In this document: positions 1 through 43,890 of the stretch, in pieces
Layout of the letters: each line of letters opens with the position of its first letter
How positions within the stretch are numbered: the first letter of the stretch is position 1
Assembly: GCF_000747095.1 (NCBI RefSeq)
Contig: NZ_JQGL01000013.1
Span: 42,761 to 86,650 of the forward strand
Direction of reading: 5' to 3'
From: Sulfuricurvum sp. MLSB
Lineage (GTDB): Bacteria > Campylobacterota > Campylobacteria > Campylobacterales > Sulfurimonadaceae
Length of the DNA stretch: 43,890 nt
Translations under genes and position numbers: made by a program
The notes under the pieces: generated by a model
What the model was told of the DNA's origin: nothing
The model's input: the letters and a program-made list of their open reading frames with translations, nothing else
Databases searched by the model: none

Positions 1-154
1 GTATCTCGGCAATGTTTCTCTTCCGTCCCAGACACGATGCCCGCAGTGCGATACGCTTCTGATAGAGCGATACGGATTTGAGACTACCCATTTTGCGCTT
101 GATGCGGGACATTGCCCGCAATGCCATAGAAAAATAGAAGGAGTATGGCAATGA
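1..154 (+). CDS. amrS: AmmeMemoRadiSam radical SAM protein (AmrS), C-terminal fragment
   Basis: This open frame enters from the left edge (frame starts at base 2) and ends at TGA 152-154. The visible 50 residues begin YLGNV and carry two Cys pairs, CPQC near residue 18 and CPQC near residue 41, separated by an LIERYG segment, and the protein ends in EGVWQ. This matches the C-terminal zinc-ribbon-like tail of AmrS, the radical SAM member of the AmmeMemoRadiSam system. The radical SAM core with its CX3CX2C cluster lies outside the window. The stop overlaps the likely amrB start by ATGA, so the two genes are probably translationally coupled. The identification rests on tail pattern plus the amrB neighbour. 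Confidence 0.85.
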   Translation, partial: YLGNVSLPSQTRCPQCDTLLIERYGFETTHFALDAGHCPQCHRKIEGVWQ

Positions 155-957
155 CTATGCGAGCGATGAGCGTGTCGGGAAGTTTCTACCCGGCGAGTGC
201 GGATGAAATCCGCGCCATGATCGATCGGTTCAATGCCATACTGGCTTCTCACAAAGAAATATGTGAGCGGTTTGACAACCTTTCGGGCCGTGCCGTCATC
301 GTCCCGCATGCGGGATGGGTCTATTCAGGTTTTACAGCCAACATCGCCTACCGTATCCTTTCGCATGTGCGCCCTGACACAATCGTCGTTATCGGCCCCT
401 CACACAGAATCGGCTTTGAAGGAATTAGCATTGCAAAATCCGATGTTTATCAAACGCCTTTGGGCGAGCTCAGAATCAATATGCCGCTTCTGAACGATCT
501 GCAAAAACGTTTTGCCCTCCCCTATTTTCCCGATGCCCATCACGAACACAGCACCGAAGTGCAGATGCCCTTTATCAAACACTACATGGACGATGCCAAA
601 GTCATAGAGCTGGTGTATGCGTACGCCGATGCGGCAGAACTCGTACCGATTATCGACTATATACTCGGATTGAACAATACGGCCGTTGTCATCAGTACCG
701 ATCTGAGTCATTACTATTCTCTCGAAAATGCCAAGCGTCTCGACGCGGTTTGCCTCGAAGCGATCCGAAGCGAAAATACGGCCGCACTGCATCAAGGATG
801 CGAAGCATGCGGAATGATCGGTGTCGAAGCCATGCTGAACGTCGCCAAAAAGAGACACATGGAAGCCGTACTGCTCGATTACCGTACCAGTGCCGACGCG
901 AGCGGAGACACATCGCGTGTCGTAGGATACGCAAGCGCCCTTTTCCAAACCGTTTGA
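151..957 (+). CDS. amrB: AmmeMemoRadiSam system protein B (MEMO1 family)
   Basis: Protein of 268 residues of the MEMO1/AmrB family, which is related to class III extradiol dioxygenases; its bacterial function is not settled. Family signatures include HAGWVYSG near residue 53, GPSHR near residue 84, HEHSTEVQMPF near residue 133 and STDLSHY near residue 183, where the histidines fall at the family's metal-site positions. I chose ATG 151 rather than ATG 145 because the AAGGAG at 138-143 lies 7 bases upstream of 151 but only one base from 145. ATG 151 also gives the ATGA overlap with amrS. The amrS-amrB pairing is common in anaerobic and microaerophilic bacteria and archaea. Confidence 0.9.
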   Translation: MTMRAMSVSGSFYPASADEIRAMIDRFNAILASHKEICERFDNLSGRAVIVPHAGWVYSGFTANIAYRILSHVRPDTIVVIGPSHRIGFEGISIAKSDVYQTPLGELRINMPLLNDLQKRFALPYFPDAHHEHSTEVQMPFIKHYMDDAKVIELVYAYADAAELVPIIDYILGLNNTAVVISTDLSHYYSLENAKRLDAVCLEAIRSENTAALHQGCEACGMIGVEAMLNVAKKRHMEAVLLDYRTSADASGDTSRVVGYASALFQTV

Positions 958-1040
958 TTTCGCTCAGATGTGCTTCGGTAATTGTTTTGCAGCAAAAAAA
1001 TGTTTTTTTAAAGTTTACTTTCATACAATGAAGAATAAAA

Positions 1041-1046
1041 TATAAT
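1041..1046 (+). promoter_or_regulatory. Probable -10 box for the EAL-HDOD gene
   Basis: A perfect TATAAT lies about 23 bases upstream of the start codon. A weak TTTCAT at 1019-1024 sits 16 bases upstream as a possible -35. The surrounding 958-1059 gap is strongly AT-rich, which suits a sigma-70 promoter in this phylum. Confidence 0.55.
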
Positions 1047-1068
1047 ATTTATATACGGAATGGAATTT

Positions 1069-2295
1069 ATGGATACATTTATCGGTAGACAACCCATCTT
1101 GGATGGGGAGGGAAAATGTGTCGGATACGAACTTCTGTACCGCAATGCCATCGATTCGATCGAAGCCACCTTTGCCAATGACAGAAAAGCAACGGCACGC
1201 GTTGTGATAAATATAGTCCATAATATCGGGCTTTCCGCTATTATCGGCGATAAAACCGGATTTATCAACGTCGATGAAAACATTATTTTAAGCGATCTCA
1301 TCTACTCTCTTCCGAAAGAAAAATTTGTTTTTGAAATTTTGGAATACACGCAAGTATCCCCTCTTGTGATTAATAAGATCCAGTATCTGCATAAACTCGG
1401 CTACCGTTTTGCACTGGATGATTTTAGCTGCAACAATGAAAACATTGAGTATTTTCGGAATCTATTTCCGTATATTGACATTATTAAAGTCGATCTTCTG
1501 GCATCCGATTCGGATGAGATCGACACGATGATAACAAAATTCAAAGAGCTTGGGATTAAACTTCTTGCGGAAAAAGTGGAAAACGTTGAAGCTTTCAAGC
1601 GTTGTCAAAAAGCGGGATTTGATTATTTTCAAGGTTATTTTTTCGAAAAACCGAGCATTATCGCCGGAAAGAAAATAGAGCCTTCCGTTACCAATGCCGT
1701 TGAGTTAATCAATGCGCTGCATGTAACAGATGACATTCATTCCATATCCGAAAAATTCACCCTCTGCCCTGAGCTTACCTACAATCTGCTTCGATACGTT
1801 AATTCGGCCGAGTTTAATTTCAAGCATGAAATAACAAGTGTCAAACAGATTCTTCAGTTGCTGGGCCCTTCTCGTCTGCGTTCATGGCTGGGATTGTTTT
1901 TATACGCGGATTCGGAAAATCGACTGTTCGGTGAAGCAATTATCGACGCGGCTAAATTTCGAGCCAACCTCATGTCTAAACTTGTCAGCGCGCACGGCCG
2001 TCCCGAACTGGCGGATGAGGCTTTTTTAGCGGGAAGCCTTTCGCTGATCGACACCTTTTTGCAAGTCAGTATGGAAGAAATCATTGAAAAAATACAACTG
2101 AGCGGATCAACAATAGACGCTCTTTTGAAACGGGAAGGGTATCTCGGAAAGTTTTTGTCGATTGTCGAAAAACTTGAAACAACCGAAAAGATTCAGACGC
2201 TTATCGATAATCTCGCGCCAAAGATCAATCTTGCTCCGAGTCTCTTATACGAAATGTATACAGATTCCCTCGGCTTTAGCGAGAGAAGAGATTAA
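1069..2295 (+). CDS. EAL-HDOD domain signalling protein
   Basis: Protein of 408 residues with an N-terminal EAL-like domain (about residues 1-195) and a C-terminal HDOD domain (about 200-395). This is the YuxH/CdgJ-type architecture linked to cyclic-di-GMP signalling and motility or surface behaviour. The EAL motif reads ELL (in YELLYR), the loop reads DDFS, and the late motif reads AEKVE followed by FQGYFFEKP; these are typical of the EAL-HDOD family, in which some members are active phosphodiesterases and others are not. ATG 1069 gives the family-typical start MDTFIGRQPIL with a GGA 5 bases upstream; ATG 1060 in the same frame is the alternative. The TAA stop shares a TTAA with the stop of the convergent dehydrogenase gene. 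Confidence 0.88.
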   Translation: MDTFIGRQPILDGEGKCVGYELLYRNAIDSIEATFANDRKATARVVINIVHNIGLSAIIGDKTGFINVDENIILSDLIYSLPKEKFVFEILEYTQVSPLVINKIQYLHKLGYRFALDDFSCNNENIEYFRNLFPYIDIIKVDLLASDSDEIDTMITKFKELGIKLLAEKVENVEAFKRCQKAGFDYFQGYFFEKPSIIAGKKIEPSVTNAVELINALHVTDDIHSISEKFTLCPELTYNLLRYVNSAEFNFKHEITSVKQILQLLGPSRLRSWLGLFLYADSENRLFGEAIIDAAKFRANLMSKLVSAHGRPELADEAFLAGSLSLIDTFLQVSMEEIIEKIQLSGSTIDALLKREGYLGKFLSIVEKLETTEKIQTLIDNLAPKINLAPSLLYEMYTDSLGFSERRD

Positions 2296-3476
2296 CTCTC
2301 CATCTCGATGACATTCCAAGGCAAGCCTTGGGTATTCATCTCGTCCATAAACGGATCCGGGTCCATTTGCTCCATATTGAATACGCCTTGGCCGCTCCAG
2401 ATCCCCTGAACCATCAGTTTGGCGCCGATGACGGCAGGAACGCCGGTAGTATACGAAACACCTTGTGATTTCACTTCGGCATAGCACTCTTCGTGATCTT
2501 TCACCTGATAAATGTAGATTTTGCGTTTTTTACCGTCTTTGAGGCCTTCGGCAACGATACCGATGTTGGTTTTACCTTTGGTACGAGGTCCGAGCGATGC
2601 AGGGTCCGGGAGCAAGGTTTTCAAAAATTCCATAGGTACGATTTTCATCCCCTGGTGTTCTACCGGCTCGATTCCGAGCATTCCGACGTTTTCGAGACAT
2701 TTCATGTGGGTCAGGTAGCTTTGGCCGAACGTCATGAAAAAACGGATGCGTTTAAGCCCTTTGATGTGTTTGACAAGCGACTCCATCTCTTCATGGTAGA
2801 GCAGATAGCTGTCTTTGGGACCCACTTCGGGATAATCCCATACCTGCATGATTTCCATCGGTTCTGTTTCAATCCACGTACCGTTTTCCCAATAGCGCCC
2901 TTTGGCGCTTACTTCGCGCAGGTTGATCTCGGGGTTGAAGTTGGTCGCAAACGGATAGCCGTGATCGCCGGCATTACAGTCGAGGATATCGATCGTATGG
3001 ATTTCGTCGAAATAGTGCTTTTGGGCATAGGCACAAAATACGTTGGTGGCACCCGGATCGAATCCGCTTCCAAGGAGTCCCATGATTCCGGCTTCTTTAA
3101 ATGCGGCATCTCTTTCCCATTGAAGTTTGTATTCAAACTTCGCTTCATCAGGATGCTCATAGTTAGCAGTGTCTAGATAGGGGGTTTTGGTCGCAATACA
3201 CGCATCCATGATCGTCAAATCCTGATACGGAAGGGCCACGTTGATAACAATATCCGCACCCACTTTTTTGATCAGGTCGATCACTTCTTGCGTATTGTCC
3301 GCATCGACGGTGGTGATCTCGATTGCGCCGGAAGGAAGCTCGCTTTGGATCTCTTCGCAGCGTTTAAGTGTGCGGCTTGCCAAAATAATACGGTCAAAAA
3401 CCTGGTTGTTCATGACACATTTGTGTGCCACAACGCGCCCTACTCCGCCGGCGCCGATAATGAGTGCTGTTGCCAC
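2292..3476 (-). CDS. Saccharopine dehydrogenase family protein, probable carboxynorspermidine dehydrogenase
   Basis: Protein of 394 residues with an N-terminal Rossmann motif GAGGVG (residues 8-13) and the overall pattern of the saccharopine-dehydrogenase/LYS1 family. In Campylobacterota this family usually acts as carboxynorspermidine dehydrogenase, which condenses aspartate semialdehyde with a diamine using NADPH in the alternative spermidine or norspermidine route. The length of about 400 matches that enzyme. The partner decarboxylase is not in the window. The start is GTG 3476: an AGAGGGG lies 6 bases upstream, and the nearby ATG at 3481 is out of frame. The C-terminus meets the convergent EAL-HDOD gene with overlapping stops. 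Confidence 0.85.
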   Translation of the reverse strand: MATALIIGAGGVGRVVAHKCVMNNQVFDRIILASRTLKRCEEIQSELPSGAIEITTVDADNTQEVIDLIKKVGADIVINVALPYQDLTIMDACIATKTPYLDTANYEHPDEAKFEYKLQWERDAAFKEAGIMGLLGSGFDPGATNVFCAYAQKHYFDEIHTIDILDCNAGDHGYPFATNFNPEINLREVSAKGRYWENGTWIETEPMEIMQVWDYPEVGPKDSYLLYHEEMESLVKHIKGLKRIRFFMTFGQSYLTHMKCLENVGMLGIEPVEHQGMKIVPMEFLKTLLPDPASLGPRTKGKTNIGIVAEGLKDGKKRKIYIYQVKDHEECYAEVKSQGVSYTTGVPAVIGAKLMVQGIWSGQGVFNMEQMDPDPFMDEMNTQGLPWNVIEMES

Positions 3477-3505
3477 GGCATACCCCTCTGAATAAAATAT
3501 TGAAA

Positions 3506-3511
3506 ATTATA
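3506..3511 (-). promoter_or_regulatory. Probable -10 box for the dehydrogenase gene
   Basis: TATAAT on the minus strand, about 30 bases upstream of the GTG start, in the AT-rich gap between this gene and dgkA. No convincing -35 was seen, which is common in this phylum. Confidence 0.5.
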
Positions 3512-3534
3512 GAAAACAATCACTTACGATTGGG

Positions 3535-3903
3535 TTACACGCAAAACGCGTCGTATAGGGTCAATGCCCAAATCGTGCCGACGGCGAGAAACGAAACGAA
3601 TACCAATGCCGCTCCCGCATCTTTGGCCCGCTTGGCTAGCTCATGATGCTCGAACGTCACCAAATCAACTCCCCGCTCTATTGCGCTGTTGATGATTTCC
3701 GACATGAGGGGAATAAACAAAGAGACAAAAAGAACCGAGTGATGGACAAACGAAACCGGCAAGACCCATGCAATGACACCCGCTGCGACAAACAACAGCA
3801 GTTGCAGGCGAAACGATTTTTCGTTCCGCGTCACTTCGGCAAGGCCGTTCAGCGCATAGCGCGTATTTTTAAAAAGGGTGTAGTCAGGCTTGTTGAGTGC
3901 CAT
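3535..3903 (-). CDS. dgkA: Diacylglycerol kinase
   Basis: Small integral membrane protein of 122 residues, the normal DgkA size, which phosphorylates diacylglycerol to phosphatidate at the inner membrane. Three hydrophobic segments are visible, and the family motif reads SEIINSAIERGVDL with the catalytic and metal-binding glutamates. The open frame extends 52 codons further upstream, but that part reads as an out-of-frame shadow of the upstream acyltransferase. ATG 3903 has an AAGGAG a few bases before it and gives the family-typical start. The gene overlaps the end of the LplT-PlsC gene by 20 bases, so both are probably one lipid-recycling operon. Confidence 0.92.
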   Translation of the reverse strand: MALNKPDYTLFKNTRYALNGLAEVTRNEKSFRLQLLLFVAAGVIAWVLPVSFVHHSVLFVSLFIPLMSEIINSAIERGVDLVTFEHHELAKRAKDAGAALVFVSFLAVGTIWALTLYDAFCV

Positions 3904-5722
3904 AAGTCTCCTTGAGATGCATGATTGCATTATACACGGTTTCAGGATCGGATTGCATCTCCAAAGGTTCGCCGTAAATGATCCGTATCGTGCGTCGGAA
4001 CCACCCGCGTGCACGAACGTGCCGCCGCGCTGAGCGAGAAAAAACGCTTCCATAGGCACCGTCTATGTAAAACGGGATAATAACGCTCTTGTGCTCTGTG
4101 GCGATGGCACGATACCCCGGATAGATTTTGCCGATATTGCCGTCATGACTGATCGCGCCTTCGGGAAAAATAGCAACTATTTCACCGTTATCAAGTCGAT
4201 TCCGCGCTTCTTTAAATGCTTCTTTGGCGCCGTTTTGGGAAATCGGAATCACTTCGCCCAGTTCCATAATCGGACGGATGAAGCGTTTTTGGTAAATGGA
4301 GCGTTCCATCAGATAACGAATACGTCGCTCGACTCCGATCTGCACCAGTATCCAGTCGATCCAGCTGATATGATTTCCCATAAGCAATACGGGACCTGAT
4401 CTTGGAATGTTATGCGTGTGCATCGGTATGATGTTGTAGCGCAACGCAAGGATGTTTTCAAAAATGAGCCATAAAAAATAGTCTTTGTAGCGAGCAAGGA
4501 CGGCAAACGTAAGCACCAGTGAAACACCGAGCATGGCGTAAAAGAGCGTCAGCGAATCCCATCCCGCATACGCAAATACACTTGTCAATATTAAAAATGC
4601 GGTCATAAAAATGTTTTGGAGCCAGTTGTTACCCGAGAGGATATAGCTCAGATGGGCTGCAGGCGCTTTGATCTGTATCAGCGCATTCAGCGAAACGATC
4701 ATCATGGCTCCGCCGATACCGAAGCCGAAAAAAACTACTCCGATAAGATAAAGATTATACGTCAGCGGCAAAATGACCAACATCGCGCTTATTTGCACCG
4801 CACCGGCAACAATCAGCCCTTTGTGCAGGTAATAGCGGGACATACGCGATGCAATGATCGACCCGGCAATAATCCCGAACGCCGCCAATGCCATAAGCCC
4901 CTGCACGACAATCGTATTGTCAATTTCCAGCGTCCGTTTCGCGTACGCACCGAATGCGGCGAGAATGACCTGTGAAATAGACCAGAACAAAGACAGATAG
5001 ACGACGGCATCGAAAATTTCCCGGTTTCTCCGCAACAAGATCCAATTTTTTCGAAGATAACCGCCATTGAGATATTTTTTAATATTAAAACGTATCCGAG
5101 CGGGTTCCCCTCTGTCGATGAGACGCAGAGTCAACAAAAATTCAATCAGACTCCCCGCAACCAGAAGCCATCCCAGCGGAGCGATTTGGTGAAGAATATC
5201 ACCCTCGTTCGCATACGATCGCTCAAGCGAATTTTCAAACAGCACCGTGTAGGCCATAATGCCCGATAAAATGGCTACAGTAGTCGAAGCTTGGACCAGC
5301 GCGTTAAGTGGTGCAAAACCGTTTTCGCCGGCGATCTCTTTGATATATCCGTATTTAGCCGGAGAATAGATCGCACTCTGCGCTGCTAGAATCAGCGTTA
5401 GGGCAAACGAAGCCCAAAACCACCCCTGATAATAGCTATACGTGATCAAAAGAGTTATCACAACGGCGGCAAATGCTCCGTATCGCATAACCCGGACTTT
5501 TGAAAAACGATGCGCAAGAAATCCGGCCGGAGTAAACAATAAAATGAAGGGGAGCAAAATGAGCGCATTGAGAATCGCGGTGTAAATAACCTGAGTCTGG
5601 TCGTCATAAATTTTAAAAACGGTGTTTTGAATAATAATTTTATGTCCGAGATCGGTAAAAGCGTTCAGAAACAGCGCGAGTGTATAGGGGAATACCCCTG
5701 CGATTTTCCAGATGCCGCTCAT
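3884..5722 (-). CDS. MFS lysophospholipid-transporter-like / PlsC acyltransferase fusion
   Basis: Protein of 612 residues. The first 410 or so residues are a multi-pass MFS-like domain resembling the lysophospholipid flippase LplT. The rest is a PlsC-type acyltransferase with the HX4D motif in NHISWIDW and the FPEGAISHDG motif. The order matches LplT-Aas systems that bring lysophospholipids back through the inner membrane and re-acylate them, but the acyl-ACP synthetase domain of Aas is absent here. ATG 5722 overlaps the TGA of the upstream gene as ATGA. An in-frame ATG at 5743 has an AAGG touching it and is less likely. dgkA follows with a 20-base overlap. Confidence 0.88.
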   Translation of the reverse strand: MSGIWKIAGVFPYTLALFLNAFTDLGHKIIIQNTVFKIYDDQTQVIYTAILNALILLPFILLFTPAGFLAHRFSKVRVMRYGAFAAVVITLLITYSYYQGWFWASFALTLILAAQSAIYSPAKYGYIKEIAGENGFAPLNALVQASTTVAILSGIMAYTVLFENSLERSYANEGDILHQIAPLGWLLVAGSLIEFLLTLRLIDRGEPARIRFNIKKYLNGGYLRKNWILLRRNREIFDAVVYLSLFWSISQVILAAFGAYAKRTLEIDNTIVVQGLMALAAFGIIAGSIIASRMSRYYLHKGLIVAGAVQISAMLVILPLTYNLYLIGVVFFGFGIGGAMMIVSLNALIQIKAPAAHLSYILSGNNWLQNIFMTAFLILTSVFAYAGWDSLTLFYAMLGVSLVLTFAVLARYKDYFLWLIFENILALRYNIIPMHTHNIPRSGPVLLMGNHISWIDWILVQIGVERRIRYLMERSIYQKRFIRPIMELGEVIPISQNGAKEAFKEARNRLDNGEIVAIFPEGAISHDGNIGKIYPGYRAIATEHKSVIIPFYIDGAYGSVFSRSARRHVRARGWFRRTIRIIYGEPLEMQSDPETVYNAIMHLKETYGTQQA

Positions 5723-6432
5723 ACTGCCAGTACCGTGCTCCATCCTTCATAATAGCCGTGCTGTTCCAACGCGGCGTCAAAAAGGAGTGCTGTCGTCTCT
5801 TCGACCTGCTCGGGCAATACCGATTCCGTTTTGACGACAACCGCGCCGTAGGCATGATCACTCTCGTCATCGCTCACTTCTTCTTTGAGTGCGAAACCGT
5901 GTGCGGAGAGAGACGCTACAGCCCGTTCCATTGAACTTCTGGTCTGGAAAAAGAGATAGTGTTCGACTTCTCTCTCGATACTCAAATCATCCCCCGCTTC
6001 TGCCAGCGCTTCGATCGTATGGCGGTTTTGGATCCGTAGCAGCGCATACGCATCCGGATAGAGGCGTTCGAGATACATTTCCCATTTGGTATCTTTTGAT
6101 ACCCCTCTTTCATGCGCGAATCCGCCGTGACGTGCCATCACTTCGGAACTGATGTTCTCAAACCGTTTCGCTTCGGAAGCATAAAAATACAATTCGACCC
6201 AACCCTCTTTCGTCACCGAACCGGCGAAAAGTGCGTCCATTGCTTCATGTAAAGTCTGTTTCAAATCATCCGTAAATCCGGTGAAGCTCCCATCCAGCGG
6301 ATTCTCCGATTTAACAAACAGCCACAACAGCCACGGCCGCTCGATTTGCGGAGCTTCATCGATCAGCTCCATCTCCACATCACAACGGTAGGGAATATTC
6401 TCTTCATCACTCAGTTCATAATATTCGCTCAT
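5719..6432 (-). CDS. DUF695 and RraB-like domain protein
   Basis: Acidic soluble protein of 237 residues. The N-terminal half (about 1-130) resembles DUF695, with WLLWLFVKSENPLDG and an ELYFYAS strand. The C-terminal half (about 135-230) resembles the RraB family of RNase E regulators, with EVEHYLFFQ, a middle segment like FALKEEV and a late EHGYYEGW-like stretch. The two-domain combination recurs in bacteria, but its role outside the RNase E link is unclear; Campylobacterota generally lack a classical RNase E, so the RraB function should not be assumed. It is the first gene of the run leading into the LplT-PlsC and dgkA genes, joined by an ATGA overlap. Confidence 0.75.
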   Translation of the reverse strand: MSEYYELSDEENIPYRCDVEMELIDEAPQIERPWLLWLFVKSENPLDGSFTGFTDDLKQTLHEAMDALFAGSVTKEGWVELYFYASEAKRFENISSEVMARHGGFAHERGVSKDTKWEMYLERLYPDAYALLRIQNRHTIEALAEAGDDLSIEREVEHYLFFQTRSSMERAVASLSAHGFALKEEVSDDESDHAYGAVVVKTESVLPEQVEETTALLFDAALEQHGYYEGWSTVLAV

Positions 6433-6468
6433 AAGTCCCCATCTCGTTTTTTCGGCATTATAAAGTCT

Positions 6469-7707
6469 TTATTCTTGATTTTCTCCGACATAGCTTTTGT
6501 GCAGCTTCACTTTTCCGGCCAGTTCTTGGATGTTTTTGGTATCGATAACCAAAGGATTGTGTTGTTCAAGCGATTTGGAGAGCAACTTCATTTGAGCCGT
6601 CACGTCGGATGCCAGGTCTTCGAGAGTCTGGCGTGTTGCACGGTATTCTTGACGTTCATAGGCTTCAAGGGTTACAATGAGTTCGCCAAGCTTTCCTTTC
6701 GCATTCATCAATTCTGCATACAGCGTTTCGGCTGAGGTGAAGAGAGCCGCCAGCGGCTTCAATGAATCAGAAAGGTCTTTGGATTGGACGGTAATCTCCC
6801 TCATCTGCTTGGACGAAAGAACCATCTGCTGCATGATCAGTTCGCTTTGTTCACGCGAACCTTTTAATATCGCATCGTTTTCCATTAACGACGTCGCGAT
6901 CAATTCGCTTTTTGCACCTATCGAATGTATCTGGCGGCCGAATTCATGCACGATACGGTCAAGCTCGCGGTGCAGAACGCCCAGCAGGTGTTCGTCCACA
7001 CCCTGCGATTGGATTTTGGAAAGATGATCATTCACCTGCATCAATTGATGCGCCACCTCTTTATGCTCGTCACAGCTGATTCCCAAAGCGCTTTTGATCT
7101 GATTGAAATGGTCTTGTTCGGCAATACGCAGCAAATCGATATGACGATGGATGATATTATCCAGGCCCGGCAATTCGGTCAAAGTAAATTCTTCGAATTT
7201 GTCCATAGCGGCGTGCTGCTGGGCCAGAAGCGATTCAAGTTTGGCAACAAAAAGTTTTTGATTGGCCTGAATGACGTTAAGCGAATCAATCTCTTCTTTG
7301 AAAAGGACACGCAGCTGCTCATGTGTCGAATCTTCCATCTGCGCCACGATTTCAAGACGTCTGGCAGATGAATCAAAGGCTGTTTTTAGCATCTCAACAT
7401 CGTCTGAGAGGGTACGGATTCGGCTAAGGTTTTCATGCGTGCTTGCAGCTGAGACGCTCCGACTCAAAACGCTCATGATCGCAGAGAGTACAACCCCGGT
7501 ACCGAGCATCACCAGCGATTCTTTCATGACGGCCAGTTCTGCACCCGCAGATGCATACAAGACAAAATGCAGCATACCTCCGGCAGCCCCGATTCCCAAA
7601 ACAATCGGCGTATAATTGATTTTATTCGGGTCTTTGTAAACTGCCGTATGACGCAAAAAAAGAAGTGAAATCAAACCGATCGTGACGATTACATCGATAC
7701 CGTACAT
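6469..7707 (-). CDS. Unknown membrane-anchored coiled-coil protein
   Basis: Protein of 412 residues that I do not recognise. Three hydrophobic segments lie near residues 1-19, 34-54 and 65-83, separated by short loops. The remaining 320 or so residues are strongly helical and charged, with few prolines, so a long coiled-coil domain on one face of the membrane is likely. It has no catalytic motif I can name. The layout superficially recalls MotA/ExbB-type tail proteins or chemoreceptor signalling domains, but neither signature is present. The start has AAGGGG 7 bases upstream and lies 11 bases after the HAD phosphatase stop, so the gene is probably co-transcribed with hemH and the phosphatase. 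Confidence 0.7.
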   Translation of the reverse strand: MYGIDVIVTIGLISLLFLRHTAVYKDPNKINYTPIVLGIGAAGGMLHFVLYASAGAELAVMKESLVMLGTGVVLSAIMSVLSRSVSAASTHENLSRIRTLSDDVEMLKTAFDSSARRLEIVAQMEDSTHEQLRVLFKEEIDSLNVIQANQKLFVAKLESLLAQQHAAMDKFEEFTLTELPGLDNIIHRHIDLLRIAEQDHFNQIKSALGISCDEHKEVAHQLMQVNDHLSKIQSQGVDEHLLGVLHRELDRIVHEFGRQIHSIGAKSELIATSLMENDAILKGSREQSELIMQQMVLSSKQMREITVQSKDLSDSLKPLAALFTSAETLYAELMNAKGKLGELIVTLEAYERQEYRATRQTLEDLASDVTAQMKLLSKSLEQHNPLVIDTKNIQELAGKVKLHKSYVGENQE

Positions 7708-7718
7708 AGACTGCCCCT

Positions 7719-8351
7719 TTAACTAATCAAACGCAAAATCTCCAGAGGATTTGCAGCACAGTATGCTCCGTCCCCCGACTCGGCAAAGCCCCATCCTGCA
7801 AAAACGGCTTCAATTCCTGCCTGAGCAGCCGCTTCCATGTCTTTGGCGTTATCTCCGATCATCCAAGCACGATCCGTACCCGGACGATAACGGCAACGCT
7901 CAAGATGCATTCGAATCATCTGCGGATGCGGCTTTGGCCATTCAACGTCATCGGCGCCGGTAATAAGCTCAAAATAGTGTTCTACTCCCAAATGCTGCAG
8001 CATCCGTTTGGCAAAAAGACCCGGAGCATTGGTCGCCACACCCATGACCACGCCTTTGCCGCGCAACGTATCCAATACCTCGTTGATTCCCTCGTACACA
8101 CGGACGTTTTGAATGCATTGATCGTAATAATGTTCTTCAAAAAGCGCCCTGGCTTCAGGCTCATAGTGCGCGGTACCGTAAAATATTTCGGCCAGATTAC
8201 GCGAAGGGGCATTGATCGCATCCACGACATAACGGACGCTGAGCGGTTCAAGCGCGTACCGCAGTGAGCGCACATGATTGATCGAATAGGTAATATCCAG
8301 ACCCGAATCGATCAGCGTACCGTCCATATCGAAGATAGCGATTTTTTTCAT
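7719..8351 (-). CDS. HAD family phosphatase (phosphoglycolate phosphatase-like)
   Basis: Protein of 210 residues of the HAD superfamily. Motif I is DMDGTLIDS (nucleophile Asp8, acid/base Asp10) near the N-terminus. Motif II is VATNAP, and the late motif IGDNAKDMEAA with WPKPHP before it fits motifs III and IV. A helical cap follows motif I, as in Gph/PGMB-type enzymes. Phosphoglycolate phosphatase is the closest general match, but substrate specificity cannot be read from sequence. The ATG directly abuts the TAA of hemH, so the pair is translationally coupled. Confidence 0.85.
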   Translation of the reverse strand: MKKIAIFDMDGTLIDSGLDITYSINHVRSLRYALEPLSVRYVVDAINAPSRNLAEIFYGTAHYEPEARALFEEHYYDQCIQNVRVYEGINEVLDTLRGKGVVMGVATNAPGLFAKRMLQHLGVEHYFELITGADDVEWPKPHPQMIRMHLERCRYRPGTDRAWMIGDNAKDMEAAAQAGIEAVFAGWGFAESGDGAYCAANPLEILRLIS

Positions 8352-9299
8352 TTATTTCATCTTCCCGTACATTTCGGCAAGCGTCTGAACAAACAGCGGA
8401 TGATCGTTCGGGCATCGGCATACACGGTATTCTTCAAAACCGAGATCATGCGCGACTTCGGCATATTCGATGGCAAGTTCAAAATCGGTTTCGGAATTAT
8501 CAATCGTAAACGCGATCGGGACAATAATCACTTTTTTGCGTACCAAAGAATGCAGCATCGAATCAAGCGAAGGTTCCAGCCATTTCATGGGTCCCACTTT
8601 GGACTGATAGGCCAAAGATACATCCGAAAACAATAATCCTTCCTCATGCATCATCCGTTTAAGCAATTCGACGTGGGCAATCACGTGGCGCTGGTAGGGA
8701 TCACCCCCGTCCACCACTTTTTGAGGAAGGCCGTGCGCCGAAAAGACAATTTCGAACTCCGATGCATTGTCCTGCCCCAATGCGTCCTTGATCCGTTCGA
8801 TTAGACAGCGGTTATAGGTAGTATTGGCAAAAAAGTGTTTGATCTCTACCGTGATGACATCCCAACCGATTTTCAAGGCCGCGGATTCAAAATCATCGAG
8901 CGACGACTGGGTCGTCGTGCTTGAATATTGTGGGTACAGGGGAATCAGATACACCTTCTCTATTCCCTCGCCTTTCAGACGTTCGCATACTTCCTGTGCC
9001 ATCGGCGGCGTGTAGCGCATAGCAAAATCGACGACGACATCGCTCCCGACCTCTTGCTGCAATTTGCCGACAAGGGAGCGTGTATGCCCTACCAGCGGCG
9101 ATTTCCCGCCGATTTGACGATAAATTTCCTGTGATTTCTCGACACGCGTCAACGTTATCATTCCGGCGATAAATTTACGCAGCAGCGTGCTTTTCGTCCG
9201 AAGAATGTAGGGATCGTTGAACATATTATGCAAAAACATTTCAACTTCGCCCAGATTATTGGGTCCGCCCATGTTGAGCAAAACGATCGCTTCTTTCAT
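8352..9299 (-). CDS. hemH: Ferrochelatase
   Basis: Protein of 315 residues, the usual bacterial HemH length, which inserts ferrous iron into protoporphyrin IX in the last step of the classical haem pathway. Visible hallmarks are the N-terminal LLNMGGP, the SAHGLP motif with the conserved active-site histidine, the YQSKVGPMKWLEPS segment and the NSETDFEL segment with the conserved acidic residue. The gene is first of a hemH - HAD phosphatase - coiled-coil membrane protein run on the minus strand. Confidence 0.95.
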   Translation of the reverse strand: MKEAIVLLNMGGPNNLGEVEMFLHNMFNDPYILRTKSTLLRKFIAGMITLTRVEKSQEIYRQIGGKSPLVGHTRSLVGKLQQEVGSDVVVDFAMRYTPPMAQEVCERLKGEGIEKVYLIPLYPQYSSTTTQSSLDDFESAALKIGWDVITVEIKHFFANTTYNRCLIERIKDALGQDNASEFEIVFSAHGLPQKVVDGGDPYQRHVIAHVELLKRMMHEEGLLFSDVSLAYQSKVGPMKWLEPSLDSMLHSLVRKKVIIVPIAFTIDNSETDFELAIEYAEVAHDLGFEEYRVCRCPNDHPLFVQTLAEMYGKMK

Positions 9300-9324
9300 C
9301 CGTTATCCGTCTGTTTTTTAAGAA

Positions 9325-9333
9325 AGTGTACCA
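9325..9333 (-). promoter_or_regulatory. Probable extended -10 promoter for hemH
   Basis: On the minus strand the sequence reads TGGTACACT, an extended -10 (TGN plus TACACT), about 25 bases upstream of the hemH ATG. It faces away from the NlpC/P60 promoter at 9387, so the gap is a divergent promoter region. Confidence 0.5.
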
Positions 9334-9386
9334 TAACGACATGCTTATATTCGGGAAGTATAAAAAAAAATAAAGATTTTGTGTTT

Positions 9387-9392
9387 TATAAT
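9387..9392 (+). promoter_or_regulatory. Probable -10 box for the NlpC/P60 gene
   Basis: TATAAT about 31 bases upstream of the ATG at 9424, followed by a strong ribosome site GGCAGGAGGT at 9411-9420. Confidence 0.6.
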
Positions 9393-9423
9393 AGTCCCAA
9401 CGCACAATGTGGCAGGAGGTTGA

Positions 9424-10230
9424 ATGCTCGGTAGATGGACGTTTTTATCGCTTGTACTATTGAATCTTTCAGCTCATGCGGATTCGCAAAGGCGCGAACC
9501 CTCACTTTTTCTCGGATATGAACGAGACCTAAAAAAAACAAACGACTCTTACAAAGAGGACGTTAATCCTTTCATTAAAAACACTCCTGCCCCTATCTCG
9601 GTCGTTAAGCCCACCGTACCTGTCGCACCGGTCGTCAAAGCCGTAGTCTCGCATGATATCGACATGCCGGTACTGAAAAATACCACCTTTGAAGCCGATA
9701 CGATCGGGCACGAAGAGAAACCTTTTCTCGTCGTGAGCAAACCTGCGCCGGTCAATTCGGCAGATCTTTGTCCTGACGAGAAAAAAACTCCCGCCGCTTC
9801 TGCAAAAGAAGCCGGTACGATCGTCAAAAATCTGAGGAATGTCAAAGAAAAAGTATTATCCAAAGCCAAAGAGTTTTTGGGAACTCCCTACGGGTTCGGT
9901 AACAAAGGGGAAGATCGTACCGATTGTTCGGGATTTACTCAGCAAGTCTATCAACAGTTCGGTATTTCCCTGCCGAGAAGTGCTGCCGAACAAGCGCAGC
10001 TAGGCAGCGATGTCGACCTGAACGACTTGCAGGTGGGTGATTTGCTTTTTTATCGTACCTATAAGTCCGATCCGTCGCACGTCGCGATATACGCCGGAAA
10101 CGGTCAGATCATTCATGCGTCGTATACGGCCAAAAAAGTCCAGTACGATTCCATCGACAAAGATTATTACAAACAGCGCTTTTTATACGCAAAACGTTTG
10201 GCCGTCAACGAACTCTCCGCAAAGAAATAG
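9424..10230 (+). CDS. Exported NlpC/P60 peptidoglycan hydrolase
   Basis: Protein of 268 residues. A signal peptide ends near residue 19 (LSAHA), followed by a low-complexity Pro/Val/Lys-rich linker to about residue 135. The C-terminal NlpC/P60 domain (about 140-260) carries the catalytic Cys in TDCSGF, the first His in DPSHVAIYAG and a second in IIHASY. These enzymes cleave D-glutamyl-diaminopimelate bonds in wall peptides. The domain starts with AKEFLGTPYGFG, typical of the Spr/NlpC branch. A small unknown gene follows 3 bases after the stop. Confidence 0.92.
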   Translation: MLGRWTFLSLVLLNLSAHADSQRREPSLFLGYERDLKKTNDSYKEDVNPFIKNTPAPISVVKPTVPVAPVVKAVVSHDIDMPVLKNTTFEADTIGHEEKPFLVVSKPAPVNSADLCPDEKKTPAASAKEAGTIVKNLRNVKEKVLSKAKEFLGTPYGFGNKGEDRTDCSGFTQQVYQQFGISLPRSAAEQAQLGSDVDLNDLQVGDLLFYRTYKSDPSHVAIYAGNGQIIHASYTAKKVQYDSIDKDYYKQRFLYAKRLAVNELSAKK

Positions 10231-10233
10231 GAT

Positions 10234-10698
10234 ATGTCGGCACTGTATTCCACACTTGACAAACACTGGCTCTGGAAAGAGATATACACCAAGCTGGACC
10301 TCTCTTCTCCCGCCTACTCATACTGGAATGATACCCGTCATATCAAGCTTAACCGTTACGTCTTTATCGAAAAGGACACCCTCCCCGCAAAATATGCCCA
10401 CATACAAGAAGATTTGACCGATCTTTCCGGCTATCTTCCGACCCAGTATGCCGCTACGCAATTAGGCATCGACAGCCACGTTTTCGGATACAAAAAAATG
10501 CGCCTGTATCATCAATTCGAGTATACGTTCGTCAACGGCATAAAATTCGTCAACCTCAAACGCTTTTTTCTTGAGAACGGGATCAAAGTGGGCAAGAGCA
10601 GTTATGTCCATCTCTCGCGCCTGGATGACATGATCATCACGCCCGACTGCCGTTTCTACCGCATCGACGACACTTACGGCGTTATTGTTTACGACTGA
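10234..10698 (+). CDS. Unknown small protein
   Basis: Protein of 154 residues with no signal peptide or membrane segment. It is rich in Tyr, Phe and His, with an alternating pattern suggesting a mixed alpha/beta cytoplasmic fold; no catalytic motif is recognisable. The start lies 3 bases after the NlpC/P60 stop with an AGGA before it, so the two are probably co-transcribed. The last 10 bases overlap the end of the convergent flavoprotein gene. The even, protein-like composition and the operon position argue that it is real. Confidence 0.65.
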   Translation: MSALYSTLDKHWLWKEIYTKLDLSSPAYSYWNDTRHIKLNRYVFIEKDTLPAKYAHIQEDLTDLSGYLPTQYAATQLGIDSHVFGYKKMRLYHQFEYTFVNGIKFVNLKRFFLENGIKVGKSSYVHLSRLDDMIITPDCRFYRIDDTYGVIVYD

Positions 10699-11816
10699 TT
10701 TTTCTTCGCCCAGCGCGGAAAAAATCGTGACGGAGACAACACGGGATTCATATCTTTTCCGTCTGCAATATGCTCTTTTAACCGCTTGGCCAAATAAGGG
10801 GCAAGAACAAATCCGTATCCTCCTGACCCGTTGATCATGATCAAATCGGGATAGTATGTAAACTCACTCGGATCGACTTTCTCACCGTAGCGCATATGAG
10901 GATATTTCTCCAGTGTCGCATCGGCATCTACAAGGCTCCCCAGCATCGGAAGATAGTCGTTGGAGCCGGAACGCAATCCCGTGTAGTCGTTGAGAATATG
11001 AAGATTGTCCAATTTCAACGTTTTGGATGCTTTTTCCAGAAGTATCGCTCTCCCCTGCTCCATATCATACGGCTCCTCTGAAAACGGAGAATAATGGACG
11101 TCATGGGTCGCTCCGATAGCAACGATGCCTTCCTTCGTCGTCGGCGAGATCGAAACATGATGGTGGAGAATACAGGGGATGCGGGTAGACGTGTCTATAT
11201 CGATCCGATGTCCCCAAATACCGCGTAAACCGACATAGTCGACGCTCAAGAGTTTCGGATAGGCTCCGATAGCAAGAACGAGGTGCTTGGCGTTCAAATC
11301 ACTGACGTGCCACATCCCGTGCGTACGGGTAAGTTTTTCGACCTTGATTGTATAAAAATCAGTCCCCTCCGCCATCGCCCGGCATACGCCCTGTGCATCG
11401 ACGACGGCACCTTCGGAGAAATAGATATAGCTGTCCTCAGCGGCTTCTGGTGTAAGGAGTGATTGTAACTCGTCATCAATCACGGAGTGATGCAAAGAGG
11501 TCTCACGTTTGAAATGTTCGAGTTTTTCGCCTTCTTTGGAATTGTTCGCGATATGCAGAAGCGGTTTAGTGAGGGTAAACTGAGGAAAACGGGTCGAGTA
11601 GAATTCGAGTGCTTCGGCGTGCGCTTGGCCCATAATCTCTTTGAGCTCTCCGGCTTTCGAGATTTTGGGCGAAATAAAAGCCCCTGCCGCACCGCTGCCG
11701 CCCGAAGCGATACCGTCCTGATCGATCAGGGCGACTTTCAATCCGGCATTGCGGAGAAAATAGGCGCTAGCGCAGCCGTTTATCCCCGCACCGATGATGA
11801 TGACGTCATAGTTCAT
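10689..11816 (-). CDS. FAD-dependent oxidoreductase, DAO family (MnmC-like)
   Basis: Protein of 375 residues with an N-terminal FAD-binding GAGINGCASAYFL motif (residues 9-21) and a second nucleotide-contact segment VALIDQDG. The ASGGSGAAGAFISPK segment after it resembles the SGASGN-type loop of the MnmC oxidase domain (tRNA mnm5U pathway). The C-terminal GLRSGSNDYLPMLGS and GSGGYGFVLAPYLA segments fit the D-amino-acid-oxidase fold. A glycine- or sarcosine-oxidase-like or MnmC-type role is possible; the sequence alone does not settle it. The ATG overlaps the hepT end by 11 bases, although the two are unlikely to be functionally linked. Confidence 0.8.
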   Translation of the reverse strand: MNYDVIIIGAGINGCASAYFLRNAGLKVALIDQDGIASGGSGAAGAFISPKISKAGELKEIMGQAHAEALEFYSTRFPQFTLTKPLLHIANNSKEGEKLEHFKRETSLHHSVIDDELQSLLTPEAAEDSYIYFSEGAVVDAQGVCRAMAEGTDFYTIKVEKLTRTHGMWHVSDLNAKHLVLAIGAYPKLLSVDYVGLRGIWGHRIDIDTSTRIPCILHHHVSISPTTKEGIVAIGATHDVHYSPFSEEPYDMEQGRAILLEKASKTLKLDNLHILNDYTGLRSGSNDYLPMLGSLVDADATLEKYPHMRYGEKVDPSEFTYYPDLIMINGSGGYGFVLAPYLAKRLKEHIADGKDMNPVLSPSRFFPRWAKKNQS

Positions 11817-12174
11817 CGAAAATCTGTAAGAGTGTTTCTTTCAATGGAGCAATATGCTTTTGGCATACATCGAAAACGATTTCTGCATTGAGATCAAAAT
11901 AGTGGTGACTGATAATATCCCGAAGTCCTGCGACTTCTTTCCAAGATATATTTGGATAGTTCGGTAAAAGCTTTTTATCGGTCAATTTGTCTAAATTTTT
12001 GACACTTTCACCAAGGGCAATAAGCTGCATACAAATGGAATCAAGCTTCTCTATCCCCTCTTCGCTATCTAAAAAGTCATCAATGCTTTGAATAGGGAGA
12101 AAACGGTTTTCAATCCTCTCACAAGAAAGAATCATTTGATTTAAAATATCTTTGACGAGTTCCGTATTAAACAC
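11806..12174 (-). CDS. hepT: HepT-like HEPN toxin (DUF86)
   Basis: Protein of 122 residues, all helical, of the HEPN/DUF86 family. The RX4HXY signature is intact as RDIISHHY (Arg85, His90, Tyr92). In studied HepT/MntA systems this motif forms the RNase site and its Tyr is the residue AMPylated by the antitoxin. It overlaps the upstream MNT gene by 8 bases, the standard order for this toxin-antitoxin type. The pair sits in an accessory patch between core genes. Whether the toxin is active cannot be told from sequence, though nothing looks broken. Confidence 0.9.
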   Translation of the reverse strand: MFNTELVKDILNQMILSCERIENRFLPIQSIDDFLDSEEGIEKLDSICMQLIALGESVKNLDKLTDKKLLPNYPNISWKEVAGLRDIISHHYFDLNAEIVFDVCQKHIAPLKETLLQIFDEL

Positions 12175-12445
12175 GGATTCCCTCTTCTAGGATTGTTTTT
12201 TTGAGATAGGGGTTCATCCGATCGCGAAGCTGAACGAGATCGACTTTGACATTGAGGCGTTCTTGTATCTCTTGCATAACCCGAATCAGCAAAAAAGCAT
12301 CAGTTTTTTCTAGTTTGACCGCAACATCGATATCACTCTTTGCATGGTTGGTGTGTTTCGCGTATGAGCCGAAAAGATAGAGTTCAGGAAGGTGGTAACG
12401 TTCTTTGATTTGCTTGAGTGTGTCGATAATGGTACTTTCAGACAT
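12167..12445 (-). CDS. mntA: MntA-like minimal nucleotidyltransferase antitoxin
   Basis: Protein of 92 residues, the size of a minimal nucleotidyltransferase. The polymerase-beta motif is intact as GSYAKHTNHAKSDIDV (Gly26-Ser27, Asp38, Asp40). In HEPN-MNT modules this protein neutralises the toxin by polyAMPylating its Tyr. A GAGGGAGG ribosome site precedes the start, and a probable extended -10 lies 30 bases upstream, so this gene begins its own small operon. The length and tight overlap with hepT support a type VII toxin-antitoxin unit. Confidence 0.9.
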   Translation of the reverse strand: MSESTIIDTLKQIKERYHLPELYLFGSYAKHTNHAKSDIDVAVKLEKTDAFLLIRVMQEIQERLNVKVDLVQLRDRMNPYLKKTILEEGIRV

Positions 12446-12475
12446 AGAACTTTTCCTCCCTCTAATTTTACAGAA

Positions 12476-12484
12476 AGTATAACA
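12476..12484 (-). promoter_or_regulatory. Probable extended -10 promoter for mntA-hepT
   Basis: Minus-strand TGTTATACT fits an extended -10 (TGN plus TATACT) about 30 bases upstream of the mntA ATG. It gives the toxin-antitoxin pair its own promoter. Confidence 0.6.
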
Positions 12485-12508
12485 CGAACTTACTTGAAGG
12501 TGATTTTT

Positions 12509-13429
12509 TTACGCTTCTTCTATATCATGCATTGGGGAAGAAGTCATATATGGGACCTGTCCTGCAGGGACAAGCTTTGAAGAATGTTCTAGATGACGAT
12601 GTTGGTCATCAAAAAAAATGTGTGGATTATATGCTTGAAGAATTTTGTCTTTAGGAAGTCCACCGAGGAAGAATGCCTCGTCAATTTCAACCTCCCAAGC
12701 ACGTAATGTGAGAATTACCCGTTCATGAGCTGGACTATTGCGTGCTGTGACTATTGCTAGTCGAATTGGTGATTCTTGTTTGCTAAATTTTGATTGAATA
12801 AATGATAATGTTTTGAGTAATTTTGCGAATGGTCCTTCTGGTAGGGGTTTCAATGCATTTTCTTTTTCATGCTGGTAAAACGCTTCTATTCCTAGGGTTT
12901 TATAAATATATTCTGATGCATCTGAAAAAACAACTGCATCTGCATCAAAGGCAATTCGAATTTGGTTTGTATTGGAAATATAACCTTCTGGTGGACTATA
13001 AATCATTGCAGATGCAACACCTGAATCGATAGCCATTTGTACATCTTCTCCTGATTTTGAAAGAAATAAATCAACATCAAAGGCATTGAGATAAGGTGAA
13101 AGTGATGCACCTCCAGCGAAAGCAGCTCTGGTGATTTCAAGCCCATAATGACTAATTGAATAAAATGCTCTTAACCCTGTATCAGGGGAATTTTTAGACA
13201 TTACAATCACATCTACAATTTTTCCAACACCCAAAGTGTTGAGCTTTAATAATGCTTCGACAAGATGATATGCAGTTCCTTTTTCAAGAGGCTCATCTTC
13301 ACGTTCTTTCTGATATTTTGTATATGAGTCCAAACCTTCATTATCATAAACTGAATTAGCTTCTTCAAGATCAAATAATGCTCTCGATGAAATACCTATG
13401 ACTAAATTAGTTCCTAAAGCAGAAGCCAT
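12509..13429 (-). CDS. 5'-nucleotidase (PF06189-like, cytosolic type I family)
   Basis: Protein of 306 residues resembling the cytosolic 5'-nucleotidase I family, which dephosphorylates (deoxy)nucleoside monophosphates. Visible segments include ISSRALFDLEE near the N-terminus, IVMSKNSPDTGLR, RIAFDADAVVFSD (HAD-like Asp-x-Asp), IVTARNSPAHER, FLGGLPKDKIL and IFFDDQHRH. AAAGG lies just before the ATG. The stop of a truncated dGTPase-like gene is 20 bases upstream, so the two were once adjacent in an operon. The gene is clearly more AT-rich than its core neighbours, suggesting transfer. A dGTPase plus a 5'-nucleotidase would degrade dNTPs to nucleosides, but the role here is inferred. Confidence 0.85.
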   Translation of the reverse strand: MASALGTNLVIGISSRALFDLEEANSVYDNEGLDSYTKYQKEREDEPLEKGTAYHLVEALLKLNTLGVGKIVDVIVMSKNSPDTGLRAFYSISHYGLEITRAAFAGGASLSPYLNAFDVDLFLSKSGEDVQMAIDSGVASAMIYSPPEGYISNTNQIRIAFDADAVVFSDASEYIYKTLGIEAFYQHEKENALKPLPEGPFAKLLKTLSFIQSKFSKQESPIRLAIVTARNSPAHERVILTLRAWEVEIDEAFFLGGLPKDKILQAYNPHIFFDDQHRHLEHSSKLVPAGQVPYMTSSPMHDIEEA

Positions 13430-13448
13430 TTTTTGCCTTTAGTTATTT

Positions 13449-13652
13449 TCAAATTTTGAATTGTTCTTCAGTAAAATAAATTTTATCAAGACTACTATTT
13501 CCAAAATACTTTTTGTATTGTTCAATCGCAAAGCTATCCATCATACCTGCAATATAATCTGTAAAGTTTTTGGAATCAAATTTAGAACCATCAAATTCTA
13601 AATTATAGCTTTGAATATAATCAATCGTTTTAATATATAAATATGTTGGATT
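13449..13652 (-). pseudogene. C-terminal remnant of a dGTPase-like (HD domain) gene
   Basis: Reading the minus strand, an open stretch of 67 codons runs to TGA at 13449-13451 and is closed upstream by TAA at 13653-13655. It has no usable start codon at its beginning. The residues include FTDYIAGMMDSFAIEQYKK, which matches the C-terminal segment of deoxyguanosinetriphosphate triphosphohydrolase-like proteins (DYIAGMTD-type motif). The HD metal-binding domain is missing, so this is a truncated gene. The 13653-13715 DNA beyond it is AT-rich with no coding signal, and a palindromic repeat lies between it and glyS. Confidence 0.72.
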
Positions 13653-13715
13653 TTATCGGAAAATATGTGGAATTACAAATACGAAATAATAATTTTAAAT
13701 ATAAGTGGTAGATAC

Positions 13716-13734
13716 TTCCCGATCAAGTCGGGAA
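13716..13734. repeat. Palindromic mini-repeat TTCCCGA-N5-TCGGGAA
   Basis: A 7-base inverted repeat with a 5-base loop, followed by TGACAT. Short elements of this shape are scattered in many proteobacterial genomes. It lies exactly at the junction of the accessory patch and glyS. There is no T-run, so a terminator role is weak. A similar hairpin followed by GATGACAT occurs at 42136-42158. Confidence 0.6.
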
Positions 13735-13758
13735 TGACATAGTTAATGAAAAGGAAAG

Positions 13759-15804
13759 TTAGAGGGTAATATTTTTGATGTCGGCAATCGCGTATATCTC
13801 GGCGTAGATCATCCCGACCAACGCTTTGCGGTTGGCACGGACATTCAAGTCCTCGGCATTGACCATAACATTGTCGAAGAAGTTATCCAATGGAGCTTTC
13901 AAGGCGAAGAGTGCATCCAGACGTTCTTCGAGGCTTACGTGCTGTGCAGCCATAACCGCTTTCGCCGATGCGTAGAGGTTGCGTTCCGAATCGTTTTCAA
14001 ACAACGCTTCGTTGACACTGAAAGCTTTGTCCATTGCTTCATCTTTGAGAATGTTGCTGACCCGTTTGAAGGTGGAGAAGGCTTCGACAAACGAATCGGA
14101 TGCGGCGATGGATGAGACAGCGCGGATTTTACGGTCGATGTCGAGAATATCAAGTTCTACGTGAGCATCCTTTGCCACAACCGCTTGGATGATCGATGGG
14201 TTAACGCCGACATACGCTCCCGCAAGACGCTCGATAATAAACGTCTCAACGTTCTTTTTGTACTCTTTTCCTTGCGGATACAACGACGCAAGCTGATCGA
14301 TCAATGTTGAAAAATTGAGCGGTATTTGATGTGCCACAGCGATTTTGATAATTCCGTTGACGGCACGGCGAAGGGCGAACGGATCGCGCGAACCGGTCGG
14401 GATCTCACCGATGCTGAACATTCCGATGAGCGTATCGACTTTCATCGCCATAGCGACGATTGCGCTAAGCGTGGTGCTCGGCAGTGCGCTCTCTTCACCC
14501 GTTGGGAGATATTGCTCTTTGATGGCGATGGCTACTTCGGCGGATTCGCCGAGTGCAAGGGCATAGTAATACCCCATAAGCCCTTGAAGCTCGGTAAATT
14601 CATAAACCATCTCGGACATCAAATCGGCTTTTGCCAATTCCATTGCCCGCTCTAAATGCTCAGGACTGATATTGTCATATATCAAGTTGGCGATCGTCGA
14701 TGCAACCACTTTTTCGCGTTTGATCTTCTCCGCCAAAGTCCCCAATCCGTTCATGAAGACGACTTTTTCCAGCCCGGCCGTGCTCAAACCTTTTTTCAGG
14801 TCGTTGCGGTAGAAGAACAATGCATCGGATAGACGCGGGCGGAGCACCCGCTGATTCCCCTCGATGACATGGCTGAAATCATCGGTCAGAGCGTTGGAGA
14901 CGACGACGAATGCGTTGATGAGTTTTCCCTCTTTGAAAACAGGGAAATAGCGTTGATGCTCTTTCATCGAGGTGATAATGACCTCGGGCGGAAGTTCGAG
15001 GAAACTCTCGTCAAAACTTCCCAAAAGAGGGGTCGGATGCTCGGTAATTGCGACCACTTCATCGAGCAAATCTTCATCGATTTCGATTGTGATTCCGTGT
15101 TCGGATTCGAGTTTGGCAAAGTTGTTCAAAATCGATTCGCGACGGCTCTGCGGATACAGATCGACGGAACCCTCTTTGAGAAGATCGAAATAGTGGTGGA
15201 TGGAGTCTACACGTTTGGCTCCGAAATGGCTGATGCGGTGAACAAACGTATGCGCGCCGGAGCGCACATCAAACAGCGTCACGTCGACCAGCTCTTCGCC
15301 GAGCATGACGTTGACCCAGCGGATCGGGCGGATAAAGCTTTCATGGCTCGAGCCCCATCGCATCGTTTTTCCGAAGCTCAGGCTTTTGATCCATTGCTCG
15401 ATCATCTCCCCCAATATCTCCGTGCTTGAGCGTCCCGGAATGTTTTGGCTGAAATAGAGAACCTCTTTGCCGCCCTTTTCGGCGCGGGAGAGCTGATCGA
15501 ATTCTACACCGCATTTTTTGGCGAAACCGAGCGCCGCCGGAGTCGGAACGCCTTCTTTGATCGCGATCTCTACCGGCGCTCCGTAAAACTCTTCGATACG
15601 GTCGTCTTGACGTGTTTTGAATTCACGGTGCCACAAGACTAAACGGCGCGGCGTGTAATAGAATTCAAACTCCCCCAAAAGAGCATTTTTTTCCAAAACG
15701 GCTACCCATTTTTTCTCAATTTCAGCCAGTTCTTTCAGTAAGGGAACCGCCGGAAGTTCTTCGACACCGATTTCAATCAAAAGAGGTTTTAACATATCAT
15801 TCAT
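13759..15804 (-). CDS. glyS: Glycyl-tRNA synthetase beta subunit
   Basis: Protein of 681 residues, the usual length for the beta subunit of the bacterial alpha2-beta2 glycyl-tRNA synthetase. It starts with LLIEIGVEELPA and contains FIRPIRWV, ITSMKEHQRYFP, GRGSRDPFALRRA-like (TGSRDPFALRRAVNGI) and the C-terminal anticodon-binding tail with FFDNVMVNAEDLNVRANRKALV. It recognises and charges tRNA-Gly with the alpha subunit, which is not in the window. The start is ATG 15804, with ATG 15795 as the alternative; neither has a strong ribosome site. Confidence 0.96.
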   Translation of the reverse strand: MNDMLKPLLIEIGVEELPAVPLLKELAEIEKKWVAVLEKNALLGEFEFYYTPRRLVLWHREFKTRQDDRIEEFYGAPVEIAIKEGVPTPAALGFAKKCGVEFDQLSRAEKGGKEVLYFSQNIPGRSSTEILGEMIEQWIKSLSFGKTMRWGSSHESFIRPIRWVNVMLGEELVDVTLFDVRSGAHTFVHRISHFGAKRVDSIHHYFDLLKEGSVDLYPQSRRESILNNFAKLESEHGITIEIDEDLLDEVVAITEHPTPLLGSFDESFLELPPEVIITSMKEHQRYFPVFKEGKLINAFVVVSNALTDDFSHVIEGNQRVLRPRLSDALFFYRNDLKKGLSTAGLEKVVFMNGLGTLAEKIKREKVVASTIANLIYDNISPEHLERAMELAKADLMSEMVYEFTELQGLMGYYYALALGESAEVAIAIKEQYLPTGEESALPSTTLSAIVAMAMKVDTLIGMFSIGEIPTGSRDPFALRRAVNGIIKIAVAHQIPLNFSTLIDQLASLYPQGKEYKKNVETFIIERLAGAYVGVNPSIIQAVVAKDAHVELDILDIDRKIRAVSSIAASDSFVEAFSTFKRVSNILKDEAMDKAFSVNEALFENDSERNLYASAKAVMAAQHVSLEERLDALFALKAPLDNFFDNVMVNAEDLNVRANRKALVGMIYAEIYAIADIKNITL

Positions 15805-15925
15805 CCATCGTCATTTTTAAAAGCTCGATTGTATCGCCCGATTGGTTAAAAATCGCTGTTGCTTTAGTAAAAATTAATTCAGAGATAAAATGTCCTATTT
15901 AGGGATGATTAAAAGTTTCGGGGTG

Positions 15926-15931
15926 TACAAT
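15926..15931 (+). promoter_or_regulatory. Probable -10 box for the superoxide reductase gene
   Basis: TACAAT in GTGTACAAT, about 32 bases upstream of the ATG. A good ribosome site AAGGAA lies between it and the start. Confidence 0.5.
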
Positions 15932-15963
15932 GCCTCCATTCATCTACTACAAGGAATAAATTC

Positions 15964-16383
15964 ATGCCAACAATTAACCGTTACGTTGATATCAGCACCG
16001 TAGACCGCGAAGCGAAAAAAGATTATATTGATCGTCATTCTCCGTTTATCCACTGTGCCGCAACCGCTAAAAAAGGTGAAAAATTCGCCGTTACCGTCAA
16101 AATGGGCAATGAGTACTCTCACCCGGATGATTTCGACCATTTCATCGCGAACATCGCGCTCTACAACGGCGAAACGTTGCTGGCACGTGCCGATTTCGTT
16201 CCCGGAACGCTCGGAAACGAAAAAAACCATGCGGAAGTGACGTTTAACATCGTCCCTATGGGCAAAAAACTGACCCTCGTCGCTCACGGCTACTGCACCA
16301 AACACGGTGTATGGGAATCAACCCCTGTCGAAGTCGAAGTGGAAGAAGCTTCTTCTTGCTGCGGCGGCGGGCACTGTTCGTAA
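15964..16383 (+). CDS. Superoxide reductase (class II, neelaredoxin-like)
   Basis: Protein of 139 residues with one mononuclear iron domain. Expected ligands are visible as His25 (DRHSP), His53 and His59 (YSHPDDFDHF), Cys111 and His114 (GYCTKHGVW). The N-terminal desulforedoxin domain is absent, so it is class II. It reduces superoxide to hydrogen peroxide using a rubredoxin-type donor. The catalytic Glu-Lys before the first His of many family members reads Asp-Arg here. The C-terminus ends in a Cys-rich tail SSCCGGGHCS of unknown purpose. A rho-independent terminator follows, so the gene is probably monocistronic. Confidence 0.93.
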   Translation: MPTINRYVDISTVDREAKKDYIDRHSPFIHCAATAKKGEKFAVTVKMGNEYSHPDDFDHFIANIALYNGETLLARADFVPGTLGNEKNHAEVTFNIVPMGKKLTLVAHGYCTKHGVWESTPVEVEVEEASSCCGGGHCS

Positions 16384-16389
16384 CTCTTT

Positions 16390-16417
16390 AAACTTGGCCC
16401 CTCAAGGTCAAGTTTTT
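16390..16417 (+). terminator. Rho-independent terminator after the superoxide reductase gene
   Basis: AAACTTG pairs with CAAGTTT around an inner G-CC/GG-T extension and a CCTCAA loop, giving about 10 paired bases, followed directly by a short T-run ending at 16417. Confidence 0.8.
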
Positions 16418-16441
16418 AGCTGGCTTTAACCCCCTTTCCTT

Positions 16442-16447
16442 TATACT
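16442..16447 (+). promoter_or_regulatory. Probable -10 box for the UDG operon
   Basis: TATACT about 26 bases upstream of the GTG at 16474, right after the preceding terminator. It would drive the UDG to ankyrin gene run. Confidence 0.45.
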
Positions 16448-16473
16448 CTCCCTAAAACCTGAAAGTATCAAAC

Positions 16474-17136
16474 GTGGACTCCTATCAGAACCTTGCATTA
16501 CTGGAAAATCTTTACCGTCTCCGCGCACTCGGGTACAATTATGTCGATCCCGTTACCCCCAATTTTCAGACCCCTATCAGCTCGCTTCCCGACGCTATGA
16601 CCCCATTGAACGAAACAATTCAAAAGTGTTATTTATGCGACCTGAGCAAATCGCGCCGCCAAAGCATGGTCGGCTACGGTGATCCGAAATCGCAACTGAT
16701 GTTTGTCGATGCCTATGTCTCCGCCGCTGAAGACGAAAGCGGCGAATACTACACCGGACGTTCGGGAACGATGCTGCGCGATATGATCGAAAAAGTCCTG
16801 AATCTTCGGACGGAGGACGTTTATTTCACCCATGCGGTCAAATGCAAGCCGTTCGGATTTCAACAGCCCTCCCAGAGTGAATGCAACAGCTGCCTTCCGT
16901 ACCTGGCCAAACAAATCGATCTCATCAAGCCCCGTATCGTCGTTGCCCTAGGCCCTGATGCGTACGAGCTCGTAACACGCGAAAGAGAAGATTTCGATCG
17001 CGTGCGGGGCGAAGTCATCCCAATGGGCGAATATTCGGTCATCCCGATGTTTCATCCGCTCTTTCTCATACGCAATCCGTCGATGAAAAAAGAGGCTATG
17101 CGCGATTTACAGACGATCAAGGCCCAATTGCAATGA
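16474..17136 (+). CDS. Uracil-DNA glycosylase, family 4 type, divergent
   Basis: Protein of 220 residues of the iron-sulphur family-4 UDG group, which removes uracil from DNA. Likely 4Fe-4S ligands are Cys52 and Cys55 (CYLC), Cys124 (VKCKP) and Cys140 (spaced 16 apart, CNSC), with Cys137 close by. The C-terminal motif reads FHPLFLIRNP. The usual GEAPG-type first motif is replaced by VDAYVSAAEDE, followed by a normal-looking YYTGRSGTMLRDMI. I have a general impression that related Campylobacterota proteins share this divergence. The GTG start has only a weak ribosome site. The stop overlaps the next start by ATGA. Confidence 0.85.
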   Translation: MDSYQNLALLENLYRLRALGYNYVDPVTPNFQTPISSLPDAMTPLNETIQKCYLCDLSKSRRQSMVGYGDPKSQLMFVDAYVSAAEDESGEYYTGRSGTMLRDMIEKVLNLRTEDVYFTHAVKCKPFGFQQPSQSECNSCLPYLAKQIDLIKPRIVVALGPDAYELVTREREDFDRVRGEVIPMGEYSVIPMFHPLFLIRNPSMKKEAMRDLQTIKAQLQ

Positions 17137-18191
17137 TGCTTGCCCGTATATTGATCCTCGTATGCCTGATAGGGCAATTTGGCTATGCCAAGACCCTCAA
17201 AATAGAAAAAAACGCCGATCCTTCCGCGACACAACAAAGCCAAATTTCAAGCCCGATCAAAATCGCCGTGATTTCTTCTCCCAAAGTGATCGGCAAATAT
17301 TCCCAATCTCTCTTCAATGTCTCACTGGCGACTCTTATCAGTCTCACCGCCGGAGAATGCGAAATCAAACACTATCCTCTTGCTGATGAGTCTTCCGATG
17401 CCCTGTCCAAAGCCCTGACGGATATTCACCATGATAACATGAGTGCGATACTGGCACCGCTCACGGCATACGGCACAAAAAACTTTCTGGTTCTGAATCC
17501 CAAGCTGCCGGTCTTCATCCCGACCGTTCACAAGCGCGACTTTTCTTACGCCCCGCAAAACATTACGTTCGGATCGATCGATTATGTGCGCCAAATCGAA
17601 GCATTGCTCCCGTATATGTCTGATTCGATTGCCGTATTTTACGACGATTCGTCTGTAGGTAAACAGCTGAAAGCGTCGATCGAAGAAGCTTTTTTGGCGT
17701 ACAAAGGTGCTAAAAAAACCTTCACGGCGTATGCCGTCGATCCAAAAGGGGACAACATTGTTTCCCATCTCTCAAAACCCTCGCTGTTTCACAAAAAAAG
17801 CATTGTTTTTCATCTGCCCGTAGTCAAAAGCTCCCTGCTGGCGGCTCATCTGACGTTTACCGGGGTTAAAGAACGCAACATACTCTCCACGCAAATCAAC
17901 ATTGATCCCAATCTTCTCAACCTTACCCAGTACCATGACCGAAAAAATATGATTCTGGCGAATTCGCTGATCGAATTTCCGGCTGCAATTTACGAATCGA
18001 ACGTACTGATGAACAATGATATTTCATTTGACTGGGTGAATTACTCCGCCAGCGTCGGTATCGATTATCTCGTCGCCGTTGTAAACGGCACTCCGAGGGC
18101 GTATACGATGAGGATCATCAACAATCAGGTTATCTATCCCATAGAGCTGATGCGGCCGAAGGAGTCCGGATTTGAACCGCTTAACCCCTAA
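17133..18191 (+). CDS. Unknown exported periplasmic-binding-like protein
   Basis: Protein of 352 residues with a signal peptide ending near residue 19 (FGYA). The body alternates beta and alpha, with IKIAVISSPKVIGKYS near residue 43, a central AILAPLTAYGTKNFLVLNPKLPVFIPT and SIAVFYDDSSVGKQLKASIEEAF. This pattern fits a type 1 periplasmic-binding or LpoA-like fold. No ligand can be named and no lipoprotein Cys is seen. It overlaps both neighbours: ATGA with UDG and 20 bases with the Crp/Fnr gene, so it is firmly in the operon. Confidence 0.7.
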   Translation: MMLARILILVCLIGQFGYAKTLKIEKNADPSATQQSQISSPIKIAVISSPKVIGKYSQSLFNVSLATLISLTAGECEIKHYPLADESSDALSKALTDIHHDNMSAILAPLTAYGTKNFLVLNPKLPVFIPTVHKRDFSYAPQNITFGSIDYVRQIEALLPYMSDSIAVFYDDSSVGKQLKASIEEAFLAYKGAKKTFTAYAVDPKGDNIVSHLSKPSLFHKKSIVFHLPVVKSSLLAAHLTFTGVKERNILSTQINIDPNLLNLTQYHDRKNMILANSLIEFPAAIYESNVLMNNDISFDWVNYSASVGIDYLVAVVNGTPRAYTMRIINNQVIYPIELMRPKESGFEPLNP

Positions 18192-18858
18192 CCTTCTTCA
18201 TGGAGGATTTTTCAGCCACCTTTCCGATTCGCAGCTTAAAAAAATCGAACGCATCAGTATCCTCAAAGAATACACGGAAGGGGAAATCCTTTTTTACGAA
18301 GGGGATGAGAGCCGTTATTTTTTTCTGCTGGTCGAAGGGGAAGCGAGCGTTTTCAAATCGTCGGCATCGACCGAAACGATTGTCGTCCACCGTTTCCGCG
18401 CTCCTTCACTCATCGCCGAAGTCGCAACCCTCAAACAGATCCCCTACCCCGCATCGGCCGAATGCACACGACATTCCAAAGTTCTAAAAATCGAGCGTGA
18501 TCCGTTTCTGGTTTTATTGCAAGAGGACCCGTCGTTCAGCATTGCGTTGATCGCGTCGCTCACACAAAAAATCGGTGCGCTCGAAGCATCGCTTCAGCGT
18601 CACAGCGCACCAAACGCCATGACCAAAGTGGCGCGGCTCATACAAGATGATGCCGTGTCGTTCGAACGCCTCAAAGGGATAGAAATCGCGGCATTGCTCG
18701 GCATTACGCCCGAGACCCTCTCGCGTACGCTCAAAAAGCTCAAACAGTTGTCGGTTATCACCCTGACGAAAGGAAAAAAAATAGAGATTCTCGATCTTGA
18801 TAAACTCAAGTCTATCGCGGATAATAATTTTCCTTTAAGAGAATCGGTGATAGAGTAA
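18172..18858 (+). CDS. Crp/Fnr family transcriptional regulator
   Basis: Protein of 228 residues. A cyclic-nucleotide-binding-type beta barrel occupies about residues 15-130 (GEILFYEGDESRYFFLLVEGEASVF), then a dimer helix, then a winged helix-turn-helix at about 160-205 (IEIAALLGITPETLSRTLKKLKQLSVI). No Cys cluster for an Fnr-type iron-sulphur site is visible, so it is not a classical Fnr. The TTG start is supported by AAGGAG 7 bases upstream and overlaps the previous gene by 20 bases. It probably regulates the adjoining ferritin-like gene, which is inference from position. Confidence 0.9.
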   Translation: MNRLTPNLLHGGFFSHLSDSQLKKIERISILKEYTEGEILFYEGDESRYFFLLVEGEASVFKSSASTETIVVHRFRAPSLIAEVATLKQIPYPASAECTRHSKVLKIERDPFLVLLQEDPSFSIALIASLTQKIGALEASLQRHSAPNAMTKVARLIQDDAVSFERLKGIEIAALLGITPETLSRTLKKLKQLSVITLTKGKKIEILDLDKLKSIADNNFPLRESVIE

Positions 18859-18884
18859 TCCTATCTACATGTAAAGGGGATTTC

Positions 18885-19391
18885 ATGGCAAAAAGAGGTA
18901 TTTCTCTCCTCAAGGGGATCGAAGCGCAGACCGTTTATGAACTGCTTAACAAGGCGTATTGTGACGAATGGCTCGCGTACTATCAGTATTTTATCGAAGC
19001 CAAGGTCGTCAAAGGGCTGATGAAAGATGCCGCTATCGCCGAATTAACCCAACATGCGGCCGATGAGCTTCGCCACGCAACGATGGTGTGCGACCGTATC
19101 ATTCAGCTCGGAGGCACCCCGGCTCTGCACCCGGGTGATTGGATCAAAAACAGCAATTGCGGGTACGAAGCTCCGGAAAATCCGGATGTGCGGAACGTCC
19201 TTCAGCAAGCCATCAAAGGCGAACAATGCGCCATCAGCGTCTATTCCAACATTCTTGATATTACCCGGGAAAAAGATATCATCACCTACGATATGGTTTC
19301 CCAGATTCTGGCCGATGAAGTCGAGCATGAAGAAGATCTTCAGGCACTGTTTGATGACATCAAAGATTTTATCGCCGAGTTCAAAAATTGA
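18885..19391 (+). CDS. Ferritin-like diiron protein (Dps-like/bacterioferritin-type)
   Basis: Four-helix-bundle protein of 168 residues. Candidate diiron ligands are Glu28 (CDEWLAYYQYF), Glu61 and His64 (DELRHA), Glu113 (KGEQC), Glu145 and His148 (DEVEHEE), the normal ferritin-like spacing. Cys92 and Cys115 may correspond to the cysteine pair of DPSL (thioferritin-like) proteins. It would store iron or detoxify peroxide in the cytoplasm. It follows the Crp/Fnr gene by 26 bases with AAGGGG before the ATG, and its stop overlaps the TTG start of the exported ankyrin gene, so regulator, ferritin and ankyrin form one transcription unit. Confidence 0.85.
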   Translation: MAKRGISLLKGIEAQTVYELLNKAYCDEWLAYYQYFIEAKVVKGLMKDAAIAELTQHAADELRHATMVCDRIIQLGGTPALHPGDWIKNSNCGYEAPENPDVRNVLQQAIKGEQCAISVYSNILDITREKDIITYDMVSQILADEVEHEEDLQALFDDIKDFIAEFKN

Positions 19392-19852
19392 ACGCGTTCA
19401 CCAAAGCCTTTGTCTTTTTTTTCTTCTCGTTCACCATCGTGCAGGCGGCTGATATACTTCAGCTGGTCGGCCTGCTCGACCGCAACGACACAGCAACATT
19501 CCAATCGCAGATACAAACCCTTCAAGATGCCAATGCCATGCGTGAGGACAATAACAAAACCATCCTGATGTATGCGTGCTGGGTCGGCAATGCCGAAGCG
19601 GTCAAATATCTGATCGAAAAAGGGGCGAACGTCAATGCACAAGACTCCGGCGGAGCTTCACCGCTGCATTTGGCCGCATGGAAAGGACATACTGCAATCG
19701 CCCTTTATCTGCTTGAACACGGTGCGTCGGGAAGCGTCATGAGCAAAGAAGGGATGACGCCTCTGGACATTGCGATGATGCGCGAAAACCGCGACCTCGC
19801 CGAAGCGATCGAAAAAGCGGCTCCCAAACTCAAACCCCTACTTCAGCGCTAG
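19388..19852 (+). CDS. Exported ankyrin-repeat protein
   Basis: Protein of 154 residues with a signal peptide (FVFFFFSFTIVQAA) and about three ankyrin repeats at residues 57-88, 89-121 and 122-150 (KTILMYACWVGNAEAV, SPLHLAAWKGHTAIA, TPLDIAMMRENRDLA). It resembles AnkB-type periplasmic ankyrins that sit beside catalase genes in other bacteria. The start is TTG 19388, overlapping the ferritin TGA by two bases, so it is coupled. Its last 15 bases overlap the convergent ybgC gene. A periplasmic oxidative-stress helper role is inferred from its neighbours. Confidence 0.85.
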   Translation: MNAFTKAFVFFFFSFTIVQAADILQLVGLLDRNDTATFQSQIQTLQDANAMREDNNKTILMYACWVGNAEAVKYLIEKGANVNAQDSGGASPLHLAAWKGHTAIALYLLEHGASGSVMSKEGMTPLDIAMMRENRDLAEAIEKAAPKLKPLLQR

Positions 19853-20212
19853 GAAAAAATCCTTCTCCTGGTCGGGGATCTTGGTCATTTTCCCCGAAAA
19901 ATCGATATAAACGAGTATGATCGTCATCTCAAAAAGCAACTCTGCGTCACGAAAAACCTGCTGCAAGAGGGTAAAAGAGGCTTTCTTCATCTCCATCAGC
20001 GACGTTTTGACTTCCAGTACGTCACCGAGTTTTGCGCTTTTAATGTAGTCGGCTTCGATATGCTTCGCGACAAAATGCCCCCCTTCGAGAATAGGAGAAC
20101 GCCCCTTATCGAAAAAGAGGTGGCTCCGTGCACGCTCGCAGAAATTGAGATAATTGGAGTGGTATACGATGCCCCCGGCATCAGTGTCTTCATAATAAAC
20201 GCGTATGGTCAT
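19838..20212 (-). CDS. ybgC: Acyl-CoA thioesterase, YbgC family (4HBT)
   Basis: Hotdog-fold protein of 124 residues with the YbgC signature YYEDTDAGGIVYHSNYLNF and its catalytic Asp, followed by ERARSHLF. It hydrolyses short acyl-CoA or acyl-ACP thioesters; in other bacteria YbgC is linked to the Tol-Pal complex, which is not in the window. AAGGAGC precedes the ATG. It converges with the ankyrin gene and overlaps it by 15 bases across an AGCGCT palindrome. Confidence 0.93.
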   Translation of the reverse strand: MTIRVYYEDTDAGGIVYHSNYLNFCERARSHLFFDKGRSPILEGGHFVAKHIEADYIKSAKLGDVLEVKTSLMEMKKASFTLLQQVFRDAELLFEMTIILVYIDFSGKMTKIPDQEKDFFLALK

Positions 20213-20248
20213 ATAGCTCCTTAACCTGTATAAATTTCAATGCATTGC

Positions 20249-21394
20249 CTAGTTGATCCACGGCTTTCCTGGTGCATAATTCCATACGTTCACCCGCTTG
20301 AAACGCATGGACACTGGGGTTTCCTGATCTTCATGAATAACATCCAGTACAACTTCGCTTCCCACTTCTCCACGTAAAAGCAAGATCGCTTCTTGTGCCG
20401 TAGAGAGCGTTTTGACCTCGACGCCGTTGATGGATAGTATCTTGTCCTTCGCTCTTAGGCCTGCAGCGAATGCCGGAGAGCTGGGATTGACGTCGCTGAC
20501 GCCCAAGTGCCCTGTCCATCCCAATTCAACGGCTGAAAATCCGCCCGGCCAATACCAGTTGATGCCCGAAAGAATGGCCATGATTCCGCCGCTTGGAAGA
20601 GGCCCTCGCAAAACGGTTTCGATGTTCTTTTTCTCTACGGGCTTTACTTCTTCGCAATAATCATCACCGAACAACGATCCGCCGTTTTTGGCCATGTATT
20701 TCATACGTGTGTGCCGTACTATGATCGTTTTTTCCGAATCTCTTATTTCGCCGCTAACCTCGCCGTTCTCTTCGGGAATCATACACACGTAGGCTGTGAA
20801 AGCCGAATGTTTCCATGTCCCTGTCAGTTTAGTGCCGCTTGTTTGCAGATCGTATTTGACTTGTTCTTTTTCACTAATCCACATCTTACCGACAAGCGGA
20901 ACGCTCCCCTCAGCCTCGTTGTCTGTGATCGCATGCTGGTCTGTTTCCAAAATGATATGATTGCCGTCTGATTTGAGCGTGTAAGGTGTACCGTCCGTCG
21001 CAACCCATGTGCCCTGCCGTGCAGTCGTTTTTGCAACGCGCTCTTGCAAAAATTCCAGCTTGATAATTTCATCTTGGATCTTTTGGACATCGTCGGCATT
21101 CGGAGAGAGTTTAAGATAGCGCTGATAGCTTGCGATGGCTGCACCGTATTCTCCCAGTTTCACCTGTACGGACCCCAGATTGTACCAAGCGCTCGGCATA
21201 GAGGGGTCGAGTTCGGTAGCTCGTCGAAACTCGTCTGCCGCTTCTTGCAATTCGCCGGGCGTTTTAGCCATTTCGATAGCGGCAACGCCCCTTACCATAT
21301 GTTTTCGAGCGTCTTGAGCACCTTCGCCCGCCCAAAGAGGCATCGTAAGCGCCAAACAACCCAGCAATGCCAAAGTCACTGTATTCGTTTTCAT
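20249..21394 (-). CDS. Exported TPR and PDZ domain protein
   Basis: Protein of 381 residues with a signal peptide ending WAG (about residue 23). TPR-like helices follow at about 50-120, with WYNLGSVQVKLGEYGAAIASYQRYLKLSP. A central beta-rich domain at about 125-255 contains GTWVATDGTPYTL and TGTWKHSAF. A PDZ domain occupies about 288-368, with VNPSSPAFAAGLRAKDKILSING. No protease residues are seen. ATG 21394 has AAGGAA upstream and overlaps the upstream TGA by ATGA; the longer open frame above it is a shadow. Residues 20-250 are paralogous to the divergent protein at 23227. It ends a three-gene unit with the coiled-coil and FecR proteins. Confidence 0.85.
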   Translation of the reverse strand: MKTNTVTLALLGCLALTMPLWAGEGAQDARKHMVRGVAAIEMAKTPGELQEAADEFRRATELDPSMPSAWYNLGSVQVKLGEYGAAIASYQRYLKLSPNADDVQKIQDEIIKLEFLQERVAKTTARQGTWVATDGTPYTLKSDGNHIILETDQHAITDNEAEGSVPLVGKMWISEKEQVKYDLQTSGTKLTGTWKHSAFTAYVCMIPEENGEVSGEIRDSEKTIIVRHTRMKYMAKNGGSLFGDDYCEEVKPVEKKNIETVLRGPLPSGGIMAILSGINWYWPGGFSAVELGWTGHLGVSDVNPSSPAFAAGLRAKDKILSINGVEVKTLSTAQEAILLLRGEVGSEVVLDVIHEDQETPVSMRFKRVNVWNYAPGKPWIN

Positions 21395-22275
21395 GGTGTA
21401 TTTCCTTTTGATCTGTTCTGCGCCTCTTTTTCCTGCTGCTCGAGGCGGGATAGTTCCTGAGCCGTCCGTTCGCGGTCGGCTTTGGCTTTGGCGAGTGCCT
21501 CTTTCGCCCGTTTCATCGCGTCGCTGTCTCCCTTCGGTATTTTTGTGTCGGGAGCTTTCATCTCTTTTTGGGAAATTTCTTTTTCCAATGCCTTGATCGC
21601 GGCATCCTGTTTCACCAAGGATTCGCGGGTGGTCGAAACCCGCTGATGCAGCGATTCTATGAATTTGCTCAGCATCTGCGGATCGGCGACGGTTGTTCCG
21701 GCGGCTTCGACCGGCATTCCCGGCTCGGGAACATTCGGAATAACCGGAGTGCAATCAGGTGCGCGTTGTTCCCAGCTTCTGTTGGCCTCATTGTTGGCGA
21801 TACAATGCAGTTGCGATTGCGCCGGAGGAATCGGCTTGAGTACGATTTGATTGGAGACGGATGAGGCACCCAGCCCTCCTTTCATTCCGCTCAGCAATTT
21901 TTCTTTTTCCGCATCGAACTGTTTTTTCTCGGCAGCTTTTTTCAAAGCGTCCTGTTTTTTCTTATTTTCTTCAGCGGCTTTTTGAAGTGCCGTGTTTATA
22001 TTATTGTCTTTTTGTTTGGCTTTTGCCGCACCGGTTTTGGGATAACGCCCGGGTTTGAAATAACACGGTCCCGCACAGTCGTTTTTGTAGTTCGAATTCA
22101 TACAGCGCGAAAAATAATACGAGTTGCATTCGGATTCTGTAGGCCAGCAGTGGCCAGACTGTCCGGCGTAACTTTGAAGCCATGATTTCCAATCGATGCA
22201 ATACTCACCATACACCGTGGAACTGCTCAATATCCATACGAAAACCGTAATCGGAAAACTAACGAGACGGGGCAT
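21391..22275 (-). CDS. Unknown exported Cys-rich coiled-coil protein
   Basis: Protein of 294 residues that I do not recognise. A signal peptide ends near residue 23. A small domain at 24-72 holds six cysteines (26, 43, 50, 58, 67, 71) that probably form disulphides. A Lys/Glu/Gln-rich coiled coil follows at about 80-135, then a linker with Cys and Pro, then a second helical stretch at about 205-290 (LEKEISQKE, LAKAKADRERTAQELSRLEQQEKEAQ). It overlaps the FecR gene by 17 bases and the TPR-PDZ gene by ATGA. GGAG lies 5 bases before the ATG. Confidence 0.75.
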   Translation of the reverse strand: MPRLVSFPITVFVWILSSSTVYGEYCIDWKSWLQSYAGQSGHCWPTESECNSYYFSRCMNSNYKNDCAGPCYFKPGRYPKTGAAKAKQKDNNINTALQKAAEENKKKQDALKKAAEKKQFDAEKEKLLSGMKGGLGASSVSNQIVLKPIPPAQSQLHCIANNEANRSWEQRAPDCTPVIPNVPEPGMPVEAAGTTVADPQMLSKFIESLHQRVSTTRESLVKQDAAIKALEKEISQKEMKAPDTKIPKGDSDAMKRAKEALAKAKADRERTAQELSRLEQQEKEAQNRSKGNTP

Positions 22276-23149
22276 TTTGACTCCATGGACGCTTTAGCAT
22301 TTTGACGGGCTGAATCCCACCGTCTTTGAGTATCTCACATCCTTCGCCGGCATGCACTTCGACACTGCTCTCGCTTTTGGGCAATCGAACCCAGACGGTC
22401 CCTTCGTATACTTCGACCCTGCTGGCATCCGATAAACTTTTTACCGAAAAATCCGTCCCGCGGACAGCCAGAATTGCCGTGGGAGTTCGGACTTCAAACT
22501 TCTTTCCGAGAAAGTGCTTCAGCTTCGCATGTACACGTGCGAACCCTTGTGTCAGCATAGCCTCGAAACTTTCTCCCGTATCGTCTTGCGTAACCGTGAA
22601 ACTGCTGTTTTCATGCAGGTCCACTTCAGCATCTCCGCGCGCTACGAATAACTTTGCGGCACTGTTGGCTCCCACATCGACCCTTTCACCGACGCGAAGC
22701 GGCAATACGGTATCCGAAGCGGTAACAGCACCCAGCAAAGAACGGCGTACTTCTCCGTTTATCGGAATCACCATTGCTCCATGTCCGCCGTATTCCGAAA
22801 CCGATGTTCGTATGGAGACAAGGGTGTTTTCTTGTTTGGAGAGCAATGCTCTGGCGCGATTGAGCAAGGTATTGGCTTCCTTCACCCCCTGGACGCTGAT
22901 CGCTACTGCTTCACGCGCGACGGCCATCGCATCGGGGTCTTTGGATGTACGGACATCCTGTTCCACACTGCGTGAAATCCTGAGGTCGCTTTCCGCCGAT
23001 TCAACCCGTTTTTCCGCAGCCGCTACGGCACCAAGCGCGGAATTGCGTTCCGCCGTAGCCCACTTAATGGCCTGTTCACCCGGATTGAGCGCCAATGCGG
23101 CCTGCGTGTATCCAAAACACAGAAAAGCAATCAGAAACCATTTCATCAT
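22259..23149 (-). CDS. Exported FecR-domain protein
   Basis: Protein of 296 residues with a signal peptide ending near residue 20. A helical, Ala/Glu/Arg-rich segment at about 25-115 is followed by a FecR-type beta domain at about 150-255, with RVDVGANSAAKLFV, GFARVHAKLKHFLGKKFEVRTPTAILAVRGTDFSV and YEGTVWVRLP. FecR domains of this exported type occur in envelope signalling or assembly proteins, and no sigma factor or TonB receptor is adjacent, so it is not a classical Fec system. MM starts at 23149 and 23146 are both possible; AAGGGTG favours the second slightly. It heads the unit facing a divergent promoter. Confidence 0.85.
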   Translation of the reverse strand: MMKWFLIAFLCFGYTQAALALNPGEQAIKWATAERNSALGAVAAAEKRVESAESDLRISRSVEQDVRTSKDPDAMAVAREAVAISVQGVKEANTLLNRARALLSKQENTLVSIRTSVSEYGGHGAMVIPINGEVRRSLLGAVTASDTVLPLRVGERVDVGANSAAKLFVARGDAEVDLHENSSFTVTQDDTGESFEAMLTQGFARVHAKLKHFLGKKFEVRTPTAILAVRGTDFSVKSLSDASRVEVYEGTVWVRLPKSESSVEVHAGEGCEILKDGGIQPVKMLKRPWSQNAPSR

Positions 23150-23182
23150 TTCACCCTTGAGAATATTTATACTCTGTCTTTG

Positions 23183-23188
23183 TATAAT
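23183..23188 (+). promoter_or_regulatory. -10 box in the divergent promoter region
   Basis: TATAAT about 38 bases upstream of the plus-strand TPR gene. The 77-base gap 23150-23226 must also hold the promoter of the minus-strand FecR unit; minus-strand TATAAA and TATTAT are present but not decisive. The two units probably share control. Confidence 0.5.
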
Positions 23189-23226
23189 AGCTCAGTAAAC
23201 AGTAAAATACGTATAAGGACGAAAGA

Positions 23227-24030
23227 ATGAATACATTATTAAAAGCCGTTTGTTTGGCCTCTTTGCTGTCAACAACCGGCATCGCCGAGGATCGGGCGGA
23301 TGAGGGACGACGTTATTTGATACGCGGAATTGCGGCAATCGAAATGGCCAAATCGGATAAAGAGCTTGCCGGTGCTGCGGAACAGTTCGCCAAGGCTACG
23401 CAAATCGCACCTGAACTCTCGGCGGCATGGTACAACCTCGGATCGGTGCAGGCCAGACTGGGACGCTACAAAGAAGCGATGGACAGCTATCAACACTACC
23501 TAAATCTCAATCCCAAAGCCGAAGACGCACCGAAAATCCGCGACGAGATCATCAAGCTCGAGTACCGAATGGAACAGGCCGCAAAAGTCACGGCCCTAGC
23601 GGGAACATGGGTTGATAATTACGGCCGGTATTTCAAACTCGAAATGTCCGGAAGCCGTATAACTCTCACCTCTCGAAGATCGCCCGACGACAACGATGTC
23701 ATTTCCACTTACACCCTCGTGGGTAAAGTTCCGGTTAGTCAAGCCATCAACGAAACGTTTCAGTTGGAAATGGCAGGGCAGGAACTGAGCGGAAAATGGA
23801 GTAAAGACGGGTATCAGGCCGACAAATGCACTATTCCGCCACTTGCAAGCAATGCTACGGGCGAGGTAGCCATCGAAGAGAATAAAATCGTATTACGCCA
23901 TATCGATACCAAATACTCCGCCGCTACCCAGATCAACATTTTTGACGATTTTTGTCTAGGTGTCAAAGTGACCGAACAAAAAGAGGTCGAGCGAGTCTTC
24001 AAAAAATACGTCAAAAAAACTGCTCCCTAA
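23227..24030 (+). CDS. Exported TPR protein, paralogue of the TPR-PDZ protein
   Basis: Protein of 267 residues with a signal peptide ending near residue 20. It shares an extended pattern with the TPR-PDZ protein at 20249: RGIAAIEMAKS, AWYNLGSVQARLGRYKEAMDSYQHYLNLNP, RDEIIKLEY and a following GTWVDNYGRYFKLEMSG beta domain. It lacks the PDZ domain and ends shortly after the shared beta domain. AAGGA precedes the ATG. It faces the FecR unit across a 77-base divergent promoter. Its TAA overlaps the TAG of the convergent mscS gene in CTAA. Confidence 0.85.
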   Translation: MNTLLKAVCLASLLSTTGIAEDRADEGRRYLIRGIAAIEMAKSDKELAGAAEQFAKATQIAPELSAAWYNLGSVQARLGRYKEAMDSYQHYLNLNPKAEDAPKIRDEIIKLEYRMEQAAKVTALAGTWVDNYGRYFKLEMSGSRITLTSRRSPDDNDVISTYTLVGKVPVSQAINETFQLEMAGQELSGKWSKDGYQADKCTIPPLASNATGEVAIEENKIVLRHIDTKYSAATQINIFDDFCLGVKVTEQKEVERVFKKYVKKTAP

Positions 24031-24851
24031 GCGTTCCGAACGATAGCGATTTCCCTTTGCGGGAACGGAATCGTGATCGCAGCATTTTGCAGCGCTTTAT
24101 AGATGAGCATATTCACTTGATACTGGAATTTAAAAAAATTGCGGGTCGGAACCCAATATCGGATTCCGATTATCAGCGCGCTGTCTCCGAAACTTTCGAT
24201 CCCGACAATCGCTGAATTTTCCTGCGATACAAAATCACATTGATCGATCACTTTTTTGATGATTTCAATCGCTTTTTCGGCATCATTGGCGTACGATATA
24301 CCTACCCGTGATTCGACGATGCGGTAATTCGACGAATTGACGAGGACTTCTCCGATCATGTTTTTGTTCGGAACGGTGATAAGTTCTTCGTCTTCGGTAC
24401 GCAGAGTCGTGTAGGCGAGTTTGATCTCCTCTACTTCTCCATAAACCTTATTGACCAGAATCGTATCCCCGATCCGGAACGGACGGGTGATAATCAGCGA
24501 AATTCCTGCCGCATAATTCGCAACGCTCCCCTGTATCGCCAAACCGGCTGTCAGGAAAACGGCTCCCACAGCCGCCACGAAAGGAGCGACGGAAATCCCG
24601 AGTTTGCCGATTGCTACGACGATCATCGCTCCGAAAACAAGCAGGCGCACTCCGTTAGCGGCAAATTTGCCCAGCGTCGGATCGAAATCATGCGTTTGGA
24701 AAAAGCGGATAAGAACGTTATAGATATATTTGGACAAAAACCATCCGATCAGGACGATGATGATTGCACCGATGATCTGGAAGCTGTAATTCGCCAGGAA
24801 GTCGATCGTTTTCATATAAAATTGCTGAATAAAGGCCAATTCTCGGTCCAT
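24027..24851 (-). CDS. mscS: Small-conductance mechanosensitive channel (MscS)
   Basis: Protein of 274 residues, close to the E. coli MscS length, which opens under membrane tension to release osmolytes. Three membrane segments lie at about 22-42, 66-88 and 90-112; the pore helix region reads FVAAVGAVFLTAGLAIQGSVANYAAGISLIITRPFRIGD, the classic MscS pattern. The beta domain and C-terminal alpha/beta region follow. AGGAGAAACGT precedes the ATG and a TATAAT lies 30 bases upstream. Confidence 0.95.
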   Translation of the reverse strand: MDRELAFIQQFYMKTIDFLANYSFQIIGAIIIVLIGWFLSKYIYNVLIRFFQTHDFDPTLGKFAANGVRLLVFGAMIVVAIGKLGISVAPFVAAVGAVFLTAGLAIQGSVANYAAGISLIITRPFRIGDTILVNKVYGEVEEIKLAYTTLRTEDEELITVPNKNMIGEVLVNSSNYRIVESRVGISYANDAEKAIEIIKKVIDQCDFVSQENSAIVGIESFGDSALIIGIRYWVPTRNFFKFQYQVNMLIYKALQNAAITIPFPQREIAIVRNA

Positions 24852-24880
24852 ACGTTTCTCCTACGTTATAACAAGCGAAG

Positions 24881-24886
24881 ATTATA
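24881..24886 (-). promoter_or_regulatory. Probable -10 box for mscS
   Basis: Minus-strand TATAAT about 30 bases upstream of the mscS ATG, between mscS and the last gene of the glucan operon. It implies mscS has its own promoter. Confidence 0.5.
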
Positions 24887-24925
24887 CTACAGAAACGGTA
24901 CAGCTGCCGCCGTTCTTTGGCTTAA

Positions 24926-26497
24926 TCAGGCATCGTACATCAGTGTATAGTATTCATGCGCCATGCGTCCCGTATCAAATGCCGTATTCACGTCACTCAT
25001 TGCATTGTTCATAATTTTGACCCATTCTTTGGGACGATCGTAATAGAGCGGCAGTATGGTTTTCTCCAGAATGTCCATGTTGATCCCGTCTTTGGCAAAT
25101 TCGGGATGCCATCCGTCATTGATCGAAAAATGGACAGAACCGTTCATGCTCGCCGTCATGCCGCTCGTACCGCTGGCTTCTCGGGTGATCCGCGGCGTAT
25201 TGAGCCACAGATCACTCCCTTGCTTGAGCATACGCGAAAGATCCAGCTCGTAGTGGGTCAAAACGGCGATCCGCGAGTATTGGTGCGACAGATCAACCAG
25301 TTCATTGAAAATGTTGATCGCATTAGGATCAAACGGATAAGGTTTGCCTGCCCAGATCACCTGCACCGGATAATCGTTTTGGGTGATGAGGCGAAGGAAG
25401 CGTTCCATATCGTATTTCAGAAGCCCCGGGCGCTTGTACTCGGTAAAACGGCGCGCCCAGACAATGGTAAAGATCTCGGGATCGAACATCTTTCCCGTCT
25501 GATCGGCGACTTCGGAAAAAAGAAGCTTTTTGAGGTGTTTTTTACGCGCGATGACCTCATAATTTTCATGTTCGTCCAACGCCCGGATCAGCGTTTTATC
25601 GGTCCAAAAACGGCGGTTTTGTGCATTGGTTATCGAGATGATCGGGCAGATTCCCTCATAGGGTTTCCACATCTCATTGGCTACCTCTGCATGAAGTGCC
25701 GAGACGGCGTTGGCGATTTTAGCGCTGCGCAGCGCCCCGAGGGTGAGACTGAACGTGCCATGGTGATGCTCCCCCATGATCTGAGTGACTTCCTCCATGC
25801 TTAACGTATTAAAAAAGCCCATCTCGTGCAGAAAATGGGTCGAATGTTCTTCGTTCCCCGCTTTTTCGGGAGTGTGTGTCGTAAACACAACATGAGGGCG
25901 AACCTGTTCCATATCGCGGTAGCGGCCGTAGAGTTCAAACACAAGCGGCAGTGCGTGTCCTTCATTCATATGGTAAATGTCGACCTCGTATTCCAGAGCT
26001 TCGAGCATCCGCGTACCGCCGATTCCCAATACGATTTCCTGCGCAACGCGGGTCTGTTCATTGGGGTCGTAAAGCTTGTGGGTAATCGTACGGGAGAGAA
26101 AATCGTTTTCGTCCGTATCGGTCGAGAGCAAAATAATCGGAGCCGTACCGAATACTTCGGGGCGGAGTAGATATCCTTTGATGACAACCGGTTTTGCATT
26201 GATTACAACCGTCACCTTCTGCGCAAGCTCTTCGAGAAAATAGTAATATTTTCGGGTAAATTCGACTCGGAGACTGCGGTCTTCATGGCGGCCTTGATCG
26301 TAATATCCAAAACTCCACAGGATACCGATACCGATCGTATTTTGTTTGAGATCATACACGCTGCGCATGTGCGATCCGGACAGAAATCCAAGCCCTCCGG
26401 CGTACACTTTCAACGCCTGATGAACCCCGAATTCCATCGAAAAATAGGCAACTTTTGTCTGGTAACGCTCATTGATCGAACATTCATGAAAGTGCAT
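24926..26497 (-). CDS. GT35 alpha-glucan phosphorylase homologue lacking the PLP lysine
   Basis: Protein of 523 residues of the glycogen phosphorylase family, short form without the extra N-terminal domain of the 830-residue AgpA type. Conserved blocks include AYFSMEFGVHQ (17-27), YAGGLGFLSG (32-41), HMNEGH (176-181), TTHTPEKAGNE (206-216), WARRFTEYKR (347-356, equivalent to the phosphate and PLP-phosphate contacts) and EASGTSGMTASMNG (440-453). In active phosphorylases the last block reads EASGTxNMK and the Lys forms the PLP Schiff base; here that position is Thr448 (codon 25154-25156). It is therefore unlikely to be a normal PLP-dependent phosphorylase. AAGGAG precedes the ATG. It is the last gene of the nine-gene glucan operon. 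Confidence 0.85.
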   Translation of the reverse strand: MHFHECSINERYQTKVAYFSMEFGVHQALKVYAGGLGFLSGSHMRSVYDLKQNTIGIGILWSFGYYDQGRHEDRSLRVEFTRKYYYFLEELAQKVTVVINAKPVVIKGYLLRPEVFGTAPIILLSTDTDENDFLSRTITHKLYDPNEQTRVAQEIVLGIGGTRMLEALEYEVDIYHMNEGHALPLVFELYGRYRDMEQVRPHVVFTTHTPEKAGNEEHSTHFLHEMGFFNTLSMEEVTQIMGEHHHGTFSLTLGALRSAKIANAVSALHAEVANEMWKPYEGICPIISITNAQNRRFWTDKTLIRALDEHENYEVIARKKHLKKLLFSEVADQTGKMFDPEIFTIVWARRFTEYKRPGLLKYDMERFLRLITQNDYPVQVIWAGKPYPFDPNAINIFNELVDLSHQYSRIAVLTHYELDLSRMLKQGSDLWLNTPRITREASGTSGMTASMNGSVHFSINDGWHPEFAKDGINMDILEKTILPLYYDRPKEWVKIMNNAMSDVNTAFDTGRMAHEYYTLMYDA

Positions 26498-26518
26498 CTT
26501 TTCTCCTTGGCAAAAATT

Positions 26519-27340
26519 TTATTCGAACAGCAATGCCGCGCCGATCAACGGAGCATTGTCCAAATCGGCATCTACGATCCGGCACTCTTTGTAGGCAGGC
26601 GGAAAGGTTTTGGCCGCAATCAACGGTTTGACTTTCTCTCTCAACATCGGATTGTCTTCCCACACTCCCCCGCCGATCACCAATACCGAGGGGTTATGAA
26701 GGGTAATCATCAAGGAAGCGGCATAGGCCAAAGCATCCGCCGCCGTCTCGGCGGTGCGACGCTCCTGAACGTTCCCCTCAAACCATCCGTCGACGCTTAA
26801 ATCGCTCAATCCGAACAGGTGACGCTGTTTTTCCAGTCCGCTCCCGGACGCAAAAAGTTCAAGGCAATCGGATTTGCCGCAGCCGCAGACCAGCGGAACC
26901 GACTGATAACCGACATGCCCTATTTCACCCGCCATATTTCCGCAGCCGCGGACAATCTTTCCTTCGCTCACACTGGCCGAGCCCAATCCCGTCCCGACGT
27001 ATAACACGCCGATCGTATCATATTTGAATCGCTGCCGATAAGCCAGTGCTGCACATTTGAGATCATTCTCAATCCGGACCTGCACTCCGGGAAACCGACA
27101 TTCAAGAAACGCTTGTATATTTTGGTGCTCGACTGCAATATTGGGAGCCGAGCGAATCTCACCGTTAAAAACCTGTCCGGCAAAGGCAATTCCGATACGT
27201 TTGATCCCCCGATGAGATTCGATCACATCGAGCATTTGATTTTCCCATCGTTGCGTCTTTAATCGATGTACTTCGCCTTCTTCACTACGGTACCGAAAGT
27301 GACTCCCACCGATGTCGAAGAACAATGAAGGCTCCATCAT
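26519..27340 (-). CDS. ROK family sugar kinase (glucokinase-like)
   Basis: Protein of 273 residues of the ROK family. An N-terminal phosphate-loop segment DIGGSHFRYR, the YVGTGLGSASV ATP-contact segment, the GEIGHVGY active-site block and the zinc motif CGCGKSDCLE are all visible. The likely role is ATP-dependent phosphorylation of glucose freed by the amylase-type enzymes, feeding glucose-6-phosphate to central metabolism. The start ATGATG offers 27340 or 27337; the first overlaps the TGA of the GH57 branching enzyme as ATGA. It sits between the branching enzyme and the phosphorylase homologue. Confidence 0.88.
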   Translation of the reverse strand: MMEPSLFFDIGGSHFRYRSEEGEVHRLKTQRWENQMLDVIESHRGIKRIGIAFAGQVFNGEIRSAPNIAVEHQNIQAFLECRFPGVQVRIENDLKCAALAYRQRFKYDTIGVLYVGTGLGSASVSEGKIVRGCGNMAGEIGHVGYQSVPLVCGCGKSDCLELFASGSGLEKQRHLFGLSDLSVDGWFEGNVQERRTAETAADALAYAASLMITLHNPSVLVIGGGVWEDNPMLREKVKPLIAAKTFPPAYKECRIVDADLDNAPLIGAALLFE

Positions 27341-28914
27341 CGGTATATCCGAAAATCGATCGACGGAAAAATGGAATTTTTGGATTCAAGCCATTCCACA
27401 AAACCCTCATCTACATTTTTGCCGTGCACCATGTCGTAGAGGCGATTGAAATTGGCGATATGCTCTTTCGTACGGCGGACACTGTACTCCGATGCGGTTC
27501 CCGTCGTCATCAAAAATGCCCAGTCCGAACTTTGGGCGAGCAGCAGCTCTCTTGCCATCTGATTGAGGATACGGATATTCCGGGATTCATATATATCGGC
27601 GAATCGGCGTGCCGATTCGCACATACGATCCGCCATAATGTGAAGATGACGGTATATCCAGTCGTTCCCTCCGTTGATCCAGACATCAAAATAGCCGCGA
27701 TCTCCCCATGATGAAGGGTTCGGATTAATCACCTGATTGACCGGATACAATTCGAGGTATTCAGGCGCGCTTATCGGGCGGATCAAACCGTGCGTATGGC
27801 ATTCTTTGAAAAAATAGTAGAGAAAATCGGGGCCTTCAAACCACCAATGGCCGAAAAGTTCGGCATCGTAGGGCGAAACGATCAAAGGGGGACGATCCAT
27901 ATAGTCGGAAAGGTAGTCTATTTGCCTTTCACGGTTGAAATGGAAATTGGATGCGTGCGACTGCGCCGCTTCTTGCGCCGCATGGGGATCATACCGGTGT
28001 TTGTCTCCCCTTTCGTTGGTTATTTTGTAGTATTTAAAACCCGTAAATCCGCGCGTGCCGGCCGGGTCAAGATAAGGGGCGACGTAATCGAAAGGAAGAT
28101 CGTATCCGATGTCCCGGTAAAAATCACGGTACCGCGAATCGCCGGGGTATCCTTCTTTCGAACTCCATACCTGTTTGGACGACTCGGGATCACGCCCGAA
28201 CGCCGCAACGCGGCAAGGAGTATAAACGGGAGCGAATACCCCATACCGCGGCGAAGGCTCTCCCAACGCGATGCCATGCGAATCCATAAAAAAATACTCG
28301 ATCCCATGCGCGGCCAGTAACGCATCCAGCCCGTCGTAGTAGGCACATTCGGGAAGCCATATCCCTCTTGGGGCTTTGCCGAAGGCTTCGGTATGTACCT
28401 TCACCGCCTGAGCGATCTGGGCTTCCACTGCTTTTTCGTTAACGCTCAGCAGCGGTAAAAAACCGTGTGTTGCACCGCACGTGATGATTTCAAGCATCCC
28501 GTTGCGCTCAAAATAGCGGTAACCGTTGAGAATGTTTTTTTCTAAAAAACCGTAGAAAAAATCGCTGATCGAGCGAAAACGTTCATGATAATAGAGCGCC
28601 GTTTCATAAAACGGGTCGCCTTCGAGCCGTTCGAGTTCTTTGGCAGCCAATTCAAGCTGGCGACTCAAACGCAAACAAAACTTTTCACTCAATACGGCAT
28701 CATTGAACATTTCGATCAAAGGCGGGGTAACCGATACGCTCAGACGAACGTAAACCCCCTCTTCTTCGAGCCTTTTGAGATTACGCAAAAGTGGAATATA
28801 GCACTCTTCGATTGCTTCAAAAAGCCATTGTTCTTCCAGATAAAAGTCGTATTCAGGGTGTTTGACGAACGGCAGATGCGAATGAAGCACCCCAAGCCAG
28901 TATCCCTGTTTCAT
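27337..28914 (-). CDS. GH57 1,4-alpha-glucan branching enzyme
   Basis: Protein of 525 residues, the size of GH57/DUF1957 branching enzymes such as those of Thermococcus and Thermus. Motif 1 is HSHLP (11-15). The nucleophile is Glu189 in GIWLPECAYYDG, and the acid/base is Asp350 in SPYDAELFGHWWFEGP. A helical C-terminal domain (about 420-525) carries the WAFLMTTGTASEYSVRR motif. It makes alpha-1,6 branches in glycogen. The start overlaps the DUF4912 stop by ATGA and the stop overlaps the ROK kinase start by ATGA, so translation is coupled on both sides. Confidence 0.93.
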   Translation of the reverse strand: MKQGYWLGVLHSHLPFVKHPEYDFYLEEQWLFEAIEECYIPLLRNLKRLEEEGVYVRLSVSVTPPLIEMFNDAVLSEKFCLRLSRQLELAAKELERLEGDPFYETALYYHERFRSISDFFYGFLEKNILNGYRYFERNGMLEIITCGATHGFLPLLSVNEKAVEAQIAQAVKVHTEAFGKAPRGIWLPECAYYDGLDALLAAHGIEYFFMDSHGIALGEPSPRYGVFAPVYTPCRVAAFGRDPESSKQVWSSKEGYPGDSRYRDFYRDIGYDLPFDYVAPYLDPAGTRGFTGFKYYKITNERGDKHRYDPHAAQEAAQSHASNFHFNRERQIDYLSDYMDRPPLIVSPYDAELFGHWWFEGPDFLYYFFKECHTHGLIRPISAPEYLELYPVNQVINPNPSSWGDRGYFDVWINGGNDWIYRHLHIMADRMCESARRFADIYESRNIRILNQMARELLLAQSSDWAFLMTTGTASEYSVRRTKEHIANFNRLYDMVHGKNVDEGFVEWLESKNSIFPSIDFRIYR

Positions 28915-29471
28915 GGTTTCGGTTGGCAGGATACGCTGCTCATCGATGTTGCTGATCCGGGTAATTCATCGCTGAGTGACGCGTGCAAAAGAATACCGCC
29001 GTTTTTGTCATACCAGATTTCTCCTTCGCCGTAGCGGAGTAAATCACTGCCGATTTTAAACTCTTTGGAGCGTAGCAACACGTGCACCACCCCGTTTTCA
29101 TCGGTCCACGATAATGTGGCATACAACTTCGCAAACGGCTCATCAACCGCTACGTAATAACTGCCGAGATCGCCGTGCACCTCTTTGCAGACTACGGTTC
29201 TGCCGCCTTGCATGATACACAGACTAAAAGAACTCTCATCCCCGATACCGTAACGAAGCCTTGTCTCGCGTGAGAGTTCCCAGTAAAAAAAGAGGCGATG
29301 CGGATTGACCATCAAAAGAGCGCACCGATCTTCATCGTAGCGATCCGGTATTATCGGAGCTGCCGGCTCTGCGACAGCTTTGACCCGTTTTGCAAAAAGC
29401 TCGGTTTCGTGCGTATGGCTGGAGAAATGATCGTCTCCCAAACTTCGCTGCGTTATGTCACCCGTTTTCAT
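28911..29471 (-). CDS. DUF4912 domain protein
   Basis: Protein of 186 residues. The DUF4912 pattern is visible in CALLMVNPHRLFFYWELS (about residues 50-67) with later beta strands YYVAVDEPFAKLYATLSW and GVVHVLLRSKEFKIG. The domain resembles an Ig-like or carbohydrate-binding fold and is often found beside or fused to GH57 branching enzymes; a glucan-binding or scaffold role is inference. AAAGGAGAC precedes the ATG. It sits between glgA and the branching enzyme, with ATGA to the latter. Confidence 0.8.
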   Translation of the reverse strand: MKTGDITQRSLGDDHFSSHTHETELFAKRVKAVAEPAAPIIPDRYDEDRCALLMVNPHRLFFYWELSRETRLRYGIGDESSFSLCIMQGGRTVVCKEVHGDLGSYYVAVDEPFAKLYATLSWTDENGVVHVLLRSKEFKIGSDLLRYGEGEIWYDKNGGILLHASLSDELPGSATSMSSVSCQPKP

Positions 29472-29481
29472 ACTGTCTCCT

Positions 29482-30900
29482 TTAAAAAGGCTTTAAAGCA
29501 CGGTAGAGCTTGAGATACTCCATCACCGGTCTTCGCCATGAGAAGTCTTTTTTCATATTAGATACTATCAAAGCTGTGTGCTTCTCGCGATCGGCATACA
29601 GGGCAAGCGCTTTGATGATCGCATGCATAAATGACACAATATCCGTCCTCTCCATCGTAATTCCCGTCCCGACCGAAGGGTTCGGATGGTGAGGAGAGGA
29701 ATCGGTAAAATCGATCACCGTGTCGCGCAGCCCTCCCGTTTTGCGCACAATGGGAATCGATCCGTAACGCATCGCGATCATCTGCGCCAGACCGCACGGC
29801 TCAAATTTCGACGGCATTAGAAAAAAATCGGACGCCGCATATATCCTGCGGCTCAAAGCTTCATCGTATCCGAGTATCACCCTGATGTTTTCTTTCCCCT
29901 CAAGAGGTTTGCACAGCGCTTCGTGATACGGATCGCCGCTTCCCAGTATCACAACGTTAAGGGGAGCGTCTGCGATCGAGCGAAGCATTTCGGCCAGCTC
30001 TTTGATCCCCTTTTGATCGGCAAGCCTTCCGACGTAGGCAAAAAGCGGATAATGGCTGTTATGCAGTCCGATATGTTCGCACAATGCGTGTTTTTCTTCC
30101 TGCTTCCGGCCGATCTGGCGGTTATCGAAAGGAAACGACAGCGCAGGATCGGACGCAGGATCGAATTCAGACGCATCAATCCCGTTGAGAATTCCCGAAA
30201 GTTTATCCTCGTGCGTGCGTAAAAAACGGTCCAGACCGCATCCGAAATCAGGATGCTTTATCTCTTGCGCATAGGTCGGGCTGACCGTCGTGACGGCGTC
30301 GGCATCGGCAATGCCCCCTTTGAGAAAATTGACTTTGTCATAAAATTCGAACCGATCGATCGTAAATCGGTCCCACCCAAGATTCAGCCTCTCAATCGCC
30401 TCTTTGGAAAAAATACCCTGAAATGCCAGATTATGGATCGTTAGAACAACCCGGCAGCGAAGACGGTACGGTTCTTTGGCCAGCGGCGCTGCCAGAGCGC
30501 TTTGCCAGTCATGCAGATGAAGAATGTCGATATTGATGTGATTGGCAGCCAGTTCGCACACCGCATGAGCAAATATCCCGAACCGCAGGTCGCTATCGGG
30601 GCAATCGTACAGACGTTCATGATCGCACAGCGCCGGATGATAGATGAAATAATTTTCGCATCCGTTATCAAAACATTTATATACTTTAATATTAAATTTT
30701 TCTCCTCCAAGATTCAGGGAAAAATCAATGCCGGCAGGACGGATATCAAAGCGTTCGCAGTCGATAGAACGGTACAAAGGCAAGATGGCGATTGTCTCTT
30801 CATGGCGTGACAGTTCTCGACAAAACCCCCCTACGGCATCGGCCAAACCGCCGCTTTTGACATAGGGGAACATCTCGCTGGCAACCATTGCAATCGTCAT
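29482..30900 (-). CDS. glgA: Glycogen synthase
   Basis: Protein of 472 residues of the GT5 family, the normal bacterial GlgA length, which transfers glucose from ADP-glucose (or UDP-glucose) to glycogen chains. The N-terminal KSGGLADAVG (15-24) nucleotide-sugar motif is intact, as are HLHDWQSALA, LTIHNLAFQG, GRLADQKG and the late MPSKFEPCGLAQMIAMRYG donor-binding block. The AAGGAG ribosome site lies within the end of galT, and ATG 30900 overlaps the galT TGA by ATGA. No glgC gene is in the window, so the donor must come from elsewhere or from the fused pyrophosphorylase at 35990. Confidence 0.95.
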   Translation of the reverse strand: MTIAMVASEMFPYVKSGGLADAVGGFCRELSRHEETIAILPLYRSIDCERFDIRPAGIDFSLNLGGEKFNIKVYKCFDNGCENYFIYHPALCDHERLYDCPDSDLRFGIFAHAVCELAANHINIDILHLHDWQSALAAPLAKEPYRLRCRVVLTIHNLAFQGIFSKEAIERLNLGWDRFTIDRFEFYDKVNFLKGGIADADAVTTVSPTYAQEIKHPDFGCGLDRFLRTHEDKLSGILNGIDASEFDPASDPALSFPFDNRQIGRKQEEKHALCEHIGLHNSHYPLFAYVGRLADQKGIKELAEMLRSIADAPLNVVILGSGDPYHEALCKPLEGKENIRVILGYDEALSRRIYAASDFFLMPSKFEPCGLAQMIAMRYGSIPIVRKTGGLRDTVIDFTDSSPHHPNPSVGTGITMERTDIVSFMHAIIKALALYADREKHTALIVSNMKKDFSWRRPVMEYLKLYRALKPF

Positions 30901-31889
30901 AACCGCTCCTTGTAAAGTTTTGAAGCCTCTTCGGGAGGCATCGGATTAATCGAAACCCCATCCTCGCTTTCCAGCGCGCTCACGCCGAAAAGACGGGGTA
31001 ACATCGAAATGTAAACCGTGTGGTAGGGATTATCATCTCGGATTGAATCTCGTATGACCATATTATACGCCACTTTTTCCCCCAAGACGAGCTTCATCAA
31101 ATGAACCGAACGGTGGACAAGCACCGCAAGGCTTTCCAGCTGCTCGGAAGAAGCGTATACCAGCGACGTTAAAACTGTAGTCGGCGCAATCCTCAACTCA
31201 AACGGATAGCGTGACGCAAAAGGGGTATAGAGACAAAAATCACCCTCTCTCGCGATCAGGCGCGTCTCGTCGTCAATCGTCTGTGCGACCTCATCGAGCA
31301 CTAAATGGGCATGATGCGCACGGTGGTATACCGCTTCCCTCTCATACATCGATGCGATGTGCGAAGGAATGAACGGGAGCGCGACGATTTGAGTATGCGG
31401 ATGGGACATAGTCTCTCCGGCGAGAATACCGACATTTTTGAATACGCTGACATGGGCGATGCGGGAATCTTGTGAAAGGTTCTCAATCCGTTTGGCGACC
31501 ATACGCAGATACGACACCGTCTCATCCGGACTCATCAATGCAAGATCCGAATCGTGTCCGGTCGTATCGATCAGTATCTCATGAGCACCAAATCCGCCCA
31601 TGCTGCGATGTATCCCTTCTTCGACAACGTCTGCGGAGGTTTCTATCGCAACGGCCCGGTAGCGGTTAGCGACAACCCGGTTGATCCAGCCGGATGTATT
31701 TATGGAACGTTCCGCATGAACGCACGACGCATCGATTTCCGCATCGCTCAACGCTTCGTTCCCTTCGCAGAAAGGACATTCGGCAGGAACCATACGAATA
31801 TCTTCAGCTTTTAGCGTCGGTTTTTTCAACCGATGCCGCGCAATGATCGTCCAGCGATCTTCCAGCGGGTCGTAGCGGTAAGTACTCAT
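30897..31889 (-). CDS. galT: Galactose-1-phosphate uridylyltransferase-like protein
   Basis: HIT-superfamily protein of 330 residues with the GalT architecture. Zinc ligands CPFC lie at residues 38-41. The catalytic motif reads HPHTQ (163-167), with His165 equivalent to the E. coli nucleophile; the usual Gly after the second His is Thr here. GalT exchanges UMP between UDP-glucose and hexose-1-phosphate. Its place inside a glycogen operon suggests interconversion of nucleotide-glucose and glucose-1-phosphate, and a related nucleotide-sugar phosphorylase activity is possible. ATG 31889 overlaps the upstream TGA by ATGA, with AGAGGT before it; the ten extra upstream residues in the open frame are not likely coding. 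Confidence 0.85.
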   Translation of the reverse strand: MSTYRYDPLEDRWTIIARHRLKKPTLKAEDIRMVPAECPFCEGNEALSDAEIDASCVHAERSINTSGWINRVVANRYRAVAIETSADVVEEGIHRSMGGFGAHEILIDTTGHDSDLALMSPDETVSYLRMVAKRIENLSQDSRIAHVSVFKNVGILAGETMSHPHTQIVALPFIPSHIASMYEREAVYHRAHHAHLVLDEVAQTIDDETRLIAREGDFCLYTPFASRYPFELRIAPTTVLTSLVYASSEQLESLAVLVHRSVHLMKLVLGEKVAYNMVIRDSIRDDNPYHTVYISMLPRLFGVSALESEDGVSINPMPPEEASKLYKERL

Positions 31890-33907
31890 TCCGCACCTCT
31901 TTCCCATCGGATTGCACATTCCAGCTTCAGTGCATCCTCATAGACAAACGCAAAGGCTATCATAATCCCTTGTGCCATCAGATCGATTCCCCCTTCGCTT
32001 TGCGATACGCTCATCACGGGATGTATCCAGAGAGTGTGCTTGCAGTTCCATCCGATCCGTATGGTTTCCTTCAGATACGGGTCGCAGATCGTCAGCTCAC
32101 TATCCGAGTCAAACGATGCTCCTGCCGTGTCGATCGATATTTCTTGCGAACGGATACGTATGTCGGAAAGATTGGCGAAATGGAGGTTAAGCTCGCATAC
32201 ATACATCAGTCCCTCTCTTGGCGGAGAGTCGATCTGCAAGGTGACCTCCAGCGCGTCCTTCTCTAAACGGTAGTTTTTGTCCAAGCGCACCGCCGTACCG
32301 TCCACATGTCCACGGCGTTCAAAACGTGCCTGATCGCTGCGTGCGGAAACGATCTCGAATACACCGTTGGCAAAATCGCCGTATTCGGTGTAGCCGCATC
32401 GATAAAACGCTGATAGATCGGTCTCCTGTGCGCAGAAGTGGTCGACAAACGAACCGCGCCGGTAAAAATCAAAATGCAACGCATCGGATGCTTCGGGAGT
32501 CAGAACATGATGCGCGTGATGAATCGTTTGTATCCCTTCGGCATGTTCTTGATTCTCGTGCATAGCACACAGCGCGCTATGATAAAATTCACGGCGACGC
32601 GTCAGCGTGTTTTGAAGGTTAAAGCCTCTCTCCATGCGATCAAGTTCGACAATCATCCCCCCGTTTCGGGTACTGAAAACCATATGCAGCGTCGGATCGC
32701 ACAGGCTCACTTCAGCATACCCGTCCAAATCAAAATCCTCGACCTCCCCCCTGAACCCTGTATGCCGGGATAAGATCGATTGCGCTTCGATAATGTATCG
32801 GTAGGCGTTGTCGCGCAGATTCGGCAGATATATCCCTCCGAACACCCCATGCCAGAATACATCGTTCGTCTGCGCCTTATAGACCCATTCCCTGTAGGTT
32901 TCGTCCCTTATCGCACCGATGTGTTTCGACAGCCGGAGCATCCGCTTATGGATGTGGTTCGCTTCGGGGTATTTGACCAGAAAGTTTTTCCAGATCCCTC
33001 CGCCTAATACACTCTGCGCCTCGTCCGGGTTCATATGACCGGACAGTATTTTTAACGCGCTGTCGGCCTGCAACGCGCGCTTGGTACCGTATGACCAATT
33101 TCCCATTTCATAATACGAGACGTTCGGCAAATAGGCCAGCCCAAGCGCCGTATTGCTGTCGATATAATCGCCGAAACGCATCGTGGTGATCCGATCGCGA
33201 TTGCACAGCTGTGTGACAAAAGCGTCCAGCCACCCCTGATCGTACACCCATTCATGCGTATGGGGCCATAACCCGAATTTTTCCCCGTCGTCAAAACAGA
33301 TTGCCGTGTCCATCGATTCGATTGCGTTGATCGCATCTTCATGCGGCGAAAAAGGGAGCCGGTAACGAAGGTCTTTGTGGATCGGAAAAATCTTGACCGT
33401 ATCGCCTCCGCATTCGCTGAGATAATACCCTTCGCACTCTCGGGGCGTAAATCCGACACGATGAAAGTGATAGTCGTCCACCAACGTGTACTCGATGCCG
33501 CATGCGGCCAGATCGGAGAGTATCTCGTCGCTCCATACCCGCTCGGTCAGCCAGATACCTCGCGGACGGCGGCCGAAAAGTTTTTCGATGAGGTCGGAGA
33601 GTTTTTCGATCTGTCCTCGGCGATCGGCTGAAGAGATGGAGGCTAGTATCGGCTCGTAATACCCTCCTCCGAGCCATTCAATCTGATTACGGGCGCTCAT
33701 CGTCTGCATCAATGCAAACAGATGCGGAACGTCAGCCGCTATTTTTTCCAGCAGCCATCCGCTGAAATGGACGCTGAAGCGAAATTTCTCGTGACGGCTC
33801 AAAACATCGAACACAGGAAAATAGGAACGCTCAATCGCCTCAAGCACGGCATGGTCGAAATTGTCAACCGGCTGGTGGCAGTGGATACCGAATAAAAACG
33901 TACTCAT
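31886..33907 (-). CDS. GH57 4-alpha-glucanotransferase
   Basis: Protein of 673 residues matching the Thermococcus litoralis-type GH57 4-alpha-glucanotransferase with DUF1925 and DUF1926 C-terminal beta domains. Motif GIHCHQP lies near the start. The nucleophile Glu122 is in RGIWLTERVW, and the acid/base Asp is in CFDDGEKFGLWP near residue 207. It moves maltosyl units between alpha-1,4 glucans and so remodels chains for the synthase and degrading enzymes. AAGGGG lies 5 bases before ATG 33907, better than ATG 33910. It directly precedes the GalT-like gene with ATGA. Confidence 0.92.
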   Translation of the reverse strand: MSTFLFGIHCHQPVDNFDHAVLEAIERSYFPVFDVLSRHEKFRFSVHFSGWLLEKIAADVPHLFALMQTMSARNQIEWLGGGYYEPILASISSADRRGQIEKLSDLIEKLFGRRPRGIWLTERVWSDEILSDLAACGIEYTLVDDYHFHRVGFTPRECEGYYLSECGGDTVKIFPIHKDLRYRLPFSPHEDAINAIESMDTAICFDDGEKFGLWPHTHEWVYDQGWLDAFVTQLCNRDRITTMRFGDYIDSNTALGLAYLPNVSYYEMGNWSYGTKRALQADSALKILSGHMNPDEAQSVLGGGIWKNFLVKYPEANHIHKRMLRLSKHIGAIRDETYREWVYKAQTNDVFWHGVFGGIYLPNLRDNAYRYIIEAQSILSRHTGFRGEVEDFDLDGYAEVSLCDPTLHMVFSTRNGGMIVELDRMERGFNLQNTLTRRREFYHSALCAMHENQEHAEGIQTIHHAHHVLTPEASDALHFDFYRRGSFVDHFCAQETDLSAFYRCGYTEYGDFANGVFEIVSARSDQARFERRGHVDGTAVRLDKNYRLEKDALEVTLQIDSPPREGLMYVCELNLHFANLSDIRIRSQEISIDTAGASFDSDSELTICDPYLKETIRIGWNCKHTLWIHPVMSVSQSEGGIDLMAQGIMIAFAFVYEDALKLECAIRWERGAE

Positions 33908-33916
33908 CATTTCCCC

Positions 33917-35980
33917 TTAAATATACCAGTCGTACGGACGGTCGATATAGCGTGCCAAAACCGCGGCATGCTCGTTCGGAAATCGCGATAGAATCTCTTC
34001 GCCCGCAATCACTTCGATCTGAAGCGAAAAGGTTTCGTCCGCTTTGAGCCATTTAAGCGGTATGCGCAGCTGCGCCGTTTTGGAGACGATCCCTTCGGGG
34101 GTTTCGGAACGCCGATCCAGTTTCTTTTCCCGCAGCAGAGCAACTTCCAGCGGCTGGCACTGTGCGCTCAGCAGTTTCAGGCGTATGTCCCGCCCGCTAA
34201 GTTCGTGCCATCTCCCCTCCAGCGAAAGGTAAAAATACTCTCGATCGAACCCGTAGCGCATCGCACGTATGATCCCCTTTTCACTCGTATCCATCACATC
34301 GGTAAAGCTAGGTTCGTGCACGATACCAGAACCGTACCACTCAAAAAACGGTTCCTCTTCCGCACTCAGTGCGGGGGATATCCATTCAGTCGGGATCAGC
34401 GACGTCTGAAGCGTTTCAGATCGGTTCGGCCTCAGCAGATAGACCGGAACGCTCTGCGACATATGTCTGTAGATACGGATCAAACGCTGGCGAAAAAGCA
34501 TGTCGAACAAATCGGCGTATTCGCTTTGATGATCGGTCCCGTACCACCAAAACCAGTCGCTCCCCTCGGCGATGAGCAGTTCTCTTTGTATCGTCTCACG
34601 CAGCGGGAGCGTCAGAGCATCTGCCTGACGTTGATAGGCCAAATGCGCCTGACAGAGCATCTCCCATGCACGGTTTTTATCCCGCTGCCCGATCCATGTC
34701 GAAAAATCACGGTAAATCCAGCTCCCCGGATGGATGCGCCCCAGAATCGGATAACGGCGTTCGTCTGCGGCAAGTCCGTCCAAATGCACCGTCTCGCACC
34801 ACGTGCATGCACTCAGCCGTTCATACAACGCGTTGAAAAAGTGAATCGCGTTGTCAGGATAAGATTCCCAGGCATTTTCACCGTCGAGAATGACGGAAAC
34901 GACGGCGTTATCGTAGGATTCATGGACATGATGCAAATCGGCCATAAAATCGTCTGCCGCCGTATTTGCCTCGAACGCGGCGTAATGAAAACCGATTTTG
35001 TCGCTGAGCCGTTTGTCCCGAAACACGACCATAATCCCGTTTTCGTGCTTAAACCGATATGGGGTATAGAGGGTTGATCTCTCATAATTGTTCAGCGTCG
35101 CAAACAGAATTTCTTCATCGGTAGCGGCAAAACGAAATCCGTAACGTTCGTATGCCTGTAACGTTGTTTCGTTGACTGACCCTTCCGAGGGCCAGATTCC
35201 CTGCGGATCACGATCAAAACATTCGTTAAAACATTTCATCCCTTCTTCCAGATGGCGGTAAGCATCCTCTTCGAACATGCAGGTCACATCCGGCATCTTG
35301 GTATCCGGACGGCTGTGCAGCGCATTTTTCATGTCCATCAGCAGCGGCATGATCGGATGGTACATCGGATTCATGGCTAAAGCGATGCGTCCGCTTTCGA
35401 TCATTGAACGGTATTCGGGCATAATCTGCCGGATAAAATCAGCCAGCGTATCCAGCAAGGCGTTCTTCTGCACTTCATCAAAACCTTCCCCTTGCTCAAG
35501 TATCTGCGCGATCAGAAGTTTCTCGCTTCTCAAGGCATTGCCGCACCACGAAAGCAAAAACAGCACTTCGATTTCACACATTTCGCCATCATCCAGCGAC
35601 CGGGTCTGCGATGCTTCCAATAGTTGCGCATAGCGCGGCAAAGGCACTACCTGATGTTCGTAATGGACATTGCGGACAAACCGTATTACCCATTCTCTTT
35701 CGCTCTCGTCGAGCATGGAACACGGTTGACGAAAAAGTTTCAGCAAACGGTCTTCAACGTCTTTGTCTTCGTACAGCCGAAGCTGTTCGAGCAATGAGGG
35801 GGATAGGTTGAACGTCGCTTTGAGCTGAGGAAACCGCTTTAAATGCCACAGCATTTCGTAATAATCTTTCAATGCGTGCAGAAACACCCACGGCATCTCG
35901 ATCACACCGCTCTCGTCGTCCCGGTAATAGGGCTGATGCATGTGCCAGAAAAAAGCAATCTTGAGCGGCAGCCGTTTCAT
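33917..35980 (-). CDS. GH57 alpha-amylase / amylopullulanase-type enzyme
   Basis: Protein of 687 residues of GH57. Motif FWHMHQPYY lies at residues 11-19. The nucleophile is Glu266 in GIWPSEGSVN, and the acid/base is Asp366 in VILDGENAWE, the pattern of GH57 amylases and amylopullulanases (the branching and 4-GTase types have different motifs). There is no signal peptide, so it acts in the cytoplasm, presumably on stored glucan. A C-terminal beta-rich domain (about 540-687) follows. GGGGGAG precedes the ATG, 10 bases after the upstream stop. Confidence 0.9.
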   Translation of the reverse strand: MKRLPLKIAFFWHMHQPYYRDDESGVIEMPWVFLHALKDYYEMLWHLKRFPQLKATFNLSPSLLEQLRLYEDKDVEDRLLKLFRQPCSMLDESEREWVIRFVRNVHYEHQVVPLPRYAQLLEASQTRSLDDGEMCEIEVLFLLSWCGNALRSEKLLIAQILEQGEGFDEVQKNALLDTLADFIRQIMPEYRSMIESGRIALAMNPMYHPIMPLLMDMKNALHSRPDTKMPDVTCMFEEDAYRHLEEGMKCFNECFDRDPQGIWPSEGSVNETTLQAYERYGFRFAATDEEILFATLNNYERSTLYTPYRFKHENGIMVVFRDKRLSDKIGFHYAAFEANTAADDFMADLHHVHESYDNAVVSVILDGENAWESYPDNAIHFFNALYERLSACTWCETVHLDGLAADERRYPILGRIHPGSWIYRDFSTWIGQRDKNRAWEMLCQAHLAYQRQADALTLPLRETIQRELLIAEGSDWFWWYGTDHQSEYADLFDMLFRQRLIRIYRHMSQSVPVYLLRPNRSETLQTSLIPTEWISPALSAEEEPFFEWYGSGIVHEPSFTDVMDTSEKGIIRAMRYGFDREYFYLSLEGRWHELSGRDIRLKLLSAQCQPLEVALLREKKLDRRSETPEGIVSKTAQLRIPLKWLKADETFSLQIEVIAGEEILSRFPNEHAAVLARYIDRPYDWYI

Positions 35981-35989
35981 TCGCTCCCC

Positions 35990-38476
35990 CTAAAGCTTCA
36001 AAAGGGCGGAGTATTCTTGCGCCAGGGCTTCGCTCTCTTTGAGGCTGCTCGATTGAATGTAGAGGTGAAGTTTCTCGTCATGCGGATCGGGAAGCATCAG
36101 CACCCATCGTTTTTGCCCCAGCTCAACCCGTATCCCTTCGATGTGCGACATCCGTTTTCCTTTGGCGTGTTCGCCGAAACGGCGCATCATTTTTCCCTTT
36201 GCCGATTCCGGGCAGGCAATCGTACAGCGATAATAATGGCGGCTCGGATCAATACGCTTGCGAACGGACGGCAGCTTGACGTGCTGCTTGGCCATCATTT
36301 CCAGAATTTTCACTCCGGCGAATATCGCGTCGCTATGGAAGCCGAATGCGGTAAATATGTACTGATCGTCTACGTCGGCGATTAAATCGAAATCTTTCAT
36401 CGTCGAAGCCTTCAGCCCCGTCATCTTGCCGTGAACGATTTCAAGATTTTCAAACATTCCGTCCATCCAATCGGGCGCCCATGTCGGTAGATAAACGCGG
36501 CGTATCTCATCGCTGCCGTCCGCCAATGCCAAAATACACAGCAGCGCTTCGTAATCGGGAAGCATCCCTCCCTCTACGGTAAAAATTTTCAGCCGATGCC
36601 CGTTGGGATACACCATGAATCCCGCGTCCAGTTTCAACGTCTCGACGATCTCAGCCAAAGCCTGCTTCGCACGATCGCGTTCGATATAGAGGCGAGAGAG
36701 TTTTTTGTCATCCCAATACGCGTTCAGAATCATATTGTCGATTTCAAGCGCATTGATTACCTGCGGATAAATTTCGCTCGTTACCCCGAACATCAAATCG
36801 ACGGCTACGTTCATTTTGCACCGCTTAAAGCCGTTTTTGTCAATCAGCGAAAACATTCGATCCAAATAATCCTTGTTCAGGTTGGGTTTGTCAATAATCT
36901 CTCCGATTTCTGAGACGTCGACGCGCCGAAAATTTTCCCGGAAAAAAAGCCGCTCGATGCTCTGTGCCATTCCGTTATTCAGCGGCAGCGAATCGGCCGT
37001 ATAAAAACTGATTTCCGTTGTTGAGGGGTCATCCAGAGATTGCCGAAAATGTACTCCTGCTCCGATCTGCTCATGTACATAAAGACCGTGGCGCATGACA
37101 TTCAGCGGCATGAACTGCAAATCGACGACGTTCACACCGGTACCGAGTAGTCCTCCCAAAAATGCCCGTTTGAGCATCCGCGATCCCTTGTGGTAATCGC
37201 GCGACGTATAGACCGTGCACCCTACCGGCAATACCGAACCGAACGCTTCGGCCAGTTTTGTGGCGATTTCGCACGACAGCTCGACGTTGCTTCGCCCGAC
37301 AACATTGTTATTGCTGAACAGCGAAGCTTTGTATTTGTCCATCCAAATCACGTTGGAACTGACGATCGCTCCCTCTTCGATCGTTTTTCCGGGCCATACC
37401 ATCACGTCTTTTTCGAATGCCGCATTGTTGCCTATCCGACAATCCTGAGCGATGATGGCCCCCTGGACGATGTGAACTTTTTCTCCTACGCTGCAGCCGT
37501 CGGCAATGACCGCATTGACCAGACTGCACCGTTCCTTGATGGCTACGTTTTTCCAAATGACCGATTCTTCAATCCGGCACCGTTCGCCGATCTTGCTCCC
37601 TGCACCGATTGCGCAGTTGTAAAGTTCGCATCCTTTGTCGACGGTGACGTTGTCCCCCAAGACGACGATCCCTTTGATTTTCGTCTCTTTAGGCAGCTTG
37701 ACCCCTTGCCCCAGATAAACGGTCCCTCTTCCGATCTCGACCTTCTCGCCGATATAGTCAAACCGCGCTTTCCCTTCGAAAATTTCCTGATGGACGCTGC
37801 GGTAACTCTCCGGGTTGCCGACGTCACGCCAATACCCTTCCATAAGGCATCCCCACAGCGTCACTCCCTGAGCCATCAGCGAGGGGAAAAGGTCTTTAGA
37901 AAAATCGTAATTGGTCTGGGAAGGGATGGCATCGAAGATTTCGTTGTCAAGAACGTAAATGCCCGTGTTGATTTGATCGCTGAACACTTCTCCCCAGCTC
38001 GGTTTTTCCAAAAAGCGTTCGATCTTGCCTTCATCGTCGGCGATCACAACCCCGAAGGGCAAAGGGTTTTCTACTGAGGTAAGCGTGATGGTGAGTTTGG
38101 AGTGTTTGCTGCGGTGAAATGCGATGATTTTTTCAAGATCGAAATCACACACCAAATCGCCGCTGATCACCAGTACGTCATCGGCGCCGACATACGCTTC
38201 GGCGGATTTGAGTGCTCCCGCCGTGCCGTAATCGTCATCGGGAAGGACATAGGTTATGGAGACGCCGAAACGGCTCCCGTCTCCGAAATATCCCTGAATG
38301 ACTTCGGGCATGAAGTATAAAAGGATAATGATTTCATCAATACCCGATGCTTTAAGCCGCTCAACGGTAATCTCCATCATCGGACGGTTGATAACCGGAA
38401 GCATCGGCTTGGGCAGAGAATGGGTCAAGGGCTGGATTCGGGTTCCGAATCCTCCCGCCATGATAATACCTTTCAC
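35990..38476 (-). CDS. NDP-sugar pyrophosphorylase / left-handed beta-helix / degenerate phosphomannomutase fusion
   Basis: Protein of 828 residues, first gene of the glucan operon. An N-terminal nucleotidyltransferase domain (1-235) has MAGGFGTRIQPLTHSLPKPMLP and VISGDLVCDFD. A hexapeptide beta-helix follows at about 240-380 (IKGIVVLGDNVTVDKGC). A phosphohexomutase-like domain occupies 390-828, but the catalytic TASHNP serine motif is replaced by HFRQSLDDPST, and the metal motif DGDxDR reads ADVDDQ, so mutase activity is doubtful. Annotation as mannose-1-phosphate guanylyltransferase is customary; in this setting it may supply the glycogen donor. GTG 38476 has AAGGAAGG upstream, and the 16 codons above it are unlikely to be coding. 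Confidence 0.88.
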   Translation of the reverse strand: MKGIIMAGGFGTRIQPLTHSLPKPMLPVINRPMMEITVERLKASGIDEIIILLYFMPEVIQGYFGDGSRFGVSITYVLPDDDYGTAGALKSAEAYVGADDVLVISGDLVCDFDLEKIIAFHRSKHSKLTITLTSVENPLPFGVVIADDEGKIERFLEKPSWGEVFSDQINTGIYVLDNEIFDAIPSQTNYDFSKDLFPSLMAQGVTLWGCLMEGYWRDVGNPESYRSVHQEIFEGKARFDYIGEKVEIGRGTVYLGQGVKLPKETKIKGIVVLGDNVTVDKGCELYNCAIGAGSKIGERCRIEESVIWKNVAIKERCSLVNAVIADGCSVGEKVHIVQGAIIAQDCRIGNNAAFEKDVMVWPGKTIEEGAIVSSNVIWMDKYKASLFSNNNVVGRSNVELSCEIATKLAEAFGSVLPVGCTVYTSRDYHKGSRMLKRAFLGGLLGTGVNVVDLQFMPLNVMRHGLYVHEQIGAGVHFRQSLDDPSTTEISFYTADSLPLNNGMAQSIERLFFRENFRRVDVSEIGEIIDKPNLNKDYLDRMFSLIDKNGFKRCKMNVAVDLMFGVTSEIYPQVINALEIDNMILNAYWDDKKLSRLYIERDRAKQALAEIVETLKLDAGFMVYPNGHRLKIFTVEGGMLPDYEALLCILALADGSDEIRRVYLPTWAPDWMDGMFENLEIVHGKMTGLKASTMKDFDLIADVDDQYIFTAFGFHSDAIFAGVKILEMMAKQHVKLPSVRKRIDPSRHYYRCTIACPESAKGKMMRRFGEHAKGKRMSHIEGIRVELGQKRWVLMLPDPHDEKLHLYIQSSSLKESEALAQEYSALLKL

Positions 38477-38538
38477 ACGTTCACCTTCCTTGCAGTTTTT
38501 GATGATCAAAACAACACGAACCAACGACCGATTGTAAT

Positions 38539-38567
38539 AAGTTACTGTTACAAAATCATATCGTCAA
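38539..38567 (-). promoter_or_regulatory. Possible promoter of the glucan operon
   Basis: Minus-strand TTGACG (38562-38567) and TAACTT (38539-38544) are spaced by 17 bases, about 65 bases upstream of the first gene. The gap to the GGDEF gene (38525-38727) is AT-rich and divergent, so both operons start here. The -10 is weak. Confidence 0.4.
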
Positions 38568-38679
38568 ATAGAAAAAAGCTAATTTTGTTTAAGGATACCT
38601 TTTATTGTTATCGAATGATTGTATGTTAGCATATTTCTGAGAGCTTGTTGTCCATTCTGGCTAAAAGCGGTAGTGAACG

Positions 38680-38688
38680 TGGTACAAT
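38680..38688 (+). promoter_or_regulatory. Probable extended -10 for the GGDEF gene
   Basis: TGGTACAAT, an extended -10 (TGN plus TACAAT), lies about 40 bases upstream of the ATG. Confidence 0.55.
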
Positions 38689-38727
38689 CTTCTCAAACCA
38701 ACCCGCTTTCATAAAGAGTAAACGACA

Positions 38728-39657
38728 ATGAGCAAAAAAACCGTATACGATAAAATTTTTGCAATTCATGATCAAACGATGGATGTTTTACGTTCGCAGC
38801 ACATCCCTCCCTATCCGTCTCATTATAAAAAGCACTTTGACGAAATATTCATCCGGCAAGCCGATCAGTCGCTCATCAAAAAACAGAAAGAAGACGAAGC
38901 GCTTCAGGACAATTATGAAGAGCTAAGACGCTATCTCGACATTGCCCATCGCTCGCTGCAAGCCTTCGTTGAAGCCCATTCGGACATTTCCCATGTCGCC
39001 GAATTGCAAGAACAATATTTGAGCAATGTCGCCGACGACCATGTCGAACGATGCGTAACGTACGTCGAAGGGCTCAGCGAACTGGGTAAAAACATGTCCG
39101 AAGAACTCAAAAAAGCACAACATAAAATCGACGGGTTGAACCATGAGCTCCAAGAAGCCATCAGAAATCTCACAACGGATACCTTAACGCAAGTCGGAAA
39201 TCGCAAAGGCTTTATCGATGATTTGACCGATACCGTCGAAGCCGGAAAAAACAAACAGCTCTCAATGGTTCTCATGATGATCGATGCGGATAATTTTAAA
39301 CTCCTGAATGACGAATACGGCCACGTGGCAGGGGATAAAGTTCTTTATTTTCTTGCTCAAAGCATCAAATCCATCATCCGTTCCGGCGATAAGGTCTACC
39401 GATACGGAGGCGAAGAATTCGCCGTTGTCCTTAACCGCTGCGAGCTTGAGCAGGCATTTCCGATCGCCGATAAGATCCGATCCAAGATTGAGCACAGCCA
39501 CTTGATCTATGCCGGCAAGACCATCCATGTCACCGTCAGTATCGGCGTCACGCTGCACCATGAGGGCGACAGCATGGAGACACTGATCGAACGTGCGGAC
39601 GACGCTTTGTATCGCGCCAAAAAAGCACGGAAAAACTGCACCGTCGTCTTCGATTGA
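38728..39657 (+). CDS. GGDEF diguanylate cyclase
   Basis: Protein of 309 residues. The N-terminal 140 residues are helical with no named sensor domain or membrane span. The C-terminal GGDEF domain (about 150-309) has the active-site GGEEF in RYGGEEFAVVL. A product-inhibition I-site RSGD lies five residues before it, as expected for an allosterically regulated cyclase. It makes cyclic-di-GMP from two GTP. It is monocistronic and divergent from the glucan operon; a link to storage or biofilm decisions is possible but not shown. Confidence 0.94.
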   Translation: MSKKTVYDKIFAIHDQTMDVLRSQHIPPYPSHYKKHFDEIFIRQADQSLIKKQKEDEALQDNYEELRRYLDIAHRSLQAFVEAHSDISHVAELQEQYLSNVADDHVERCVTYVEGLSELGKNMSEELKKAQHKIDGLNHELQEAIRNLTTDTLTQVGNRKGFIDDLTDTVEAGKNKQLSMVLMMIDADNFKLLNDEYGHVAGDKVLYFLAQSIKSIIRSGDKVYRYGGEEFAVVLNRCELEQAFPIADKIRSKIEHSHLIYAGKTIHVTVSIGVTLHHEGDSMETLIERADDALYRAKKARKNCTVVFD

Positions 39658-39740
39658 GAAAGCGGCCGCCCCTAAGAGTTTCGCTTTGTTACATGCACTC
39701 CGTTATTCTTGATAGGAACGCGAAAATTTAATCGTATCCA

Positions 39741-39749
39741 TGCTACAAT
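39741..39749 (+). promoter_or_regulatory. Probable extended -10 for the aminotransferase gene
   Basis: TGCTACAAT, an extended -10 motif, lies 28 bases upstream of ATG 39778. Confidence 0.55.
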
Positions 39750-39777
39750 TTCAAAATTTTTTACAAGGGTACATCCT

Positions 39778-40944
39778 ATGTTAACCGATCGCGTCAATAT
39801 ACTCTCCGAATCGATTACCATTGCTATCAGTACGTTAGCGCAAGAACTCAAAGCGCAAGGAAAAAACATCCTCAGTTTCTCCGCCGGCGAGCCTGATTTC
39901 GACACTCCTCAGGTGATAAAAAACGCCGCGATCAAAGCGATCAACGACGGGTTTACCAAATATACCGCGGTTGACGGTATCCCTGAGCTAAAAGCGGCCA
40001 TCGCCCTTAAACTCAAACGCGACAACCATCTCGACTACAAACCCAACCAGATTATCGCCAACAACGGTGCCAAACACTCTTTGTACAACCTCTTTGCGTG
40101 TACGATCCAATCGGGTGACGAAGTCATCATTCCCGCTCCGTACTGGGTTACTTACCCTGAACTCGTCATGTATTGCGGCGGTACGGTCGTAGAAATACAG
40201 ACCAACGATGAAAGCGGATTTAAAATCACCCCCGAGCAGCTCAAGGCGGCATTGACCTCAAAAACAAAAATGCTCATCCTCACCTCTCCGTCCAATCCGA
40301 CGGGTGCCGTCTACTCGCGTGAAGAGCTGACCGCACTTGGCAAAGTGCTCGAGGGAACCAACGTCATCGTCGCGAGTGACGAGATGTATGAAAAACTGAT
40401 CTACGACGGCGAATTTACCTCTGCCGCAGCCGTGAGCGACGATATGTATCAACGCACCGTCACGATCAACGGCCTCTCCAAATCGGTCGCCATGACGGGA
40501 TGGCGTTTCGGGTACATGGCCGCAGCCAATACCGAGATCATCCAGGCAACCAAAAAACTTCAGAGCCAAAGCACGTCCAACATCAACTCGATCACGCAAA
40601 AAGCGGCGATCGTCGGCCTTAACGGCGAAGCCGACGCCGATATCGAAGCGATGCGCGTCCAGTTTAAAGCACGTCGCGACGAAGCGGTCAGATTGTTTAA
40701 CGAAATCGACGGATTAAGCGTCCTATCGCCGGCGGGAGCGTTTTATCTGTTCGTCAACATCAAAGAAGTCAGCAATGATTCGATGGAATTTTGTAAAGCT
40801 CTTCTCGAAGAACAAGGGATCGCCGTAGTTCCGGGAGTCGGGTTCGGCTCTGAGGGGTATTTCCGCTTCAGCTTTGCGACCGATATCGAAAGCATCCGCG
40901 AAGGGATCAAGCGCATCGCTGCGTTTGTAGCGACGAAACGCTAA
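39778..40944 (+). CDS. aspC: Aspartate aminotransferase (class I, PLP)
   Basis: Protein of 388 residues of the class I aminotransferase group, aspartate aminotransferase Ib type. Visible are SAGEPDFDTP, the NNGAKHSLYN segment, the SPSNPTGAVYS block, VASDEMYEKLIYDG with its conserved Asp and Tyr, and the PLP lysine in NGLSKSVAMTGWRFGY. The C-terminus has RFSFAT with the substrate-carboxylate Arg. ATG 39778 is favoured over ATG 39709 because the promoter lies between them and the family starts at this point. AAGGG precedes it. It transfers amino groups between aspartate and 2-oxoglutarate. Confidence 0.93.
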   Translation: MLTDRVNILSESITIAISTLAQELKAQGKNILSFSAGEPDFDTPQVIKNAAIKAINDGFTKYTAVDGIPELKAAIALKLKRDNHLDYKPNQIIANNGAKHSLYNLFACTIQSGDEVIIPAPYWVTYPELVMYCGGTVVEIQTNDESGFKITPEQLKAALTSKTKMLILTSPSNPTGAVYSREELTALGKVLEGTNVIVASDEMYEKLIYDGEFTSAAAVSDDMYQRTVTINGLSKSVAMTGWRFGYMAAANTEIIQATKKLQSQSTSNINSITQKAAIVGLNGEADADIEAMRVQFKARRDEAVRLFNEIDGLSVLSPAGAFYLFVNIKEVSNDSMEFCKALLEEQGIAVVPGVGFGSEGYFRFSFATDIESIREGIKRIAAFVATKR

Positions 40945-40995
40945 TTATTTTCTATCTATAATATAATTTCCGTACAAATTTCCTTCGGGACTACT

Positions 40996-41011
40996 CTTGG
41001 GGCAACCCAAG
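40996..41011. repeat. Perfect hairpin CTTGGG-GCAA-CCCAAG
   Basis: Six paired bases with a GCAA tetraloop, 51 bases after the aminotransferase stop. No T-run follows, so it may be a processed 3' end or an RNA element rather than an efficient terminator. The interval 40945-41020 otherwise holds no coding signal. Confidence 0.5.
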
Positions 41012-41020
41012 GGGAACAAA

Positions 41021-41170
41021 TTACAGCTTCATCAACTCTTTCAATCTCGTTTTCAGCTCATTAAAATCGTTTACTCTCGCTTTTCCCTCATCGTTGTTTG
41101 CTCTGTAACCGTTTCCAAAAAAAGTAGCCTGTGCCTTTTTTCTTTTTTTGTAAAACTTTTTTATGAAATA
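41021..41170 (-). pseudogene. Possible gene stump, C-terminal
   Basis: On the minus strand a stop-to-stop stretch of 49 codons ends at TAA 41021-41023. Its residues FFGNGYRANNDEGKARVNDF followed by an amphipathic NELKTRLKELMKL look like a real protein C-terminus, but there is no start codon in the frame. It may be the tail of a gene lost by deletion or insertion. It could also be chance in AT-rich DNA. Confidence 0.35.
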
Positions 41171-41173
41171 TTA

Positions 41174-41182
41174 TGCTATACT
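41174..41182 (+). promoter_or_regulatory. Extended -10 promoter of the candidate small RNA
   Basis: TGCTATACT, a near-ideal extended -10 in an AT-rich setting with T-rich DNA upstream, directly before the three-hairpin region. A transcript would begin near 41189. Confidence 0.65.
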
Positions 41183-41188
41183 TTTTTT

Positions 41189-41265
41189 GTACATAATCGA
41201 ACAGGTGCCGCAAGGCATTCTGTTTTGACCCTTGGGGTCTTGCCTCGCTTCGGCGGGGCTTTTTT
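41189..41265 (+). ncRNA. Candidate small RNA of about 77 nt
   Basis: The interval is bounded by an extended -10 and a strong terminator and contains no open frame of note. Three successive hairpins can be drawn: AACAG/CTGTT plus TGCC/GGCA with a GCAA loop (41200-41224); GACCC/GGGTC with a TTG loop (41227-41239); and the terminator stem (41242-41259) with its T-run. The -10, the compact stems and the terminator match a trans-acting sRNA better than a leader, because no plus-strand gene follows. It does not match tmRNA, 6S, SRP RNA or RNase P by eye. Confidence 0.55.
41242..41265 (+). terminator. Strong rho-independent terminator
   Basis: Stem GCCTCGC paired with GCGGGGC (7 bp, one G-T) and a TTCG tetraloop, followed by six T. 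It works on the plus strand only; the minus strand has no T-run on the right side. Confidence 0.85.
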
Positions 41266-41689
41266 ATTTAAAGCTCTCAAACATTGCTCTTTTTATTTTT
41301 CTTCTTATCGGTTCAGGCACCCAGTTTAATACAATTTTTTTAATCCGCACTTTTTTCTCAATGGTCACAATATTATCAATCAAAATCGTCGTATCTTTAT
41401 AGAGGAAATATTTGTATTTTTGGTGTTCAAGTATCACACGTGAAGAATTCTCCGCATCGCCGTGTTTGGTTTCGGTCAGAGGTACGACAGTGATAGAACT
41501 GTTGGTGAGATTTTTGGAAATAACGATTGCCATATGCCGCATCGAAAATTCATTATCGGTATTGATGCCGTAGGGGTATTTTCCCATCATATCGACACAA
41601 TCATGCGGAATCTCTACGTATTTTTTAGGTGTCCCGAATTCCACTTCGACAACCGCCCAGCGGTAGAGTTCACTCCATTTTACAGCCAT
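41264..41689 (-). CDS. PemK/MazF-like protein
   Basis: Protein of 141 residues with a pattern resembling the PemK/MazF toxin fold: RWAVVEVEFG near the N-terminus, RHMAIVISKNLTNSSITVVPLTETKHG in the centre, and a later LIDNIVTIEKKVRIKK strand. MazF-type proteins are ribosome-independent RNases, but the family also holds inactive members. No canonical MazE or PemI antitoxin is adjacent. The stop overlaps the T-run of the small RNA terminator. The gene begins the AT-rich right accessory region. Confidence 0.65.
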   Translation of the reverse strand: MAVKWSELYRWAVVEVEFGTPKKYVEIPHDCVDMMGKYPYGINTDNEFSMRHMAIVISKNLTNSSITVVPLTETKHGDAENSSRVILEHQKYKYFLYKDTTILIDNIVTIEKKVRIKKIVLNWVPEPIRRKIKRAMFESFK

Positions 41690-41785
41690 TTAGTTTCCCT
41701 CTCGCATCGTTTACTCACGCTTTCCATCATCAAATTCAGCCTGTCCCCATTTTTTTTAAATGTCTGCTTTACATTCATCGTTAAT

Positions 41786-41998
41786 TTAACTATTAACATT
41801 ATCTTTTTCACTGGAATTTGGTTTAGCTTTAGCGTATTCTTTACCATCAATTTTAGTAATGGTGTATTCAGGGTGCTTACCTTGTTTTATCTCTTCAACA
41901 ATTATTTTTCTAGGAATTTTTGTGCCTCTGCCTACGATTTTATAGGTGTCATTTCCACCTTTAGCCCCGTCGTGATTACCTTTGATATTTTTAGCCAT
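41786..41998 (-). CDS. Small DUF3892-like protein
   Basis: Protein of 70 residues, basic, with NDTYKIVGRGTKIPRKIIVEEIKQGKHPEYTI, a pattern I associate with small DUF3892-type proteins of unknown function. AAAGG lies 6 bases before the ATG. The 97 bases between it and the PemK-like gene hold no feature. Its position upstream of a MazF-like protein could suggest a non-canonical antitoxin, but nothing in the sequence shows it. Confidence 0.6.
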   Translation of the reverse strand: MAKNIKGNHDGAKGGNDTYKIVGRGTKIPRKIIVEEIKQGKHPEYTITKIDGKEYAKAKPNSSEKDNVNS

Positions 41999-42357
41999 AT
42001 TATGCCTTTATGATGATTTTTAACCCAAATATCATTGAGTTTAAAAATCTTAGCACATTAAAAAAGAATCAATTTTAGAGCAATTCCCTTCCTAGTTTCC
42101 ACTCTCTAGAGTTGAAGCATATAGCATCGGGCTGCATTCCCACTTAAAAAGTGGGAATAAAGATGACATGATTTCTTCTTTTATGATTTCGTTTTATTGT
42201 AACAAAAACACAGAATTCAAACAAAAACATTACGGATTGGAAACTTCTATTGCATTTTGATATTATAGAATTGAGGATATTCTAGCAAAATCAGGAATCC
42301 ATCCCCTCCCTGATGACAATTCAGAGAGAAAATGAAGCGAGGAAAGAGAAATAGGGG
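41999..42357. other. Non-coding AT-rich gap
   Basis: About 360 bases without a gene on either strand. It contains the 23-base hairpin at 42136-42158 and AT-rich DNA. I see no RNA gene or terminator here. Confidence 0.5.
42136..42158. repeat. Perfect palindromic hairpin, 10 bp stem, AAA loop
   Basis: ATTCCCACTT and AAGTGGGAAT flank an AAA loop. It is followed by AAAGATGACATG, which recalls the TGACAT after the 13716 repeat. There is no T-run. It may be a mobile mini-repeat. Confidence 0.65.
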
Positions 42358-42579
42358 TTATTTAATGCTTTTGAGGGCTTCCACGACCGCGTCGATGTTT
42401 CCGATCGGAAGGTGGACTTTCCATTCGGGGTTCTTGGCATCGCCCGAGAGGGATACGCCGATACTGGCGACGCTGTCGCTTCCTTCTCCATAAGGCTCAT
42501 CGATCTTGCTGATACTGATCACCCCTTTTTTAGTACCGTCGAGGGGAATTTCTTTGATAATCGTTGCACCTGAGCTCAT
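42358..42579 (-). CDS. Unknown small protein
   Basis: Protein of 73 residues, acidic, without a signal peptide or membrane segment. The pattern GVISISKIDEPYGEGSDSVASIGVSLSGDAKNPEWKVHLP suggests a small beta-rich fold, loosely like PC4-type or other single-domain proteins, which I would not assert. AGGAG lies 6 bases before the ATG. A hairpin at 42615-42634 lies upstream. It looks real by ribosome site and composition. Confidence 0.6.
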   Translation of the reverse strand: MSSGATIIKEIPLDGTKKGVISISKIDEPYGEGSDSVASIGVSLSGDAKNPEWKVHLPIGNIDAVVEALKSIK

Positions 42580-42614
42580 ACAATCTCCTAACCGATAAAT
42601 GATATAGGAAAGAG

Positions 42615-42634
42615 TTTAGCCGATTTTGGCTAAA
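42615..42634. repeat. Inverted repeat, TTTAGCC-N6-GGCTAAA
   Basis: Seven paired bases between the transglycosylase-like gene stop (12 bases away) and the small protein start. A weak terminator on the minus strand is possible, as only a short T-poor tail follows. It could also be an operator. Confidence 0.4.
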
Positions 42635-42646
42635 GCAACCTTAAAT

Positions 42647-43189
42647 TTATTCGGTTCCTTCAGCCTTGAAACCGTTGCCGTAAATGTACGCATACATCTT
42701 GCGGTAATAGCGCGCGTTGCGTGCGGGATCGGTCGGCGCGTGATGATAGCGTCCGAGCGTTTCCCATGAATATCCGAAACTTTTTACCAAACGGGTCAAA
42801 ATACCGTTGGCTTTTTCACGTGCGGAACTCTCGTCAAAATATTCATGAACGAACGGATTGGGGTGATATTTGTAGTTGATTTGATAGGGTCCGAGGTCGA
42901 GGTTGTTGATACCGCCGTCAATCAGCGCCTGAGCCTGCATGGCACACTCTTGCGTCGAACCGCACCGGATCAGATGGCCGTTGACGGCAAATCCGGCAGC
43001 GCCCGCGCGCTGGGCGTCATCGATGGAGTTGATGCGTATGACATGGGGATTGCACGCGCCGTTTTCGTTCAGGCATTCGCAATGTTTAATGGCGTCCAAA
43101 ACGATGTCCGGCATCCGAAATTCGTTTTGAACTTGATCAGCGCTCAAAAGCGCACCGCTCAACATCAAACCAGCTATCCATCTTTGCAT
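42647..43189 (-). CDS. Exported lytic-transglycosylase-like protein
   Basis: Protein of 180 residues with a signal peptide (MLSGALLSA). The NNLDLGPYQINYKYHP segment resembles the GLMQIN-type motif of SLT lysozyme-like domains, and GRYHHAPTDPARNARYYRKMYAYI resembles the late Tyr-rich motif. The middle contains four cysteines that could form disulphides. It probably cleaves peptidoglycan in the periplasm. GGGGGA lies 9 bases upstream of ATG 43189; ATG 43198 is touched by the same purine run and is less likely. It precedes lpxD's end by a short gap. Confidence 0.7.
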   Translation of the reverse strand: MQRWIAGLMLSGALLSADQVQNEFRMPDIVLDAIKHCECLNENGACNPHVIRINSIDDAQRAGAAGFAVNGHLIRCGSTQECAMQAQALIDGGINNLDLGPYQINYKYHPNPFVHEYFDESSAREKANGILTRLVKSFGYSWETLGRYHHAPTDPARNARYYRKMYAYIYGNGFKAEGTE

Positions 43190-43207
43190 TCGGCACATTC
43201 CCCCGTT

Positions 43208-43890
43208 TTAAGATTCGATTATTTTAGCCAACTTTGCCTGCAATTTCAGCCACAACTTATGCTCCATCAGCGGAAAGCCGCTGTAAACGCCCCCTTTTGA
43301 GACATTTTTGGTAACACCCGCGCGTGCGGCAAGGGTGACGAAAGGGGCAATAGAGAGGTGGCCCGCGGTAGCACTTTGGCCGCCCATAACGACGTTGCGC
43401 CCCAGCGTCGTCGATCCGGCAAGCCCGACTTGAGAAACCAAAATCGAATATTCTCCGATGACGCAGTTGTGCCCGATTTGTACCAAATTGTCGATTTTCG
43501 ACCCTTTTTTGATCAGAGTCGAGCCGAATACGGCGCAATCGACGGTGCAGTTCGCACCGATCTCGACGTTGTCTTCTATGATGACGTTGCCGTTTTGGTA
43601 GAGCTTGACGTGTTCGCCCGTTTTTGTGTGGGCGTATCCGAAACCGTCGCTTCCGATGACCGTTCCCGCATGGATCGTGACCGAATTGCCGATGACGCAG
43701 TCGCGGTAGACGCAGACGTTCGGATAAAGGGTGACGTTATCCCCGATCAGTGCTTCGGAACCCACATAAACGCCGCTCATAATCGTGCAGTTTTGTCCGA
43801 TCCGCGCACCGTTTTCGATATGGGCGGTCGGATAGATGACGCTTCCCTCACCGATCAGGGCAGGTGTATCGCTGCTGCGGATCGGTTTGG
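43208..43890 (-). CDS. lpxD: UDP-3-O-acylglucosamine N-acyltransferase, C-terminal part
   Basis: Left-handed beta-helix protein running off the right edge; the N-terminal domain and start are outside the window. About 226 residues are visible, beginning KPIRSSDTPALIGEGSVIYPTA. Hexapeptide repeats follow, with the conserved GSDGFGY motif and QIGHNCVIGEYSILVSQVGLAGS with its catalytic His. It ends in a helical tail. It adds the second acyl chain in lipid A synthesis. The ATG at 43780 is internal, not the start. Confidence 0.93.
   Translation of the reverse strand, partial: KPIRSSDTPALIGEGSVIYPTAHIENGARIGQNCTIMSGVYVGSEALIGDNVTLYPNVCVYRDCVIGNSVTIHAGTVIGSDGFGYAHTKTGEHVKLYQNGNVIIEDNVEIGANCTVDCAVFGSTLIKKGSKIDNLVQIGHNCVIGEYSILVSQVGLAGSTTLGRNVVMGGQSATAGHLSIAPFVTLAARAGVTKNVSKGGVYSGFPLMEHKLWLKLQAKLAKIIES

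Follow-up and report, generated by a model that had tools for sequence, protein, structure and literature searches.

The gene located at positions 24926 to 26497 of the window, i.e., the 43,890-nucleotide stretch of the Sulfuricurvum sp. MLSB genome that was analyzed, encodes a GT35 homologue belonging to an old clade of compact proteins in which the lysine that carries PLP is replaced by another residue in every member. The conservation of this clade suggests a genuine GT35 branch that has been overlooked, and not a broken gene. Its members may be phosphorylase-type glucosyl transferases devoid of covalently bound PLP and active in glycogen turnover, a reading to which we assign a probability of about 45%. 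The gene and its two diagnostic blocks are as follows.

24926..26497, minus strand: lysine-less GT35 homologue of 523 residues, member of TIGR02094 (396.9 bits versus a cut-off of 191.7; PF00343, 43.6 bits)
25154..25156, minus strand: codon ACG for Thr448, at the PLP-lysine position (Thr, Ser, or Ala in all clade members)
25430..25453, minus strand: RRFTEYKR block, residues 349 to 356, mapped contacts with phosphate and the PLP phosphate (no change at R349, R350, Y354, or K355 in any of the 155 rows)

The window protein contains EASGTSGMT in the block that aligned to EASGTSGMK, and Thr448 faced the PLP lysine of Lys-bearing GT35 members in pairwise, multiple, and profile alignments. The alignment of Thr448 with the PLP-lysine position is secure on this basis. 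The codon and the three types of alignment confirmed the original prediction, which had placed a threonine at the Schiff-base lysine and had described RRFTEYKR and the other GT35 blocks as intact; THTP, NEGH, and GGLG are also present. The protein exceeds the curated cut-off of TIGR02094 and is matched by PF00343 in Pfam, its score for the classical GlgP/MalP model (TIGR02093) being well below the cut-off (41.6 versus 552.9 bits). No other GT35 protein was found in this genome, which is 99% complete. By sequence and fold, the window protein is a GT35/TIGR02094 homologue and not a demonstrated glycogen phosphorylase, because a defining feature, the PLP lysine, was looked for and is missing.

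Relatives were taken from the genus and phylum of the window, from genome contigs and plasmids, and from 198 Bacteroidota genomes. Among the clade members with a readable motif, which are those counted here, position 448 was occupied by Thr in 112, Ser in 40, and Ala in 3 of the 155 alignment rows, and the Schiff-base lysine of the GT35 motif (EASGTxxMK) was absent from all of them. Two rows being duplicates, this corresponds to 153 distinct proteins, the window protein included (110 Thr, 40 Ser, 3 Ala, and no Lys), from Campylobacterota, Bacteroidota, and Verrucomicrobiota. The gene was detected in 24 of the 198 sampled Bacteroidota genomes (~12%; matches of >800 bits). Since none of the 153 distinct members carries Lys, codon 448 can be attributed neither to chance nor to a mistake in sequencing or assembly. 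The side chain at this position is unlikely to be catalytic, since Ala is tolerated there. Conservation of the threonine among relatives had been proposed as a check for a new GT35 subclass; Thr, Ser, or Ala proved universal in the clade, no close relative had Lys, and the proposal of a subclass lacking the PLP lysine stands. Pairwise dN/dS values of 0.03 to 0.065 showed strong purifying selection on the family.

The gene had also been described as not decaying. This holds for the family, for which decay is rejected by the dN/dS values, and is not certain for the window copy, which displays the following feature.

25078..25079, minus strand: in-frame deletion of 22 residues in comparison to full-length relatives, with its junction between Asn473 and Met474 (model pLDDT of <50 at residues 460 to 472)

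The deletion was absent from every relative read and removes a strand kept by the full-length relatives. The model of the window copy was of lower confidence (pLDDT of 87.4). Because 22 residues kept by relatives are missing, the window copy may be a damaged or misassembled member of a sound family, both a real loss and an assembly error being possible; decay is thus conceivable for this copy.

In phylogenetic trees, the lysine-less rows formed a single clade (support of 100), the sister of which was a Lys-bearing protein, L142 (support of 100/99). This 541-residue GT35 protein of a Bacteroidota genome (L142:829-2448, minus strand) has K30 and the GNExH motif in common with the lysine-less clade, yet still contains the lysine, and is a possible intermediate. 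Classical phosphorylases branched outside, and the grouping of all Lys-bearing TIGR02094 rows into one clade was rejected (AU test, P = 0.039, with the trait column left out). The stem of the lysine-less clade is long, with 1.36 changes per column. A single loss of the lysine on this stem, inside the Lys-bearing TIGR02094 group, is the most likely scenario and is moderately supported. Primitive absence of the lysine, in a branch older than the use of PLP, is disfavored because a Lys-bearing protein is sister to the clade and the classical enzymes lie outside, the branches being long and the AU P value only 0.039.

We mapped onto the clade the residues that we take to contact the phosphate, the PLP phosphate, the PLP ring, and the sugar in the rabbit and E. 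coli enzymes. Besides position 448, this mapping comprised 20 contacts, 18 of which were identical in 155/155 rows (G34, G35, N178, E179, H181, H208, N291, W298, R349, R350, Y354, K355, S421, E440, S442, G443, T444, and S445), the other two (Y416 and N433) being kept in 154/155 rows. At R349 and the NEGH residues, the clade agrees with the TIGR02094 group and not with the classical enzymes, and S421 is a clade-specific change, the residue being Ala in nearly all Lys-bearing members. Together with S421, residues H43, Q293, P386, E417, and K425 are invariant in the clade and specific to it, and they could reflect a changed substrate or reaction.

The AlphaFold model of a full-length homologue from Sulfurimonas (L036) had a mean pLDDT of 92.6, with a mean of 68 for the EASGTSG block. 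The best structural match was the Segatella copri glycogen phosphorylase (9l6i; Z score of 35.6, 531 residues, root mean square deviation of 2.0), followed by MalP (Z score of 32.6) and ADP-bound E. coli GlgA (2qzs; Z score of 31.7 over 439 residues). A fold predicted to be shared with glycogen phosphorylase proves no function. All 44 members of set A3 matched the TIGR02094 model, and the enzymes of that group, such as 9l6i, display the same fold and whole-length homology to the clade (profile E value of 1e-127, 38% identity), with common phosphate, glucose, and PLP-phosphate residues on the mapping that we assume. Unlike these enzymes, the clade lacks the PLP lysine, has Ser for Ala at position 421 beside a PLP-contact position, possesses its own invariant residues, contains no DUF3417 domain above the Pfam cut-off, and comprises proteins of ~540 residues versus ~700 to 870 for most members of the group. 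The EASGT, [RK]R..EYKR, THT, and GGLG blocks and the fold are also shared with classical phosphorylases (TIGR02093, GlgP/MalP), from which the lysine-less proteins differ by the absence of the PLP lysine, a far smaller size, ~20% identity, and the low TIGR02093 score.

The gene is the last of a same-strand run of glycogen genes extending from position 38524 to position 24926, which also contains the following genes.

26519..27340, minus strand: ROK-family sugar kinase (glucokinase-like; PF00480), with an in-frame fusion to the GT35 homologue seen in two other genomes
27337..28914, minus strand: GH57 1,4-alpha-glucan branching enzyme
28911..29471, minus strand: DUF4912 protein
29482..30900, minus strand: GlgA, GT5 glycogen synthase (TIGR02095, 485 bits versus a cut-off of 328)
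30897..31919, minus strand: GalT-like hexose-1-phosphate uridylyltransferase family protein (below the curated equivalog cut-offs)
31886..33910, minus strand: GH57 alpha-amylase/4-alpha-glucanotransferase
33917..35980, minus strand: GH57 protein
35990..38524, minus strand: nucleotidyltransferase-phosphohexomutase fusion

The initial description of the gene as the last of a complete glycogen operon was broadly right, and the function that this position had been taken to imply is supported by the purifying selection, the intact active site, and a nearly complete co-occurrence with GlgA in Campylobacterota. In the 397 genomes from this phylum, counted irrespective of kinship, the lysine-less gene was present in 69 and GlgA (above the cut-off) in 74, with 68 genomes containing both and 322 neither. 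Matches to the lysine-less gene were spread over 24 of the 68 Campylobacterota genera, and the neighboring genes encoded GlgA, GH57 proteins, the GH13 branching enzyme, phosphoglucomutase, phosphoglucose isomerase, or phosphoglycerate kinase. No Lys-bearing TIGR02094 protein was detected, in the searches made, in 58 of the 69 genomes with the gene. In the Bacteroidota and Verrucomicrobiota loci that were checked, the gene was not adjacent to glycogen genes, and no conserved operon was found outside Campylobacterota. Classical phosphorylases were detected in G438 and G456, two of 30 genomes of these phyla that contain the gene; G438 also carries L142, the one Lys-bearing TIGR02094 protein detected in this set. 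One Campylobacterota genome (G104) carries a TIGR02094 gene interrupted by several stop codons (L184, L192, L200, and L201) and no GlgA gene above the cut-off.

To our knowledge, PLP is regarded as essential in GT35, all characterized members of which are PLP phosphorylases. The lysine of these enzymes only tethers PLP. It is dispensable in principle, because the reduced enzyme and the apoenzyme supplied with pyridoxal plus phosphite stay active. Trehalose phosphorylase of the GT4 family is not known to need PLP. The phosphorylase-type reading is favored because of this dispensability and because the mechanism considered here has been proposed for the GT4 enzyme. Phosphorolysis would most likely proceed by front-side (SNi-like) retention: R350 and K355 would hold the substrate phosphate, which would itself donate the proton to the glycosidic oxygen, as has been suggested for the GT4 enzyme. 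A second phosphate, or PLP in a loosely bound form, would occupy the site left empty by the PLP phosphate (R349, G35, and T444). The front-side mechanism with Pi as the proton donor has been described for GT4 and GT35 (PMC8950772). Like the enzyme that we envision, GT4 trehalose phosphorylase is, according to the literature, a retaining glycosyltransferase phosphorylase; it belongs to another family and acts on another substrate. Against a phosphorylase free of the PLP lysine, PLP has been described as a required and covalently attached cofactor in characterized GT35 enzymes (PMC11046441).

The main rival reading is that the protein is an NDP-glucose-dependent glucosyltransferase, or catalyzes the reverse reaction (formation of NDP-glucose from glucan and NDP), with the nucleotide in the vacated PLP pocket as in the GT5 enzyme GlgA. 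This would be a return to the state presumed to have preceded GT35, in line with the proposal that PLP replaced a nucleotide in a proto-GT35 enzyme (PMC11046441). GlgA and the lysine-less proteins share the GT-B fold, as seen in the match of the model to the ADP-bound enzyme, the absence of Lys at the position of residue 448, and a GY...S motif, the G-Y-E...S residues at positions 415 to 421 resembling GYxExxS of GlgA. The GlgA model also scored higher for lysine-less than for Lys-bearing GT35 proteins (medians of 20.8 and 1.7 bits, respectively), and TIGR02095 was matched at an E value of ≤1e-5 by 30 of 44 lysine-less members versus 4 of 25 Lys-bearing members. However, GlgA agreed with the lysine-less state at four clade-diagnostic positions and with the Lys-bearing state at five. 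Thus, the likeness is not systematic, contrary to what the profile scores would suggest. In addition, the score of the Sulfurimonas protein was 28.5 bits for a TIGR02095 cut-off of 328.45, the lysine of the GlgA KTGGL motif is missing at the aligned place, GT35 structures matched over more residues than GlgA, and the same Campylobacterota genomes already have GlgA. We consider a nucleotide-dependent reaction unlikely. For the broader view that a widespread GT35 branch does entirely without PLP, its former cofactor pocket housing phosphate or a nucleotide for the cleavage or synthesis of alpha-glucans, and thereby reverses the presumed origin step of GT35, we see the odds as even.

Loss of a residue regarded as essential, together with a long stem and clade-specific invariant residues, would also be expected of a catalytically dead protein that binds glucan or regulates glycogen metabolism. 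Catalytic residues usually drift in dead enzymes, whereas nearly all of the mapped catalytic and sugar-contact residues are invariant here across three phyla, and no Lys-bearing GT35 protein was found in most of the Campylobacterota genomes with the gene. A dead protein is, on these grounds, rather doubtful. A hydrolase, in which water would replace phosphate for lack of PLP and the free glucose released would be phosphorylated by the adjacent ROK kinase, could account for the position of the kinase gene, which lies immediately upstream in several relatives as it does in the window, and for the in-frame fusion of the two genes in two Campylobacterota metagenome-assembled genomes (L023:1225-3786, minus strand, and L044:5613-8204, plus strand). 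However, the phosphate-site residues R350 and K355, for which a hydrolase would have no need, are invariant, and in Tsukamurella a ROK gene comes after a Lys-bearing homologue, so that this neighbor is not specific; hydrolysis appears quite improbable.

The use of another lysine for Schiff-base binding of PLP, also part of the original prediction, was weakened by the distribution of the candidates and is the least probable reading. Lys was present in at least 98% of the clade at positions 30, 319, 323, 355, 385, and 425. K355 and K385 are also present in Lys-bearing relatives, and K319 is shared with GlgA and with the majority of classical phosphorylases; K425 alone combines invariance with clear specificity to the clade. 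By motif counting, position 425 corresponds to about rabbit residue 657, which is not known to be a PLP contact. K30 precedes the GG loop by a few residues; Lys occupies this position in 152/155 rows and in the Lys-bearing sister L142, but its replacement by Ala, Asn, or Arg in three members weakens a hand-over to this position.

In the open-access full-text papers searched, we found no account of a GT35 branch lacking the lysine. In NCBI models, the proteins go under the name "alpha-glucan family phosphorylase", with glgP as the gene name in public records. These names may be wrong for the genes of many Campylobacterota, Bacteroidota, and Verrucomicrobiota, Akkermansia among them, which makes the glycogen breakdown route deduced for these bacteria uncertain. 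A conserved branch with an intact site minus the lysine provides a natural test of the contribution of PLP and of the idea, already in print, that a nucleotide was replaced by PLP in a proto-GT35.

Gut Akkermansia genomes (L082, L083, L089, L090, and L095) carry the gene with Ser at the lysine position. Runella rosea and Pontibacter actiniarum have plasmid-borne lysine-less genes annotated glgP (L202 and L203). Short plasmid GT35 genes (L203 to L206 and L208) adjoin genes for DUF1622 proteins, type II GAPDH, or phosphoketolase; the plasmid protein is lysine-less in Pontibacter (L203) and Lys-bearing in Methylophaga, Leptolyngbya, Pseudorhizobium, and Criblamydia. In Lys-bearing Bacteroidota members (L212, L251, and L253 to L255), the motif is EASGTSGEK or EASGTSGQK, Glu or Gln replacing the Met that precedes the lysine.
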